From the NCBI RefSeq assembly GCF_018141405.1, contig NZ_CP058648.1, forward strand, positions 1,131,001 to 1,195,000: 64,000 nt of DNA. The letters are read 5' to 3'. The stretch's first letter is position 1. Each line of letters starts with the position of its first letter. Source of the DNA: Serpentinicella alkaliphila. Its GTDB lineage: Bacteria; Bacillota; Clostridia; Peptostreptococcales; Natronincolaceae. Position numbers and translations under genes: made by a program. Positions 1 to 64,000 of the stretch are shown here, one piece after another. Below the pieces are notes generated by a model, which did not search any database, had not been told where the DNA came from, and worked only from the letters and a program-made list of their open reading frames with translations.

Positions 1-199
1 AAAGGGTTTAAACTTCAATATGGATATAGTAAATGTTCATGGTGGTGCAATAGCTCTAGGACATCCAGTTGGAGCAAGTGGTGCAAGAATATTAGTAACT
101 TTATTATACGCAATGGAGCATAGAAATGCTAAAAAAGGATTAGCAACTCTATGTATCGGCGGTGGTATGGGAGTTTCAGTATTAGTTGAAAGATTATAA
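1..199 (+). CDS. Acetyl-CoA acetyltransferase (thiolase), C-terminal fragment
   Basis: The reading frame from base 2 to the TAA at 197-199 encodes the last 65 residues of a thiolase; the rest lies outside the window. Two conserved C-terminal signatures are visible: [16 protein letters not shown], which carries the active-site His region, and CIGGGMG, which carries the second catalytic Cys loop. Thiolases of this kind condense two acetyl-CoA to acetoacetyl-CoA or run the reverse reaction in the cytoplasm. Substrate preference cannot be judged from the fragment. A hairpin terminator follows. Confidence 0.93.
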
Positions 200-210
200 G
201 GATTGTAGTT

Positions 211-245
211 AAAGTCTACCAATGTGTAGGCTTTATTACTTTTTT
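211..245 (+). terminator. Rho-independent terminator after thiolase
   Basis: A 9-bp stem AAAGTCTAC / GTAGGCTTT with one G-U pair and a 6-nt loop is followed by a T-rich tract (ATTACTTTTTT). It closes the thiolase transcript. Confidence 0.75.
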
Positions 246-311
246 GCCAATAGTTCTCTGAATTGTTTTGTTTAAATGGACAGAAAATAAAGTAGGAAGG
301 AGAAGATTTTA

Positions 312-1337
312 ATGAAATTATGGATACCAGATAGAGTATATTTTGAACCAACAGCAAGGGATTCGGAAGTGGGAAAAAGGGTATTACAATTCTGTAAAGA
401 AAATAGCATTCCTATCCTTCAAACTACATCCCATAACCAAGTGAGAGATTTACCAGGTAAGGATGAAAAGGCAAAATATGCAGCAGCTAAAAAAACTTTG
501 ATAGTTGGAACTAAAAGAAGTCTAAAGTTAGAAGTATGTAAACCCTCGGCCCACTATCAATTTTCTCTAATGACAAACTGTCCTGGAAGCTGTGAATACT
601 GTTACTTGTTTTCAACACAGGGACAGAAACCATATGTACGCATATATGTAAATTTAGATGACATGTTTGATACTATAGAAAACTATATTGAAAAAAGACT
701 TCCTAATGCCACAATGTTTGAGGCTGCTAGTACAGGGGATCCATTGGCTGTGGAGCATATAACTGGTACTTTAAAGGATACAATAGAGCATTTTGGTTCC
801 CTACAAAAAGGCCGCCTTAGAGTAGTAACTAAATACTCAAATGTAGATAATATATTAAAGGCAAATCACAAGGGACATACAAGATTTAGATTTAGCATTA
901 ATACAAATTATATTAATAGTAATTTTGAGCATAATGTTGCCCCGTTAGAGGAGCGGTTTAAAGCGGCAGATGACATTTCTAGAGCAGGTTATCCCTTAGG
1001 CTTTATTATTGCGCCGATAATGATGCATGATAACTGGAAAGAGGAGTATAAAAACTTATTTGAACAATTATATGAAAGTATACCCCATAAAAGAAATGGA
1101 CTGATAACATTCGAATTAATTCAACATAGATTCACTATGAGTGCAAAAAATGTTATTGAACAAAGATTTCCTAATACAAAATTAGAAATGAATCCTGAAA
1201 ATAGAGCCAAGAAATGGGGTAAATATGGAAAGACTAAATATATTTATAAAAAAGAAGAAGCTAATGAAATTAAAGAATATATTGAGAAACTAATTAAAAA
1301 ACACTTTGTCAATTCACATATTCAATATTTTACCTAA
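312..1337 (+). CDS. splB: Spore photoproduct lyase (radical SAM)
   Basis: This 341-residue protein repairs 5-thyminyl-5,6-dihydrothymine (spore photoproduct) in germinating spores. The radical SAM cluster motif CPGSCEYCY gives cluster ligands C90, C94 and C97, followed by Y98, the position of the tyrosine proposed in radical relay. The position of the Bacillus hydrogen-donor Cys141 (FEAACTSD-like context) reads FEAASTGD here, so it is Ser140. A cysteine at C76 (EVCKPSAHY) matches, as I recall it, the Cys74 discussed for the Clostridium acetobutylicum enzyme. A strong ribosome site (AGGAAGGAG) sits before the ATG. It appears monocistronic. Family assignment is secure; the donor swap is an inference from motif context. 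Confidence 0.95.
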   Translation: MKLWIPDRVYFEPTARDSEVGKRVLQFCKENSIPILQTTSHNQVRDLPGKDEKAKYAAAKKTLIVGTKRSLKLEVCKPSAHYQFSLMTNCPGSCEYCYLFSTQGQKPYVRIYVNLDDMFDTIENYIEKRLPNATMFEAASTGDPLAVEHITGTLKDTIEHFGSLQKGRLRVVTKYSNVDNILKANHKGHTRFRFSINTNYINSNFEHNVAPLEERFKAADDISRAGYPLGFIIAPIMMHDNWKEEYKNLFEQLYESIPHKRNGLITFELIQHRFTMSAKNVIEQRFPNTKLEMNPENRAKKWGKYGKTKYIYKKEEANEIKEYIEKLIKKHFVNSHIQYFT

Positions 1338-1413
1338 TTATAACCTTCACTTAAAATTGATTTAATAATTGTATTTTAAAATTAAAATAAAGTAAAGATG
1401 TTGAGGTGTAGCT

Positions 1414-2562
1414 ATGTCAAATAAAAAAATAATTATAATGACTGCTTCAGTAGGTCACGGACACAATAAAGTTGCTTTAGCTACCAAAGAAAGCTTGCTT
1501 AAAGAGAATAAAAATCTAGATATAAAAGTTGTAGACTTTGTTAAAGTAATCGAAAGCTTATTTGATCAGCTTATTTTAAATGCATACTTTAAAATAATTG
1601 ATACTTTCCCTAGCTGGTATCATTATATTTATTCTATTACATCAAAAATGAGTAAGGATGGGAAAGTTAAAGATCTATTTGCCCATCGCTATAAGAAGAA
1701 AATTCTGAATATAATAGAGGATTTTAAACCTGATGCAATCATTTTTACTAATCCATTTATTCTAACAATTGTAGGATATTTAAAAAAGATAGGAAAAATA
1801 AATATTTATACAGCGGCGATAATTACAGACTATTCTGCCCATAATATTTGGTTAAACCCCTATATTAATAAATACTTTGTAGCTTCCAAAGAGTTAAGAA
1901 AAGAGTTAATTAATAAAGGTATATTTGAAGAAAAAATTATTGTTTCTGGGATTCCAATTCATAAAAAATTTTATGATGAGTGCAATATAGACCAAATAAT
2001 TAGTAAATTAGATATAGAGAAAAAGCTACCTACTTTACTAGTAATGGGTGGAGGATTGGGTGTTGGAGCTATTGAAGAGGTATTAGATAATATTAACCTT
2101 ATAAAAGAGTCTCTACAAATAATAGTTGTCACAGGAACAAATAAGGCTTTAAAGGAGAAACTAGAAAATAAATTAGATAAATATAGACATAAAATAAGAG
2201 TCTTAGGGTTTGTTGATAATATACATGAGCTTATGCATTGTTCGGATTTGCTTATTTCTAAGTCTGGTGGAGTAACTGTAACTGAAGCAATAACAAAAAA
2301 ACTACCAATGCTAATTGTAGATCCTATTCCAGGGCAAGAACTAGAAAATGCAGATTATCTAACTAAGGCAGGCTTAGGCATTCTTATAAATGATATAAGA
2401 GAGGTAAGAGACAAAGTACAAGAGCTTCTGTTTGAAAATAACACTGTATATAAAGAAATCAAATCTAAATTAAATGATATTAACATTATTAATTCAAATG
2501 AAATTATAGCTAAAACCATATTAAATGATACGAAAACCTATAAAAGAACATCCGTCATCTAA
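1414..2562 (+). CDS. Diacylglycerol glucosyltransferase / MGDG synthase family GT28
   Basis: A 382-residue glycosyltransferase of the MGDG synthase/UgtP type. The N-terminal motif TASVGHGHNKVA is the membrane-lipid acceptor loop of this family, and the C-terminal half has the GT-B nucleotide-sugar region (VMGGGLGVGAIEE, then SKSGGVTVTEA and DPIPGQELEN). Relatives transfer glucose or galactose from the UDP-sugar to diacylglycerol at the inner face of the membrane, or make related glycolipids. There is no signal peptide, as expected. The start is ATG with GAGGTG upstream. Its stop codon lies in the loop of a terminator hairpin. The exact sugar and acceptor are not determinable here. Confidence 0.85.
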   Translation: MSNKKIIIMTASVGHGHNKVALATKESLLKENKNLDIKVVDFVKVIESLFDQLILNAYFKIIDTFPSWYHYIYSITSKMSKDGKVKDLFAHRYKKKILNIIEDFKPDAIIFTNPFILTIVGYLKKIGKINIYTAAIITDYSAHNIWLNPYINKYFVASKELRKELINKGIFEEKIIVSGIPIHKKFYDECNIDQIISKLDIEKKLPTLLVMGGGLGVGAIEEVLDNINLIKESLQIIVVTGTNKALKEKLENKLDKYRHKIRVLGFVDNIHELMHCSDLLISKSGGVTVTEAITKKLPMLIVDPIPGQELENADYLTKAGLGILINDIREVRDKVQELLFENNTVYKEIKSKLNDINIINSNEIIAKTILNDTKTYKRTSVI

Positions 2563-2578
2563 GGATGTTCTTTTATTT
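2542..2578 (+). terminator. Terminator overlapping the glycosyltransferase stop codon
   Basis: A perfect 12-bp stem AAAAGAACATCC / GGATGTTCTTTT (2542-2553 / 2563-2574) with a 9-nt loop that contains the stop codon. The T tract is mostly part of the stem, so efficiency is uncertain. Confidence 0.65.
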
Positions 2579-2630
2579 AACAAAAACTTAACATTCCATT
2601 AATATTGGGATAATTTTGGTCAAATATAGT
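2577..2630 (+). promoter_or_regulatory. PhoP-type direct repeats plus -10, upstream of the chemoreceptor
   Basis: TTAACA (2577-2582), TTAACA (2588-2593) and TTAATA (2599-2604) recur every 11 bp. Then come exactly 20 nt and a -10-like TATAGT (2625-2630). Direct hexamers at 11-bp spacing are the known binding pattern of PhoP in Bacillus and relatives. The pstS promoter downstream has the same spacing to its -10. There is no good -35 hexamer, as expected for an activator-dependent promoter. Confidence 0.72.
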
Positions 2631-2671
2631 AATTGTGTATATTCATTTACATAATTAGGGGGCGGTATATC

Positions 2672-5110
2672 TTGAGGCTAAAAATTGGAACAAAATTAAT
2701 GATTGTGTTTATTTTAATTACGTTAATACCAACTGTATTTTTAGGTACTTTTGCGTATAGAAGTACCTTTAACGCACTGGAAAATGGTGAAATCGAAAAG
2801 TTTAATATTTTGCTTGATGGAATTGTATCCAATACTAGGACAACATTAAAGGATACGGAGTTTTTATTAAAAAACCTTTCATCCAATACTTCGTTTACAT
2901 CTATGCTAGAGAACTATAACGAAAACGGAAGGATAGATAACCCAGATCTTTTAAAAGAGACAAATAATATGTTAAGAAAAATTTACGTAGACTCTATGGG
3001 ATACTATGAAAGTGTATTTATAGTTGCTAGGGACGGATCAACCGTAGCTGATAGCTTAGGAAGAACAGGCTATAGCTTAGGAGTAAATGATTTATCTTTT
3101 ATTCAAAAATCTATTCAAAACAAATCCTTTCAAATTAGTGATATTTACTTCTCTAAATTAAGTCAAACTAATGTCGGTGTTCCAACCCTATCAATGGCGT
3201 ACCCAATAATGCATCAAACGGGGCAGGTTTTAGGGGCTATAGCTATAACTCTTGATTTTAGTCAATTTGATAAGGTAGTAAAGAATACTAAAATAGGCCA
3301 GTCAGGTTATGGTTTTATGCTAAATAGTGTAGGTGAAATAATTAGCCACCCTGATGGAACTATTTTATTAAAGAAAGCCGAAGATCAAGTAACAACTACA
3401 GTATTAAATGATGTAAAGGATGAAGTTAAGGGGTATGGTCAGCTTAAGTTAGGAAATTCTTACTGGAGTTATTTCTATTATGCAGTTCCATCTACAGACT
3501 GGATTATTGCATTTACGTTGCCGGAAGAAGAGTATCTATATGTAGCCAATAGTATTGGTAAAAACACATTGTTAATTATAGGGATGTGTGTAGCGTTATC
3601 ATTAGTGGCTGCGTTGTTATTTAATAAGCAGTTTACTAAAAATATAAAAGAATTAGTTTTAGTGTTAGATAATTTAGCTAGGGGAGACTATTCTACATAT
3701 TCTCAATCTGAATCTAAGGATGAATTTGGCTATTTATCTGAGAGAGTAAACTATATGATTGATTCCCAAAGAGATATTTTACTGAAGTTAGTTTCAACAT
3801 CATCCTCTTTACATGATGCAAAGACAAATATGGTTACAACTACTAAATCAGGAGAGGAGCAGATGGAAGAAATAGCTGCTACTGCACAACAATTTTTATC
3901 AACTGCAGAGGAAAATAAAATAGTTGTGAAAAAGATTGATGAATCCATAGAAAAGGTTATTTCTCAGGCACAAATGGTGGAAAATATAAGTCAAATGGCA
4001 GTAAGTGAAAGTCAAAGGGCCCATAACTCCATAGAAAGTGGACTCCTTGCTACGGAAACTGCATTAAATATGATGTTTCAAATAGATGATTCTATTGAAA
4101 ATACAGCAAAGGATGTTTTAACTCTTGTAGAGGATTCAAAAAAAATTAATGAATTTCTCGAGTATATTAGAACTATTGCTAGAGGTACAAATCTATTGGC
4201 ATTAAACGCTACAATTGAAGCCGCTAGAGCAGGTGAACATGGAAGAGGATTTGCTGTTGTGGCGGAAGAGGTTAGAAAGTTATCTCAGCAAAGTAATGAG
4301 GCAGCTGAAGAAGTTGCAAAAACAGTTAGTAATATACTTCGAAAGATTAATGAAGTAAATGAAAAGATAAAGATTACTCAACAAAATTCTATAGAAGGAC
4401 GAAAGGCTTCTACTAATGTAAAGGAAAGCTTTAGGCATATAATAACATCAATAGATAAAGTATCTGAAATGATTAATAAAACCAGTGAATCCGTTAGAAT
4501 CCAAGTAGAAGATACTCATAATGTTACAAAGGAAATGAGTAGTATAGAGGATATGATACAATATACCCTTTTAGGGGCTAGGCAAATTGCAGAAGGCACA
4601 TCGAGTCAGGCTCATACGATGACTAATATCAATGATATTGCTAATGAACTTCAACAAATCTCTGTAGAATTGGGTGCTATAGCATCCCAGTTTAAACTAG
4701 GAGAAGTTTCGAATACTGAGGAGTGTGATAGCAAATTAGGTTTGTTAACAGATAGTTGTGAAAATGAGCAATATAATAATTATAATGAAGAAACTGAAAG
4801 TGGGTCAGCCATTGAAAATGATACTGAAATAAATATCGATGAAACTGAAGGTCTAATTGATAAGGACAGCAGCCAAAATGACCAATACATTAATTGCGTC
4901 GAAAATGAGAGCGGGTCAGATATTGAAGACATTTCTAAAGTAAATATTGGGGGAACTGAAGCACATACTGATGGGGAAGAAGACTTTACTCTTGGGGAAA
5001 TGAGTAGAGTAATTGAAGAGAGTAAGATTATTCAAAGCAGTGATGAGGAAGAGGTAGTTGAAGAAATGTTATTTGACAGTGAAAATCCATTAAATAAAAC
5101 TATCGCTTAA
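2672..5110 (+). CDS. Methyl-accepting chemotaxis protein with acidic C-terminal tail
   Basis: An 812-residue transmembrane chemoreceptor. TM1 lies near residues 8-28, followed by an extracytoplasmic dCache-like sensor (about 30-280), TM2 (about 295-315), HAMP and the methyl-accepting signalling hairpin, whose tip region reads [21 protein letters not shown] choose the TTG at 2672, 10 nt after AGGGGG, over an upstream start that would put 13 odd residues before the basic KIGTK start of TM1. The last about 130 residues are a Glu/Asp/Ser/Asn-rich tail containing an imperfect duplication of about 38 residues (compare [11 protein letters not shown] with [11 protein letters not shown]). The promoter has Pho-type repeats and the next genes are pstSCAB-phoU, so a role in phosphate-related taxis is inferred. 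The ligand is unknown. Confidence 0.9.
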
Positions 5111-5171
5111 CATAAACTTAACAATTCATTAACAGTGGCTTAACCAACATATAGGAGTTAAGCAATATAAT
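5107..5171 (+). promoter_or_regulatory. Pho-box array and -10 of the pst operon
   Basis: Four direct hexamers occur at an exact 11-bp period: TTAACA 5107-5112, TTAACA 5118-5123, TTAACA 5129-5134 and TTAACC 5140-5145. A TATAAT -10 at 5166-5171 follows after 20 nt. The first repeat overlaps the stop codon of the chemoreceptor gene. This matches the direct-repeat PhoP binding pattern and predicts phosphate-starvation induction. Confidence 0.82.
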
Positions 5172-5224
5172 TAGTTTGTAAACAAGTTTAAAAATAAGCA
5201 ATCAAAAACTGAAAGGGGATCAAT

Positions 5225-6115
5225 ATGAAAAAAATAGCTTTAATTCTTGTAGTATTAATGGTAGCGTCATTAGCTCTAGTAGGATGTGGAGGAAAGCAAC
5301 AAACTAACGAACAAACAAACAATAACCAAAACAGTGACATTGATTTTAGCAAACTAATTCAGGCTAGGGGTTCAGATACAATGGTTAACTTAGGGCAAAT
5401 GTGGGCTGAGGAATTCATGGACAAATATCCAGAAGCTCAACTTGCTGTAACTGGTGGTGGATCTGGAACAGGAATCGCTGCTATGATTAACGGAACAATT
5501 GATATTGCTTTATCATCAAGATCAATTAAAGAAAAAGAAGTTGCTGATGCAAAAGCAAATGGAATTGAACCAGTAGAGTTTGTAACTGGTAGAGATGGTA
5601 TTGCAATCGCAGTTAGCAAAGATAATCCAGTTCAAGAACTTTCAATGGATGATCTTAAGGCGATCTTTACAGGTGAGAAAACAAACTGGAAAGATTTCGG
5701 TGGAGAAGATGCACCAATAACACTTTACTCAAGAGAGTCTAACTCTGGAACATATGCATTCTTTAAAGAATTCGTTTTAAAAGATGAAGAGTACGCAACA
5801 CACTCAAACTTAATGCCATCAACACAAGCTATTGTTGAAGCAATCAAACAAGACAAAAATGGTATCGGTTATATTGGATTAGCATATTTAAATGACCCAG
5901 CTATAGTAGGTGTTCCAGTTAAAAAAGATGAAGGGTCAACAGCTTACAAACCATCATTAGAGACAATTCAAGCAGGACAATACCCAGTAGCAAGACCATT
6001 ATTCTTATACACTAATGGACAACCAGAGGGAGCAATCAAAGCATTTATGGATTTTGTAATGGGTGCTGAAGGACAAAAAATAGTACAAGAAATTGGATTT
6101 ATTCCAGCAAAATAA
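5225..6115 (+). CDS. pstS: Phosphate ABC transporter substrate-binding lipoprotein
   Basis: A 296-residue lipoprotein: hydrophobic signal and lipobox LALVGC with C21 as the lipidated residue, then an Asn/Gln linker (about 24-36). The phosphate-binding loops typical of PstS are present: ARGSDTMVN, GGGSGTGIAAM and SRESNSGTYAFF. It captures phosphate outside the membrane and delivers it to PstC-PstA. It starts with ATG after GAAAGGGG and is the first gene of the pst operon behind a four-repeat Pho promoter. A hairpin after the gene may set its excess over the membrane subunits. Confidence 0.97.
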   Translation: MKKIALILVVLMVASLALVGCGGKQQTNEQTNNNQNSDIDFSKLIQARGSDTMVNLGQMWAEEFMDKYPEAQLAVTGGGSGTGIAAMINGTIDIALSSRSIKEKEVADAKANGIEPVEFVTGRDGIAIAVSKDNPVQELSMDDLKAIFTGEKTNWKDFGGEDAPITLYSRESNSGTYAFFKEFVLKDEEYATHSNLMPSTQAIVEAIKQDKNGIGYIGLAYLNDPAIVGVPVKKDEGSTAYKPSLETIQAGQYPVARPLFLYTNGQPEGAIKAFMDFVMGAEGQKIVQEIGFIPAK

Positions 6116-6147
6116 TTAACTCTAATATAGTGCTTTACAACATGATA

Positions 6148-6184
6148 GCGGGTAGTTGAAGAACTATCCGCCATGTCTTTTTTT
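6148..6184 (+). terminator. Intercistronic hairpin between pstS and pstC
   Basis: A 10-bp stem GCGGGTAGTT / AACTATCCGC (one G-U pair) with a GAAG tetraloop is followed by CATGTC and seven T. It is probably a partial terminator or mRNA 3' stabiliser that yields more PstS than PstCAB. Confidence 0.7.
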
Positions 6185-6282
6185 CTATGGGGATAGATAA
6201 AAAGAGATAGGACAAATTTTTAGCTTTAAATTTTTATGTTAACTATTGCTCAATGGATTTATATAGATGAGAGGTGTGTTTT

Positions 6283-7221
6283 ATGAAGGAAGCGGTTGGA
6301 AAAGTAGAAAGAGTAGAACACAGTAAGAATATAAAAAAGGGAATTAAAAATAGAGTAGGGGAATTTTTAATAGAAAATTTAATTTTTGTATTAGGAATCA
6401 CTTCTGTACTAATAATAGCGTTAATTTTCATGTTTTTACTAAGAACAGGTCTACGTGTATTTTTAGACGTAAGTCCTAAGGAATTCTTTTTAGGTAAGTA
6501 TTGGTTTCCTGTATCTAAAAATCCACAATATGGTATATTGCCAATTGTAGCGGGATCACTAATGGTTACACTGGGAGCTATCCTTATTTCCGTCCCCATA
6601 GGTGTAGGTAGTGCCATTTTCATTTCGGAAGTGGCACCACCGAAAACCAAGACGGCATTAAAGGTAATTATAGAGTTTTTATCTGCAATACCATCAGTTG
6701 TACTAGGCTTTTTGGGGATTGTAGTACTATCGAATTGGGTAAGAATCTCCTTTTCTTTAACTTCAGGATTTACGGTTCTTACGGGTTCAATTTTAGTTTC
6801 TTTAATGGCTATGCCAACTATTATTAGTATATCCGATGACGCAATAAGGTCTTTACCTGAAGAGTATAAAGAGGCATCTTTAGCACTGGGTGCGACTAAA
6901 TGGGAAACAATAAGATATGTTTTAATACCTGCTGCATCCTCAGGTATTATTGCGGCTGTTATGCTTGGAATAGGAAGAGCAATTGGCGAAACGATGACTG
7001 TAATGATGGTAACGGGTAACGCAGCCCAAATTCCGAATTCATTTTTAGTGTCGGGAAGAACAATGACTGCAACTATTGCTGCAGAAATGGGTGATACGGT
7101 TAGAGGTGGCACTCACTATCATGCACTATTTGCAGTTGGTATTGTGTTGCTGTCTATGACTACAGTTATAAACTTAATCGCCGATTTTGTGCTTTCTAGA
7201 GCTAAGAGGGAGGCAAGATAA
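6283..7221 (+). CDS. pstC: Phosphate ABC transporter permease PstC
   Basis: A 312-residue integral membrane protein with about six transmembrane segments. The cytoplasmic EAA-type coupling loop reads EASLALGATKWETIRYVLIP and is followed by GIGRAIGETMTVMMV, both typical of PstC. I place the start at the ATG at 6283 because GAGAGGTG lies just before it; a GTG three codons upstream overlaps that site. The stop overlaps the start of pstA (TAATG), which indicates translational coupling. Confidence 0.96.
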   Translation: MKEAVGKVERVEHSKNIKKGIKNRVGEFLIENLIFVLGITSVLIIALIFMFLLRTGLRVFLDVSPKEFFLGKYWFPVSKNPQYGILPIVAGSLMVTLGAILISVPIGVGSAIFISEVAPPKTKTALKVIIEFLSAIPSVVLGFLGIVVLSNWVRISFSLTSGFTVLTGSILVSLMAMPTIISISDDAIRSLPEEYKEASLALGATKWETIRYVLIPAASSGIIAAVMLGIGRAIGETMTVMMVTGNAAQIPNSFLVSGRTMTATIAAEMGDTVRGGTHYHALFAVGIVLLSMTTVINLIADFVLSRAKREAR

Positions 7222-8078
7222 TGGTTAATCAAAATAAAAAGAATATAGAACAGAAATTAGCATTTTCTATTTTAGGATTAGCAATGTTACTTGTTATAAT
7301 TCCAACAGTGCTAATAATAGGATTTATTATATATAAGGGTATTGGCGCAATTAGTATTGAGTTTATTACGGCTATGCCTAGAAGAGGTATGACACAGGGA
7401 GGAATTTTCCCTGCCATAGTAGGTACCTTATACTTGGTATCAGGTACTTTAGCAGTGGCTCTTCCGTTAGGAATTGGGTCCGCAATATATCTTACGGAGT
7501 ATGCAAAAAAAGGTAAGGTTTTAAAAATAGTTAGATTAGCAATTTTAAACCTAGCAGGTGTTCCATCTGTAGTCTATGGTTTATTTGGTTTAGGGCTATT
7601 CGTATTATTTTTACAGTTTGGGCAGTCCATTATAGCTGGGGCTTTAACACTAGCCTGCTTAATACTACCAGTAATAATTACAGCATCAGAGGAAGCCTTA
7701 AAAAGTGTACCCCAAAGCTATAGGGAGGCATCCTTAGCATTAGGGGCTACAAAGTGGCAAACTGTTAGAAGTGTTGTATTACCACATGCGATGCCTGGTA
7801 TTTTAACAGGTGCTATATTAGGTATAGGTAGAGCTGCTGGGGAAACTGCACCTATATTATTAACGGTTGTTGCATTTTTCTTACCGAGACTTCCAAAATC
7901 AGTGCTTGATCAGGTTATGGCATTACCATACCATTTATATATAATATCCACACAGATTCCAAATATGCCAGAAGAAATAAAATATGGTACTGCATTAGTG
8001 CTACTTGGAATAGTATCAATATTCTTTATTATAGCTACAGTAATTAGAATTAAGTTTAAAATCTCTAAAAAGGCTTAA
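7221..8078 (+). CDS. pstA: Phosphate ABC transporter permease PstA
   Basis: The 285-residue second permease subunit, partner of PstC in the phosphate channel. About six transmembrane helices are evident. The coupling loop EASLALGATKWQTVRSVVLP and the motif GIGRAAGETAPILLT are characteristic. The ATG shares bases with the pstC stop. The next gene, pstB, begins 20 nt after the stop. Confidence 0.96.
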   Translation: MVNQNKKNIEQKLAFSILGLAMLLVIIPTVLIIGFIIYKGIGAISIEFITAMPRRGMTQGGIFPAIVGTLYLVSGTLAVALPLGIGSAIYLTEYAKKGKVLKIVRLAILNLAGVPSVVYGLFGLGLFVLFLQFGQSIIAGALTLACLILPVIITASEEALKSVPQSYREASLALGATKWQTVRSVVLPHAMPGILTGAILGIGRAAGETAPILLTVVAFFLPRLPKSVLDQVMALPYHLYIISTQIPNMPEEIKYGTALVLLGIVSIFFIIATVIRIKFKISKKA

Positions 8079-8098
8079 GTTAAATTAGGAGGGAAAAG

Positions 8099-8851
8099 AT
8101 GAATAAAATATCCGTTAAAGACTTAAATTTATTTTACGGTGATTTTCAGGCACTTAAAAATATATCCTTAGACATTGAAGATAAAAAAGTAACTGCATTA
8201 ATCGGTTCTTCAGGATGTGGAAAGTCAACTTTTTTAAGGACTTTAAATAGAATGAATGATTTAATTGATGGCGTAAAAATAGAAGGAAAAATAGCCTTAG
8301 AGGACGAAGATATATATGAGTCTGATATTGATGCGGTAGCTTTAAGAAGAAGAATAGGTATGGTTTTTCAAAAACCAAACCCATTTCCAAAATCAATATA
8401 TGAAAATGTTGCATATGGGCCAAAAAGACATGGTATAAAAAATAAGAAGCAATTGGATGAGATAGTTGAGACTAGCTTACGTGAAGCGGCTCTTTGGGAT
8501 GAAGTAAAAGATAGGTTAAATAAATCGGCTTTAGGTCTTTCGGGGGGACAACAGCAAAGACTTTGTATTGCTAGAGCACTTGCTATGAAGCCAGAGGTAC
8601 TTCTAATGGATGAGCCAACATCTGCACTTGATCCAATTGCTACAGCTAAAATAGAAGATTTAATTTTTGAGCTTAAGAAAAACTATACTATAGTTATTGT
8701 AACTCATTCTATGCAACAGGCTGCAAGGATATCAGATGAAACTGCGTTCTTTCTAATGGGTGATCTTATTGAGTCTGGTAAAACTCAAAAAATATTTACC
8801 ACACCTTTAGATAAGAGAACAGAGGATTATATTACAGGAAGGTTTGGATAA
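8099..8851 (+). CDS. pstB: Phosphate ABC transporter ATP-binding protein
   Basis: A 250-residue ABC ATPase that powers phosphate uptake at the cytoplasmic face. Walker A is GSSGCGKST (36-44), the ABC signature is LSGGQ (147-151), Walker B is LLMDEP (168-173), and the switch His is in [10 protein letters not shown]. The PstB-specific opening, with the [14 protein letters not shown] region, is present, and the length is normal for PstB. The ribosome site is AGGAGGG and the gene is in the middle of the operon. Confidence 0.97.
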
Positions 8852-8868
8852 AACTAAGGGGGTATACT

Positions 8869-9519
8869 ATGAGAAGTCAATTTAACAATCAATTAAAGGA
8901 TTTAAATGTAAAGCTAATAAAAATGGGAGCTATGGTTCAAGAAATTATTGAAATGACAATAAAATCTCTAACAACTTTAGATCTAGATTTAGCCAAAGAA
9001 GTAGTTGTTTTTGATGATAAAATAGATGAATTAGAGTTAGAGATAGAGATGGAATGTATGAGACTATTAGCCCTTCAGCAACCAATGGCCAGAGATTTAA
9101 GAGTTATAGGGACGATTATGAAAATAATAACAGACTTAGAAAGAATGGGCGATAATGCTGTAAATATATCAAAAGAAACTTTAAAAATATGTGAAGATAA
9201 ACTAATAAAGCCTTTAGTGGATATACCTCGAATGGCTAAGCTTTCTGAGGCTATGGTAATAAAATGCTTAGATGCATTTATGAAAGAGGATATAGAAATG
9301 GCTCTAGAAGTGGCTCAAGATGACGACGCCGTTGATGAAATATATGAAAGAATCTATTTTGAATTAATAGAAATGATGATTGAGGATCCGTCTATTATAC
9401 AGCAGGCCACTAGATTACTATTTATAGGTAGATATCTAGAGAGAATTGCTGATCATGCAACAAATATTGGAGAAAGAATTATCTATATGGTTACTGGGGA
9501 GTTAAAGGAAATTAACTAA
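8869..9519 (+). CDS. phoU: Phosphate signalling regulator PhoU
   Basis: A 216-residue all-helical protein made of two repeated three-helix units (about 15-100 and 115-205). Each carries the acidic metal-binding pattern of PhoU (ITDLERMGDNAVNIS in the first, LERIADHATNIGERI in the second). PhoU restrains Pst transport and signals phosphate sufficiency to the PhoR/PhoP system. It is the last gene of the pst operon; a strong terminator follows. Confidence 0.96.
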   Translation: MRSQFNNQLKDLNVKLIKMGAMVQEIIEMTIKSLTTLDLDLAKEVVVFDDKIDELELEIEMECMRLLALQQPMARDLRVIGTIMKIITDLERMGDNAVNISKETLKICEDKLIKPLVDIPRMAKLSEAMVIKCLDAFMKEDIEMALEVAQDDDAVDEIYERIYFELIEMMIEDPSIIQQATRLLFIGRYLERIADHATNIGERIIYMVTGELKEIN

Positions 9520-9567
9520 TATAACAAATCAAACTATATATTGGAATTTCTTAGATAAAAAATATAA

Positions 9568-9597
9568 AAAAACCCGTTTTAAAAAACGGGTTTTTGT
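9568..9597 (+). terminator. Terminator of the pst-phoU operon
   Basis: The stem AAAACCCGTTTT / AAAACGGGTTTT, with T's continuing in the 3' arm, forms a classic intrinsic terminator. Confidence 0.85.
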
Positions 9598-9633
9598 GAT
9601 ATTCTATTTTCAGGGAAAATACTTGGAGGTGGA

Positions 9634-9993
9634 ATGAATATGGACAAAAAACAAATTGTAGCAATTATTTTAATGCCTTTATTAGCTATTGGTATCCTGT
9701 TTGGTGCTTCAGCACTAAATCCTGAGGCCCAGGCTGAGTTTTATGAAGGAGTTGGCAAAGGATATTATGGAGATATAAAGGTTAGAGTAGGAGTAGTAGA
9801 AGATAAAATCCACAGTATTGAAATAGTTGAAATTAGCGATACGCCTGGTTTTGGAGATAGTGCAGCTCAAACAGTAGCAGGAAGAATTATTGAAGCACAA
9901 TCTACAGAAGTTGATATAGTATCTGGGGCGACTTTATCAAGTCGTGGAACAATAGAAGCGGTTAACAATGCTTTAGAAAATGTTGAAAAATAA
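9634..9993 (+). CDS. Membrane-anchored FMN-binding domain protein
   Basis: A 119-residue protein: an N-terminal membrane anchor or signal (about 7-27), then a single FMN_bind domain. The sequence VSGATLSS places a threonine (T100) in the SGAT motif at which ApbE attaches FMN through a phosphoester in RnfG/NqrC-type domains. It is therefore probably a small flavinylated redox carrier outside the membrane. Two in-frame ATGs (9634 and 9640) follow GGAGG; either is possible. It has its own terminator and no partner redox genes nearby, so the electron donor and acceptor are unknown. Confidence 0.85.
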   Translation: MNMDKKQIVAIILMPLLAIGILFGASALNPEAQAEFYEGVGKGYYGDIKVRVGVVEDKIHSIEIVEISDTPGFGDSAAQTVAGRIIEAQSTEVDIVSGATLSSRGTIEAVNNALENVEK

Positions 9994-10010
9994 ATAATGT
10001 AAAAATAAAT

Positions 10011-10042
10011 GGGAACCTTATAAAATAGGTTCTTTATTTTTT
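10011..10042 (+). terminator. Terminator after the FMN-binding protein gene
   Basis: A short stem GGAACCT / AGGTTCT with an AT-rich loop, followed by TTATTTTTTTAT. Confidence 0.7.
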
Positions 10043-10053
10043 TATATATAATT

Positions 10054-10082
10054 TTGTAAAATAAACCAAATTATCGTATAAT
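10054..10082 (+). promoter_or_regulatory. SigA-type promoter of pepA
   Basis: TTGTAA (10054-10059), 17-nt spacer, TATAAT (10077-10082), 24 nt before the chosen ATG. Confidence 0.6.
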
Positions 10083-10105
10083 ATTTTTCGGAGGTGTTTT
10101 TAAGA

Positions 10106-11599
10106 ATGATTATAAAAAGTCAAAAAGACAATTCAAGAAACATTGTTGTTGATGCCCTGGTGTTAGGGATATACGAAGATGTTAAAAGTGTAAGAGAAGA
10201 TTTACAAATACTAGATGAAAAAATTGGTAATGCTATACAAAGTTTAATTAGAGATGAAGAATTTAAAGGTAAAAATAGCGAGCTAACTGTTATACATACT
10301 TTAGGAAAAATACCTGCAAAAAAAATAATTTTAGTAGGATTAGGAAAAACAAAGGATTTCAATGATGACACAGTACGAAAAGTTGCTGCTACAGCAATAA
10401 GGGCTGCAAATAAATCTAAGTGTAAAACTGTTGCCTTTGATTTATTAAATGGTATAACAAACTTAGAGATTAAAAAATCATCCCAATGTATTTGTGAAGG
10501 TTCTTTACTTGGATTATATAGTTTTAATAAATATAAAACAAACAATGAAAATAAACAGGCATATGTAAATGAAATATATATACTTACAAATGAAGATAAC
10601 AATAAAATAGAAGAGGGTATTTTAGTAGGCGAAGCCTTAGCTAAAGGTACTATTTTAGCAAGGGATTTAGTGAATGAGCCGGCAAACCATTTAACACCAA
10701 CCGAAATGGCGAATATAGCTAATAAAGTTGCAAAGGATAATGGATTTGAAATTGAAATTTTAGAGAGAGAAGACTTAGATAGATTGGGCATGGGATGCTT
10801 CGTTGCAGTAACTCAAGGTACAGAGCAACCACCAAAACTTGTAGTATTAAAATATAATGGTGGTAAGAAGGATGATGAGGTATTGGCATTAGTAGGAAAA
10901 GGGTTAACCTTTGATTCTGGTGGAATATCTATAAAGCCGAGTGCAGGAATGGAAGAAATGAAAGGGGATATGGCAGGAGCAGCGGCTGTTCTTGGTGCTA
11001 TGCACACTATTGGTAAGCTTAAGCCAAAGATTAATGTTATTGCAGTATTAGGTCTTTGTGAAAATATGCCTTCGGGTAGAGCTATAAAGCCAGGGGATGT
11101 AGTGACTTCCATGGCTGGTAAAACCGTAGAGATTATTAATACAGATGCTGAGGGAAGATTAGTATTAGCTGATTGCATGGGTTATGCTAAAAAATTAGGA
11201 GCTACAAAGATTGTTGATTTAGCAACTTTAACTGGAGCATGTTTAGTAGCCCTTGGAACAACTACAACAGCTTTAATTACTAATAATGAAGAATGGATGG
11301 GACAGTTAGTTAAGGCAGCCAATGAAGCTAATGAAATGGTTTGGCAATTACCTTCATACCCTGAATATGGCGAATTAATAAAGAGTAGCATTGCTGATTT
11401 AAAAAATACTGGTGGTAGATACGCAGGTACAATAACTGCAGGATTATTTATCGGAGAATTTGCTGGAGAAACACCATGGGTACATATGGATATTGCTGGA
11501 ACTGCTTGGTCTGCTAAAGAAGCAGGCTATAGCGCAAAGGGCGGAACTGGAGTGGCAGTAAGAACACTTTATTACCTAGCAAGAAACTTAGAAAACTAA
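10106..11599 (+). CDS. pepA: Leucyl aminopeptidase (M17 family)
   Basis: A 497-residue cytoplasmic zinc/manganese aminopeptidase that removes N-terminal residues from peptides. The catalytic C-terminal domain (about 165-495) has the metal and lysine motif FDSGGISIKPSAGMEEMKGD and the family signature NTDAEGRLVLAD. The N-terminal half is the less conserved macro-like domain. I choose the ATG at 10106, ten nt after GGAGGTG; a GTG four codons upstream lies inside that ribosome site. It appears monocistronic, with a promoter just upstream and a terminator after. Confidence 0.96.
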   Translation: MIIKSQKDNSRNIVVDALVLGIYEDVKSVREDLQILDEKIGNAIQSLIRDEEFKGKNSELTVIHTLGKIPAKKIILVGLGKTKDFNDDTVRKVAATAIRAANKSKCKTVAFDLLNGITNLEIKKSSQCICEGSLLGLYSFNKYKTNNENKQAYVNEIYILTNEDNNKIEEGILVGEALAKGTILARDLVNEPANHLTPTEMANIANKVAKDNGFEIEILEREDLDRLGMGCFVAVTQGTEQPPKLVVLKYNGGKKDDEVLALVGKGLTFDSGGISIKPSAGMEEMKGDMAGAAAVLGAMHTIGKLKPKINVIAVLGLCENMPSGRAIKPGDVVTSMAGKTVEIINTDAEGRLVLADCMGYAKKLGATKIVDLATLTGACLVALGTTTTALITNNEEWMGQLVKAANEANEMVWQLPSYPEYGELIKSSIADLKNTGGRYAGTITAGLFIGEFAGETPWVHMDIAGTAWSAKEAGYSAKGGTGVAVRTLYYLARNLEN

Positions 11600-11624
11600 A
11601 ATTTAATTATATAGCTTAAAAAAC

Positions 11625-11655
11625 AAACAGTCTTCGTTAAGAAGGCTGTTTTGTC
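11625..11655 (+). terminator. Terminator of pepA
   Basis: The stem AACAGTCTTC / GAAGGCTGTT (one G-U pair) with a GTTAA loop, followed by TTGTCGTTT. Confidence 0.7.
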
Positions 11656-11739
11656 GTTTAAGAAGTAATAGAGAGAGTATAACAAAGTACTGAATTAGTT
11701 ATATTAGATATGTGGGCATAGAAATGGAGGTTTATTTTT

Positions 11740-12276
11740 ATGAATGATATTAAAGAAATGTATGATCTAGTTGTTAAGGCACATGAAAATTTGTACGATT
11801 ACTGGTTAAAAAATATTCTATTTACTTGGCAGTGGTGGATAGGTGTCCTATTAACTATACTACCATGGGCTATATGGATAAAATATAGGAGAAAAGAAAG
11901 TACTACTAGATTACTATTTGCTGGTACTGTTACAATAATTATTACTTATTTTCTAGATCTTATAGGTACTATCTTGGGACTTTGGTATTATAAATGGAAG
12001 GTTATACCTTTAATACCTACATATATGCCCTGGGATTATACTTTATTTCCTGTTTCAATAATGTTTTTTTTGCAAGTTAAACCTAATGCAAGTAAGTATA
12101 CTAAATCTTTTATATTTTCAATTATGAGTGTAGGGTTTGAAAAACTTTTTGTCTGGTTAGACTTTTATAAAGAAGTTAGATGGAGATCATTGTATTCCTT
12201 TCCAATATATATAGTTATATACTTGATTGTGGATTGCGTTGTGAGACAGAATTACTATAAAGAATTGAAAGAGTAA
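11740..12276 (+). CDS. CBO0543-like membrane protein
   Basis: A 178-residue protein with about five hydrophobic segments (30-50, 60-85, 100-118, 125-145, 150-168) and a Trp-rich first helix (WQWWIGVLLTILPWAIW). The pattern resembles the CBO0543 family of small clostridial and bacillar integral membrane proteins, whose function is unknown. The start is ATG after GGAGG. It is followed 28 nt later by a second protein of the same general type, so the two probably form a pair. Confidence 0.7.
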   Translation: MNDIKEMYDLVVKAHENLYDYWLKNILFTWQWWIGVLLTILPWAIWIKYRRKESTTRLLFAGTVTIIITYFLDLIGTILGLWYYKWKVIPLIPTYMPWDYTLFPVSIMFFLQVKPNASKYTKSFIFSIMSVGFEKLFVWLDFYKEVRWRSLYSFPIYIVIYLIVDCVVRQNYYKELKE

Positions 12277-12304
12277 GCAATAATATTCCTACGAGGTGAG
12301 TTTT

Positions 12305-12817
12305 ATGGACTATTTTCATTTTATAATTGCAATAGTTTCAGTTATTTTTTGTTATATATTTGGTGCTTGGCAGCATTGGGAAAAATACTATGCCACAATC
12401 TTATTCTTTATACTTGGAGATTTAATTTATAATATTGTTTTTTCAAAGAAGTTACTTTGGAAATATAATAGCAAAGCTTTGAATCACTCCTTAATAAATC
12501 TATTAGTGGCATTCACCGTATACCCATCTACGGTGCTAGTATATTTTGCTTTTTATCCTGACACCTTATTGTTTAGAGTGGTATATATACTTATTTGGAC
12601 ATTTGCTTATACTATTGTAGAGTATGTCGGTTTAAAACTAAAATATTTTGAGCATCAATATGGTTGGAACACAATCGCTACTATTATTTTTAATATGGGT
12701 ATATTTATAATTCTTCCATTACATCAGATTAAACCGCCTTATGCTTGGACTATGTCTTTAGTAGGGTTGATATTTACTTTGAAATTATATGAAGTAAATG
12801 TTTTAAAGCTAGATTAG
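12305..12817 (+). CDS. CBO0543-like membrane protein, second copy
   Basis: 170 residues with about five predicted transmembrane helices. It shares with its upstream neighbour the overall layout: a Trp-containing short N-terminal segment, a central YFAFYPDTLLFRVVYI-type helix and a C-terminal helix. Sequence identity between the two is low by eye. I place the start at the ATG at 12305, eight nt after GAGGTG; a GTG three codons upstream overlaps the ribosome site. The function is unknown. Confidence 0.65.
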   Translation: MDYFHFIIAIVSVIFCYIFGAWQHWEKYYATILFFILGDLIYNIVFSKKLLWKYNSKALNHSLINLLVAFTVYPSTVLVYFAFYPDTLLFRVVYILIWTFAYTIVEYVGLKLKYFEHQYGWNTIATIIFNMGIFIILPLHQIKPPYAWTMSLVGLIFTLKLYEVNVLKLD

Positions 12818-12872
12818 ATAGTTAATTGCTCAATACCTATATTATTTTAAATTTCTAGAATTGCATTTCTTT

Positions 12873-13121
12873 TTAAATCTCTTCTTTGGCTTTCAAAATA
12901 GCCTCTTTCACTTGCTCTACTGAAGGTAATCTACCTGATATATAGATTTTGTTGTTTATTTTAAGAGTAGGTGGGGAAAGGATACCCTCGTTAAGTATAG
13001 ATTGAATATCATTGATAACCTCAAAATCTACTTTTATTTGTAGCTCTTCTAAGGCTCGTATTAATATATTTTCAAGCTTTCCACCCTTGCAACAAACAAC
13101 TTCAAATATTTTAATATTCAT
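12873..13121 (-). CDS. Thioredoxin-fold small protein lacking a CXXC motif
   Basis: An 82-residue protein on the minus strand, starting at an ATG preceded by AGAGGTG. Its pattern (IKIFEVVCCKGGKLENILIRALEEL, a central VINDIQSILNEGI and a cis-Pro-like PPTLKINNKIYISGRLPS) fits the small glutaredoxin/thioredoxin-like 'redox-active disulfide protein 2' group. In that group a CXXC normally follows the first strand; here there is an adjacent Cys pair (C9-C10) followed by KGGK. Disulfide exchange by the normal route is therefore doubtful; metal binding or another thiol role is possible. It is transcribed against its neighbours. Confidence 0.65.
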   Translation of the reverse strand: MNIKIFEVVCCKGGKLENILIRALEELQIKVDFEVINDIQSILNEGILSPPTLKINNKIYISGRLPSVEQVKEAILKAKEEI

Positions 13122-13286
13122 ATTTAATCACCTCTTTTACTTTTATCTATATTATATCCATATAAATTATTATGTATATGCATAGGGATATAAAATTATG
13201 CACAATGGTTTGTAAAAGTTCATATTATATATTACGATAGGTGTTCCATAAAACAGTATTATTCAAAAGAGTAGGGGGTAGAGGGG

Positions 13287-14711
13287 TTGAATAATTCAGT
13301 AGAACTTTATATTAAAGTATATGATGTATTAAATAAAGAAGTTAAACAAATGGAACTAGAAGAGTTAATAAAGGAGTTAGTAGCAGCAACAATGCCACTA
13401 ACTTTTCATATAGAAAGTTTAAAAAGCCAAGCTGTTATTATGCGAACAAATATTATGAGACAAATGAAAATATATGGGGGGAAAGGTGTAGGAAAAGGTA
13501 TTGGGGCAGATATATCTACAGACTATTATCCTAATCTTATGCCGTTAGAATCCTATAATGAAGTATGGGGAAAAGATTATTTTAATAATTTAGAAATATT
13601 AAATAGGGTTACAGAGGAGACTGAAGCCCAAGTGATTTTTTTGCAAGATAAATTAATCGAAGCTAGATTTCATCCTGTTTGTGGCGGGTCTACAGAAAAT
13701 AGTGAGAATGTAGATGGGAATATAGTTAATTATCTGCGAAAAGTATTATGTAATTACTGTAAAGAAGCAGTATATTATAAGGAGTATAAGGATATTACAT
13801 TAGACGAGATAGAAAAAAAGCTTGGTGTCAGATTTATTAAAACATTACCTATTAAAAACATGGCTATCGAAGAAATGTTTGATAATATTACGAGGGATGA
13901 AGAGGGTAGAGTAGTGAAGTTAAGTATAGCTGGGAAAGAGTTTAGTGGAAAAGAAGTAATGGAACTGCTAGAACTAAACTCCACAAGATTTAGTTGGAGA
14001 CCTGAAAAAATTAGATTTTATACACGAGGAAAAGGTGATGGTCTAGGTTTGTGTTTATACGGCTCAAACGAAATGGCCTGTAGAGGCAAGAAATACGATG
14101 AAATAATTAAATACTACTATACTGGAGTTAGTATAGAAAAAATTGAAAAAGTAAGCATAAATTGCCCTCTTAAAGGTAAAGATATAGTAATTGATCCAGG
14201 ACATGGCGGAGATAATTGTAGTGATTATAGAAGTAGTACTGGACATAGAGAAAAAGATATTTGTTTAGACATATGCAACTTACTCAAGGAAAGTTTAGAA
14301 AGCTTAGGGGCTAAGGTCTATATGACAAGAAGTGAGGATGTAAATGTTCCCTTAAGTGAAAGAGCCTATTATGCTAACAAAATTCAGCCTCAGTTTTTTC
14401 TGACTATTCATCAAAACTATTATAGTGAACCGAGTATTTCTGGTGCTGAAATATATTATTATCGTGGAGATATCGAAGCAATGCTACTTGGTCAGAAAAT
14501 AATGGAACAAATTAATAATAGAGTAGGTCTAATTAATAGAGGAGTAAGGCCTGCAGATTTTTATTTGTTAAGAGATGTTAAGGTAAGTTCATTGCATATA
14601 GAATTAGGCTACTTATCTAATGATAATGACTTAAAATTGTTAACTGATGATATGACTAAGAAGGATTTAGCTGAATCTATTGCAAAAGGGTTGTTGAGCT
14701 ACTATCTATAG
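13287..14711 (+). CDS. SpoIID domain - N-acetylmuramoyl-L-alanine amidase fusion
   Basis: A 474-residue two-domain peptidoglycan hydrolase. Residues about 10-285 form a SpoIID/LytB-type domain: MPLTFHIESLKSQAVIMRT holds E43 at the position of the SpoIID lytic transglycosylase catalytic Glu, and the end reads GDGLGLCLYGSNEMACRGK. Residues about 290-474 form an Amidase_3 domain with all four key residues: H306 (DPGHGG), E322 (HREKDI), H375 (TIHQNY) and E439 (HIELGY). Cys/His positions H129, C132, C155 and C158 could bind metal, as reported for clostridial SpoIID. The start is TTG after GTAGGGGGT; an in-frame stop just upstream rules out extension. No signal peptide or membrane segment is visible, which is odd for a wall enzyme. 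A sporulation role is inferred. Confidence 0.85.
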   Translation: MNNSVELYIKVYDVLNKEVKQMELEELIKELVAATMPLTFHIESLKSQAVIMRTNIMRQMKIYGGKGVGKGIGADISTDYYPNLMPLESYNEVWGKDYFNNLEILNRVTEETEAQVIFLQDKLIEARFHPVCGGSTENSENVDGNIVNYLRKVLCNYCKEAVYYKEYKDITLDEIEKKLGVRFIKTLPIKNMAIEEMFDNITRDEEGRVVKLSIAGKEFSGKEVMELLELNSTRFSWRPEKIRFYTRGKGDGLGLCLYGSNEMACRGKKYDEIIKYYYTGVSIEKIEKVSINCPLKGKDIVIDPGHGGDNCSDYRSSTGHREKDICLDICNLLKESLESLGAKVYMTRSEDVNVPLSERAYYANKIQPQFFLTIHQNYYSEPSISGAEIYYYRGDIEAMLLGQKIMEQINNRVGLINRGVRPADFYLLRDVKVSSLHIELGYLSNDNDLKLLTDDMTKKDLAESIAKGLLSYYL

Positions 14712-14769
14712 GTTTGAAAAAACTGTAGAATTGAGTCGGAAATATTTTTTTGTATAATTAAAATTACAA

Positions 14770-14843
14770 TTGACAAGTTGTATTTTGTCAGTGTAAAATA
14801 TAATGTTAAAACATTTGACAACCATTTCGAAATATGTTATGAT
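14770..14843 (+). promoter_or_regulatory. Tandem SigA promoters of veg
   Basis: The proximal promoter is near consensus: TTGACA (14815-14820), 17-nt spacer, TATGAT (14838-14843). An upstream TTGACA (14770-14775) with TAAAAT 18 nt further on could be a second promoter. The Bacillus veg promoter is known to be very strong. Confidence 0.75.
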
Positions 14844-14876
14844 TGTCTTGTGAAAGAATTGAAAGTGGGTGGTTGT

Positions 14877-15143
14877 TTGGCTGACAAGAGCACATTAAAC
14901 GATATCAGAAAAAGTATCGAGGGTTACGTAGGATACAAGGTGACGTTAAAAGCAAACAAAGGCCGTAAAAGGGTTATGGTTCGTGAAGGAGTTATAGAAA
15001 ACGCATATCCAAATATTTTCGTAGTTAAAATTGATGGTGAGTTCGATTCTATACGAAGAGTATCCTATAGTTATTCAGATGTATTGACAGAAACTGTACA
15101 ATTAACAGTAAGCGATGACAATAAAAGTATAAAAGTTAGTTAA
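14877..15143 (+). CDS. veg: Veg protein
   Basis: An 88-residue small basic protein homologous to Bacillus Veg, which is reported to stimulate biofilm-matrix expression and to be highly expressed in vegetative cells. Conserved stretches are TLKANKGRKR, AYPNIFVVKIDG and RVSYSYSDVLTETVQLT. The likely start is TTG (14877) after AGTGGGTGG. Upstream in-frame ATG candidates would overlap the promoter and add residues absent from the family. The short gene is bracketed by a strong promoter and a terminator. Confidence 0.93.
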   Translation: MADKSTLNDIRKSIEGYVGYKVTLKANKGRKRVMVREGVIENAYPNIFVVKIDGEFDSIRRVSYSYSDVLTETVQLTVSDDNKSIKVS

Positions 15144-15145
15144 TA

Positions 15146-15170
15146 AAAACCGCCAAAGGCGGTTTTTATT
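15146..15170 (+). terminator. Terminator of veg
   Basis: AAAACCGCC AAA GGCGGTTTTTATT: an 8-9 bp GC-rich stem with a triloop and T tract. Confidence 0.88.
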
Positions 15171-15181
15171 ATATCTAAATG

Positions 15182-15235
15182 TTGATTTTGAAAAAAACTA
15201 TTGGTATAATATTTATACATATTATTGCATAAATA
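15182..15235 (+). promoter_or_regulatory. Promoter and possible ARG box of ornithine carbamoyltransferase gene
   Basis: TTGATT (15182-15187), 17-nt spacer, TATAAT (15205-15210). Just downstream, an inverted repeat TATTTAT / ATAAATA (15210-15216 / 15229-15235) encloses ACATATTATTGC, which loosely resembles an ArgR half-site pair. The promoter is well supported; the ArgR reading is tentative. Confidence 0.55.
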
Positions 15236-15260
15236 TAAGTAGTTAATAGGAGGTTTATTA

Positions 15261-16253
15261 ATGCCAGTTAATTTAAAGGGAAGAAGCTTGCTAACATTAA
15301 AGGATTTTTCTCCTGCAGAAATTATGTATTTATTAGAATTATCAAAGGACTTAAAAATAAAGAAAAGAATGGGCTTGAAGGAAAAACTATTAGAGGGTAA
15401 AAATATAGTCCTATTATTTGAGAAAACATCTACTAGAACTAGATGTGCATTTGAAGTTGCCGCACTAGATGAAGGGGCTCACGTAACTTTTTTAGGATCC
15501 AATGATTCACAAATTGGAAAAAAGGAGTCTATTGAGGATACTGCAAAAGTTTTAGGCAGATATTATGACGGAATAGAGTTTAGAGGATATAAGCAGGAAA
15601 CTGTTGAAGCATTAGCTAAACACTCTGGAGTACCTGTATGGAATGGGCTTACAGATTTATATCATCCAACTCAAATATTAGCAGATATGTTAACTATAAT
15701 GGAGCATGTACATAAGCCTTTAAATAAGGTGAAGTTTACTTATGTAGGTGATGCTAGAAATAATATGGGTAACTCTCTACTAATAGGGGCTACGAAAATG
15801 GGAATGGATTTTAGAGCCGTAGCACCCAAGTCCTTATTCCCTTCAGAGGAACTAGTTAATGAAATGAAAGAGCAGGCAAAGGTTACTGGAGCTAAAATAA
15901 CCCTGACTGAAGACGTAAACGAAGGAGTTAAGGATACGGATGTAATCTATACGGACGTATGGGTTTCTATGGGAGAGGAAAGTCAGTTTGAGGAAAGAAT
16001 TAAGCTCTTAAGAAAATATCAGGTCGATTTGGATATGATAAAGGCAACTGAAAACCCTGGTGTAATTTTTATGCACTGCCTGCCGGCATTCCATGATTTA
16101 GAAACTTCCGTTGGACAAGAAATTTATGAAAAGTTTGGACTAAAGGAAATGGAAGTTACTGATGAAGTGTTCAGAAGTAAACATTCTGTTGTATTTGATG
16201 AGGCAGAAAATAGAATGCATACAATAAAGGCTGTTATGGTAGCTACATTATAA
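15261..16253 (+). CDS. argF: Ornithine carbamoyltransferase
   Basis: A 330-residue cytoplasmic enzyme that interconverts ornithine plus carbamoyl phosphate and citrulline. The carbamoyl phosphate site is [13 protein letters not shown], with HPTQ further on, and the ornithine loop is MHCLPAFHD. The segment [23 protein letters not shown] resembles catabolic ArcB-type enzymes as well as ArgF. With no other arginine genes alongside, anabolic or catabolic direction cannot be settled. A good promoter and terminator frame it as a single-gene unit. Confidence 0.95.
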
Positions 16254-16280
16254 AAATAAAATAAAAATTTTGTACAAGAA

Positions 16281-16313
16281 AGAAGTGAAATTAAATTTTC
16301 ACTTCTTTTTTTA
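16281..16313 (+). terminator. Terminator of the ornithine carbamoyltransferase gene
   Basis: GAAGTGAAA / TTTCACTTC stem with a short AT loop, followed by seven T. Confidence 0.88.
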
Positions 16314-16442
16314 TGAAACAGGCATATATTTATATAGAAATTTTATAATTTCAAGAAATATTTTATAGCTTTCTAACATAAATATTTTTAAGACAAATAT
16401 GATGTAGTAATAGCAAGATTCTATTTTAGAGGAGGGTATAAC

Positions 16443-18017
16443 ATGCCTGTAGAATTGGTAAAAGACATGTTTAAGGCAGAGCAACTTTTAGGTGAGAATA
16501 TGGCTCAGGCGATTGTTGAAGGAGATATTATAGTTCCTGATTCAAAGCCTGATATTACAAGAATTTTAACAGTTGATGGCTCTATCTTTGTTAACAAAAA
16601 AGAAGCAAAGGATAATAACCTAGCGGTAGAGGGTACAATTTATTTTAAAATACTATACGCATCAGATAAAGGGGATGATCCACTCTATAATATGGATAGC
16701 GCAACGGAATTTAAGCAGACTATAGAAATCCCTGGTTTAACATCAAAAATGGAAAGTGATGTAGCAGTAGAAATAGAGCATGTTGATTATTCAATTAATA
16801 ACGACAGAAAAATTGGTGTAAAGGCAGTAATAAATATTCTAGCTAGAGGTATTGAGGAAAAGGATATTGAAATAGCGAAAGATGTTGATGGAGTAGAGGA
16901 TGTTGAGTTGTTAAAGAATACAATAAAGTATTCAACAGTGGTTGGTTCAAATTCTTCAAACACTTTAATTAAGGATGCCTTTGAATTAGATGAAGATATG
17001 GATCCTATAAAGGAAATATTGAATTGGAATGGAAAAGCTATAGCTAGAGAAGTGAAGGTGGCAGAAGGCAAGGTAATAGCTGCTGGGACTTTATTTATTG
17101 AACTTCTATACATAGCCGATGATGAAGAGTATACTCTTAATGTTCTAAAAAAAGAAATTCCATTTACACATTTTATAGAAATCCCTAAGGCTAATACTGA
17201 TATGCAGTGTGCAATTAATATGAGCTTGGAAGAATTATCTACGGAATTGAAAGAAAACGTACAGGGAGTTAGAAAAATACTTGAGTTCGAAGGAATAGTA
17301 AAACTTCAAGCTAAAGTAAAAGATATTCTTGAAAAGGAATTTTTGGTTGATGCATATTCTCCAACTAAGTTTTTAAAAGTTGAAAAGACTAAGCTATCAT
17401 ATAATGAAGCAGTGGGAGTTAACAAAACTCAAATGCAGTTCAGAGACACTTTGCAAGTTCCTAAAACTAACCCACCAGTGATTAAAGTATTATCTGTACA
17501 AACAAAACCTATTTTGACAGACTACAATTTGTTAGGAAGTAAAGTGAATGTTGAAGGTATACTGGAAGCTGTAGTTCTTTATACGGCAGAGGATAACTTC
17601 CAACCAATTTATAGCTTTACTCAGGAGCTACCATTTAAGTATGCTATAGACATGGATAATGTAGATAGTGACGCTTCCGCTGAAGTTTCTTTAATCGTTC
17701 AAGAGGCTGAAAGTACATTAATAAATGGACAGCAAGTGGATCTTAAGGTAAATATATTAATAACCTGTGACTGCTATACTAGTAAGAGTGTAGAGGTTGT
17801 ATCAGGTGTTGAAGAGCTAGATGAGATTAAAAACTTGAGCCAAAAACCGAGCTTAACAATATACTTCTATCAGAAGGGTGATTCCTTATGGAAGGTTGCA
17901 AAGAGGTATAATACAACAGTTAAGCAGCTTATGGAAACTAATAATATAGATAGCCCTGAGGATGTAAAGGCCGGGGATCATCTAATAATTGAGAAGACAT
18001 ATAGCTTTAAATTTTAA
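16443..18017 (+). CDS. SPOCS (DUF3794) and LysM domain protein
   Basis: A 524-residue protein. The bulk consists of SPOCS/DUF3794-type beta-rich units: the first about 5-150, a second about 160-320 and a third about 340-460, recognisable by recurring 'V.VEGTI.FKILYASD' and 'A.G.LFIELLYIAD' patterns. The C-terminus is a LysM domain (FYQKGDSLWKVAKRYNTT, about 475-522) that binds peptidoglycan. Such proteins are widespread in Clostridia and are thought to sit in spore outer layers or the cortex surface; the precise function is unknown. There is no signal peptide, consistent with synthesis in the mother cell. The start is ATG after GAGGAGGG. It lies just upstream of ispE and has its own terminator. 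Confidence 0.88.
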   Translation: MPVELVKDMFKAEQLLGENMAQAIVEGDIIVPDSKPDITRILTVDGSIFVNKKEAKDNNLAVEGTIYFKILYASDKGDDPLYNMDSATEFKQTIEIPGLTSKMESDVAVEIEHVDYSINNDRKIGVKAVINILARGIEEKDIEIAKDVDGVEDVELLKNTIKYSTVVGSNSSNTLIKDAFELDEDMDPIKEILNWNGKAIAREVKVAEGKVIAAGTLFIELLYIADDEEYTLNVLKKEIPFTHFIEIPKANTDMQCAINMSLEELSTELKENVQGVRKILEFEGIVKLQAKVKDILEKEFLVDAYSPTKFLKVEKTKLSYNEAVGVNKTQMQFRDTLQVPKTNPPVIKVLSVQTKPILTDYNLLGSKVNVEGILEAVVLYTAEDNFQPIYSFTQELPFKYAIDMDNVDSDASAEVSLIVQEAESTLINGQQVDLKVNILITCDCYTSKSVEVVSGVEELDEIKNLSQKPSLTIYFYQKGDSLWKVAKRYNTTVKQLMETNNIDSPEDVKAGDHLIIEKTYSFKF

Positions 18018-18049
18018 GTTTTCAGATTGAGTATTGAACAATAGAATAT

Positions 18050-18085
18050 AAAGACCGCAGCCAAAAATACACTGCGGTCTTTTAT
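18050..18085 (+). terminator. Terminator of the SPOCS-LysM gene
   Basis: A perfect 11-bp stem AAAGACCGCAG / CTGCGGTCTTT with an 11-nt loop and T's at the end. Confidence 0.85.
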
Positions 18086-18168
18086 AAATATTATTGATTT
18101 CTGATGGAATACTTTATGGTATTATAGTAAGTGGGGTAATAAATATGGGGTTGTAAGGGGAGAAGGTC

Positions 18169-19032
18169 ATGAAATCTATTACTGTTAAATCAAGAGCAAA
18201 GATTAATTTATCCCTAGACGTTATTGGAAAAAGGCCTGATGGTTACCATGAGGTCCAAATGATAATGCAACAAGTTGATCTTTACGATGACATAAAAATA
18301 ATTGAGAATAAAGATAAAAATAATATAGTGGTTACAAGTAACTGTGAGTTTATTCCTAAAAACAACACAAATATTGCCTATAAGGCTGCAGAATTAATAA
18401 AAGAGCAATTTAACATCTCTTATGGAATTAATATTCATATTCAAAAAAATATACCCGTAGCTGCAGGGCTAGCCGGTGGTAGTGCAAATGCTGCTGGAGT
18501 ATTAAAAGGGTTAAATGAAATGTGGAAATTAGGACTTTCAACGGAAGAATTGATGGATATAGGTGTGAAAATAGGTGCTGATGTTCCTTTTTGTATTTTG
18601 GGAAGTGCTGCTTTAGCTGAGGGAATTGGAGAGAGACTAACTCCTCTAGAAGGACTTAAAAATACATGGGTTGTTTTAGCTAAACCATCAATTTCTGTTT
18701 CTACAGCAGAGGTATACAGAAATCTGGATTTGGATAAGATTACAAGGAGACCAGAAACATACAAGCTAATAGAAGCTATGAAGGAGCAGGATTTATATAC
18801 ATTATCTAAAGATATGGCCAATGTATTAGAAACAGTTACAGAAAGAAAGCATGCAGTAATAAGACAACTTAAAAGTAAAATGATGGAATACAATGCCCTA
18901 GGAAGCATGATGTCTGGCAGTGGGCCAACAGTCTTTGGTATCTTTAAAAACTATAAGAAGGCAAAGGCTGCCTATGATAATTTATTAGTAATAAATAAAC
19001 AGACATATTTAACACAAACATATAATGAATAA
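18169..19032 (+). CDS. ispE: 4-diphosphocytidyl-2-C-methyl-D-erythritol kinase
   Basis: A 287-residue GHMP-family kinase of the MEP isoprenoid pathway. It phosphorylates CDP-methylerythritol at the 2-OH. Motif 1 is RAKINLSLDVIGKRPDGYHE; the ATP loop is VAAGLAGGSANAA, as in the family PxxAGLGGGSADAA; the third motif is GSMMSGSGPTVFG. The length is typical. The ATG follows a GGGGAGAAGG ribosome site. The next gene, a nucleotidyltransferase, begins 18 nt after the stop and is probably cotranscribed. Confidence 0.96.
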   Translation: MKSITVKSRAKINLSLDVIGKRPDGYHEVQMIMQQVDLYDDIKIIENKDKNNIVVTSNCEFIPKNNTNIAYKAAELIKEQFNISYGINIHIQKNIPVAAGLAGGSANAAGVLKGLNEMWKLGLSTEELMDIGVKIGADVPFCILGSAALAEGIGERLTPLEGLKNTWVVLAKPSISVSTAEVYRNLDLDKITRRPETYKLIEAMKEQDLYTLSKDMANVLETVTERKHAVIRQLKSKMMEYNALGSMMSGSGPTVFGIFKNYKKAKAAYDNLLVINKQTYLTQTYNE

Positions 19033-19050
19033 TCAAAAACAGAGGTAAAT

Positions 19051-19782
19051 ATGAACGCAGTTATTTTGGCTGGTGAAGATAATAATAAGAAAAGTGATAT
19101 AGAGCATAAGGCAGGGATTCTAATTAATGGAATACCTATGATTAATTATGTTATAAATGCCCTAGAACAAAATTCGAGAATTAGTAGAATAATTGTAGTT
19201 GGAAATAAACAAAAGCTAAAAGATATAATTAAATCTAATATTGATATAATAGATGGTAATGGTTCAATGTTTGATAATTTTAAAACCGGTATAGATTACC
19301 TCAATACTAACGAGAAGGCACTCATAGTAACCTGTGATATCCCGTTAATAACCACTAATAATATAGATGACTTTTTAAATAAAGCTATAGAATCCAATGG
19401 AGATTTATGTTATCCAATAATACATAAAATAAATTGCGAAGAAAAATATTCTGATTTAAAAAGAACCCATGTAACTCTGAAGGAAGGTATATTTACGGGA
19501 GGAAACATAATTTTAGTTAATCCGACAATTACAAATAAAATTGAGGAAAAGGCCAGAGTACTTATAAAACATAGAAAGAACCCTATAGCTATGACATATA
19601 ATTTAGGGGTAGGGTTTTTAGGTAAGCTACTTACAAAACAATTGTCAGTAATAGAATTGGAGAATCATTTATCAAAGTTATTGAATATTAGAGCTAAGGC
19701 TATTGTTACAAGCTTTCCTGAATTAGGATGCGATGTAGATCGGGAAGAGCATTTAGAAAAAATAAAAAAATATATAATATAG
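19051..19782 (+). CDS. MobA-like NTP transferase domain protein
   Basis: 243 residues. The opening NAVILAGEDNNKKSDIEHKAGILINGIPMINYVINAL is a nucleotidyltransferase P-loop variant followed by the sugar or alcohol acceptor region, and CDIPLIT holds the metal-binding Asp. Families with this fold include MobA, IspD and MurNAc-type nucleotidyltransferases. The typical GGxSxRMG loop is altered (AGEDNNKKSD), so activity on a standard substrate is not assured. It follows ispE by 18 nt, which could hint at isoprenoid chemistry, but the same pair is often seen in Clostridia without a proven link. The substrate is unknown. Confidence 0.8.
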   Translation: MNAVILAGEDNNKKSDIEHKAGILINGIPMINYVINALEQNSRISRIIVVGNKQKLKDIIKSNIDIIDGNGSMFDNFKTGIDYLNTNEKALIVTCDIPLITTNNIDDFLNKAIESNGDLCYPIIHKINCEEKYSDLKRTHVTLKEGIFTGGNIILVNPTITNKIEEKARVLIKHRKNPIAMTYNLGVGFLGKLLTKQLSVIELENHLSKLLNIRAKAIVTSFPELGCDVDREEHLEKIKKYII

Positions 19783-19784
19783 AT

Positions 19785-19820
19785 AAAAATTGGACACTAA
19801 AATAGTATCCAATTTTTTTT
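19785..19820 (+). terminator. Terminator after the ispE-nucleotidyltransferase pair
   Basis: AAAAATTGGACACTA / TAGTATCCAATTTTT, one mismatch, continuing into T's. Confidence 0.8.
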
Positions 19821-19920
19821 ATTTTAACAGATGTTTTAGTTGGATAATTTCTCTGCATATAAATATCCAAAATTGTAAAAATTATAGTTGACTATAAAGA
19901 CGATATAAAGAGGTGTTTCT

Positions 19921-20136
19921 ATGGATTTTTTAAATATGGTGTATGAAAGTATAAAGGGAGTATTTAATCTTGCAGTTTTGAGTTTAACAGTACTTATAGG
20001 GTTTTATTTAATTATAGTGGATAAACCTACTTTACTCAAAAAGAAGCTAAGAAGAGAGGCTATTTTGGCAAAAACCTTAGGCTATATTTATATATTCGGA
20101 GGTATTACGTTATACGCTGTATTTACATGGCTATAA
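19921..20136 (+). CDS. Small two-helix membrane protein upstream of gerA
   Basis: A 71-residue protein with two transmembrane segments (about 14-32 and 49-69) joined by a basic loop (KKKLRREAILAK). It resembles the CLC_0170-type small proteins found next to clostridial germination operons; the function is unknown. It starts with ATG after AGAGGTG and lies 18 nt before gerAA, so it is probably the first gene of that operon. Confidence 0.7.
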   Translation: MDFLNMVYESIKGVFNLAVLSLTVLIGFYLIIVDKPTLLKKKLRREAILAKTLGYIYIFGGITLYAVFTWL

Positions 20137-20154
20137 AAGAGGAGGAGAAATACT

Positions 20155-21741
20155 ATGAGCTTGTGGGAAAATTTATTTGGCAAAAAAACATCTGGTGAAC
20201 CAGCTCCTGGGCCAGAAACTAAGTTAGAAAAGGATATAGATAAAAATTTAGAAATGTTTAAAGAAACATTAGTTGACTGTGATGATGTTATTTACAGGGA
20301 GGCTTCAGTCGGGAAAAAGGGTGATTTTAAAGTAGCATTAATTTACGTCGACGGTATGGCAAACAGGGATTTACTAAATAGAGATGTTCTTAAAAACTTA
20401 ATGATAAGTTCAAGAATTGCAGAGCCAGATGAACGAACAATTAAAAACAAAGTACATGAATTAATTTTTGAGCAAAATATAACGACAACAGAGATTAAGG
20501 AGCTCGAGACATTAGAGCAGTGTATTACTAATATTTTAAGTGGAGAAACAATTCTACTATTAGATAAATCAGATAAACCCTTGGTAATTGCCTCTAGAGG
20601 TTTTGTTACTAGAGGTGTATCAGAGCCCTCAACAGAGGCAGTAGTTAGGGGACCTAGAGATGGTTTTGTAGAGACAGCTAGGATGAATACAGCTCTAATT
20701 CGAAGAAGAATTAGAGACCCAAAACTTAAAATAAAGGTAAGGCAAATAGGAAGAAGATCTAAAACTGACGTAAATATAATGTACATAGAAGATTTAGTAA
20801 ATAGAAGGGCACTTGAGCTTGTTGAGGAAAGACTAAATACAATTGATATAGACGCAATTCTAGATAGTGGATTCGTTGAACAATTAATCGAAGACGATTG
20901 GAAATCCCCCTTTCCACAAATGCAAAATACTGAAAGACCAGACACAGCTGCAGCAGCACTATATGATGGTAGGATAGTTATAGTGGTTGACAACACCCCT
21001 TTTATTTTAGTTGTACCTACAACCTTTAATGCACTTTTGCAGGCTACTGAGGATTATTATGAGAGATGGACAATTGCCAGCGCAGTTAGAATATTAAGAT
21101 ATGTTGCAGTGTTTATAGCATTACTTGCTCCATCTCTATATGTTGCATTAACCTCCTATCATCCTCAAATGATACCGACACAGCTGGCTTTAGTCATAGG
21201 AGCAACAAGGGAGGGAGTTCCTTTCCCGGCAATTGTTGAAGCGCTTATTATGGAGTTAACTATTGAGATTTTAAGGGAGGCGGGAGTTAGACTACCTGGG
21301 CCGATTGGCGCAACAATAGGTATTGTCGGAGGATTAGTAATTGGACAGGCAGCCGTAGAAGCTGGTTTAGTTGCCCCTTTAATGGTAATCACTGTAGCAG
21401 TTACAGCTATTTCATCATTTTCAATACCAAGCTATAATCTAGCTATTGGATTTAGACTAGTACGCTTCCTATTTATATTTGCAGCAGGATTTTTGGGGCT
21501 ATACGGAGTAGTGCTCATATTTTTACTGGTATTAGTTCATCTATGCAGTCTAAAAAGCTTTGGAATACCATATATGTCTCCCTTTGTGAACTATGTAGAT
21601 AATGTAGGGGATTTAAAGGATACTTTTGTACTGTTCCCGCTACCGGGCCTTAAAAGAAGAAGCTCTATAGCCTTTAGAAAAAATAAAGTTAGATTGGATG
21701 ACAAAAGGCCAGAGCAATTCTATAGGGAGGAGGATAAATAA
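20155..21741 (+). CDS. gerAA: Spore germination protein, GerA family A subunit
   Basis: A 528-residue germinant-receptor A subunit that sits in the spore inner membrane. A long soluble N-terminal part (about 1-285) carries the family patterns VALIYVDGMANRDLLNRDVL and EAVVRGPRDGFVETARMNTALIRRR. It is followed by about five transmembrane helices (300-480) with VALTSYHPQMIPT and ARLPGPIGATIG-like motifs. The start is ATG after GAGGAGG, and the stop overlaps the start of the B subunit gene (TAATG). Together with GerAB and GerAC it would sense a small-molecule germinant; the ligand cannot be predicted. Confidence 0.95.
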   Translation: MSLWENLFGKKTSGEPAPGPETKLEKDIDKNLEMFKETLVDCDDVIYREASVGKKGDFKVALIYVDGMANRDLLNRDVLKNLMISSRIAEPDERTIKNKVHELIFEQNITTTEIKELETLEQCITNILSGETILLLDKSDKPLVIASRGFVTRGVSEPSTEAVVRGPRDGFVETARMNTALIRRRIRDPKLKIKVRQIGRRSKTDVNIMYIEDLVNRRALELVEERLNTIDIDAILDSGFVEQLIEDDWKSPFPQMQNTERPDTAAAALYDGRIVIVVDNTPFILVVPTTFNALLQATEDYYERWTIASAVRILRYVAVFIALLAPSLYVALTSYHPQMIPTQLALVIGATREGVPFPAIVEALIMELTIEILREAGVRLPGPIGATIGIVGGLVIGQAAVEAGLVAPLMVITVAVTAISSFSIPSYNLAIGFRLVRFLFIFAAGFLGLYGVVLIFLLVLVHLCSLKSFGIPYMSPFVNYVDNVGDLKDTFVLFPLPGLKRRSSIAFRKNKVRLDDKRPEQFYREEDK

Positions 21742-22853
21742 TGTATAAAAATAACGATAAAATTTCGTTAGGTCAGCTTGTGCATATACTAATGCTTACA
21801 ATAGTTGGGGTGGGGGTGTTAACTCTACCAAGTGCTATAACTGAAGAGCTAGGTGTAGACGGTGTTTTTGTTCTATTAATTGGAGGGGCTTTAGTTTTAG
21901 TAATAGCAAATCTAATAGGTAGGATTATGAAACTATTTCCTGGAAAGAGCTATACGGAAATATTATCAGCATGCTTTACTAAGCCAATAGCTTATATAAT
22001 TATATTTTTATTTTTAATATACTCTCTAGTAATTAACGCCTTCGTAGTTAGGGTATTTGGTGAAGTGGTTAAAATGTATTTATTGATTAGAACACCTATT
22101 GAAGTAATAATATTTAGTATGCTCCTAATAACTGCATATTTAGCGAGAAAGGGAATAGAGCCACTAGGAAGGGCAGCAGAGCTACTTTTCCCATTAATTA
22201 TGGTTCCTGCTGTCATCTTGTTTATACTCGCTGCTGCAGATGTTGATCCGACAAATTTTCTGCCAATTTTTCAAGCATCCCCTATAGATATAATCCGTGG
22301 AGTACCGACTGCACTCTTTGCCTTTGCAGCCTTTGAGTTTATGTTAATATTCGGAAAATTTCTAAGTAAAACTGATCAGGCACCAAAGGCTTTATCTATT
22401 GGAATGGGAATAGTTATAGCAGTATATGTATTGATTTTTGCTGTTGCCTTAGGGGTATTTGGAGAACCCCAATTAAAGCATTTAATTTGGCCTACATTGA
22501 GTTTGTTTAAAATTATAGAATTTCCAGGTCTGTTTATTGAAAATGTAGAATCCTTAGTTATGGTTATTTGGGTCTTTATCGTGTTTATGTCCATAGCACC
22601 TGTACATCTTGGAAAGACCGTACTTATAGGGGAGCTTTTAAATTTAAAGGAAAGAGATTTCTTTGCCCTACCCTTAGTTCCAATTCTATATTTGACAGCA
22701 TTAATACCCGAGAGCGTAGCTGAAACATATAGATATATGGATATATTTTCAAAATATGCCATACCCTTTTTTGCTTTAATATTGCCAATTCTTATTTTCC
22801 TAGTAGGGAGTGTTAGAAAAGGTAAGGGAAAGGAGAGTGGGGGCCGTGCTTAA
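21741..22853 (+). CDS. gerAB: Spore germination protein, GerA family B subunit (permease-like)
   Basis: A 370-residue integral membrane protein of the APC-superfamily spore germination permeases, with about ten transmembrane helices. The opening IGVGVLTLPSAI-type helix (VGVGVLTLPSAITEELG) and GRAAELLFPLIMVPAVI are characteristic. It forms the ligand-binding part of the germinant receptor. It overlaps gerAA at its start and gerAC at its end, which indicates translational coupling in a classic A-B-C operon. Confidence 0.95.
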   Translation: MYKNNDKISLGQLVHILMLTIVGVGVLTLPSAITEELGVDGVFVLLIGGALVLVIANLIGRIMKLFPGKSYTEILSACFTKPIAYIIIFLFLIYSLVINAFVVRVFGEVVKMYLLIRTPIEVIIFSMLLITAYLARKGIEPLGRAAELLFPLIMVPAVILFILAAADVDPTNFLPIFQASPIDIIRGVPTALFAFAAFEFMLIFGKFLSKTDQAPKALSIGMGIVIAVYVLIFAVALGVFGEPQLKHLIWPTLSLFKIIEFPGLFIENVESLVMVIWVFIVFMSIAPVHLGKTVLIGELLNLKERDFFALPLVPILYLTALIPESVAETYRYMDIFSKYAIPFFALILPILIFLVGSVRKGKGKESGGRA

Positions 22854-23976
22854 AAGGAAAGCGCTTATTTTAATAGTTATTACATCCCTTCTTTTATCAG
22901 TAGCCTTAACAGGCTGCTGGGATAAAATTGAAATAGATGAACGAGCTAATGTATTAACCTTAGGAATAGATATTAATGACCTTAATAGCGAAGATCCTAT
23001 TTTAGTTACATTTGTTATGCCAAATCCAGCAGCTATTCGTGGGGAAAGTGATGAGGGTACTTTAACAATTTCATCCCCGGGTATGAGTGTGAACACTGTT
23101 ATGATGCGTTTAGGGTTAAGGACTAGTAAAAGCCTATATTTAGGCCATCTAAGGGGTGTTTTAATTAGCGAAGAGGTGGCAAAACAGCCGATTATATTAA
23201 GGGAAATTTTCGATTTCTTAGAAAAGGATCCTCATATAAGTCGAAAAACTAGAATAGCAATAATTGAGGGCAGTGCAAAGGATGCTTTAGGAATATCACC
23301 AAATGTAGAACCGGATATTACTAAATATATTAAACAGGTTTTTGATAGAGCCCCTGAAACTAATAGAGCCCCTCTTCCAGATTTAAATAAAATATTTTAC
23401 GACTTTCATAAAAATGCAAGCGGCATAATTACGAGATTTATTCCGGGAGAAACGGATATAAAAGCTGCTGGAGCAGCAATATTTAAAGACTATGAATTTT
23501 TAGGCTTTATAGGAGAAGAGGTTAATAGAGGTCTAATGTTTTTAAAGGATGAGGCAAATATTAGCGTTTATTCCGTTGAACACAAAGGCCATGCTATAGG
23601 CTTTGAGGTGACCGATACTAAGACAAGATATAGCTTAGTTAGAGATGGTAATGAATTTAAAATAATAGTAGATGTAACCTTAGAGGGAGATATTAGACAA
23701 CATCTATTTAATCCGGAAACAGATGTCTTAGACACAGAATTAATAGAGGAGCTACAGGATTTATTTGCAGCAGAGGTAAAAGGGAATATGGAGCATACAC
23801 TAAATGTTATACAAAATGAATATGGAGTAGATGTAATAGGCTTTGACGACTATTTATATAAATTCCATACTAGTTTTTGGAACGAAATACGAGATGAATA
23901 TGAGAATATTTTCCCTCAAATGGAGGTTTTAATTAATGTAGATGCAAGCATAAGAAGGGTTGGTTTATCAAAATAG
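22846..23976 (+). CDS. gerAC: Spore germination lipoprotein, GerA family C subunit
   Basis: A 376-residue Ger(x)C lipoprotein. The signal ends in the lipobox ALTGC (C24 from the chosen start), followed at once by WDKIEIDE, the hallmark of GerAC proteins. The start is GTG at 22846, ten nt after AAGGAG. Two upstream in-frame GTGs (22810, 22837) would lengthen the basic N-terminus or abut the ribosome site. It overlaps the end of gerAB by 8 nt. It sits on the outer face of the spore inner membrane as part of the receptor. Confidence 0.94.
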   Translation: MLKRKALILIVITSLLLSVALTGCWDKIEIDERANVLTLGIDINDLNSEDPILVTFVMPNPAAIRGESDEGTLTISSPGMSVNTVMMRLGLRTSKSLYLGHLRGVLISEEVAKQPIILREIFDFLEKDPHISRKTRIAIIEGSAKDALGISPNVEPDITKYIKQVFDRAPETNRAPLPDLNKIFYDFHKNASGIITRFIPGETDIKAAGAAIFKDYEFLGFIGEEVNRGLMFLKDEANISVYSVEHKGHAIGFEVTDTKTRYSLVRDGNEFKIIVDVTLEGDIRQHLFNPETDVLDTELIEELQDLFAAEVKGNMEHTLNVIQNEYGVDVIGFDDYLYKFHTSFWNEIRDEYENIFPQMEVLINVDASIRRVGLSK

Positions 23977-23993
23977 AATATATTAATTAGCCT

Positions 23994-24023
23994 GTATAAA
24001 ATTTCCCCTAATTGTACATAATG
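23994..24023 (+). promoter_or_regulatory. Possible forespore (SigF/SigG-type) promoter of spoIIR
   Basis: GTATA (23994-23998) and, 18 nt later, CATAATG (24017-24023) resemble the -35 GNATA and -10 CATNNTA of forespore sigma factors. The gene behind it is forespore-specific in Bacillus. The motif is short, so this is tentative. Confidence 0.35.
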
Positions 24024-24062
24024 AAAGTATAACAATCAAATGGACATATAGGGGGAATTTTA

Positions 24063-24725
24063 ATGAATAAGCAAAAATTTAGTTACATAGTTATAGGGGT
24101 TGTATTATTAGCAATAGGTTTTAACTCTATAGGTAAAGAGACCTTTAGTTTGGAAAGAAGGGGACAAAATATAATACGTTTTCACGTCTTGGCAAATAGT
24201 GATTCCCCTGAAGACCAACAATTAAAAATAAAAGTAAGGGATAAGGTTATTGCTTATGTTTCAGATGTTTTAGAGGGATTAGAAAATGTTGATGAAACAA
24301 GAGAAGCATTAAAAAACAATATGGATAACATTCAGTCTATAGCAAGGCAAGAAGTAATTGATAACGGCTTTGATTTTAATGTAGCTGTTAATTTAGGAGA
24401 ACATGTATTTCCTACAAAAAGATATGGCAATGTAATTTTTCCTGCTGGAAACTATGAGGCCCTAAGAGTAATTATTGGAGAAGGGTATGGACAAAACTGG
24501 TGGTGTGTAATGTTCCCACCCCTATGCTTTGTTGATGTTAAACATGGTTTAACGGATGAAAAGACAAAGCAATATTTAAAAGAAGCATTATCTGAGGAAG
24601 AGTACGATACTATATATACAAATAATGATAATCAACAATTTCCATTACAACTTAAATCTAAAGTATTTGAAGTTATTAAAGAATCTAGGGTTAAGTTAGA
24701 TGAAAGACTGGCGTGGTTGTTCTAA
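24063..24725 (+). CDS. spoIIR: Stage II sporulation protein R
   Basis: A 220-residue secreted signalling protein. An N-terminal membrane signal (about 7-25) is followed by the SpoIIR domain, with IRFHVLANSDSPEDQQLKIK and NWWCVMFPPLCFVD as clear signatures. In Bacillus the forespore makes SpoIIR under SigF and exports it, which triggers SpoIIGA to process pro-SigE in the mother cell. Length and motifs are complete. A ribosome site TAGGGGG precedes the ATG. Confidence 0.96.
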   Translation: MNKQKFSYIVIGVVLLAIGFNSIGKETFSLERRGQNIIRFHVLANSDSPEDQQLKIKVRDKVIAYVSDVLEGLENVDETREALKNNMDNIQSIARQEVIDNGFDFNVAVNLGEHVFPTKRYGNVIFPAGNYEALRVIIGEGYGQNWWCVMFPPLCFVDVKHGLTDEKTKQYLKEALSEEEYDTIYTNNDNQQFPLQLKSKVFEVIKESRVKLDERLAWLF

Positions 24726-24753
24726 TATAAATGAATATAATACTAAAATATTA

Positions 24754-24789
24754 AGCCTATATCAATAACTAGTAAGTTAGATATAGGCT
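24754..24789 (+). terminator. Strong hairpin after spoIIR
   Basis: A perfect 10-bp stem AGCCTATATC / GATATAGGCT encloses a nested TAACT / AGTTA stem. There is no U tract (AATTATATG follows), so it may be a weak terminator or mRNA end. Confidence 0.5.
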
Positions 24790-24893
24790 AATTATATGTA
24801 ATATAATTAAAAATTCAGTATTGAACCGAAGTATATTGTATAATAGGACAAATAAGAGTAGAATATTAATGTAATAGGGAGGATGATAAATTT

Positions 24894-25934
24894 ATGAAAA
24901 AGTTAAAGATAATGGTAATATTCGGTGGTAAATCTGGGGAGCATGATGTTTCGCTGATGTCATCCGCTTCTGTAATGAAGACTATGAATAAAGAAAAATA
25001 TGAAATTATGCCTATAGGAATAACAAAAGATGGAAGATGGAAAAAGTACCTAGGAAATGTAGAGTATATTGACCCGAAAAATTGGTTAAATGAAACAGAA
25101 GATTATAATATAAATGAGTTGTTTTTAGACAAAGATAGTAGAGGAATAGATCTTGTGTTTCCAGTACTTCATGGACCATTTGGGGAAGACGGAACAATTC
25201 AAGGGCTATTAGAAATGGCTGATATTCCATATGTAGGTACAGGGGTATTATCATCAGCTCTAGCTATGGATAAGGTTGTTGCAAAGATGATGTTAAAGAG
25301 TGTAAATATACCTCAAGCAGAATTTGCTGTTGTATTTAGAAGTGATTTTATAAAGGATGAAAGTAAAGTTTTAGACGAATTAGAAAATAAATTTGGTTAT
25401 CCTATGTTTGTTAAACCTGCAAATTTAGGATCTAGTGTGGGGATATCTAAGGCTAAAAATAGAGAGGGTCTTATCGCCGCAATAAAAGAAGCAGGCAGCT
25501 TTGATAGAAAAATTGTAGTAGAGGAATTTATTGATGGAAGAGAAATAGAATGCTCTGTATTAGGAAATGAAAATCCAAAGACATCATTACCAGCGGAAGT
25601 AGTTCCAGCTCAAGAGTTTTATAACTATGAAGATAAATACATAGATGGTAAAAGCGAATTAATTGTTCCTGCTAAACTTGAAGAAAATATGATAAATAGT
25701 GTTAGAGAGCTGGCAGTTGAGGTATATAAACTATATGACTGTAGGGGTTTATCTAGGGTAGATTTCTTCCTAGAAAGAAATACAAATAGATTATTAGTTA
25801 ATGAAGTAAATACTATGCCTGGGTTTACAAGCATAAGTATGTACCCAAAAATGTGGGAGGCTACAGGCCTTGCTTATGGGGATTTAATTGATCAGCTTAT
25901 TGAACTAGCCCTAGACTTTGCTAAAAATAAATAA
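24894..25934 (+). CDS. ddl: D-alanine--D-alanine ligase
   Basis: A 346-residue ATP-grasp enzyme that joins two D-Ala for peptidoglycan precursor synthesis. The N-terminal motif is VIFGGKSGEHDVSLMSSASV, the ATP-grasp loop is FVKPANLGSSVGISK, and the metal and substrate end is FLLVNEVNTMPGFTSISMYP-like (LLVNEVNTMPGFT). The Glu in GEHDVS and the Ser in LGSSVG are those of active Ddl enzymes. The ATG follows GGGAGGATG. It is followed closely by DUF1934. Confidence 0.96.
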   Translation: MKKLKIMVIFGGKSGEHDVSLMSSASVMKTMNKEKYEIMPIGITKDGRWKKYLGNVEYIDPKNWLNETEDYNINELFLDKDSRGIDLVFPVLHGPFGEDGTIQGLLEMADIPYVGTGVLSSALAMDKVVAKMMLKSVNIPQAEFAVVFRSDFIKDESKVLDELENKFGYPMFVKPANLGSSVGISKAKNREGLIAAIKEAGSFDRKIVVEEFIDGREIECSVLGNENPKTSLPAEVVPAQEFYNYEDKYIDGKSELIVPAKLEENMINSVRELAVEVYKLYDCRGLSRVDFFLERNTNRLLVNEVNTMPGFTSISMYPKMWEATGLAYGDLIDQLIELALDFAKNK

Positions 25935-25974
25935 TATTTTTTAATTTTTGATAGTGGGATAAAGGATGTGTAAA

Positions 25975-26400
25975 ATGAAAGAGACAAAAGTAATACGTGT
26001 GATTGGGAAACAGAAAAACGTAGATGGTGAGCAGAGTGAAATAGAGCTTACTACAGAGGGAGTCCTTTACGAAAAAAATAATCATATTTATATTGTATAT
26101 GAGGAAACAGAGCTTTCAGGTATGGAAGGAACTACAACTACTTTAAAAATAGAATCCAATAAAAGGGTATCCATTAATCGTTTCGGTACAACGAAGAATC
26201 AGCTTATATTTGAAGAAGGCGAAAGCTATAAAACAGTGTATAATACTATGTATGGGAATTTTCCTATGGAAGTATTTACGAACTATTTATCTGTGAATTT
26301 GGATGAACAAAACAAGGGTGTTATTGAGATTCGTTATGATTTAAATGTGGCAGATAGTATGGAGCCCCTCATAAATAAACTAAAGATAGAGTTAATGTAA
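25975..26400 (+). CDS. DUF1934 family protein
   Basis: 141 residues forming a predicted lipocalin-like beta barrel. The family pattern is seen in GEQSEIELTTEGVLYEKNNH, IYIVYEETELSGMEGTTTTLKI and YGNFPMEVFT. The Bacillus relative is YwiB; its function is unknown. I choose the ATG at 25975 because AAAGGAT lies at the right distance; an ATG three codons earlier is embedded in that site. In many Clostridia this gene precedes argS, and here an ArgRS-like fragment follows 12 nt later. Confidence 0.85.
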   Translation: MKETKVIRVIGKQKNVDGEQSEIELTTEGVLYEKNNHIYIVYEETELSGMEGTTTTLKIESNKRVSINRFGTTKNQLIFEEGESYKTVYNTMYGNFPMEVFTNYLSVNLDEQNKGVIEIRYDLNVADSMEPLINKLKIELM

Positions 26401-26412
26401 TTAAGTAATATT

Positions 26413-27105
26413 ATGAGATTAGTTAATATAATTAAGCTTGAAATATTAGAACAAATCGAAAATAATATTAAACGAATTTACTCAATTGATGAAATTCCCA
26501 AATTGGTTATTAAGCTAAGTGAAAATGAACAATTTGGGGATTTTACAACTACAACAGCCCTTCAAATTAAATCTAAAGTCAACAAGTCCCCGATGGTTAT
26601 TGCTGAGGAGATATCAAGTTCTATTACCCTAACATCTGCCATATTGAAAAAAGTTGAAGTAGTCCCCCCTGGGTATATTAATCTATTTCTTCAGCCTAAC
26701 TGGAAGATAAAGAACCTAGAGGAACTAATTAAATATGGAGTTGAGTTTAATAGTAGTGTAGAAATTCCCAAAACTAGTTTAGAGGATATAGATTATATTA
26801 TTAAGCGCATTGATACTATTCAAATGATTCTTGCCAGAGAAAAATTCATACCAAACTATAACACTATTATTTGGGAGCAGCTTTATTTTGATGAAGAGAA
26901 GGAGCTCTTTAGTCTCTTTGTTAAGGTTATGTTTAATTACCAGAATTTTAATAAAAAGGATATGAATGTGTTATTAGAAGAGGTAATAAAGAAGTTCTAT
27001 GCATATTATAGTAAACTACAATTTAGAAAGTTAGATGACATCAGACTAAATCTGGTATTAAACATATTTTTAGGTATTAAAAGCATATTGAAGTCATATA
27101 ATTAA
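26413..27105 (+). CDS. ArgRS-like protein lacking the catalytic core
   Basis: 230 residues. Residues about 5-110 match the N-terminal tRNA-binding (Add-1) domain of arginyl-tRNA synthetase: ENEQFGDFTTTTALQIKSKV, SPMVIAEEI and KVEVVPPGYINLFL. Residues about 120-230 look like the DALR anticodon-binding domain: YIIKRIDTIQMILA, VIKKFYAYYSKLQF and RLNLVLNIFLGIKSIL. The Rossmann catalytic core with HIGH and KMSKS (over 300 residues) is absent. It cannot charge tRNA. It might bind tRNA-Arg as a regulator, or be a remnant that still reads through cleanly. No good ribosome site precedes the ATG, so translation may be coupled to DUF1934, 12 nt upstream. Domain assignments are by eye. Confidence 0.75.
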   Translation: MRLVNIIKLEILEQIENNIKRIYSIDEIPKLVIKLSENEQFGDFTTTTALQIKSKVNKSPMVIAEEISSSITLTSAILKKVEVVPPGYINLFLQPNWKIKNLEELIKYGVEFNSSVEIPKTSLEDIDYIIKRIDTIQMILAREKFIPNYNTIIWEQLYFDEEKELFSLFVKVMFNYQNFNKKDMNVLLEEVIKKFYAYYSKLQFRKLDDIRLNLVLNIFLGIKSILKSYN

Positions 27106-27180
27106 AGCTTTAACCTAACAAATATGTAGCTATCGTGTTAAGATCACCTGGGGGGACTCTATTAGAGTTACTATTAAATA

Positions 27181-27216
27181 TTGATAAAACTGAAAAAAAT
27201 TTAAAAGTTTTATCAA
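27181..27216 (+). repeat. Inverted repeat upstream of the symporter gene
   Basis: A perfect 11-bp inverted repeat TTGATAAAACT / AGTTTTATCAA (27181-27191 / 27206-27216), 24 nt before the start codon. It could be an operator or a leader hairpin. Confidence 0.6.
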
Positions 27217-27240
27217 AATATATAAAAAGGAGGACGAAAA

Positions 27241-28470
27241 ATGAAAATCAAATTGACATCTAAAATTTTACTTGGTTTAGTAGCCGGTATTATCGTAGGT
27301 CTTTTATTAGGGGGATCTCAAGATATTGCTACTAAGTATATTGCACCCTTTGGAACACTATTCTTAAATTTAATTAGAATGATAATCGTACCTTTAGTCC
27401 TTTCATCTTTAGTTGTTGGGGCGGCAAGTACTGGAGATGTAAGAAAGTTAGGTAGATTGGGTGGTAAAACTATTGCATTTTATTTAGTCACAACGGCTAT
27501 TGCTGTTACTCTTGGACTTATTTTAGGAAATGTTATTAACCCGGGAGCAGGATTACAGATGCCTGTAGATGCGGCAGTTGAAGCTCGTACAGCTCCACCT
27601 CTGATGGAAACACTAATTGCAATTATTCCAACTAATCCTATCAAAGCTTTGGTTGATGGGGCTATGCTTCAAATTATAGCCTTCGCATTATTTTTAGGAG
27701 TCGGAATTACAACCGTAGGAGAAAAGGCTAAGCCTGTATTAAACTTCTTTGATGGTTTAGCTGAGACAATGTATAAAATTACGGCATTTATTATGAGTTT
27801 AGCTCCATATGGGGTATTTGCATTAATAGTACCTGTAGTAGCTAAAAATGGGCCTGCTGTTTTGGCTCCATTAGCAAAAGTTATTTTTGCGGTATATTTA
27901 GGTATCATATTACACTCAGTTATTGTTTATTCAAGTATAACTAAAATATTTGGAAAAATGAGTCCAGTTAAGTTCTTTAAAGGAATTGCACCAGCTGCAA
28001 CTGTAGCATTTAGTACGGCAAGTAGTGCTGGTACTTTACCTGTAACAATTAAATCAGCTAAAGAAAATCTTGGAGTTTCAAATAGTGTTGCAAGCTTTGT
28101 ATTACCATTAGGTGCTACAATAAATATGGATGGTACAGCTTTATATCAAGGGGTATGTGCACTGTTTGTTGCTCAAGTTTATGGATTAGAACTAAGCTTA
28201 GTTCAACAGTTAACTATAGTTATAACTGCAACATTAGCTTCAATCGGAACTGCTGGTGTACCTGGAGCAGGATTTATTATGCTTACAATGGTATTGACAT
28301 CAGTAGGTTTACCACTAGAAGGTTCTGCTTTAATTGCTGGTATTGACAGAATATTAGATATGGGTAGAACAACAGTAAATGTTCTTGGTGATGCAGCAGT
28401 AGCTGTAGCGGTTGCTGCAACAGAAGGGGAATTAAGTCCTGTAGAGGAAAAGGAAGAGGTAACTGTATAA
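27241..28470 (+). CDS. Dicarboxylate/amino acid:cation symporter (DAACS family)
   Basis: A 409-residue transporter of the glutamate/aspartate/dicarboxylate-cation symporter family, with eight transmembrane helices and two re-entrant hairpins. The Ser-rich hairpin HP1 reads AFSTASSAGTLPVT, helix 7 carries NMDGTALYQ (the NMDGT cation and substrate site), and HP2 carries IGTAGVPGAGFI. The length fits GltP/GltT. The substrate is probably glutamate or aspartate or a C4-dicarboxylate, carried with H+ or Na+. An AAGGAGGAC site precedes the ATG. It appears monocistronic. Confidence 0.93.
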   Translation: MKIKLTSKILLGLVAGIIVGLLLGGSQDIATKYIAPFGTLFLNLIRMIIVPLVLSSLVVGAASTGDVRKLGRLGGKTIAFYLVTTAIAVTLGLILGNVINPGAGLQMPVDAAVEARTAPPLMETLIAIIPTNPIKALVDGAMLQIIAFALFLGVGITTVGEKAKPVLNFFDGLAETMYKITAFIMSLAPYGVFALIVPVVAKNGPAVLAPLAKVIFAVYLGIILHSVIVYSSITKIFGKMSPVKFFKGIAPAATVAFSTASSAGTLPVTIKSAKENLGVSNSVASFVLPLGATINMDGTALYQGVCALFVAQVYGLELSLVQQLTIVITATLASIGTAGVPGAGFIMLTMVLTSVGLPLEGSALIAGIDRILDMGRTTVNVLGDAAVAVAVAATEGELSPVEEKEEVTV

Positions 28471-28490
28471 ATAGTTATATATTATAGAAA

Positions 28491-28533
28491 ATGTAAAGAA
28501 GGAAGTCTTGAAAAAGGCTTCCTTCTTACATTT
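28491..28533. terminator. Bidirectional terminator between the symporter and HD-GYP genes
   Basis: ATGTAAAGAAGGAAGTCTT / AAGGCTTCCTTCTTACAT arms pair almost perfectly around GAAA. It can serve the + strand symporter and the convergent minus strand gene, whose stop codon lies inside it. Confidence 0.75.
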
Positions 28534-29604
28534 TAGTTAAAATTGTCTTTATAACTAAAGTTTTTTCTTGAAGTAAATCAATGGTTTTAGAAACCTTTGT
28601 TTGATTTTTATCCATTATTAGCCTAATTACCGGTCGTGTAAAGAGACTATTGTTTACTTTTAATACTACACCCACACTACCATCGTTTAGCTCAACAATC
28701 GTATTAAGTGGATATGGGTTAATATGCTTAACAAAAGCCTTTGCTAATTGGGGGTCAAAAATGGTACCACCGCTAGCCATAATAAACTCAATAACCTCTG
28801 GAACAGGTAAGGGCTTTCTATGGGGTCTATCAGAAGTCATCGCATCGAAGGCATCTACCAATCCAATAATTTTAGAAAAAATATGGGTTTCTGTATGTTG
28901 AAGTCCTCTGGGGTATCCTTTGCCATTGTAGGTCTCATGGTGCTCAAGCACAGGAACTCTTACTAATGGGCTAATTTCTGTTGAAGTCTTCAAAAACTCA
29001 TAACCGAGTAGTGGATGTTTTTTACTAACTCAAACTCTTTAACTGTAAGAGGTGTACTCTTATATAAAATTTCTTGAGGAATAAACATTAAGCCAATATC
29101 ATGTAACGCTGCAGCTAAAGCAAGCATATCTAAATCTCGACGGTTTAAGCCAATGCTTGTTCCTAAAATCAACGATAGTATCATAACATTTATTGAATGT
29201 TCAAATATATAACCACCTACGGTCTTTAAATCCATTAGCTCAATAACTACATCCTTTTTAGTAAATAATTCATCCACTATGGCAGATATACTTGCCTTTG
29301 CTAGAGTAAGATCCTGTTCAAACTTTTGTTGCATATTATTATCCTTGCTTACAGCAATATGAGAGAGCTTTCTTATTTGGCTAATAGCTTTTTGTCTTAT
29401 TTCCGGTGAAATAATATGATTAATTTCCGATTCAGTTAATTCATCCCGTACATAAACTCTGGTATGTCCTAACTGTATTAGTTTTTGGACTAGAGATTGC
29501 TTAAGTCGAACTCCTCTAGATAGTAATACTTTACTATTCTCATCAAATATGGGAGCAGCTAATCTATGGTCTTCTGTGACATGAGCTAGTTCTATTATAC
29601 GCAT
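28526..29604 (-). pseudogene. HD-GYP domain protein, frameshifted
   Basis: Two adjacent minus-strand frames make one HD-GYP protein of about 359 residues. The upstream part (29604-28990) has the HD half (ALHDIGLMFIP) and the downstream part has the GYP half (LEHHETYNGKGYPRGL). At the joint the first frame reads LVKNIHYSV, while the other reads KKHPLLGYEFLKTS, the expected family sequence. One base is missing from a run of six A (T's at 29018-29023 on the + strand); seven would restore the frame. Intact relatives hydrolyse cyclic di-GMP. The cause may be a real mutation, slippage or a sequencing error. The ATG follows a weak ribosome site. Confidence 0.85.
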
Positions 29605-29765
29605 TAAATCACCTAATTCCTGTATATTGAAGTATTTTTACTCTTATTACAATACCATAATTTTAAATAGAAATCTATATTTTGTAACACTCCTTAATCT
29701 ATACTTATTAATACAAGTGTTTGTTAAAAAATTTTAATTATTAAAAAAAATTAACAAAAAACTAG

Positions 29766-29794
29766 TTGTATTTTATAAAAAAAGTGTATATAAT
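29766..29794 (+). promoter_or_regulatory. SigA promoter of the T-box operon
   Basis: TTGTAT (29766-29771), 17-nt spacer, TATAAT (29789-29794), about 60 nt before the T-box stem I. Confidence 0.7.
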
Positions 29795-29855
29795 ACTTTA
29801 TAATAAAAACAATAATAGATAACTGAAAATAAAAATTAAATATTATATAAATATG

Positions 29856-30127
29856 ATGATGGGAAGAGTAAATACAGATTTCGATTTCAAAGCGAGTTAG
29901 GGTTGGTGAAAGCCTAATATTAGAGTTGTATTGAAGAACATCCCTGAGGAGCCAACCGAAATATTTTTATAGAGTAGACTTGGCCGGAGTTCCACCGTTA
30001 AAGGGAATAAGTATCGATTAATAATATAGTCTGTACTGATGAGATGATTGCATTTGTAGTCAAGTAAGGTGGTACCGCGGAAGATATCCCGTCCTTATAC
30101 TTAATAGTATATGGGCGGGTTTTTTTA
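29856..30127 (+). ncRNA. T-box riboswitch leader (Asn, possibly also Glu, specifier)
   Basis: Stem I begins with GGGAAGAGTA (29861-29870), the AGTA/loop-E side. The opposite strand TTGAAGAACATCCC carries the specifier. Bases 29936-29939 are GAAC, which contains GAA (Glu) and AAC (Asn) offset by one base. The T-box sequence GGTGGTACCGCG is at 30068-30079 and the terminator arms CCCGTCCTTATAC / GTATATGGGCGGG precede seven T. It controls AspRS2-GatCAB, which makes Asn-tRNA and Gln-tRNA indirectly. A dual GAA/AAC specifier was described for the equivalent Clostridium acetobutylicum operon, as I recall it. Confidence 0.93.
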
Positions 30128-30192
30128 TTAAATTAAACTTTTTATGCGCAGAAAAAGTTTATATATACACAAAATAATTGGAGGGATAATTT

Positions 30193-31485
30193 ATGGAAAG
30201 GGTATTTATTAAAGAAATATTACAAAGTGAACCAGGAAAATCTGTAAAGCTAAAGGGCTGGGTTTATAAAATTCATAATTTAGGGAAGATTAGTTTCATA
30301 ATACTAAGAGATAAAACAGGGCTTATTCAATTAGTTGTAGAAGCCAGTGATAGAGAAGGATTAAAATTAGAAATGCCTATTGAAGTAATAGGGGAAACTG
30401 TAGTAAATCCAAAGGCTATAAATGGAGTAGAGATTGCTGTACAAGAAATAGTAAAGATTGCAGATATTCATTATGATGTACTACCCTTTGCTATAAATAT
30501 GGGTGAAATAGAGGCTAACTTGGAAAATCAATTAAATTTCAGAAGTATTAGCTTGAGAAACCCAAGAGTTAGGGCACCTTTTAAAATTCAAGAAGAAATT
30601 GTAGAGGCTTTTAGAACATTTCTAAAAAATGAATGCTTTACAGAAATTCACACTCCAAAAATAGTAGCATCTGGAACAGAGGGAGGGTCCGAAATGTTCT
30701 CGATAAACTATTTTAATAGAAGAGTATTTTTAGCCCAAAGCCCTCAGTTTTATAAGCAGATGATGGTTGGAGCAGGTTTCGAAAGGGTGTTTGAAGTGGG
30801 GCATGCCTATAGAGCTGAGCTTCATAACACATGGAGACATTTAAATGAATACGTCAGCTTAGATATTGAAATGGGCTTTATTGAAAGTGAAGAAGAAATA
30901 ATGGACTTAGAAGAAAGATTTTTGATTTATCTATTTGATCACTTAAATGAAACATGTCAGAAAGAATTAGAGTTATTTAAAGTAGAGTTACCTAAAATAA
31001 ATAAAATTCCAAGAATCCCGCTAAAGGAAATCCAAAGAATTCTTTTAGATGACTTTAATAAAAAGTCTCCCGAGGGAAATATCGATGCAGAGGGAGAAGT
31101 AATTATTTCTAAATATATTAAGGAAAAGTATAATAGTGAATTTTTATTTATAACTAAATATCCAGTAGCTAAAAGACCAGTATATACAATGCCTGATGCA
31201 GCAGATAAAACTTTAACTAGAAGCTTTGATTTAATTTATAAAGGTTTAGAAATAACAACTGGTGGTCAAAGGATTCATGATTATGAAATGTTAAAGCAAA
31301 ATATGATAGATTTCAAATTAAACCCTGAAGATTTTAGCTTCTATTTAGATAGTTTTAAATATGGTATGCCGCCTCATGGGGGATTAGCCATAGGTCTAGA
31401 AAGGTTAACAATGAAGTTATTAGATCTTGAGAATATTCGACAGGCTACACTTTTACCTAGGGATATGAAAAGAGTAACACCTTAA
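30193..31485 (+). CDS. aspS2: Archaeal-type aspartyl-tRNA synthetase, probably aspartate--tRNA(Asn) ligase
   Basis: A 430-residue class II synthetase. An OB-fold anticodon domain (about 1-105; VKLKGWVYKIHNLGKISFIILRD is its core) is followed by the catalytic domain with motif 2 (VFEVGHAYRAELHNTWRHLNEY) and motif 3 (HGGLAIGLERLTM). The shorter archaeal/AsnRS-like form, lacking the bacterial insertion, matches AspRS2 enzymes that load Asp onto tRNA-Asn for GatCAB to amidate. It is the first gene after the T-box, with gatC, gatA and gatB directly following, which supports that role over AsnRS. Whether it is non-discriminating or Asn-specific cannot be read here. Confidence 0.88.
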   Translation: MERVFIKEILQSEPGKSVKLKGWVYKIHNLGKISFIILRDKTGLIQLVVEASDREGLKLEMPIEVIGETVVNPKAINGVEIAVQEIVKIADIHYDVLPFAINMGEIEANLENQLNFRSISLRNPRVRAPFKIQEEIVEAFRTFLKNECFTEIHTPKIVASGTEGGSEMFSINYFNRRVFLAQSPQFYKQMMVGAGFERVFEVGHAYRAELHNTWRHLNEYVSLDIEMGFIESEEEIMDLEERFLIYLFDHLNETCQKELELFKVELPKINKIPRIPLKEIQRILLDDFNKKSPEGNIDAEGEVIISKYIKEKYNSEFLFITKYPVAKRPVYTMPDAADKTLTRSFDLIYKGLEITTGGQRIHDYEMLKQNMIDFKLNPEDFSFYLDSFKYGMPPHGGLAIGLERLTMKLLDLENIRQATLLPRDMKRVTP

Positions 31486-31502
31486 AATAAGGAGGGAATC
31501 CT

Positions 31503-31790
31503 ATGAAAATTAGTAAAGAAGAAGTGTTGTATATTGCAAAGTTAGCTAAATTAAAATTTACCGATGAGGAAGCGCTGGAATTAACAACAGAGTTTGAAGG
31601 GATATTAAAGCATTTTGATTCATTGAAGGAGTCGGATTATGAGTTGGGTGATACTTCAATTAATGAGGAATTAGTGCCTACTGAATTAAGGGAAGATAAG
31701 GTAGAAATATTTGAAGAAAATACAAAGCTATTTGCAAATGCTAAGGACAAAGAACGGGGATATATAAAGATACCAAAGGTAATAGAATAG
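31503..31790 (+). CDS. gatC: Asp/Glu-tRNA amidotransferase subunit C
   Basis: A 95-residue GatC that wraps around and stabilises GatA. The family opening [21 protein letters not shown] and the C-terminal YIKIPKVIE are typical. It starts with ATG after AAGGAGGG, 17 nt after aspS2. Confidence 0.95.
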
Positions 31791-31801
31791 GGGGTGTATT
31801 T

Positions 31802-33280
31802 ATGAAAATTGATCAAATGACTATGGAAGATATAAGGAGTGGATTAGATACAAAAAAATTCACTGCTAAGGAATTGGTTCAAAGTGTATATAAAAAAATT
31901 AGTGAAGTTGAGGATCAAGTAGAGGCATATATTACTTTGAGTGAAGAGGAAGCATATAAGAAGGCAGAGGAAATTGATACAGCTATCGAACAAGGAGAAG
32001 TTCTAGGGCCTTTAGCTGGTATTCCTATTGCTATAAAAGATAATATTTGTACGGAAGGAATAAAAACAACCTGTGCATCCAAGATGTTAGAGGATTTTAT
32101 CCCACCATATGACGCTACAGTTGTAAAGAAATTAAAGGATGCAGGGGCTATAATTATTGGTAAGACAAATATGGATGAATTTGCTATGGGCTCATCCACG
32201 GAAAACTCTGCATTTAAAGTAACAAAAAATCCTTGGAGATTAGATAGAGTTCCGGGGGGATCTTCAGGTGGTTCTGCAGCAGCCGTAGCTGCAGGTATGG
32301 CTTTTATGGCTTTAGGATCTGACACAGGTGGCTCAATAAGACAGCCCGCTGCATTTTGTGGAGTTGTTGGATTGAAGCCAACCTATGGATTAGTATCTAG
32401 ATATGGATTAGTGGCATTTGCCTCTTCCCTCGATCAAATAGGTCCGATTACAAAAAGTGTTAAAGACTGTGCATTGACTTTAGATGTAATCCATGGTTTT
32501 GATCCAAAGGATGGTACTACTAAATCCGTAAAAAATGCTACCAGTTATTTAAATGAAATAGAGAAGGGAATAGAAGGACTAAGGATTGCTATACCTAGAG
32601 AGTTTTTCCCAAGTACTTTGGATAGTCAAATTACTAATGAAATAATGGAAAGTATGTTTATGTTAAAGGGATTAGGTGCAACAATTGATGAAATTTCCCT
32701 CCCTATTACAGAGGAAGGTCTTTCCGCTTATTATATAATTTCCTCCGCGGAGGCTAGTTCAAATTTAGGTAGATTTGATGGAATTAAATATGGTTACAGA
32801 TCTGATGAATATGAGGATATTGAGGAGCTAGTTTTAAATGCTAGAACTGAAGGTTTCGGTAAGGAAACTAAGAGAAGGATAATGCTAGGAACATATACAT
32901 TAACTTCAGGGTATTATGATGCCTACTACAATAGGGCTCAAAAAGTTAGAGAAAAAATAAAACAACAATTTAATGATATATTTAAAAAATATGATTTAAT
33001 AATTAGTCCCACATCTCCAGTACTACCTTTTCCAATAGGAGAAAAAATAGGTAACCCACTAGATATGTATTTATCTGATATATATACTATAAGTGCCAAT
33101 TTAACTGGACTGCCTGCTATTTCATTACCTTGCGGATTTTGCATGGAGGGCTTGCCAATTGGACTTCAAATTATTGGTGGTCCATTTAGTGAAAGTAAAA
33201 TACTGAGAGCAGCATATGCACTAGAACAGGAACTAGGATTGGGAAACGGAGTTGCTGTAATTAAGGAGGCAAAAAGATGA
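31802..33280 (+). CDS. gatA: Asp/Glu-tRNA amidotransferase subunit A
   Basis: A 492-residue amidase-signature enzyme that releases ammonia from glutamine or asparagine for GatB. The Ser-cisSer-Lys triad is visible: Lys in PIAIKDNI, cis-Ser and Ser in [14 protein letters not shown] and [16 protein letters not shown]. The length is standard. It begins 11 nt after gatC and its last codons overlap the gatB start by four bases (ATGA). Confidence 0.97.
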
Positions 33281-34716
33281 AGTGGGAAACTGTAATTGGA
33301 ATAGAGATTCATGCAGAACTAAAGACAAAATCAAAAATATTTTGTGGTTGTCCAACTGATTTCGGCGGAGATGTAAATAAACAGACCTGTCCCATATGTC
33401 TAGGCTTGCCAGGTTCATTACCCCGTCTAAATAAAGAGGTAGTAAATCTAGCTATTAAAGCTGGTTTAGCCTTAAACTGTAAAATTAATAATGTAAGTAA
33501 AATGGATAGAAAAAATTATTTCTATGCTGACTTACCTAAGGCTTACCAGATTTCCCAATATGATTATCCTGTCTGTACGGGTGGGTATGTAGATATTGAC
33601 TTAGATGGAGAAAAGAAAAGAATTAGGATTAATAGAATTCATATTGAAGAGGATCCAGGGAAGTTGATTCATTTACAGGATGAGCCATTTACATTAGTAG
33701 ATTATAATAGGTCTGGAGTTGCTTTAATAGAAATAGTAACAGAGGCTGATTTAAGATCACCATTAGAGGCTGTTCAATACGCTAAAACTATAAAATCTAT
33801 ATTAGAATACGAAAACATTTCCGACTGTCGGATGGAAGAGGGTTCCCTTAGATGTGACGCAAATATATCCATTCGAGAACATGGAGATGCAAGATTAAAT
33901 ACGAAGGTTGAACTTAAAAATATAAACTCTTTTAAGGAGCTCCAAAAGGCTTTGGAAAAAGAAGAGAGTAGACAAAGAGAGCTTTACGATTTTAATGAAA
34001 GCTACAAAGTTATTCAAGAAACAAGACGCTGGGATAGTTCTAAAGGAAGAACTATATCAATGAGAAAAAAAGAAGATGCCCATGACTATAGATATTTTGC
34101 GGAACCAGACATTCCTAAACTAGTAGTTGATGATGAAACTATAAGACAAATAGAAGAAACATTAACAGAATTACCTTCTGATAAAAAAGCCCGTTTTATT
34201 GAAGATTATAAACTAACAGAAAAAGAGGCGGAAATATTAGTAGGAGAAAAAAGCTTAGCTGACTATTTCGAAGAAGTCATTAAGTTTGGGCTTTCACCTA
34301 AACTAATAGCTAATTGGGTGTTAGGAGATTTGATGAAATTGTTAAAGGTACAGGATACTAATATTGGAAGTATCCCTATAAAAGCACAGGATATATCAGA
34401 GCTCCTTAAACTTATAGAGAAAGGCGATATAAGTGGTAAAATTGCTAAGGATGTATTAGAAGAGATGTTTAATACAGGAAAAGAGCCTACAATAATTATT
34501 GAAGAAAAGGGTCTAAAGCAAATTAGTCAAGGGAATGTTTTAGAAGTAATTGTAGACACGGTACTAGAAGGAAATATTAAATCCATAGAAGACTATAAGG
34601 CTGGAAAAGAGCAGGCTTTAACCTTTTTGATGGGGCAGGTAATGAAAGAAACAAAAGGTCAAGCAAATCCTGTAATGGCTAAAGAAATGTTACTAAATAA
34701 AATAAAAATTGTTTAA
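33277..34716 (+). CDS. gatB: Asp/Glu-tRNA amidotransferase subunit B
   Basis: A 479-residue subunit that activates Asp/Glu on tRNA-Asn/tRNA-Gln and amidates it. The opening [18 protein letters not shown] and the zinc-type Cys set (CGC in FCGCPT, then CPICLGLPG) are present, followed by [19 protein letters not shown]. The helical and YqeY-like tail domains occupy about 300-479. Overlap with gatA shows coupling. It ends the operon. Confidence 0.97.
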
Positions 34717-34798
34717 AGAAATAAAAAATACTAAGACTATTGGAATCGCTTTTATAGAAGAGTGTTTGAAACAAGTGAGCAAAATCAATGAGTGTAGC

Positions 34799-34823
34799 AT
34801 ATGGGAGTATATGGGAGTATATG
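34799..34823 (+). repeat. Short tandem repeat in the leader region
   Basis: Two and a half copies of ATATGGGAGT in the non-coding stretch (34717-35001) between gatB and the ABC transporter. No other function is apparent. Confidence 0.7.
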
Positions 34824-34900
34824 TAAGGATAGGGCATGTTATAGTCTGTGAGACTCTGTCACTCCAAATAATGTAAATATAAGGGAAATGGCCGACTTTG

Positions 34901-34945
34901 ACTTTGGGAAGGATTTTTAATAAAATTAACCCAAAGTTTTTTTTA
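34901..34945 (+). terminator. Terminator downstream of gatB
   Basis: The stem ACTTTGGG / CCCAAAGT (34901-34908 / 34930-34937), with an inner ATTTT / AAAAT helix in the loop, is followed by TTTTTTT. It may end the gatCAB transcript or attenuate a leader of the ABC operon. Confidence 0.75.
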
Positions 34946-34973
34946 TTCACGTGAAATCTTTGCTGTCGACAGC
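34946..34973 (+). promoter_or_regulatory. Two adjacent palindromes, candidate operator of the ABC transporter
   Basis: TTCACGTGAA (34946-34955) and GCTGTCGACAGC (34962-34973) are perfect palindromes separated by 6 nt. The second overlaps a possible -35 TTGCTG (34960) that has TATAAA 16 nt downstream (34982). A regulator site is inferred. Confidence 0.5.
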
Positions 34974-35001
34974 CCAAAATATATAAATATGGAGGGTTAT
35001 A

Positions 35002-35811
35002 ATGACTAAAAAAATAGGGGTTTTTTTATTAGTAATAATGATGGTATTTTTAGTAGGATGTGTAGATAATGGAGGCGAAACAGCAGGAGAGTCAAAAGAA
35101 CAGACTGATACTTTACATACAATTTTAGAAAAAGGAACAATGACCTTTGCAATGACTGGAGCTTATCCTCCATTCAACTATATTGACACAGATGGAAGTC
35201 TAATTGGTTTTGATATTGATATTGCCAATGCTATAGCTCAAAAATTAGGGGTAGAGGCTGAGCCTGTAACCGTATTATGGGATGGTATAATTGGTGGTTT
35301 AACAAGTAAACGCTTCGATATGATTATTGGTAGTATGGCAATAACTGAGGATAGGTTAGAGAAAGTGAATTTTACCGATCCTTATTATTACGATGGTGCC
35401 CAGTTTTTTGGTAGAAATGATTTAGGTGTTAAGGATATTTCAGAAATAGAAGATGCAGTTGTAGGTGTTGTAACTGGTACAACCTTTCAAAGTTTTTTAG
35501 AAGGTATGGAAAATATAAAAGACATTATGCAGTTTGAGAGCGACATAGATAATATGAGAGCAGTACAGCAGAATCGTACTCATGGACTTGTAACCGGCCT
35601 ATTAGTTGGTTTGAATGGGATAGAAAAGTTTAACATATCACTGGACCCTATAGGAGAACCCCTATACATTGAGGCATGTGCTATAGCTATAAGAAAAGAA
35701 GATCCGATGCTATTAGAAGCAGTAAATAATGCTTTGCAAGAAATGAAAGATGATGGTACATATGCTCAAATAAGTGAAAAATGGTTTGGAGTTAATATTC
35801 TAGAAAACTAA
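35002..35811 (+). CDS. Polar amino acid ABC transporter substrate-binding lipoprotein
   Basis: A 269-residue SBP of the SBP_bac_3 family. The signal ends in the lipobox FLVGC (C20). The domain opening GTMTFAMTGAYPPFNYIDTDGSLIGFDIDIANAI and the motif DMIIGSMAITEDRLEKVNFTDPYY are typical of amino acid binders. The Arg in EDRLEKV would bind the substrate carboxylate. The substrate (Gln, Glu, Cys or basic residues) is unclear. A hairpin separates it from the permease gene. The start is ATG after TGGAGGG. Confidence 0.93.
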   Translation: MTKKIGVFLLVIMMVFLVGCVDNGGETAGESKEQTDTLHTILEKGTMTFAMTGAYPPFNYIDTDGSLIGFDIDIANAIAQKLGVEAEPVTVLWDGIIGGLTSKRFDMIIGSMAITEDRLEKVNFTDPYYYDGAQFFGRNDLGVKDISEIEDAVVGVVTGTTFQSFLEGMENIKDIMQFESDIDNMRAVQQNRTHGLVTGLLVGLNGIEKFNISLDPIGEPLYIEACAIAIRKEDPMLLEAVNNALQEMKDDGTYAQISEKWFGVNILEN

Positions 35812-35836
35812 TAGATGAGTAAACTGTGTATTATTT

Positions 35837-35865
35837 GTGGGTAATAGTGTATATTACCCACTTTG
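35837..35865 (+). terminator. Intercistronic hairpin between the binding protein and permease genes
   Basis: A perfect 10-bp stem GTGGGTAATA / TATTACCCAC (35837-35846 / 35852-35861) with loop GTGTA, followed by TTTG. It probably gives excess binding protein over permease. Confidence 0.7.
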
Positions 35866-35889
35866 TATTTGGAGGAGAGTGATAGTCTA

Positions 35890-36558
35890 ATGAATCAAAT
35901 AATAGCATTCATTAATGTAGTGATTGAGTTTGCACCTAGATTTTTTCCTGGAGTTATTATGACCTTACAACTTTCTTTTCTATCGATTGTATTAGGAACA
36001 CTATTTGGTTTCTTTGCAACAATGCTAAAGATGACTAAGCTTAAGCCGCTGATGAAAATCACTGATATATATATAACGATAGTAAGGGGAACTCCTTTAT
36101 TGTTACAGTTAATTTTTATTTTTTATGCTTTACCAGAGGCGGGAATTAATTTACCACGGTTTACTTCGGCCATAGTTGGGCTTGCATTCCATAATGGGGC
36201 ATACATTAGTGAAATTTTTAGAGGGGCTGTTGAGTCAATAGATTCTGGCCAAAATGAAGCAGCTAGATCACTAGGGATGACAAAGTGGCAAGCAATGAGA
36301 CGAGTTATTCTACCACAGGCATTTAAAAGGTCTGTACCAGCTTTAGGCAATCAATTTATAATAGCTGTTAAAGACTCTTCGTTGGCTAGTGTTATAACAA
36401 TAACAGAGATCATAATGTTGACTAGACAATACACCGCCGCAACTTGGAATCCATGGCCTATGTTTTTTATTGCAGCAAGCTATTATTTAATAATTACTAC
36501 AGTTTTATCTAAGGGCTTGTTAAGGATAGAAAATAGACTGAAAGTTTACGAGAGGTGA
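35890..36558 (+). CDS. Polar amino acid ABC transporter permease
   Basis: A 222-residue HEQRo/HisM-type permease with about five transmembrane helices. The opening PGVIMTLQLSFLSIVLGTLFG and the coupling loop EAARSLGMTKWQAMRRVILPQA are classic. I choose ATG 35890 (MNQIIAF); the ribosome site GGAGGAGAG lies 14 nt upstream. Upstream in-frame starts would sit in or before that site. It forms a transporter with the lipoprotein before it and the ATPase after it. Confidence 0.93.
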   Translation: MNQIIAFINVVIEFAPRFFPGVIMTLQLSFLSIVLGTLFGFFATMLKMTKLKPLMKITDIYITIVRGTPLLLQLIFIFYALPEAGINLPRFTSAIVGLAFHNGAYISEIFRGAVESIDSGQNEAARSLGMTKWQAMRRVILPQAFKRSVPALGNQFIIAVKDSSLASVITITEIIMLTRQYTAATWNPWPMFFIAASYYLIITTVLSKGLLRIENRLKVYER

Positions 36559-36563
36559 GATAA

Positions 36564-37286
36564 GTGATAAGAATAAAAAATTTACATAAGTATTATGGAG
36601 ATTTTGAAGTGTTAAAAGGAATAGATATGGAAGTTAATGGCGGGCAAGTGGTTTGCATGATAGGCTCCAGTGGATCCGGTAAAAGTACATTGCTTCGTTG
36701 TATAAACTTTTTGGAAAGAAAAAATAAAGGTGAAATATGGATAGATGGTCAATTAGTCAGTAAGGCAAAGGAAATAAATGAGATTAGGCAAAAAGTTGGT
36801 ATGGTTTTTCAAAGGTTTAATCTGTTTCCTCATATGACTACAATCGAAAATGTTATGGAAGGACCTATAACAGTTTTAGGTGCCAACAAATTAGACGCTA
36901 GAAGGATAGCTTTAGGTTTGCTTGATAAAGTTGGACTATTAGATAAGGCAGATGAATATCCAGCCATGTTATCAGGTGGTCAACAACAAAGAGTTGCTAT
37001 AGCCAGGACTTTGGCAATGAATCCAAAGGTTGTATTATTTGACGAGCCTACGTCTGCGCTAGATCCAGAGCTAGTTGGTGAAGTTCTTACTGTTATGAGG
37101 GATTTAGCTAAAGAAGGAATGACTATGATTATAGTAACCCATGAAATGGGGTTTGCTAGAGAAGTATCAGATCATGTAATATTTTTAAATGAAGGAATTA
37201 TAGCTGAACAGGGTTCACCAGAAGAAATATTCGAAAACCCTAAACATGAAAGACTGAAAGCCTTCTTAGGGCAAATAATAAACTAA
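36564..37286 (+). CDS. Polar amino acid ABC transporter ATP-binding protein
   Basis: A 240-residue GlnQ/HisP-like ATPase. Walker A is GSSGSGKST (near 32-40), the Q-loop is in [14 protein letters not shown], the signature is [14 protein letters not shown], Walker B is [13 protein letters not shown], and the switch His is in [13 protein letters not shown]. It starts GTG with AGGTGAG upstream, five nt after the permease stop. A terminator follows. Confidence 0.95.
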
Positions 37287-37290
37287 GTAT

Positions 37291-37319
37291 AAATACTCCT
37301 AAATTCTAGGGGTATTTTT
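37291..37319 (+). terminator. Terminator of the amino acid ABC operon
   Basis: AATACTCCT / AGGGGTATT with one G-U pair and an AAATTCT loop, followed by TTTG. Confidence 0.7.
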
Positions 37320-37340
37320 GTCTAAAAATAACAAATTTGT

Positions 37341-37369
37341 TTGACGATTCAGTAGGTGTTAAATATAAT
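37341..37369 (+). promoter_or_regulatory. SigA-type promoter of the second chemoreceptor
   Basis: TTGACG (37341-37346), 17-nt spacer, TATAAT (37364-37369). Unlike the first chemoreceptor, it has no Pho repeats. Confidence 0.7.
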
Positions 37370-37430
37370 TTAAGGTAATAAATAGGTTTTAATAAGTAAT
37401 GTTGTAATTACGAATTATGGGGGCGTTTTT

Positions 37431-39152
37431 TTGAAAACAAAAGGATTAAAATTTAAGATTCTAGTGGTTTTTCTAAGTATCTCTCTAATACCCATAGTAT
37501 TATTGTCTAGTATTTTAGTGATTAAATCACAAAATCTATTAATAAGTCAGATGGTAGACAGATCCTATGAAATTAGTAAAATCACATCTCAGGCAGTTGA
37601 CGGTAATCGCTTTAAACAATTAAAAGACCCAGATGATATGGAATCGGAATATTTCAATGAACTTCTTACAGAGTTGCAGAAAATAAGGGATATTTCCGGT
37701 GCAAAGTATATTTATACTATTAGAAAAAACGAAGGGGGAAAATATGTTTCAGTTGTAGATGCTGACTACGAAGTAGATGGAGATATATTTATTGGGCAAG
37801 AAATCGACTACTTCACAACGGAAATGGATAATGTGTATAAAACAGGTAATTACTTTGTTAGTAATACCGTTGAAGTTAGTGACTACGGAGCACTTATATA
37901 TGCCTACTATCCAATAAAAGATACAGGTGGTACTGTTATTGGTCTTGTTGGGGTGGATTATGATGTAGAACAGGGGTATAATGCCCTTATTCAATTTAGA
38001 AAATTTATTTTCATGCTAGTTACTCTGCTTATTATATGTGTATTTGTTTTAGGTATATGGACTTCGTATAAAATATTCAAGCCTATGGATAAGCTAGTTG
38101 AAATTTCAAACGAAATATCAAACCTAATTATTGTTCATGATATACCTGAAAACTTGAGGAATAGAAAGGATGAAATTGGACAGTTGTGTAATTCATTTCA
38201 ACAAATGATTGAAAAATTAAGAGGGTTTGTAGAAAATATTATACAATTATCAGAAAAGGTTTCAACATTTTCTGATGATATGAGTCAAATTTCCAATCAA
38301 GTTGTACAAGCAACCGAACAGATAGCTATTTCTTCGTCGGATGTAGCTTTACATACTAAAGAACAAATAAGCCAAGTCTCTAATTCCGTTAGAGCTGTGG
38401 AAAAGAACTCAATTAGTATAGATAATTTGTCAGAAAATACAAAATCTATATCAAATATTAGTAATCAGGTTTTAATAAAATCTAATCTAGGTAAAGAGGA
38501 AATGAATAGGGTTGAAGTACAAATGAATAATATTGAGGCAAGTACAAATAATGTGCAAAACTCTTTAATAGAAATAACTAATAGCTCTATTAAGATGAAT
38601 GAAATTATTTCTGCTATTAAAAGTATTGCAGAGCAAACTAACTTATTAGCCCTAAATGCCGCAATTGAGGCTGCTAGAGCCGGTGACCATGGTAGGGGGT
38701 TTGCAGTTGTTGCTGAGGAAGTTAGAAAATTAGCTGAAAATTCTCAAGATGCTGCTGAAGAAATAAGTAATCTTATTCTACTAAATAAACATAATATTGA
38801 TGGTGCTAATTTAGTAATGATTAATAGTCTAGAAAATGTTAGGGAAGGAACTAAGGTCGTAGGAGGAGCAATAAAATCCTTTGACGAAATAAGATCTCAA
38901 ATTGAGGAAATTAATGATCAAATTAGAGAGATATTACACAATATCAATCTTATGGAAATTCAAAGTGTTGAAGTCACAGAATCTACAAAGTTTATGAATG
39001 AAATTACACAAAAAATTTCCTTTGAAATAGAAAATGTTTCAGCTTCCACTGAAGAGCAGGTAGCATCTATGGAAGAGATAGCAAGTAGCAGTGAAACATT
39101 GAAAGAACAGGCCCATTTGCTTAAGGATGTAGTAAAAGAATTTAAAATATAA
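37431..39152 (+). CDS. Methyl-accepting chemotaxis protein
   Basis: A 573-residue chemoreceptor. TM1 (about 9-31), an extracytoplasmic Cache-type sensor (about 32-188, with [17 protein letters not shown] and [10 protein letters not shown] at its end), TM2 (about 190-213), HAMP, then the signalling domain with the tip region [20 protein letters not shown]. It starts TTG after GGGGGCG, the same ribosome-site style as the first receptor. The ligand is unknown; it is cut off from the upstream ABC genes by a terminator and its own promoter. There is no acidic tail. Confidence 0.93.
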
Positions 39153-39157
39153 ACATG

Positions 39158-39195
39158 AAAGAGTTTAGGGAAAAAATTCTCCTAAACTCTTTTTT
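39158..39195. terminator. Bidirectional terminator between the chemoreceptor gene and proC
   Basis: A perfect 12-bp stem AAAGAGTTTAGG / CCTAAACTCTTT with an 11-nt loop and flanking T or A runs on both sides. Confidence 0.85.
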
Positions 39196-39198
39196 AAA

Positions 39199-40014
39199 CT
39201 ATTTTTTAGTATTCGATAATAGCTTAGCTTTATTAGTACAGGCATTCATTGCATCAATTACTGCACTTCTAAATCCATTTTTCTCTAAGGAAAAAACCGC
39301 TTCAATTGTAGTTCCACCAGGAGAACAAACATTATCTTTTAAATCTCCAGGGTGCAGTCTTGTTTCGGATACCATTTTTGCAGCCCCTAAAACTGCTTGG
39401 GATGCATAAGTATATGCTTTAACACGAGACATTCCTTGTAGAACAGCACCGTCAGCTAATGACTCTATAAACATATAGACATAGGCAGGACTACTTCCGC
39501 TTATAGCTGGTATCATATCCATTAAACTTTCATCAATAATATCCACCTTACCTACACTTTCAAATAATTCAACAACTATATCAATCTCTTCTTTAGGGAT
39601 AAACCTATTAGGAGTGATAGCTGTCATTCCTTCTAAAACTAAAACAGGGGTGTTTGGCATAGTGCGTACAATTTTTGTGTTAGCTTGGAAAAAGCTTTCT
39701 ATAAATGCTATAGATATTCCTGCTGCTATAGAAATTAATATTTTATCACTAGTAACTATTGCTTTAATTTCATTCAAAACTACTGGATAAATGTTAGGCT
39801 TAACTGCCAAAAATATAATATCACAATGACTAACTAAATCTGAATTATTAGTACAAATATTAATATTAAATTTACTAGCTAAGTCTTGGCACTTTTGTGT
39901 ATCTTTATCTGAAATATAAATGCTTTGTTTAATGTTTGGATTTTTGTAAGTAAGTCCGTTAATAAGTGCAAAGGCCATATTGCCAGATCCGATAAAACCA
40001 ATTTTATAGCTCAC
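39199..40014 (-). CDS. proC: Pyrroline-5-carboxylate reductase
   Basis: A 271-residue NAD(P)H-dependent enzyme for the last step of proline synthesis. The Rossmann opening is KIGFIGSGNMAFALING and the C-terminal signature is LKDNVCSPGGTTIEAVFSLEKNGFR. The start is GTG (40014-40012) with AGAGGGTG upstream. It lies 36 nt behind the PAP2 gene in the same direction and is probably cotranscribed with it. Confidence 0.95.
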   Translation of the reverse strand: MSYKIGFIGSGNMAFALINGLTYKNPNIKQSIYISDKDTQKCQDLASKFNINICTNNSDLVSHCDIIFLAVKPNIYPVVLNEIKAIVTSDKILISIAAGISIAFIESFFQANTKIVRTMPNTPVLVLEGMTAITPNRFIPKEEIDIVVELFESVGKVDIIDESLMDMIPAISGSSPAYVYMFIESLADGAVLQGMSRVKAYTYASQAVLGAAKMVSETRLHPGDLKDNVCSPGGTTIEAVFSLEKNGFRSAVIDAMNACTNKAKLLSNTKK

Positions 40015-40050
40015 TTAAACACCCTCTTTTTTATTTTTTAGTGTAGCACT

Positions 40051-40572
40051 TTAAATTGAAATTGACAATATTATAGTGGCTAAGTGAGCTATAATTATTC
40101 CACATAAAACATCAGTAGGATAGTGGACACCCAAATAAATTCTTGATACACCAACTAAGAAAGCTAAGGTTAAAAAAACGAGAGAGAATAATGGAAAGAA
40201 TTTACCTAGAATTAATGCAGTAGTAAAGGCAGCGTTAGTGTGACCAGAAGGAAAAGAGTAGTTGCATTTAGGAACATTACTTAGGGCTAAATCCTTTAGA
40301 ATTTTATATGGTCTAGGTCTATTAACTAGACGTTTTATAACTTGAACAATAACTTGATTTATCACTAGGTGTATTGCTATGGTTTTTCCAACTTGAAAAG
40401 ATTTATTATTTAAGGACATTAAAAATAAGGGTAGAAGAATACTAAATACAGTTGACCCTAAATGAGTAATGTTTCTCATGAAAATATTTAAGTATCTATA
40501 ATGGTTTTTGCTATTAATAAAACAGAATAGTTCCTTATCAGTTTCTAAAATAAGATTAGTTAAACTATACAT
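40051..40572 (-). CDS. PAP2 family phosphatase
   Basis: A 173-residue integral membrane PAP2-superfamily enzyme. All three signature motifs are present: KRLVNRPRP, SFPSGHT and SRIYLGVHYPTDVL, with the catalytic His in the third. Relatives dephosphorylate undecaprenyl pyrophosphate (BcrC-like), phosphatidic acid or phosphatidylglycerophosphate; this one cannot be placed with certainty. About five transmembrane helices. ATG after GAAGTGAA. It diverges from the 40720 gene, and the shared upstream region holds Pho-like repeats. Confidence 0.9.
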   Translation of the reverse strand: MYSLTNLILETDKELFCFINSKNHYRYLNIFMRNITHLGSTVFSILLPLFLMSLNNKSFQVGKTIAIHLVINQVIVQVIKRLVNRPRPYKILKDLALSNVPKCNYSFPSGHTNAAFTTALILGKFFPLFSLVFLTLAFLVGVSRIYLGVHYPTDVLCGIIIAHLATIILSISI

Positions 40573-40632
40573 ACTAATTCACTTCCTCTTTTAATTAAAT
40601 GTATTTATATAACTAATTGTATATGTTAATTA

Positions 40633-40686
40633 TTAACAGGTTGTTAAGAGTACGTAAATTTATAGTTAGATGTTGGCCTATATAAT
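40633..40686 (+). promoter_or_regulatory. Third Pho-like promoter
   Basis: TTAACA (40633-40638), TTAAGA (40644-40649) and a degenerate TAAATT (40655-40660) at 11-bp period, then 20 nt, then TATAAT (40681-40686). The phasing and the 20-nt gap are the same as at the chemoreceptor and pstS promoters. The third hexamer matches the motif poorly, so confidence is lower. Confidence 0.5.
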
Positions 40687-40719
40687 GAATGTATCTTAAA
40701 CTCATAATGGAGGTAGAAA

Positions 40720-41022
40720 ATGAAAAATGAAATGAATAGGTATGACTGGAGATTTAATTTTGATAAGGACATAACCCGTGCTTATTATGAGAGATTGGAT
40801 ATATTATGTAGCTGCGCAACCTATCGTAACTACTATAAAAATATACAGGCAATTCCATTAGGACTTAGAAGATTTTTAGAGGAATTTGGAATTGATGTGG
40901 GAAAGCCCATAGAACAGTGGTCTGTTATTGTCAATAAAGATGAAAATATTGTTGAGAATGTTGTATATTATGCAATAAACGGTGTAGCTAACTCTTCTGA
41001 TTGTTATGAAATTGATATTTAA
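40720..41022 (+). CDS. Hypothetical protein, probably truncated by an in-frame stop
   Basis: 100 residues that I do not recognise. It is a soluble, aromatic and Cys-containing sequence (ITRAYYERLDILCSCATYRN, then a helix and the strands WSVIVNKDENIVENVVYYAI). It starts with ATG after a good GGAGGTAG site and lies behind a Pho-like promoter. The frame continues after the TAA at 41020-41022 without another stop to 41235, so this is probably the first part of a protein of about 171 residues interrupted by one nonsense codon. Confidence 0.6.
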   Translation: MKNEMNRYDWRFNFDKDITRAYYERLDILCSCATYRNYYKNIQAIPLGLRRFLEEFGIDVGKPIEQWSVIVNKDENIVENVVYYAINGVANSSDCYEIDI

Positions 41023-41040
41023 AATGTTCAAATAGTTGTA

Positions 41041-41235
41041 ATGCATCCAAGTCCTGAGGATATAGTACATTGTCCAGAGAACTCACCAAATACAGAAATT
41101 GAGGAGCCGTACTTTGTACTTCAAATACATAATCTATGGTTACCATGGATAGCTGAAGATGACATTAATGAATGTTATCCAAAACGAAGAACATTTAGGG
41201 AAAGAATAAAATCTCTTTTAAATAAATTTTTTTAG
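41041..41235 (+). CDS. Continuation of the 40720 reading frame after its stop
   Basis: 64 residues in the same frame as the preceding gene, ending in a basic amphipathic helix (RRTFRERIKSLLNKFF). The ATG at 41041 has no ribosome site, and the six codons between the stop and this ATG (NVQIVV) look like a beta strand that continues the upstream protein. I therefore read it as the C-terminal part of the same gene rather than an independent gene. No family is recognised. Confidence 0.45.
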   Translation: MHPSPEDIVHCPENSPNTEIEEPYFVLQIHNLWLPWIAEDDINECYPKRRTFRERIKSLLNKFF

Positions 41236-41300
41236 GAAAAAAGCAAGGCTAGCTCTAGGAATAATGAAGAATTTAGTATAAAAAATCATAAAAATTAACA

Positions 41301-41329
41301 TTGACATAACATATTACTATTATTATTAA
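41301..41329 (+). promoter_or_regulatory. SigA-type promoter of the EAL gene
   Basis: TTGACA (41301-41306), 17-nt spacer, TATTAA (41324-41329), in the 186-nt gap before the gene. Confidence 0.5.
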
Positions 41330-41421
41330 GCTATTATGTAAGTAAGTAAAAGATAAAATAGGGGTAGGGGTTGAGTTGGGGGTTATACTAATTATATAGA
41401 TGAAGGAGAAGTAACTACTCA

Positions 41422-42660
41422 ATGAATGATAAAACAGTAAAAAATGAATTCATAAATATTTTAAAAAACAGAGAAATTACACCAGTATATCAAGCAATTG
41501 TATGCTTGAAAACTGGTGAAGAATTAGGGTACGAGGCTTTAAGCAGGGGACCTAAAAATAGTGTTTTTAGTAATCCAGAACATTTATTTACTGCTGCTAA
41601 GGACTATAACATGGTTTGGGAATTGGATATGTTATGTAGGCAGGAGGCTATAAGAGGGGCTAGAGGCTTTTTAAATAAAAAGATTTTATTCCTTAATATT
41701 GACAGTAATATTATTAATGACTCAAAGTTTAAAAAAGGCTTTACTCGAGGATTATTGTCATCCTATGAAATCGAAACAGGCCAAATCGTCTTTGAAATAA
41801 CAGAGCATACAGCTATTAGCGATTTTCAGAAATTTAATCACATATTAGACAATTATAGGGGACAGGGGTACAAAATAGCAATTGATGATGCAGGAAACGG
41901 TCATTCGGGACTTAGAGTAATGACTGAGACAAGACCAAATTACATAAAACTCGACATGGAACTCATACGGAATATAGATAAGGATATTATTAAGAAAGAA
42001 TTGTTAAAAAGCTTTGTTAAATTTGCAGAGATTGCAGATATAAAACTTATAGCTGAAGGTATAGAAACAAAAGAAGAGCTAAGGGTTCTAATATCCATAG
42101 GTATTCATTACGGTCAAGGATTTTTATTGCAGAGGCCTCAACCATCAATTACTCCGATAGACAAAAACGAAGTGAAGTTAATCAAAGATTTAAATTTATT
42201 AATGCAAAAGATTTTCTCTAGAAAAGAAAGAATAACTATAGGTGATATTTCCAGGGCAGATGAAACAATTCTAGAAGACAGTGATTGTAATAAAGTTAAT
42301 GAATTATTTGAAGGAAATAAAAAACTTCAGGCAGTCATAATTACTAACAATGAAAAAAGTGTCATAGGATTAGTTATGAGGAATAAGTTTTATTATAGAA
42401 AAGTAGAATCCAAAAATGTTCTAAACTTTCTTAGAAAGCCTGTTACAGAGGTTATGGACAGGGACCCATTAATTGTAGAGCAAAGATACAATATTGTGGA
42501 TGTTTGTAGTATGGCGATTTCAAGAAAACAAGAAAAAATGTATGATTATGTTATTACAGTAAGAGAAGGGAAGTACTTTGGTGTAGTGCCAGTAGCTCAT
42601 TTATTATATGTCTTAGTTGCAATAAACAACTTGAAATGCCCAGAAGCCTCTACGGGTTAA
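41422..42660 (+). CDS. EAL domain protein with C-terminal CBS-like region
   Basis: 412 residues. Residues about 10-255 form an EAL cyclic-di-GMP phosphodiesterase domain with the key residues: EAL (38-40), LNID, FEITEH, IDDAGNG, YIKLD, IAEGIET and GQGFLLQ. It therefore looks catalytically competent. The C-terminal part (about 280-400) contains a CBS-like module (LRKPVTEVMDRDPLIVEQ, FGVVPVAHLLYVL) that may sense a nucleotide. There is no membrane segment. With the broken HD-GYP gene in this window it belongs to cyclic di-GMP turnover. Confidence 0.9.
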   Translation: MNDKTVKNEFINILKNREITPVYQAIVCLKTGEELGYEALSRGPKNSVFSNPEHLFTAAKDYNMVWELDMLCRQEAIRGARGFLNKKILFLNIDSNIINDSKFKKGFTRGLLSSYEIETGQIVFEITEHTAISDFQKFNHILDNYRGQGYKIAIDDAGNGHSGLRVMTETRPNYIKLDMELIRNIDKDIIKKELLKSFVKFAEIADIKLIAEGIETKEELRVLISIGIHYGQGFLLQRPQPSITPIDKNEVKLIKDLNLLMQKIFSRKERITIGDISRADETILEDSDCNKVNELFEGNKKLQAVIITNNEKSVIGLVMRNKFYYRKVESKNVLNFLRKPVTEVMDRDPLIVEQRYNIVDVCSMAISRKQEKMYDYVITVREGKYFGVVPVAHLLYVLVAINNLKCPEASTG

Positions 42661-42693
42661 TAAAAATATTATTCAGTAAAGGGGATGTCATAG

Positions 42694-42885
42694 GTGTTAA
42701 ACGGATATAAAATGAGGGAATTAAGAAATATGAAAGGGTATACCACAAGAGAAGTATCTAAGTTAACACATATTTCCAAAAGCTATATTGAAGAATTAGA
42801 AAGGGGAACAAAAGCTAATCCATCTTTACACAAAGTAGTTTCAATAGCAAGAGTATTAGGGATTAAAGTAGACGAATTAACATGA
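42694..42885 (+). CDS. Small XRE-family HTH regulator
   Basis: A 63-residue single HTH_3 domain: MRELRNMKGYTTREVSKLTHISKSYIEELERG is a textbook helix-turn-helix. It starts GTG. The last codon and the stop are supplied by the inserted IS4-family element. Joining the sequence across the target duplication would give an ending of two Ile and then TAA, so the insertion barely changes the protein. The targets are unknown. Confidence 0.85.
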   Translation: MLNGYKMRELRNMKGYTTREVSKLTHISKSYIEELERGTKANPSLHKVVSIARVLGIKVDELT

Positions 42886-42896
42886 GTTATGCAGTT
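42874..42896 (+). repeat. Left target duplication and terminal inverted repeat of the IS4-family element
   Basis: GAATTAA (42874-42880) is the target copy; CATGAGTTATGCAGTT (42881-42896) is the left terminal repeat, a perfect inverse of 44549-44564. Confidence 0.9.
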
Positions 42897-44564
42897 CGTG
42901 TAAATAAATGTAAATAAGACTGATGTATCGTATATTATAATATACTAAAAAATATTTTTGTTTTATATGTCTTGAAATAGCAAAAAAGACTTGACTTTTT
43001 AAACCCGCCCCAATAATCAAAGTGAATGGTATTAATAGCCATTACTCTTGATGAATGGGTGATAAATATGACTCTTGGGAAACCGAAATATAGAAATTTA
43101 CAACAAGGAAATGGGGGCGGAACGCCAGTTTTAAAAGCAATTTGGGATAAATTTGATTTTTCACTTCTGCTTACGCAATCGGGTATTGTAAAACGTAATG
43201 GTGTACCCACTTGGCTTATTGCTTTTGCTTATGTGGTAGGACTTATTGCTAATAAAAATTCTGTCTCACGTATTTCTGATTATGCTACTAAGGATAGCTT
43301 ATTACAACCGATGTTTCGGAATCTTAAAATGGCTCAATATACCTTTAGCCGCTTTTTTACAACTGATTATAATTGGGGTTTATTTAGTTTTAAAAGAGTA
43401 CAAAGACTACAACAAGAAGAAGAAACTGCATTTACTGAAGGAGATGTTATTGTACTTGATGATACAAAGGTGGCTCATGCCCATGGAAAGAAAATCCCTT
43501 TCCTTTGTTGGTTATATGATAGCTCCATTAAAATAAATATCTGGTGTATGAATATAGTTGCTACAACTGTTGTATTAAAGAACGGACTTAAATATCCATT
43601 GTTTTGGCGTATTTGGCGTAAGGTAGAAAATAGCGATGAAAAACAGACAAAAATAGATCTTTCAAAAGAAATGCTAATGGATATTCGCCGGATTTACACA
43701 GGGGTACTATGGGTTGCCATGGACCGCCGGTTTTTATGCAAAGACTTTTTAATTGGCTCACAGATCATCAATATGATTGGGTTACTAAGGCAAAACGTAA
43801 TACAGCACTTTATCGAAAAGAAATTGAGAATATTACAGGCCGAGAACGCTTTATCCCTGTAAAGCCTTCAATGCTTATTAAAGAAGTTTTTTTCAAACTT
43901 CTTATTAGTATGCCAAAGATAAAGTAAGTGCTATATCCATACCTAATATTTATATCAAGTTACCCTACCGTTTAGTTGGAAAGCAGGGTAAAGTAGTAAC
44001 TAAGTATCGTTATACGCCTATTGCAAAGCAGTTGTAGCTACAAGACTCAAAGAAGATACTGAAATGATGAAGGATGAATTTGAGAAAAACAAAGAGGTTG
44101 CAGCTACATATCGTGGGGCTTACCTTTTGATTAGTAATAGGGTCGATAATCCTGAAGAAGCTTTAGATGCATATATTAAGCGTTGGAGCATTGAGGTTTT
44201 TTTTAGAACTGCAAAACAAGAACTGGGGTTGAATTCTTGCCACTCAACGTCGGAAAGTCATCATTACGCCCATATTGAGCTCATTTTTACAGCAGAAACT
44301 TTACTTGTCTATGCAAGATGGGAACTCAATAATAAAGGCGCTGAAGAAGGCTTCACCCACGGCGAAATGGTCCGAAACTTTTTCAACGCCACATACCGTA
44401 TCGTTATAAAAGCACAGCAATGCTTTCAAACTATACAAGTACATTTTGACACAGAAGTTAGGCAATTTGCAAGACTTATTGATAAATTTTGGCCGAAGAA
44501 TTTATTGTTAGGTTGGTTTACTGTGCAAAATTCCCAGTATATGGAGTCAACTGCATAACTCATG
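42881..44564 (+). mobile_element. Decayed IS4-family insertion sequence
   Basis: A 1684-bp element bounded by perfect 16-bp inverted repeats and flanked by a GAATTAA duplication on both sides. It encodes one DDE transposase of the IS4 family, broken by at least three frameshifts. The ends are intact, so it could move only if a related transposase acted in trans. Confidence 0.9.
43068..44558 (+). pseudogene. IS4-family transposase, frameshifted
   Basis: Reading across frames gives a transposase of about 490 residues. The first Asp is in VIVLDDTKVAHAHGKK, the second in WVAMDRR, and the Glu in the YREK motif YIKRWSIEVFFRTAKQELGL. Break 1 lies in a T5 run at 43731-43735, where one more T would give RRFFMQRLFNWL. 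Break 2 lies near 43905-43920, before YAKDKVSAISIPNIYIKLPYR. Break 3 lies near 44020-44030, before VVATRLKEDTEMMKDEF. Such accumulation indicates genuine decay. The likely original start is ATG 43068 after GGGTGA. Confidence 0.88.
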
Positions 44565-44571
44565 GAATTAA
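44549..44571 (+). repeat. Right terminal inverted repeat and target duplication
   Basis: AACTGCATAACTCATG (44549-44564) is the inverse of the left end; GAATTAA (44565-44571) is the second target copy. Confidence 0.9.
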
Positions 44572-44593
44572 TAATATAATAGGATATACTTAG

Positions 44594-44625
44594 AAACTCC
44601 ATTAAATATGGGGTTTATTTTTGTT
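44594..44625 (+). terminator. Terminator originally downstream of the XRE gene
   Basis: The stem AAACTCC / GGGGTTT with a nine-nt loop, followed by ATTTTTGTTTTTG. The insertion now separates it from the gene it probably ended. Confidence 0.6.
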
Positions 44626-44639
44626 TTTGAAGATTAGAG

Positions 44640-44656
44640 CTAGTAATTATTACTAG
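44640..44656 (+). repeat. 17-bp palindrome upstream of yabS
   Basis: CTAGTAAT T ATTACTAG is perfectly symmetrical and lies about 55 nt before the VWA gene. It may be an operator. Confidence 0.55.
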
Positions 44657-44710
44657 GTATAAAAATTGAGGATGCTGCCAATAATCTCAAAAAAATAGGA
44701 GGGACAACAT

Positions 44711-45445
44711 ATGAAAACTGCTGTTTTAAAACAGATAATATTAGTAACTGATGGACAATCAAACATTGGCGGAGATCCGGTTATAAGTGCAAAGCATGCA
44801 TATAATAAGAACATTATAGTAAATACAATCGGAATACTAAATAGTGAGGACTCTAAAGATAATGCCTATGATGAAGTAATAAATATAGCTAAGGCTGGGG
44901 GTGGCCATTATGAGTACACCCATATAGACTACCTTTATCAAACTATGAAAAGTATGACAATAAGGACTGTTAATCAAACAATACAACAGGCTGTAAATAA
45001 ACAACTGAAAGAAATACTTGGACAAGGCTTAGAGGAGATTGAGCCAAAATCGAGAGGAAAACTATTGAATTACATAGAGGAATATTCTAGTGAAATAGAA
45101 ATTAGTTGTTGTATACTTATGGATTGTAGTGGAAGCATGAGTAAAAAATTAGACGAGGCAAGATATAGTGTCTTAGACTTAGTAGAGTCGTTAAGTAATA
45201 GAAAAGGAAATGCTAATGTAGCATTAATTGCTTTCCCAGGTAGAGGAACTGAGAGTTATGAGGTAGTTCATAATTTCAATGATGATATTAATAGTTTAAA
45301 AGCAAATCTTTATGAAACAAAGGCTAGCGGTGGGACACCTACGGCTCCTGCAATAGAAAAAGCCATCAGTTTAATTGAAGAGTTTTGTAATAATTCAAGT
45401 TTATTAGATAGGGGATATGGGGAGTTAGAAGAGTGTTACGGTTAA
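44711..45445 (+). CDS. yabS: VWA domain protein, YabS homologue
   Basis: A 244-residue cytoplasmic protein with von Willebrand A features. The N-terminal part (QIILVTDGQSNIGGDP) resembles the second half of a VWA fold; the C-terminal part carries a full metal site (LMDCSGSMSKKLDEA, DxSxS type, plus SGGTPTAPAIEKA). Length and position before a protein kinase, tilS and ftsH match Bacillus YabS in the spoIIE-yabS-yabT-tilS-hprT-ftsH region. The function is not well defined; expression in sporulation is known in Bacillus. GGAGGG precedes the ATG. Confidence 0.88.
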   Translation: MKTAVLKQIILVTDGQSNIGGDPVISAKHAYNKNIIVNTIGILNSEDSKDNAYDEVINIAKAGGGHYEYTHIDYLYQTMKSMTIRTVNQTIQQAVNKQLKEILGQGLEEIEPKSRGKLLNYIEEYSSEIEISCCILMDCSGSMSKKLDEARYSVLDLVESLSNRKGNANVALIAFPGRGTESYEVVHNFNDDINSLKANLYETKASGGTPTAPAIEKAISLIEEFCNNSSLLDRGYGELEECYG

Positions 45446-45457
45446 AATGTATTTTAT

Positions 45458-45492
45458 AGGTAGAGTAGGTAGCTCTACCTTTATTTGTTTTA
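45458..45492 (+). terminator. Terminator between yabS and the kinase gene
   Basis: A perfect 8-bp stem AGGTAGAG / CTCTACCT with a 7-nt loop, then TTATTTGTTTT. Confidence 0.75.
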
Positions 45493-45518
45493 ATTATTTG
45501 TAAAAAAGAGGTGTTTTG

Positions 45519-46421
45519 ATGGGTATTATTGAATTACAAACCTATCAACAAATAAAAGGAAAATGGAAAGGTACCCAATATGAAGTAGTAAAAAAATTGG
45601 GTGAGGGGGGATTGGGAAAAGTCTATCTTGTAAAGAGGATAAAGACTAATCAATATTTTGCACTCAAAATAACTAAAGATAATATATCGATAAATCGAGA
45701 GTATAACTTAATAAATAAGTTTAAAAATATAGAGATGGTTATAAATGCACTAGAAATCGATGATTTAGAAATCGAAAATGAAATCTACTATTACATTTGC
45801 TTAGAATATATAGATGGCATGAATTTACAGGAATATGTTAAAAGAAGATTCCTTTCCGTGGATGCTATACTAGGTCTAGTATTAGTAATAGTTGAGGGGT
45901 TAAATAAAATCCATAGCTTAGGCTATGTTTTAGGAGATTTAAAGCTAGAAAATATTATGCTGGATAAAAGATTTAAACAATTAAGAATAATTGATTTAGG
46001 TGGAGTTGCTAAAAAAGGGGAGTTTATAAATGAATATACCCCTGGTTATGATAGATCTAAATGGAATTGTGGAAATAGGGTAGCTTCTGAATCCTATGAT
46101 TTATTTATAGTTACAATGATAATTATTAGATTAATTATCCGAGAAGAATTTAATCCTCGGTTACAAAATATAAATGATATAATAAAAAAAATGAATTCAA
46201 TTGATATATCAAAGGAACTAAAAGAATTTTTAATAGCTGGGTTAAAGGAAGAACAACAATCAAATTTCTTTGCAAAAGGATTAAGAAAAATATATAATAG
46301 GGAAAAGCTTAGTAAGAGGAACAATATGATAGAAAAATTAGATGCAAGAATTAATGTTATATTTTTATGTAGTGTTTCATTACTAATTACGACAACTATA
46401 TTTATTTTATTAAAATTATGA
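45519..46421 (+). CDS. yabT: Serine/threonine protein kinase, YabT homologue
   Basis: A 300-residue Hanks-type kinase with one C-terminal transmembrane helix (about 280-299) and no outside domain, as in Bacillus YabT. Visible motifs: the Gly loop GEGGLGKV, Lys in FALKITK, the catalytic loop GDLKLENIM and the magnesium motif DLGG. The usual HRD is replaced by LGD, which keeps the catalytic Asp but not the His-Arg. I start at the ATG 45519, not the TTG before it. YabT is activated by DNA and acts during sporulation in Bacillus; the same is inferred here. Confidence 0.88.
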   Translation: MGIIELQTYQQIKGKWKGTQYEVVKKLGEGGLGKVYLVKRIKTNQYFALKITKDNISINREYNLINKFKNIEMVINALEIDDLEIENEIYYYICLEYIDGMNLQEYVKRRFLSVDAILGLVLVIVEGLNKIHSLGYVLGDLKLENIMLDKRFKQLRIIDLGGVAKKGEFINEYTPGYDRSKWNCGNRVASESYDLFIVTMIIIRLIIREEFNPRLQNINDIIKKMNSIDISKELKEFLIAGLKEEQQSNFFAKGLRKIYNREKLSKRNNMIEKLDARINVIFLCSVSLLITTTIFILLKL

Positions 46422-46466
46422 AGTATTAATTTTTACAAAAATGTTTTTTTAAAGAGGGATGTACAT

Positions 46467-47867
46467 ATGATAAATAAGGTTAAGGAAACAATATTTAAAG
46501 AGGAACTAATACAATTAGGAGATAAAATTATAGTTGGAATATCAGGTGGACCAGATTCAGTTTGTTTATTACATTTACTTTGGTATTTACAAGAGGAATA
46601 TAAAATAACTGTTTACGGAGCTCACTTAAACCATAACTTTAGAGGGATTGAATCTCAACTTGATGCCCACTATGTTTCAAAGCTATGTGAGGAGTTTAAT
46701 ATAATATGCTTTATTAAAAGCGTGGATGTAGCTCAAGTGGCATCAATAAAGGGGATTTCCTTTGAGGAGGCCGGAAGACTTCAAAGATACCAATTTTTTG
46801 AAGAAATATCTGAAAAAGTAGGAGCTAATAAAATTGCTGTTGCACATAATTTAAATGATCAAGCAGAAACTATATTGATGAGATTTTTAAGAGGAACAGG
46901 ATTAGAAGGTTTGACAGCAATACCATATAATAGGGGGAAAATTATAAGACCACTACTTAATATTACTAGGGCCGAAATAGAAGAATATTGCTCAATTAAC
47001 AATTTATCACCTAGAATAGATAAGACAAATTTAGAACCAATTTATCATAGAAATAAGATTAGACTTGAATTAATGCCATATTTAATGGAAAACTATAATC
47101 CAAACATTATAGATACTCTAGCAAGAACTTCAGAAATATTGAAAAAAGACAATTCATATATCGAAGCTAAAGCAAGAGAGATGTATAAGGAAATAAAATT
47201 AAGAGAAACAGAAAATAGAATAGAATTATCTATAGTAGGAATTAATAAATTACATGAGTCTTTGAAGGCAAGAGTGCTTAGATTTGCTACTGAAGACCTA
47301 GTAGGTAAAAAAGATGTACTTGAGTATAAGCACATAAATAGTGTATTAGAGTTATTGGAAAATGGGCAAACTGCTAAAAAAAGAACTTTGCCAATGGGTA
47401 TAATAGTGAGGATTAGTTATGAAAGACTAATATTTTCCGTAATTAGTGATTTTGAATATGACAAAGATTTTATTTATGAACTACAAGTAAATAGTCTAGA
47501 ATATATTGAAGAAATAGATCAAGAAATAAGAATAAGCTTAGTTGATAAACAAGAAATTAATGATATTAGTAGAGACAAATACATAAAATGTTTTGACTAC
47601 GATAAAGTAAATAATAGGCTTAATATACGGAATCGAAGGGATGGGGACAGATTTTGGCCTTTAGGATTAACCGGTAGTAAAAAGTTAAAAGACTTTTTTA
47701 TTGATTTAAAAATAGATAGGGAAGAAAGGGATTTAGTTCCACTACTTTGTGATGGGGATGAAATAATGTGGGTAGTCGGATACAGAATGAGTGAGGCATA
47801 TAAAGTTAGCAGTGAAACTACCAGAGTATTAATGGTCGAATTTTGTAAAGAAGAGCCGATAAAGTAG
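46467..47867 (+). CDS. tilS: tRNA(Ile)-lysidine synthase
   Basis: A 466-residue enzyme that converts C34 of tRNA-Ile(CAU) to lysidine, making it read AUA. The N-terminal PP-loop is VGISGGPDSVCLLHLL, with AHNLNDQAETILMRFLRGTGLEGL as the second motif. The central and C-terminal TilS domains (about 230-310 and 385-460, RNRRDGDRFWPLGLTGSKKLKDFF) are complete. Essential in most bacteria. The usual hprT neighbour is not present between this gene and ftsH. Confidence 0.95.
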   Translation: MINKVKETIFKEELIQLGDKIIVGISGGPDSVCLLHLLWYLQEEYKITVYGAHLNHNFRGIESQLDAHYVSKLCEEFNIICFIKSVDVAQVASIKGISFEEAGRLQRYQFFEEISEKVGANKIAVAHNLNDQAETILMRFLRGTGLEGLTAIPYNRGKIIRPLLNITRAEIEEYCSINNLSPRIDKTNLEPIYHRNKIRLELMPYLMENYNPNIIDTLARTSEILKKDNSYIEAKAREMYKEIKLRETENRIELSIVGINKLHESLKARVLRFATEDLVGKKDVLEYKHINSVLELLENGQTAKKRTLPMGIIVRISYERLIFSVISDFEYDKDFIYELQVNSLEYIEEIDQEIRISLVDKQEINDISRDKYIKCFDYDKVNNRLNIRNRRDGDRFWPLGLTGSKKLKDFFIDLKIDREERDLVPLLCDGDEIMWVVGYRMSEAYKVSSETTRVLMVEFCKEEPIK

Positions 47868-47875
47868 TCTTAAAG

Positions 47876-47904
47876 TTGTTTTTAAATGGATAATATGGTA
47901 GAAT
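47876..47904 (+). promoter_or_regulatory. SigA-type promoter of ftsH
   Basis: TTGTTT (47876-47881), 17-nt spacer, TAGAAT (47899-47904), in the short gap after tilS. Confidence 0.55.
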
Positions 47905-47949
47905 ATAATAATGTAATATACAACACAGAGTGTGAGAGGAGGACTTTTA

Positions 47950-49878
47950 TTGAGGAAATTTTTCCGGGGCGCAAGTTTCTATATTCTTATCTTTATAGTT
48001 TTATTAATTGTAGTTCAACGTTTTTCAACACCACAACAAACAGTTGAGGATATAGGATTTTCCCAGTTATATAAAGAACTAGTTAATGGAAATGTCAAAG
48101 AAATACATGTAGTCGAAAGATCAATAGAAGGTACTGTTATTCGTAATAACGAGAAAGTATTTTTCACTTCTTTTATTCCCGAAGTATTTAGTGAAGAAAG
48201 ATTTAGTGAGATCTTAGAAAATCAAATGCTAGAAGGCAATGGGTTGAAAGTTACAGGGGCACCACGACCAACAACTCCATGGTTTATAGAGCTTTTACCA
48301 TCAATATTTATGGTTTTAATTTTCATAGTTTTTTGGTTTGTTTTTATGCAGCAGTCACAGGGCGGCGGAAACAGAGTAATGTCATTTGGTAAAAGTAGAG
48401 CTAAATTACATAAGGAAGATGAAAAGAAAAAAATAACCTTTGATGATGTTGCAGGACTAGATGAAGAAAAGGAAGAATTAGAAGAGTTAGTGGATTTTCT
48501 TAAAAGTCCGCGTAAATATATTGAACTTGGAGCCAGAATACCAAAGGGTATCCTAATGGTTGGGCCTCCGGGAACAGGTAAAACTTACTTAACTAAAGCT
48601 GTTGCAGGGGAGGCTGGAGTACCTTTCTTTAGTATAAGTGGTTCAGACTTCGTTGAAATGTTCGTAGGGGTTGGCGCATCAAGGGTTCGTGATTTGTTTG
48701 ATCAGGCCAAGAAAAATTCCCCATGTATTATATTTATTGATGAAATTGATGCGGTTGGTCGAAGAAGAGGTGCTGGCTTAGGTGGTGGCCATGATGAAAG
48801 AGAACAAACCTTAAATCAGCTATTAGTTGAGATGGATGGTTTCGGATTAAATGAAGGAATTATTATTGTAGCTGCTACAAATAGACCGGATATTTTAGAC
48901 CCAGCCCTTTTAAGACCAGGAAGATTTGATAGACAGATTACAGTTGGGGCACCTGATATAAAAGGTAGAGAAGCAATATTATTGGTGCATGCTAAAAATA
49001 AACCTTTGGCTGATGATGTAAATCTTAAAGTGCTTGCAAGAAGAACCCCAGGGTTTACACCTGCAGATATAGAAAATCTTATGAATGAGGCAGCATTGCT
49101 TACTGCTAGAAAAAGTGAAAAGAAAATAAGAATGCAAACAATTGAAGAAGCAATTACTAAGGTTATTGCTGGGGTAGAAAAGAAAAGTAAGGTAATTAGT
49201 GAAAAGGAAAGAAAGCTTACGGCATACCATGAAGCAGGTCATGCGGTTGTAGCTACTCTTTTACCTAACACCGCACCAGTTCATCAGGTTTCAATTATAC
49301 CAAGGGGAAGAGCCGGCGGATTTACTATGATCTTACCAACTGAGGATAAATACTACGCAACTAAAACAGAGATGGAAGAGCATATAATTCATCTTTTAGG
49401 TGGAAGAGTTGCTGAAAAATTAGTTTTAGATGATATTAGTACTGGGGCGCAAAATGATTTGCAAAGGGTTGCTTCTGTAGCCAGAGGTATGGTAACAAAG
49501 TATGGAATGAGTGAAAAACTTGGACCAATGGCATTTGGTACTAATGATGATGACGAAGTATTCTTAGGTAGAGATATAACTTCAAAAAGAAACTATTCGG
49601 AAGAAGTGGCTGCCCAAATCGATCAGGAGATTAGAAAAATAGTCGATACAGCATATAATAGAGCCGAGACCCTTCTAAATGAGAATATGGATAAACTGCA
49701 TACAATCGCTAAAGCACTGTTGAAACTAGAGACATTAGATGCAGATCAATACAAAAAAATATTTAATTACGACATAGTTGTAGAAGACAGTGAAACTGTT
49801 GAGGAGTTCGAGGCTAAATTAAAGAATATAGACCTAGATAAGAACGAAGACAACAACTCTAACAGTAACGAAGAATAA
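47950..49878 (+). CDS. ftsH: ATP-dependent zinc metalloprotease FtsH
   Basis: A 642-residue membrane-bound AAA+ protease. Two transmembrane segments (about 7-24 and 105-127) frame a small external domain. The AAA module has Walker A GPPGTGKT, Walker [16 protein letters not shown] and the [23 protein letters not shown]; the protease has the zinc site HEAGH. The pore motif is [16 protein letters not shown]. An Asn/Ser-rich tail ends the protein. The start is TTG 47950 after GAGAGGAGG; the upstream in-frame codon at 47932 lies inside the ribosome site. It degrades misfolded membrane proteins and regulators. Confidence 0.97.
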
Positions 49879-49897
49879 ATTAAATAAATTTACTATT

Positions 49898-49932
49898 GAT
49901 ACCAACCTTTATACTTAATAAAGGTTGGTATC
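49898..49932 (+). terminator. Strong hairpin after ftsH
   Basis: A perfect 15-bp stem GATACCAACCTTTAT / ATAAAGGTTGGTATC with a 5-nt loop. No U tract follows, so it could be a 3' stabiliser or factor-dependent terminator. Confidence 0.55.
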
Positions 49933-50101
49933 GTACTATAGAGATAAAATATTAAATAATTCTAGTTGAGACTAACTATATGAAGTCAAGAAAAATTTCG
50001 TATTTAAAGAAGTCATGAAGAAAATAATTTTAAAGACATCTATTACAAAAAAATGCATGACAAACAGAGCAACTCAGTTGCTCTGAAAAAAATAGATTAA
50101 A

Positions 50102-51289
50102 TTAGACTTGTGGAACAAATGCAGTATTGTTTTTTAGGAGGTAGTAAATTACCCTAATTAACTTTTTACCGACATGGCATCTGGCAACATTGAAGTGTTT
50201 GCCTTCAGAACGCTTTTTGACCATATAATCACTAAAGACTTTATCGCGCATAGCAACAAGTCTAGATGCTTGCATAATAGCCCACCTAAGGTATGTAGAG
50301 CCTCTCTTAACCATTGGAGTTTTAGATGCATTGTAAGTCCCAGATTGGTAAGTAGAAGGATCCATACCTGCAAATGCAAGAAGTTTAGCTGGGTTGGAGA
50401 AACGATCAATATGACCAATTTCAGCTAATATAATGGCAGCTAGAGTATATCCAATGCCAGGAATAGTAATGAGTGGGGTATTGAGTTCTTGTACGACTAA
50501 TTTAATTTGATTATCTAATGCATCTATTTCTGTTTGTACAGATTGTATGAGGCGAATAGTTTGTTGTAATTCGAAGGCTGTAGAGCGATTGCTTGACCCA
50601 ATAGATTTGATAGCAAGCTCTTTTAAAGCAATTGCTTTCTCTTTGCTATATTTACCTTTAGAGGCTGTTCTTATTAGGTTTGTCAACTTTGTCAGATTGC
50701 AGTTGTAAATACTATCGGGGGTTGGTAATTCAATTAATAATGCATATTTGGAACTTTGGTGTATAGACCAAAATAAGCTTGGCAATTCAGGAAAAATGAT
50801 ATCTATTAAGCGACTAACTGAAAGTTTAAGTCTAGAACGGTAACTAACCATTCTATGACGGTGTCTTGTTAGTGACTTTAGCTCCTGAATCTGATATGAT
50901 ACTGGTGAATAGGATTTAGATTCATCAGTAAAGAGCATAGTTGCAATGACCTTAGCGTCGGTCTTATCTGTTTTAGTTTTCCTAAGGGTTTGAGCCTTAC
51001 GGAAAAGATTAGTAGCCAATGGATTTAGGATGGTGACCTGAAAGCCTTTGGAATACAGATAATTTGTGATATTTGTGCTGTAATGACCTGTTGATTCAAG
51101 TCCTATTTTTACGTTGTTAATACTCTTGGAGCCAAGAGCAGAAAGGATAGAAGAATATAGGGTATCAAAACCTTCCTTAGAATTAGAAATACGTAAAGAA
51201 TTAGTATGAATAACACCATCAGAGTCTAAGATACAGCAATCGTGTTTAGCTTTGGCAACATCAATGCCCACAAATAACATAGTAATCAA
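50102..51289 (-). CDS. IS110-family transposase
   Basis: A 395-residue DEDD recombinase of the IS110 family. The N-terminal RuvC-like domain has D10 (VGIDVAKAKHD), E65 (GLESTGHY), D108 and D111 (KTDKTDAK). A coiled helical middle is followed by the Tnp domain with ITIPGIGYTLAAIILAEIG and FAGMDPSTYQSG, which carries the candidate catalytic Ser, then KRGSTYLRWAI. It looks intact. The ATG follows GGAGTTG. Elements with this protein insert by bridge-RNA-guided recombination. Confidence 0.95.
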   Translation of the reverse strand: MITMLFVGIDVAKAKHDCCILDSDGVIHTNSLRISNSKEGFDTLYSSILSALGSKSINNVKIGLESTGHYSTNITNYLYSKGFQVTILNPLATNLFRKAQTLRKTKTDKTDAKVIATMLFTDESKSYSPVSYQIQELKSLTRHRHRMVSYRSRLKLSVSRLIDIIFPELPSLFWSIHQSSKYALLIELPTPDSIYNCNLTKLTNLIRTASKGKYSKEKAIALKELAIKSIGSSNRSTAFELQQTIRLIQSVQTEIDALDNQIKLVVQELNTPLITIPGIGYTLAAIILAEIGHIDRFSNPAKLLAFAGMDPSTYQSGTYNASKTPMVKRGSTYLRWAIMQASRLVAMRDKVFSDYMVKKRSEGKHFNVARCHVGKKLIRVIYYLLKNNTAFVPQV

Positions 51290-51450
51290 CTCCTTAAATA
51301 TAGTACGCTATGTTTCCACAAACCCTATGTTAAATGTATCCTTGCTATATATAAAACGTCAAAGCGTTATCTAACTAATTAACAAATGAACATAGAGCTG
51401 TGGTTATAGCCTCAAAAGAAACAGTCGGCTGTATAGGGACAGCTGCCGTA
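51290..51450 (-). ncRNA. Candidate bridge RNA region of the IS110 element
   Basis: About 160 nt of non-coding DNA 5' of the transposase gene, the place where IS110-group elements encode their bridge RNA. It contains TTGACG near 51360 on the minus strand as a possible -35. There are two direct CTATGTT copies and an inverted AACATAG, and a bulged stem built from CGGCTGT / ACAGCTGCCG around ATAGGG. No sequence match to a known RNA can be made here; boundaries are guesses. Confidence 0.3.
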
Positions 51451-51480
51451 GGTGAACAAACTAATCCACAGCGCCTATAA

Positions 51481-51545
51481 AGATTATATAGAAAATAATC
51501 TAGAAAGGAAAATGTATAATGACTTCCCCTATGTTTTCATTATAC
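51481..51545 (+). repeat. Two inverted repeats before the fumarase start
   Basis: AGATTAT / ATAATCT (51481-51487 / 51495-51501) and GTATAATG / CATTATAC (51514-51521 / 51538-51545) are perfect. The second ends beside the ribosome site AAGGTGA and could hide it or be an operator. Confidence 0.55.
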
Positions 51546-51556
51546 AAGGTGAAGAT

Positions 51557-52399
51557 ATGAAGACTATAGATTGTAAGGAAATAGTGGATGCGGTGAAGAA
51601 GTTATGTATACAGATAAATATAAATATGCCTAATGATGTTAAAGAAGCTCTAGTTAATTCTATAAATGATGAGGATTCTATGATTGGAAGAAGGATATTA
51701 GAGGATATTTTACTAAATGGACAAATAGCCAGTAGAAAAGAAATTCCAATGTGTCAGGATACGGGAATGATAGTTGTATTTGTAGAAATAGGACAAGATG
51801 TAAAAATAATAAATGGAAGCCTTTCGGAAGCAATAAACGAGGGTGTGCGCCTAGGTTATAGAGAAGGGTTTTTGAGAAAGTCAGTTGTTAAGTGCCCTAT
51901 AAGAAGGGGTAATACAGAGGATAATACACCGGCTGTTATCCACTTTGACATAGTACCGGGTAATAGTTTAAAAATACATTTGGGTGCCAAAGGTTTTGGC
52001 AGTGAAAATATGAGCGCTGTTAAAATGTTAAAACCCTCAGATGAAGTTAAAGGTATAAAAGATTTCGTAATTGAGACTATAAAAAACGCAGGTGGTAATC
52101 CCTGTCCACCGATAATCGTTGGGGTTGGAATCGGCGGCACCTTCGATAAGGTAACGATGTTAGCAAAAAAGGCACTTCTCAAAGATTTAGGACAAAGACA
52201 TGAGGATTCATATATTGGGGATCTTGAACTTGAGTTATTAAAGGAAATAAACGAATTGGGTATAGGGCCTCAGGGCTTTGGTGGAAAAACTACTGCTCTA
52301 GATTTACATATAGAAACCTTTCCTACTCATATTGCAGGGCTACCTGTTGCAGTGAACATAAACTGTCATGCGTCCAGGCATGGTGAAATAATATTATAG
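51557..52399 (+). CDS. fumA: Class I fumarate hydratase, alpha subunit
   Basis: A 280-residue [4Fe-4S] subunit (TtdA/FumA N-terminal family). Cluster cysteines are likely those in PMCQDTGM, NPCPPIIVGVG and NINCHASR. It hydrates fumarate to malate, or acts on tartrate in the related TtdA enzymes; no tartrate genes are near. I choose ATG 51557 after AAGGTGA because MKTIDCKEIVDAVKKLC is where the family begins. An upstream in-frame GTG at 51452 would add 35 unrelated residues. The beta subunit follows. Confidence 0.93.
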   Translation: MKTIDCKEIVDAVKKLCIQININMPNDVKEALVNSINDEDSMIGRRILEDILLNGQIASRKEIPMCQDTGMIVVFVEIGQDVKIINGSLSEAINEGVRLGYREGFLRKSVVKCPIRRGNTEDNTPAVIHFDIVPGNSLKIHLGAKGFGSENMSAVKMLKPSDEVKGIKDFVIETIKNAGGNPCPPIIVGVGIGGTFDKVTMLAKKALLKDLGQRHEDSYIGDLELELLKEINELGIGPQGFGGKTTALDLHIETFPTHIAGLPVAVNINCHASRHGEIIL

Positions 52400-52429
52400 T
52401 AATTTAAATAGATATCTATGGAGGAAAAT

Positions 52430-52990
52430 ATGGAAAACATAAAAATAGAAACCCCTTTAACGATTACAGATATAGATAAATTAACCGTTGGTCAAAAAGT
52501 TTTAATAAGTGGAGTAATATATACTGCAAGAGATCAGGCCCATAAAAGACTATATAATATGATAATAGAAGGAAAGGAGCTCCCCTTTGAGCTTAAAGAC
52601 CAAATTATATATTATGTCGGACCTACTCCAGCTTCACCGGGAAGAGTTATAGGCTCCGCAGGACCTACGACTAGTGGTAGAATGGATGCGTATACACCCT
52701 TGATTTTAGAAAAGGGTTTAAAAGGTATGATTGGAAAAGGAAATAGAAATGAAGCTGTAATTAATGCTATAAAGTTAAATAAAGCAGTATATTTTGCTGC
52801 AATCGGTGGCGCAGGTGCTTTAATATCTGATTGTATAGTAGAGAGTGAAACTATAGCCTTTAAAGATTTAGGAACAGAGGCCATACATAAACTAGTTGTT
52901 AAGGACTTACCTACAATAGTCGCTATTGATAGTAAAGGAAATAATTTATATGAACTTGGAACTGAAAGTTATTTAAAAAAAGATAAATAA
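52430..52990 (+). CDS. fumB: Class I fumarate hydratase, beta subunit
   Basis: The 186-residue C-terminal (beta) partner. The family patterns KVLISGVIYTARDQAHKRL, YYVGPTPASPGRVIGSAGPTTSGRMD and FAAIGGAGALIS are clear. The ATG at 52430 stands 5 nt after GGAGG; an ATG at 52418 lies in that site. Together with the alpha subunit it forms the active [4Fe-4S] heteromer. Split alpha/beta fumarases are usual in anaerobes. Confidence 0.93.
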   Translation: MENIKIETPLTITDIDKLTVGQKVLISGVIYTARDQAHKRLYNMIIEGKELPFELKDQIIYYVGPTPASPGRVIGSAGPTTSGRMDAYTPLILEKGLKGMIGKGNRNEAVINAIKLNKAVYFAAIGGAGALISDCIVESETIAFKDLGTEAIHKLVVKDLPTIVAIDSKGNNLYELGTESYLKKDK

Positions 52991-53156
52991 TTAAACCTGT
53001 GGTTTTTCAATGTATTGACCCTATATTGGTATTTTTGCGCACTTGATTATTGTAAAAAATTTCTATATGTTTATATTATATAGTGTTTGGAAAAATATTA
53101 AGTTCTATAGTAATAAAATAAGAAATAGGGATTTGTACTTAGAGTGTTGTTTTCAA

Positions 53157-53185
53157 TTGAGTAATTTCGAATGGTCTTGTAATAC
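53157..53185 (+). promoter_or_regulatory. SigA-type promoter of the decarboxylase operon
   Basis: TTGAGT (53157-53162), 17-nt spacer, TAATAC (53180-53185), 33 nt before the start codon. Confidence 0.5.
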
Positions 53186-53218
53186 TAAATGTATGATAAG
53201 GAAATTAGGAGGGTAAGC

Positions 53219-54760
53219 ATGAAAAACAATAAACTAGAGAACTTTCGTGGTTTAAAAGCAAAGATTTTATCTGCTGGTGATGAGAATATAGTTAAGGAAT
53301 TGAGGAAAAAGTCAAAACTTACTGCCCGGGAAAGGATAAATATGTTGTTTGATTCTGGAACGTTTGTAGAGTTAGATGCTTTTGTTAAAAGTAGGCCATC
53401 TAGTATGGAAAAAACTGAGGCATTTAGCGAAGGTGTTATTACAGGCTATGGCTTAGTAGAAGGAAAACTAGTATATGCATATGCTCAAGATTATACTGTT
53501 TTAGCTGGGTCAGTTGGAGAGATGCATGGGAAAAAAATTGTTAGGGTCCAAGAAATGGCACTAAAAATGGGTGCACCAATCATTGGACTACAGGATTCTG
53601 GTGGAGCTAGAATACAAGAAGGAATTAATGCATTAGCTATATACGCAGAAATTTTACGTCTAAATACAATTTCCTCGGGGGTAATACCCCAAATTACAGC
53701 AATTATGGGCTTGAGTGCTGGTAGTGCAGCATATACCCCTGCCTTATCTGATTTTGTTTTTATGGTAAATGAAACAAGTCAGCTCTTTGTTAATGGACCT
53801 AATGCTATCGAAGGGGCTACATCTGAAAGATTATCAGCTCAAGATATTGGTGGAGCAATAATTCATAATGAAAGTAGTGGTACAGCACATTTTTTGGCCA
53901 CTAATGACATGGAATGTATTGATATGATAAGGGAATTGATTACTATGATTCCTTCAAATAATATTGAAGGTGCACCTATTATAGAAACTAATGATGATAT
54001 TAATAAAATTATCCCAGGTCTTGAAAATATAATTCCAGAAGCTTCTGATGCTGATTATGATATGAGAAATATAATCATGGCAATCTGTGATGATGGATAT
54101 TTTATGGAAGTACATAAGTATTTTGCTCGAAATATTTTGACTGGGTTTATTCGTATTAATGGTCAAACTATTGGGGTAATTGGGAACCAACCTAATGTTT
54201 TAGACGGGTGCCTAGATATAAACTCCTCTGATAAGGGTGCGAGATTTGTTAGATTTTGTGATAGCTTTAATATTCCGTTATTAACTTTAGTAGATGTACC
54301 TGGATTTTTACCGGAAGCAAACCAAGAATATGGTGGGCTCATTAGACATGGTGGTAAACTTTTTTATGCATACGCTGAATCAACTGTTCCCAAGGTTACA
54401 CTTGTAGTGAGGAGAGCATATGGTGGGGGATATATAGCCATGTGTAGTAAAAATTTAGGTGCGGATATTGTATTTGCGTGGCCTATGGCGGAAATTGCAG
54501 TTATGACACCTGCGGCTGCAGCAAATATAGTATTTAAAAGTGAAATTGCCAATGCCAAGAATCCTAAGGAAATGCGAGTAGAAAAAGTTTCGGAATATAT
54601 TATGGAATATGCTACACCCTATAAAGCTGCTGAAATGGGATTTGTTGACGATATAATTGAACCATCGGCTACAAGACCTAGAGTTGCCGATGCATTAAAC
54701 ATGTTAATGAGTAAAAGTGATAGTAGGCCTTCAAAAAAACATGGGAATATACCATTGTAA
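53219..54760 (+). CDS. mmdA: Methylmalonyl-CoA decarboxylase-type carboxyltransferase, alpha subunit
   Basis: A 513-residue biotin-dependent acyl-CoA carboxyltransferase (PCCB/MmdA family). The N-terminal KSKLTARERINMLFDSGTFVELD and the crotonase-fold motifs GGARIQEGINAL, MGLSAGSAAYTPAL and RRAYGGGYIAMC are typical. It moves the carboxyl group from methylmalonyl-CoA (or a similar acyl-CoA) to biotin. The ATG follows GGAGGG. Downstream are the delta, biotin-carrier and beta subunit genes, which make a sodium-pumping decarboxylase. Glutaconyl-CoA as substrate is less likely because GcdA is longer. Confidence 0.92.
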   Translation: MKNNKLENFRGLKAKILSAGDENIVKELRKKSKLTARERINMLFDSGTFVELDAFVKSRPSSMEKTEAFSEGVITGYGLVEGKLVYAYAQDYTVLAGSVGEMHGKKIVRVQEMALKMGAPIIGLQDSGGARIQEGINALAIYAEILRLNTISSGVIPQITAIMGLSAGSAAYTPALSDFVFMVNETSQLFVNGPNAIEGATSERLSAQDIGGAIIHNESSGTAHFLATNDMECIDMIRELITMIPSNNIEGAPIIETNDDINKIIPGLENIIPEASDADYDMRNIIMAICDDGYFMEVHKYFARNILTGFIRINGQTIGVIGNQPNVLDGCLDINSSDKGARFVRFCDSFNIPLLTLVDVPGFLPEANQEYGGLIRHGGKLFYAYAESTVPKVTLVVRRAYGGGYIAMCSKNLGADIVFAWPMAEIAVMTPAAAANIVFKSEIANAKNPKEMRVEKVSEYIMEYATPYKAAEMGFVDDIIEPSATRPRVADALNMLMSKSDSRPSKKHGNIPL

Positions 54761-54783
54761 AAACTTTAAAGAGGTGAATTTGT

Positions 54784-55173
54784 ATGGACTTGATTGGAAA
54801 GTTAAAGAATTCTATTGATTCCCTTACTTTAGGGGAAAAGATACTTGGGGGCATAGGGGTTTCTCTATTTGGGATGGTAGTAGTATTTTTTATTTTAGTT
54901 TTAATTATGTTTGCAGTAAATCTTTTACAAAAATTTGCTGGAGAATCTAAGAAAGTTCCTTCAGAATCCGTTTCATTTGACGAAACTGGGATGAATTCTG
55001 AGGTTCAACAGGAAATACTTGAAGATTATGGAGAGTTGGTTGCTGTTATTACTGCTGCTATAGCTGCCAGTTTAAATACATCTACTCATAATATAGTAGT
55101 TAAAAATATTACAAGAAAGCAAGACACAACTCCAGCGTGGAGTAAGTTTAATCGCATGCAACAGTTAAGATAG
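54784..55173 (+). CDS. mmdD: OadG/MmdD-type delta subunit of the Na+ decarboxylase
   Basis: A 129-residue single-span membrane protein (hydrophobic segment about 22-48) of the OadG/MmdD family. The C-terminal half (EDYGELVAVITAAIAASLN, then TPAWSKFNRMQQLR) is the usual linker to the carboxyltransferase. It assembles the complex and anchors it to the membrane. It follows mmdA by 23 nt. Confidence 0.88.
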   Translation: MDLIGKLKNSIDSLTLGEKILGGIGVSLFGMVVVFFILVLIMFAVNLLQKFAGESKKVPSESVSFDETGMNSEVQQEILEDYGELVAVITAAIAASLNTSTHNIVVKNITRKQDTTPAWSKFNRMQQLR

Positions 55174-55212
55174 TTAATGAATTATTCTTGATTTAATGAG
55201 GAGGAATTTTAA

Positions 55213-55605
55213 ATGAGAAAATTTTATATAACTGTAAACGGTGTAAGTTATGAAGTAGAGGTTGAAGAAATTACAGAGGGAGTACAGCCCACTCCAAGAA
55301 CAGTAACTGCTAGTCCAAATAATTCTGCTCAAGAACCAATGAAACCAACACAAAGTCAAACTTCAAGCGTATTAAAGGAGGTTCCTTCTGACGCGACTAT
55401 TGTTGATGCTCCAATGCAGGGTAATGCATGGAAGGTGTTAGTAAAAGAAGGAGATAAGGTAAAAAAAGGGCAAGTACTCATTATCCTTGAAGCGATGAAA
55501 ATGGAAAATGAAATTATGTCACCTATAGATGGAGTTATAGCCTCTGTTAATGTTGTGGAGGGTGCATCGGTTAATGGTGGAGATGTGCTAGTATCTATTA
55601 AATAA
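55213..55605 (+). CDS. mmdC: Biotin carboxyl carrier subunit
   Basis: 130 residues: an N-terminal beta region, a Pro/Gln/Ser linker (about 30-58) and the biotinyl domain. The biotinylation site is EAMKMENEI, with Lys as the attachment residue, followed by [18 protein letters not shown]. It carries CO2 from the alpha to the beta subunit. BirA, encoded downstream, would attach the biotin. Confidence 0.95.
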
Positions 55606-55638
55606 TGGCACGTATAAACTAAGAAGGGAGATGCACAG

Positions 55639-56760
55639 ATGATTGATGTTCTGTTTAGGTTTTTAGAAGGTACAGGATTTGCTCATATGACTTGGCAACA
55701 TCTTGTTATGATAATAGTTGCATGTTTGCTTTTGTATTTAGCAGTAGCAAAAAAATTCGAACCTTTACTTCTTGTTCCGATAGCCTTTGGTATGCTATTA
55801 ACGAATCTACCCTTAAGCGGCATTATGGATGAAGGTGGTCTTCTTTACTATTTTTATACATATGGATTGAAAACAGCTATATTTCCACCTCTAATATTTT
55901 TAGGTGTTGGGGCTATGACAGACTTTGGACCACTAATCGCTAATCCAAAAAGTATACTTCTTGGAGCGGCGGCACAGTTTGGGATTTTTATGACTTTTAT
56001 TGGTGCATTAATGCTAGGTTTTGATGCTCAAGGTGCAGCTTCTATAGGGATTATTGGAGGGGCTGACGGTCCAACTGCCATATTCCTAACCTCTATTTTA
56101 AGACCGGATTTGTTAGGACCCATTGCAGTAGCCGCATATTCCTATATGGCCTTAGTGCCTGTAATACAACCACCAATTATGAGGGCATTAACTACGGAAG
56201 AAGAACGTAAAATAAAAATGAAGCAGCTAAGAACAGTATCCAAAAAAGAAAGAATTATTTTTCCTATTTTAGTTGCGGTTTTTGTGTCGTTAGTTTTACC
56301 TGCTGCAACGTCTTTAGTAGGTATGCTAATGCTCGGGAATTTATTAAAGGAAAGTGGTGTTACTGAGAGACTTTCTAAAACAGCACAAAATGAGCTAATA
56401 AACATAGTGACTATTTTATTAGGTATAAGTGTAGGTGGGACTGCAAGGGCGGATCAATTTTTAAATCTACAGACTCTTATGATTATAGGATTAGGTATTG
56501 TTGCATTCGGGTTTGGAACTGCTTCAGGTGTTATACTTGCAAAGATTATGAATAAGCTTATGGGTGGAAATGCAATAAATCCATTAATAGGCTCCGCTGG
56601 TGTGTCCGCAGTACCTATGGCAGCTAGAGTTTCTCAAGTAGAAGGGCAAAAGGCTGACCCAAGTAATTTCCTATTAATGCATGCCATGGGCCCAAATGTT
56701 GCGGGGGTAATAGGTTCAGCTATTGCAGCAGGAATATTATTGACTTTATTTGCTAATTAA
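55639..56760 (+). CDS. mmdB: Na+-translocating decarboxylase beta subunit
   Basis: A 373-residue integral membrane protein of the OadB/MmdB/GcdB family with about nine to eleven transmembrane helices. The signature [18 protein letters not shown] holds the conserved Asp of Na+ translocation, and [10 protein letters not shown] and [18 protein letters not shown] are family patterns. It decarboxylates carboxybiotin and exports Na+. The last gene of the four-gene operon; a terminator precedes birA. Confidence 0.95.
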
Positions 56761-56778
56761 TATAATGTGGTATCATTG

Positions 56779-56801
56779 GGAGAGTAGAACACTCTCTTTT
56801 T
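56779..56801 (+). terminator. Terminator between mmdB and birA
   Basis: GGAGAGT / ACTCTCT with an AGAAC loop and a TTTTT tail. Confidence 0.75.
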
Positions 56802-56828
56802 AATTTCTAAAGAATGATGGTGATAATT

Positions 56829-57809
56829 TTGCGAAATGACATTATAGAAATACTTAATAATAGAAAAGGAGAGTTCATTTCTGGAGAAGAATTGAGCTAC
56901 TTATTAAAAGTATCTCGTACTGCTATTTGGAAACATATTAATATATTAAGAAAAGAAGGCTATGAAATAGAATCTGTTCATAAAAAAGGGTACCGAATTG
57001 TTGAAAATTACAATAGTCTATTGCCAGGTGAATTAATTGGGAGATTGCAAACTCAAACTATAGGGAGAAACATAATTTATTTTGAAAGTATCGATTCGAC
57101 TAACGATTATTGCAAACAAAAAGGAAATGATTTGTCCCATGGAACAGTTGTAATAAGTGAAGAACAGCTACTTGGAAGGGGTAGACTAGGAAGAGCCTGG
57201 GCATCACCAAAGGGTGAGGGTATTTGGATGTCTATTTTTCTAAAACCCCATATACCACCTTTGGAGGGGACAAAACTTACCCAAATTGCTGCAGCAGCAG
57301 TATGTAGTACAATTAGAAATGTTGTAGGTATAGACACCTTAATAAAATGGCCAAATGATATAGTTTTCAATGGTAAAAAACTATGCGGTATACTGACAGA
57401 GATGTCCGCAGAACTAAATGAAATTCATTATTTAATTGTAGGTGTTGGTATAAACGTGAATACACTGTATTTTTCTGAAGAAATAAGCGATGTTGCAACG
57501 TCAATAGCTGTTGAGATAGGTAAAACAGTGGATAGAAAAACTTTAGTAACTAATATATTAAAAGTATTTGAGGAGTTGTATGAAGACTTCATAATAAAAG
57601 GAAGCATAAAAAAAACTATTGCTATATGCAAGGAGTTTTCAGCTATATTAAATAAGAAGGTTAATATTATTAGGGGAAATAGTATAAAAGAAGGTTTAGT
57701 TATAGATATAACGGAAGAGGGAAATCTCCTAATGTTAATGGAAAATGGTGAGAAGGAAGTAATTCAATCTGGAGAGGTCTCTGTTAGAGGACTAAATGGG
57801 TACGTGTGA
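56829..57809 (+). CDS. birA: Bifunctional biotin--protein ligase / biotin repressor
   Basis: A 326-residue BirA with an N-terminal winged HTH (about 1-65: SGEELSYLLKVSRTAIWKHINILRKEGY) and the catalytic ligase domain (GRGRLGRAWASPKGEGIWMS, IKWPNDIVFNGKKLCGIL). The C-terminal small SH3-like domain (IKEGLVIDITEEGNLLML) is present. It makes biotinyl-AMP, loads it on carrier proteins and can repress biotin genes. I favour the TTG 56829; ATG 56814 lies just before the GGTGAT ribosome site. Its place after mmdB fits. Confidence 0.94.
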   Translation: MRNDIIEILNNRKGEFISGEELSYLLKVSRTAIWKHINILRKEGYEIESVHKKGYRIVENYNSLLPGELIGRLQTQTIGRNIIYFESIDSTNDYCKQKGNDLSHGTVVISEEQLLGRGRLGRAWASPKGEGIWMSIFLKPHIPPLEGTKLTQIAAAAVCSTIRNVVGIDTLIKWPNDIVFNGKKLCGILTEMSAELNEIHYLIVGVGINVNTLYFSEEISDVATSIAVEIGKTVDRKTLVTNILKVFEELYEDFIIKGSIKKTIAICKEFSAILNKKVNIIRGNSIKEGLVIDITEEGNLLMLMENGEKEVIQSGEVSVRGLNGYV

Positions 57810-57817
57810 TAAAAGTA

Positions 57818-57846
57818 TTGCAATATAAATATGAACCTGCTACAAT
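57818..57846 (+). promoter_or_regulatory. SigA-type promoter of coaX
   Basis: TTGCAA (57818-57823), 17-nt spacer, TACAAT (57841-57846), 45 nt before the ATG. Confidence 0.55.
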
Positions 57847-57890
57847 TATACGGTATATATACCAAACTAAACTTAAGAAGGTGAAATTTA

Positions 57891-58691
57891 ATGATATTGG
57901 TTTTTGACGTTGGAAATAGCAATATTGTTTTAGGTTTATACGAGGGTAGAGAACTGCTTAATTGCTGGAGAATTTCAACAGATAAGGACAAGACTTCTGA
58001 TGAATATAGCTTAATGATTCATCAACTCTTTCACTATAGCAATGTTGATATTAAGAAAGTTGAAGATGTAATAATATCATCAGTAGTGCCTAATATAATG
58101 TATTCGTTAGAACATGCAACTAGAAAATTATTTAACATAGATCCTTTAGTAGTTGGACCTGGGATTAAAACTGGTATTAACATTAAATATGATAACCCAA
58201 AACAAGTTGGGGCAGATAGAATAGTTAATGCTGTGGCGGCCTTTGAAAAATATGAGGGGCCTTTAATAATAGTAGATTTCGGGACTGCAACTACTTTCTG
58301 CGCTGTATCAAAAGAGGGCGTATACTTAGGGGGAACAATTTCTCCTGGTCTTAAAATATCCAGTGATGCACTTTTCCAAAGAGCAGCTAAGTTACCAAGA
58401 GTTGAATTAGTTAAACCAGGAAAAGTTATTTGTAAAAATACTGTAAACAGTATGCAAGCTGGCATAATTTATGGTTATGTTGGACTTGTAGAGTATATAA
58501 TTAAAAAAATGAAATCAGAATTAAATACTAAAAATGCAACTGTTGTTGCCACAGGGGGATTAGCTACTCTGATTGCTAGTGAAACTGATATCATTAATGT
58601 AGTAGATAAATACTTAACTCTTGAGGGTCTGATAATTATTTACGAAAGAAATAAAGAAGAAGCAAATAGAAGATATATAGGACAAGATTAA
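57891..58691 (+). CDS. coaX: Type III pantothenate kinase
   Basis: 266 residues, first step of coenzyme A synthesis. The actin-like ASKHA signatures are visible: [34 protein letters not shown] and [10 protein letters not shown]. Lengths and motifs are those of CoaX, which differs from CoaA in being insensitive to CoA feedback. A good AAGGTG site precedes the ATG. birA-coaX neighbours are common in Clostridia. Confidence 0.95.
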
Positions 58692-58707
58692 TTCTTGTTC
58701 TTTTTTT
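58680..58707 (+). terminator. Terminator overlapping the coaX stop
   Basis: The stem GACAAGA / TCTTGTT around an AT loop with TTTTTTT after it; it includes the stop codon. Confidence 0.7.
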
Positions 58708-58793
58708 ATATTTAAAAAGGAGTTAGAAAAAGGGTTTTAACTATAACTTAAAGAATAATACTATTAAGTAATAGTGAGTGAGGTGGGCGTTCT

Positions 58794-60212
58794 ATGGTCA
58801 ATGAAAATAAGGAAATATATAACTCTACACTTGAATCTTTAAAAAAACAAAATGAGGATTTAGAGTTATATAAAAATATCGTCAGTAATTTTTACTATTC
58901 TATGGTTGTAGTAGATAAAGAGGGGCGTATAATAATTCTTAATAAAGCCTATTGTAATTTTCTCGGAGTGAATGAGGATGAGGTTATAGGGAAGCATTGT
59001 ACTGAAGTTATTGAAAATACAAGAATGCATATTGTAGCGAAAACTGGAAAACAAGAAATCGGTGATGTTCAGCATATTAAAGGAAATTATATGATAGCAG
59101 ACCGTATTCCGATCTACAAGGATGGGGAAATAATTGGTGCTGTCGGGACAGTTATTTTTAAAGATGTTCTGGACCTTAACACTTATGTAAGTAGAATAAG
59201 TCGTATGGAGAAAGAATTTGATCTATTTAAAAAGGAACTAAAAAAGGCCCTAGGTAGTGACTATACCTTTCAGAGTATTGTTGGAGAAAGTGAAAGTATT
59301 AGAAAGGTAAAAGACCTATCAAGGAAAGTTGCTGCATCAAAGTCAAATGTATTATTGCTAGGGGAAAGCGGAACTGGAAAGGAATTGTTTGCCCATGCAA
59401 TTCATAATGCCAGCTCTAGAGTAGATTATCCCTTAATAAAGATTAATTGTGCAGCAATACCACCAGACCTACTAGAATCAGAACTATTTGGCTATGAACC
59501 CGGTGCATTTACAGGTGCAAAAAAGGGTGGTAAACCAGGAAAGTTTGAATTGGCTGACAAAAGCACAATTTTTCTCGATGAAATAGGTGAGATGCCGTTA
59601 AATATGCAGGCTAAGCTATTAAGGGTAATTCAGGAGAAGGAAGTTGAAAGAATAGGTGGAATAACTAGTAAAAAAATTGATGTTAGAATAGTAGCAGCTA
59701 CCAATCAAAACTTAGAGGAAATGGTAAAAAATAAAAAGTTTCGAGAGGATTTATACTATAGACTTAATGTTATTAGTATTAAAATACCTCCATTGAGAGA
59801 AAGAAAAGAGGATATTCCTGTAATTTCAAGGCAGCTTATTAAAAAGCTATCTAAGGAAATGGATCATTATGTATCCGCAATTAGTACAGAGGCAATGAAT
59901 TGTTTAAAACTATACTCTTGGCCTGGTAATGTTAGAGAACTTCAAAATGTAATTGAAAGGGCATTTAATATTATGGATAAGGAAGCCATGATAATGCTCG
60001 AGCACCTTCCATACTACATAACTAAAAATAATAAAGCGGATACTCATGTAAAGGAAATGTCTTTAAAAGAAATATTAGATAATGTTGAAAAAGAAGAAAT
60101 AAAAAAATGCTTAAAGAGAACAAAGGGAAATAAAATGAAAACAGCTAAAATTTTAGGAATAAGTAGGACAAGCTTATACGAAAAAATTGAGAAGTACGAC
60201 ATAGAAGTGTAA
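58794..60212 (+). CDS. PAS domain sigma-54-dependent transcriptional activator
   Basis: A 472-residue enhancer-binding protein. A PAS sensor (about 25-125), the AAA+ sigma-54 interaction domain (about 160-390) with Walker A GESGTGKE (190-197) and GAFTGA (237-242), and a C-terminal Fis-type HTH (about 430-470, [21 protein letters not shown]). It lacks a receiver domain, so it probably responds to a ligand or redox signal through PAS. The gene lies 406 nt before a sigma-54-promoter operon for CoA-ester metabolism, which it very likely activates. ATG with GAGGTGGG upstream. Confidence 0.95.
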
Positions 60213-60482
60213 ACAAATCTGTACAATGTTCATAAAATTTACAGTATGAGAATCTGAAACAAAAAAACGTGAAAACCAGATATTACAACTATTCCACTCA
60301 AGACACAGATAATAATAGATAAATATTAATAATTATTTTGAATAATATGTAAGAATAATTAACAAAATTAGATTATGAATTATAGTTATCTATTATTTAT
60401 ATAAAGTTTTGCATGTTCTTTTATACTTGTCCTTTAGTTTATTCAATAGTTTTCAATAAGGAGTACCTAATGTATAAGTATA
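60213..60482 (+). promoter_or_regulatory. Non-coding region with a candidate enhancer site
   Basis: There is no gene in this AT-rich gap. A perfect 12-bp inverted pair AATAATAGATAA (60311-60322) and TTATCTATTATT (60386-60397) has centres 75 bp apart, about seven helical turns, lying 100-190 bp before the sigma-54 promoter. This is where an activator would bind. The low complexity of the sequence makes the assignment tentative. Confidence 0.45.
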
Positions 60483-60499
60483 TTGGCATAGACTTTGCA
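60483..60499 (+). promoter_or_regulatory. Sigma-54 (-24/-12) promoter
   Basis: TTGGCATAGACTTTGCA: the -24 GG (60485-60486) and -12 GC (60497-60498) dinucleotides stand 10 nt apart, as required. The only deviation from TGGCAC-N5-TTGCA is one base (T for C). It lies 120 nt before the CoA-transferase start. Confidence 0.85.
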
Positions 60500-60618
60500 G
60501 TATATTAGAACAACAAAGTATTTTTTATATAATACTGTGATTCAAATTCATACATAATATAAAAGAGATATAATAATATGTATGAATCTAAATTAAACTT
60601 GAGGGAGGGTTTTAATTT

Positions 60619-62175
60619 ATGGCACCAAAATTTCTAACCGCAGCAGAAGCGGCTCAATTAATAACATCTGAGAGTACAGTGGCTACTGGAGGTTTCGCAG
60701 GTATAGGTATTCCAGAGGAACTGCATATAGCATTAGAAAAGAGATTTCTTGAAACAGGAGAACCAAGAAACTTAAAACTAGTTTATGCAGCTGGACAGGG
60801 AGATGGAAAAGAAAGAGGCTTGAATCATTATGGACATGAAGGATTACTAAGAGAAGTTGTTGGTGGTCACTGGGGCTTAGTTCCTAAGATGGGTAAACTT
60901 GCACTGGAAAATAAAGTTGCAGCATACAATCTTCCGCAAGGGGTTATTTCTCATCTATTTAGAGATATTGCTGCTGGTAAACCAGGGACTCTGACACATG
61001 TTGGTTTAAAAACATTTGCTGACCCTAGGGTAACAGGTGGTAAATTAAACGAAGCAGCTAAAGAAGACATAGTTCGAGTAATAGAAATCGACGGAAAAGA
61101 ATACTTATTTTACAAGGCGTTTCCAATCCACTTTGCTCTACTTAGAGGAACTTATGCGGATGAATTAGGAAACGTAACAATGGAGAAAGAAGCACTATCA
61201 ATAGAGGTTTTATCTATTGCACAAGCAGTTAAAAACTCAGGTGGGAAAGTTATAGTACAGGTAGAAAAAGTAGTTAAAGCGGGAACTTTAGATCCAAAAC
61301 TAGTTAAAATACCTGGAATTTATGTGGACACAATAGTAGAAGTTCAAGATTTACACAACCATATGCAGACATTCTCAGAGCAATATAATGAGGCATACAC
61401 AGGAAATATTAGTATTCCTATCAATAAAGTGAAGCCTTTAGAATTAGATGAAAGAAAGATTATCGCTCGTCGTGGAGCTATGGAGTTACCTGCAAATGCA
61501 ATAGTTAACTTAGGTATCGGAGTTCCTGAGGGAGTTGCTATAGTAGCTAATGAAGAGGGTCAAGGACATCAAATGACATTAACAGTTGAGCCGGGGGCTA
61601 TTGGTGGAGTTCCAGCTGGTGGATTAAGCTTTGGGGCTGCAACAAACCCACAAGCAATCATTGATCAACCATACCAATTTGATTTTTATGATGGTGGAGG
61701 ACTTGATGTAGCATTTTTAGGTTTAGCTCAATGTGATGAACAAGGAAATATTAACGTAAGTAAATTTGGACCTAAAGTAGCAGGTGCAGGTGGATTCGTT
61801 AACATTACACAAAATGCTAAAAAAGTAATTTACTGTGGTGCTTTTACAGCAGGTGGCCTAGAAATTGAAGCTAAAGATGGAAAACTTAATATAATTCAAG
61901 AGGGTAAATCTAAGAAATTCATAAAAGAAGTTGAACATATTACATTTAGTGGAACTTATGCAAAAGAAAAAGGGCAACCAGTACTTTATATTACAGAAAG
62001 AGCAGTATTTGAGTTAACAGAAGCAGGTGTTACATTAATTGAGATTGCACCTGGGGTGGATTTAGAGAAAGACATTCTAGCTCTTATGGACTTTAAACCA
62101 GTAATTAGTGAAAATCTTAAGTTAATGGATGATAAGATTTTTAGACCCGAAAAAATGGGTTTAATTATAAAATAA
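60619..62175 (+). CDS. Fused acyl CoA:acetate/3-ketoacid CoA transferase
   Basis: A 518-residue protein that fuses the alpha and beta CoA-transferase domains, like YdiF and propionate CoA-transferase. The N-terminal half has [22 protein letters not shown] and [11 protein letters not shown]; the C-terminal half has the catalytic Glu E324 in [11 protein letters not shown]. It would move CoA between short-chain acids, for example acetyl-CoA to 3-hydroxybutyrate, butyrate or acetoacetate. It heads an operon with GntP and 3-hydroxybutyryl-CoA dehydrogenase genes behind a sigma-54 promoter. The start is ATG after GAGGGAGGG. Confidence 0.93.
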
Positions 62176-62200
62176 TTCAATATGAGAGGGAGATGAGTTT

Positions 62201-63484
62201 ATGTTTGGAATTATTTTAGGTTTAGGCTTGCTTATGTTCTTAGCATATAAGGGAATGTCCATTATTTGGATTGCACCTATATGCGCAATGATAGTTGCTC
62301 TTACTGGAGGACTTGAATTATTACCAGCTTATACAGATACGTATATGACAGGCTTTGTTGGTTTTACTAAGTCTTGGTTCCCAGTATTTATGCTAGGTGC
62401 ACTATTTGGAAAAGTTATGGACGATTCTGGGGCGGCTCGTTCAGTAGCTTATTGGGTAACAAAAGTAATCGGAACTAAATTTGCAATTGCAGCAGTAGTT
62501 GCTGGTTGTGCAATCTTAACTTATGGTGGGGTATCATTATTCGTAGTAGTATTTGCTATTTATCCTTTAGCAGTAGCATTATTTAGAGAGGCTAATATTA
62601 CAAGAAAATTAATACCAGGAGCAATAGCCTTAGGTTCTTTCACATTTACAATGATAGCAATTCCAGGAACACCACAAATTCAAAACTTAATTCCAATGCA
62701 ATACTTCGGAACAACTCCTTCAGCGGCACCAATTATGGGATTTGCCGGTGCACTTATTATGGCAGGTGGAGGCTTAGCTTGGTTAACTTATAGAGAGAAA
62801 AAATATACTGCAGCTGGTGAATTATTTACAGAGCCAGATACTAAATTAGATGAGCTTGACGTAGCTAATTTACCAAATCCTTTATTATCAGCTCTACCGT
62901 TAGTAGCAGTAATTGTTTTATTAAACTTTGCTAAATTCCATATCATCACATCCTTATCAGTAGGTATATTACTTGCAATAGCATTTAATTTCAATAGATT
63001 ACCACAATTAATAAAAACTTTAAACACTGGTGCGGCAGGATCTGTTCAAGCGATTATTAATACTTCAGCAGCTGTAGGATTTGGGGCTGTTGTTAGAGCG
63101 GTACCAGGATTCGTAGCATTAACAGATTTTGTATTAGGAATTAAAGGAAATCCTCTAATCTCTGAGGCAGTAGCAGTTAATATCCTTGCAGGAGCAACAG
63201 GTTCAGCTTCTGGTGGTATGGGTATTGCACTAGCGGCATTAGGTGATAAATATGTTGAGTTAGCAGCTTCTTCTGGAATTCCTTTAGCAGCTTTCCACAG
63301 AGTAGCTTCTTTATCTTCAGGTGGTTTGGATACATTACCACATAATGGAGCGGTATTAACTTTATTAGCAGTTTGTTCTATGACACATAAAGACTCTTAT
63401 AAAGATATCTTTATGGTAGCATGTGCGATTCCAATAGTTTCAGTTATAGCTGCAATCCTTCTATCAACTATGGGATTAGTATAA
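62201..63484 (+). CDS. GntP-family permease
   Basis: A 427-residue integral membrane protein with about twelve hydrophobic segments of the GntP/gluconate and hydroxy-acid permease family. The motifs FVGFTKSWFPVFMLGALFGKVMDDSGAA and GATGSASGGMGIALA are typical. In this operon it probably imports a short hydroxy or keto acid such as 3-hydroxybutyrate or acetoacetate rather than gluconate. ATG after GAGAGGGAG. A terminator-like hairpin follows, before the dehydrogenase gene. Confidence 0.9.
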   Translation: MFGIILGLGLLMFLAYKGMSIIWIAPICAMIVALTGGLELLPAYTDTYMTGFVGFTKSWFPVFMLGALFGKVMDDSGAARSVAYWVTKVIGTKFAIAAVVAGCAILTYGGVSLFVVVFAIYPLAVALFREANITRKLIPGAIALGSFTFTMIAIPGTPQIQNLIPMQYFGTTPSAAPIMGFAGALIMAGGGLAWLTYREKKYTAAGELFTEPDTKLDELDVANLPNPLLSALPLVAVIVLLNFAKFHIITSLSVGILLAIAFNFNRLPQLIKTLNTGAAGSVQAIINTSAAVGFGAVVRAVPGFVALTDFVLGIKGNPLISEAVAVNILAGATGSASGGMGIALAALGDKYVELAASSGIPLAAFHRVASLSSGGLDTLPHNGAVLTLLAVCSMTHKDSYKDIFMVACAIPIVSVIAAILLSTMGLV

Positions 63485-63508
63485 TAAAGATTAGTTATAA
63501 TAAACAAT

Positions 63509-63536
63509 GGGGGCGATTATAACTCGCCCCTTTTTA
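63509..63536 (+). terminator. Hairpin between the GntP and dehydrogenase genes
   Basis: A 7-8 bp stem GGGGCGA / TCGCCCC (63510-63516 / 63524-63530) with a 7-nt loop and a TTTTT tail. It may partly end transcription. Confidence 0.8.
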
Positions 63537-63562
63537 AAATACTTTTTAGGAGGAATTCAATA

Positions 63563-64000
<438 letters not shown>

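Follow-up and report, generated by a model that had tools for sequence, protein, structure and literature searches.

We propose that the gene at positions 2672-5110 of the window (the 64,000-nucleotide stretch of Serpentinicella alkaliphila DNA analyzed here) encodes a phosphate-starvation chemoreceptor, placed under PhoP-type control together with the pst operon and steering the cell towards phosphorus. On the sequence evidence assembled below, we put the probability of this reading at about 0.8.

The receptor gene and pstS are each preceded by an array of direct hexamers with a period of 11 bp, followed 20 nt past the last hexamer by a -10 element (Table 1). This arrangement had been claimed in a preliminary description of the region, and the hexamers, the period and the gap were confirmed letter for letter at both promoters. 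The 20-nt gap is a distance to a -10-like sequence, inferred from the sequence rather than from mapped start sites. A consensus scan of both promoters found no -35 consensus at 16 to 18 nt from TATAGT or TATAAT, as expected if these promoters depend on an activator. A terminator-like hairpin separates the receptor promoter from the glycosyltransferase gene upstream, and no Rfam element was found in the region.

Table 1. Positions of genes and putative regulatory elements in the window
Feature	Coordinates	Strand	Remarks
Weak candidate array	1329..1393	+	TTTACC, ATAACC, TTAAAA, TTAATA, then TAAAGT after 20 nt; uncertain
Terminator-like hairpin	2542..2574	+	AAAAGAACATCC/GGATGTTCTTTT, 9-nt loop, T-rich tail; read directly
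Pho-box-type array, receptor promoter	2577..2604	+	TTAACA 2577-2582, TTAACA 2588-2593, TTAATA 2599-2604; period 11 bp; bases read directly
-10 element TATAGT, receptor promoter	2625..2630	+	20 nt past last hexamer
dCache_1 chemoreceptor gene	2672..5110	+	812 aa from TTG 2672; Pfam, ribosome-binding site, ortholog alignment
Pho-box-type array, pstS promoter	5107..5145	+	Four hexamers, the first overlapping the receptor stop codon: TTAACA 5107-5112, 5118-5123 and 5129-5134, TTAACC 5140-5145; period 11 bp
-10 element TATAAT, pstS promoter	5166..5171	+	20 nt past last hexamer
pstS, phosphate-binding lipoprotein	5225..6115	+	TIGR02136, 273 bits (cut-off 206.6); PBP_like_2
pstC, pstA, pstB	6274..8851	+	Open reading frames; 78-85% identical to syntenic genes in five relatives
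phoU	8869..9519	+	Pfam PhoU, 1.6e-46
PAP2-family phosphatase gene	40051-40572	-	Flanks arrays at 40620-40690
100-aa open reading frame	40720-41022	+	Flanks arrays at 40620-40690

No three-hexamer array in the 64-kb window matches better than these two, which agree at 17 to 18 of 18 positions; the next independent site agrees at 15. On a 24-position score that combines three hexamers with a -10 element at 20 nt, the receptor promoter scores 22 and the pstS promoter 23; no site scoring at least 21 arose in 6.5 Mb of first-order Markov simulation, nor did any of roughly 2,500 further 295-nt segments taken from the window reach 21. The paired arrays are thus well above chance. The preliminary description had called for a genome-wide scan for the array with its 20-nt gap, which we ran as a pattern search; all genome-level statements made here rest on such searches. 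The pattern TTAACA-N5-TTAACA-N5-TTAA-N22-TATANT has two perfect matches in the 3,257,581-bp genome, which are the receptor and pstS promoters, and the next two matches are two positions off, one of them lying before a gene for an NT5C-like phosphatase. Because the pattern was drawn from the two sites themselves, this uniqueness is partly circular, and the relatives provide the independent test. A search with MCPsignal identified 18 more chemoreceptor genes; these lack the array, and their upstream regions score 13 to 16 of 24. A genome scan with only two hexamers was uninformative, giving hundreds of matches, as many as its reversed control.

Close orthologs of the sensor domain are found in intact receptors of five relatives (G011, G015, G002, G082, and G095; 54-66% identical), and a decayed copy in G090 is 67% identical in the sensor over its first 131 residues. 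These six genomes represent three families of the order and, with the window genome, make seven; the intact receptors are 47-56% identical over about 680 residues. Among 391 genomes sampled across the class, the sensor had matches in just two, G002 and the genome of the window itself, so this type of receptor looks confined to the order. As in the window, the receptor gene lies directly upstream of pstS-pstC-pstA-pstB-phoU in G015, G002, G082, G095, and G090. The order in G011 is PhoB-like regulator, receptor, GntR-type regulator, NT5C-like phosphatase, PhnG, PhnH, PHP/phosphatase, PhnD, PhnC, PhnE, and then pstS with an array of its own, so that a C-P lyase cluster stands between receptor and pstS.

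In each of the six ortholog receptor promoters three or more hexamers recur every 11 bp, and TATAGT or TATATT stands exactly 20 nt downstream of the last one; the pst promoters keep TATAAT at 20 nt. At six of the seven loci the receptor upstream region outscores every other 200-nt segment; at the G011 locus, which holds several further Pho-like arrays, 16 of 883 background segments reach its score. The array in G095 is weak, its last three hexamers matching at 13 of 18 positions. The pst array reaches up to or into the receptor stop codon in the window and in three relatives (G015, G002, and G082). In G090 the receptor gene (L061, C1:1740165-1740557) has decayed to a 168-codon frame that lacks most of the sensor and of the signalling domain, while the two Pho arrays persist there, as does the pst operon. 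The G011 background, the weak G095 array, and the decayed G090 gene count against our reading.

The receptor protein has the architecture of a dCache_1 chemoreceptor: an extracellular dCache_1 domain (8.9e-26, 91.3 bits; cut-off 45), two membrane helices read from the sequence, and an MCP signalling domain (MCPsignal, 1e-34, 120.3 bits; cut-off 34.6). We take TTG 2672 as its start since the listed open reading frame begins at 2633, at or before the probable start of the transcript; a ribosome-binding site, GGGGGCGG, can be read at 2658-2665. The protein ends in a long, acidic tail of about 130 to 140 residues (window 4690-5107). The receptors of G002 and G082 have no such tail, and those of G011, G015, and G095 have a shorter one.

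Hexamers of the TTAACA type are those of Bacillus PhoP. PHO boxes are 11-nt direct repeats that are bound head to tail (PMC4415409). Two marks of a Pho regulon are present here, namely at least two head-to-tail 11-nt direct repeats upstream of a -10 element and the occurrence of the array before recognized phosphate genes, both in the window genome (pstS) and in its relatives. In G015 and G011 a match to the pattern precedes a gene for a PhoU-domain Na/Pi cotransporter, and matches in relatives also precede pstS and genes for NT5C-like phosphatases; one further match lies before a UgpC-like transporter ATPase, which falls below the UgpC cut-off and is suggestive only. Since the same arrays precede Na/Pi cotransporter, pstS, and NT5C-like phosphatase genes in the relatives, we read the array as a PhoP-type Pho box. 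In a window of 33% G+C, and in a genome with about nine OmpR-family regulators, the arrays might instead be chance A+T-rich repeats or the site of another regulator of that family. Chance and base composition are rejected as their source by the simulation and the background segments, and the conservation of the arrays in the relatives, together with the phosphate genes that they precede, also speaks against this explanation, which we regard as very improbable. The proposals that receptor and pstS share a PhoP-like control and that the receptor belongs to the phosphate-starvation response are both well supported, by the promoter geometry and the gene order that six further genomes preserve and by the presence of such arrays before recognized phosphate genes in relatives.

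The least certain part of the proposal is the ligand, which could be Pi itself, Pi-loaded PstS, or an organic phosphorus compound. Receptors of the dCache_1AA type, which recognize amino acids, carry a conserved Arg and an aromatic residue in the distal pocket in an R-x-W/Y type of motif. In an alignment of the receptor orthologs with other dCache receptors we did not find this signature: where the others have D-R-x-Y, the orthologs have [DE]-L-x-F (by alignment only), so an amino acid ligand is not indicated. Both the distal half of the sensor and its distal pocket region are highly conserved among the orthologs, and this conservation, with D-R-x-Y lacking, would suit a distal pocket that binds Pi, a phosphorylated compound, or a phosphonate directly. 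The association of the receptor with C-P lyase and a phn transporter cluster in G011 points the same way, and there are receptors of the Cache type that respond to phosphorylated C3 compounds (sCache_PC3; PMC12395807). Set against this, a profile search of the PDB with the sensor domain gave no ligand-bound relative and no clue to the ligand; the nearest solved Cache structures cover no more than its second half, with E values no better than 7e-9. Direct sensing is a serious possibility to which we give somewhat less than even odds. By analogy with Pseudomonas aeruginosa, where PstS docks on CtpL, sensing could instead be indirect, with Pi-loaded PstS docking on the dCache domain. Such a partnership would be in keeping with the adjacency of the receptor gene to pstS, which it immediately precedes in six of the seven genomes, and with their shared type of promoter, and the precedent itself involves PstS (PMC4926252); however, the sensor of CtpL is a different, helical domain of 286 residues (PMC4926252), and AlphaFold models of our sensor, alone and with one ortholog, were poor (mean pLDDT of 37.8 and 46.6) and gave no interface. 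The G011 receptor also stands beside PhnD, so a binding protein other than PstS might be the partner. We entertain PstS docking tentatively, as a plausible minority view.

Phosphate regulation need not fix the ligand, and dCache domains bind many ligands. The receptor might accordingly sense a non-phosphorus cue, phosphate shortage merely turning on a foraging receptor, and the wide ligand range of its domain would allow this. The gene nevertheless stays in a phosphorus-acquisition cluster in all seven genomes, which argues for a phosphorus cue, and we consider a non-phosphorus cue unlikely. A phosphorus-sensing role, as judged from these sequences, is likely.

Our preferred reading, a phosphate-starvation chemoreceptor that is coregulated with pst, would work as follows. 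As phosphate runs low, a response regulator of the PhoP/PhoB type would be phosphorylated, probably the one encoded at about 2,034,150 in the genome (L062), whose best NCBIfam match is PhoB (265.5, below the cut-off of 296.2) and which adjoins a kinase that passes the PnpS model (414.3 against a cut-off of 400) and is of the PnpS/PhoR type. The phosphorylated regulator would bind the observed and conserved repeats, lining up head to tail along the 11-bp period, and at the observed spacing from the -10 elements it would recruit RNA polymerase to two promoters that lack a -35 element, that of the receptor and that of pstSCAB-phoU, inducing both at low phosphate. In the gene order observed, the receptor transcript probably also reads through into pst, given the tight packing and the overlap of the pst box with the receptor stop codon. 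With the domains described above, the dCache receptor would join the array of CheA, which is present in all seven genomes, and bias swimming towards phosphorus. Between pstS and pstC (6148-6171) lies a terminator-like hairpin, likely an attenuator that allows more PstS than transporter to be made.

Several other loci carry Pho-like sequences. The weak candidate array upstream of the receptor region has the same 11-bp period and precedes a gene for an MGDG-synthase-like glycosyltransferase (1414-2562); it scores 18 of 24, which about 1% of the 295-nt segments of the window reach. When phosphate is short, glycolipids can replace phospholipids, and this gene may be a third Pho target, although the geometry is suggestive but weak and the gene was not found beside the receptor in the relatives examined. 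At 40620-40690, arrays lie on both strands between the PAP2-family phosphatase gene and the 100-aa open reading frame, and the plus-strand site departs from the Pho pattern at two positions and has its TATAAT at 20 nt. A gene for an EAL-domain protein (c-di-GMP phosphodiesterase), which also matches CBS weakly at its C-terminus, occupies 41422-42660 in the window, with counterparts at L051:11130-12371 and in L142; its ortholog in G011 is divergent from the PhoB-like regulator. The array at this gene is good in G011 (20/24), weaker in G015 (18), and poor in the window (16), and it is a possible link of phosphate shortage to motility. More broadly, these genomes may hold a lineage-specific class of phosphorus-sensing dCache receptors that forms a joint promoter-operon unit with pst, so that one PhoP would turn on taxis to phosphate together with its uptake, possibly along with a Pho-controlled EAL phosphodiesterase that frees motility; we offer this wider picture as a conjecture that falls a little short of an even chance.

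Phosphate-controlled chemoreceptors are already established in other bacteria and well documented in Pseudomonas. In the open-access library that we searched, chemoreceptors linked to phosphate were represented by the studies on Pseudomonas, by a transducer of Campylobacter, and by the sCache_PC3 family; in it we found no phosphate-starvation chemoreceptor in Clostridia or Gram-positives, subscription journals lying mostly outside the search. Within that library, the suggestion that a phosphate-regulated chemoreceptor would be new for Clostridia is borne out. A conserved receptor-pst unit with a Cache sensor in anaerobes would show that the logic of phosphate taxis induced at low phosphate arose with an unrelated sensor domain. 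The dCache subfamily of the receptor, so far unassigned, would also gain a narrow, testable list of ligands.

In P. aeruginosa, low phosphate raises the levels of CtpH, CtpL, and pstS, with PstS acting as the protein that presents Pi to CtpL (PMC4926252). CtpL, raised with pst and serving taxis to low Pi, resembles the receptor described here in its regulation (predicted in our case), but it is a Gram-negative protein with a non-Cache helical sensor, whereas the clostridial receptor has a dCache_1 sensor, lies upstream of pstS, and has its own 11-bp-repeat promoter; with a sensor from another family, it falls outside the CtpL type despite the similar regulation that is predicted. CtpH is likewise a phosphate-induced chemoreceptor, as is predicted here, but it binds Pi directly through a four-helix-bundle sensor, which belongs to another domain family than dCache_1 (PMC4926252). 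The sCache_PC3 receptors such as PacP, compared by description, are also Cache-type chemoreceptors linked to phosphorus compounds; they differ in having a single Cache domain, in occurring in Proteobacteria, and in binding phosphorylated C3 compounds (PMC12395807). The arrays themselves resemble the PhoP boxes of Bacillus subtilis in hexamer type, in the 11-bp period, in the presence of at least three repeats, in their position upstream of pst, and in having a -10 without a -35 element, with the difference that the predicted targets here include a chemoreceptor.
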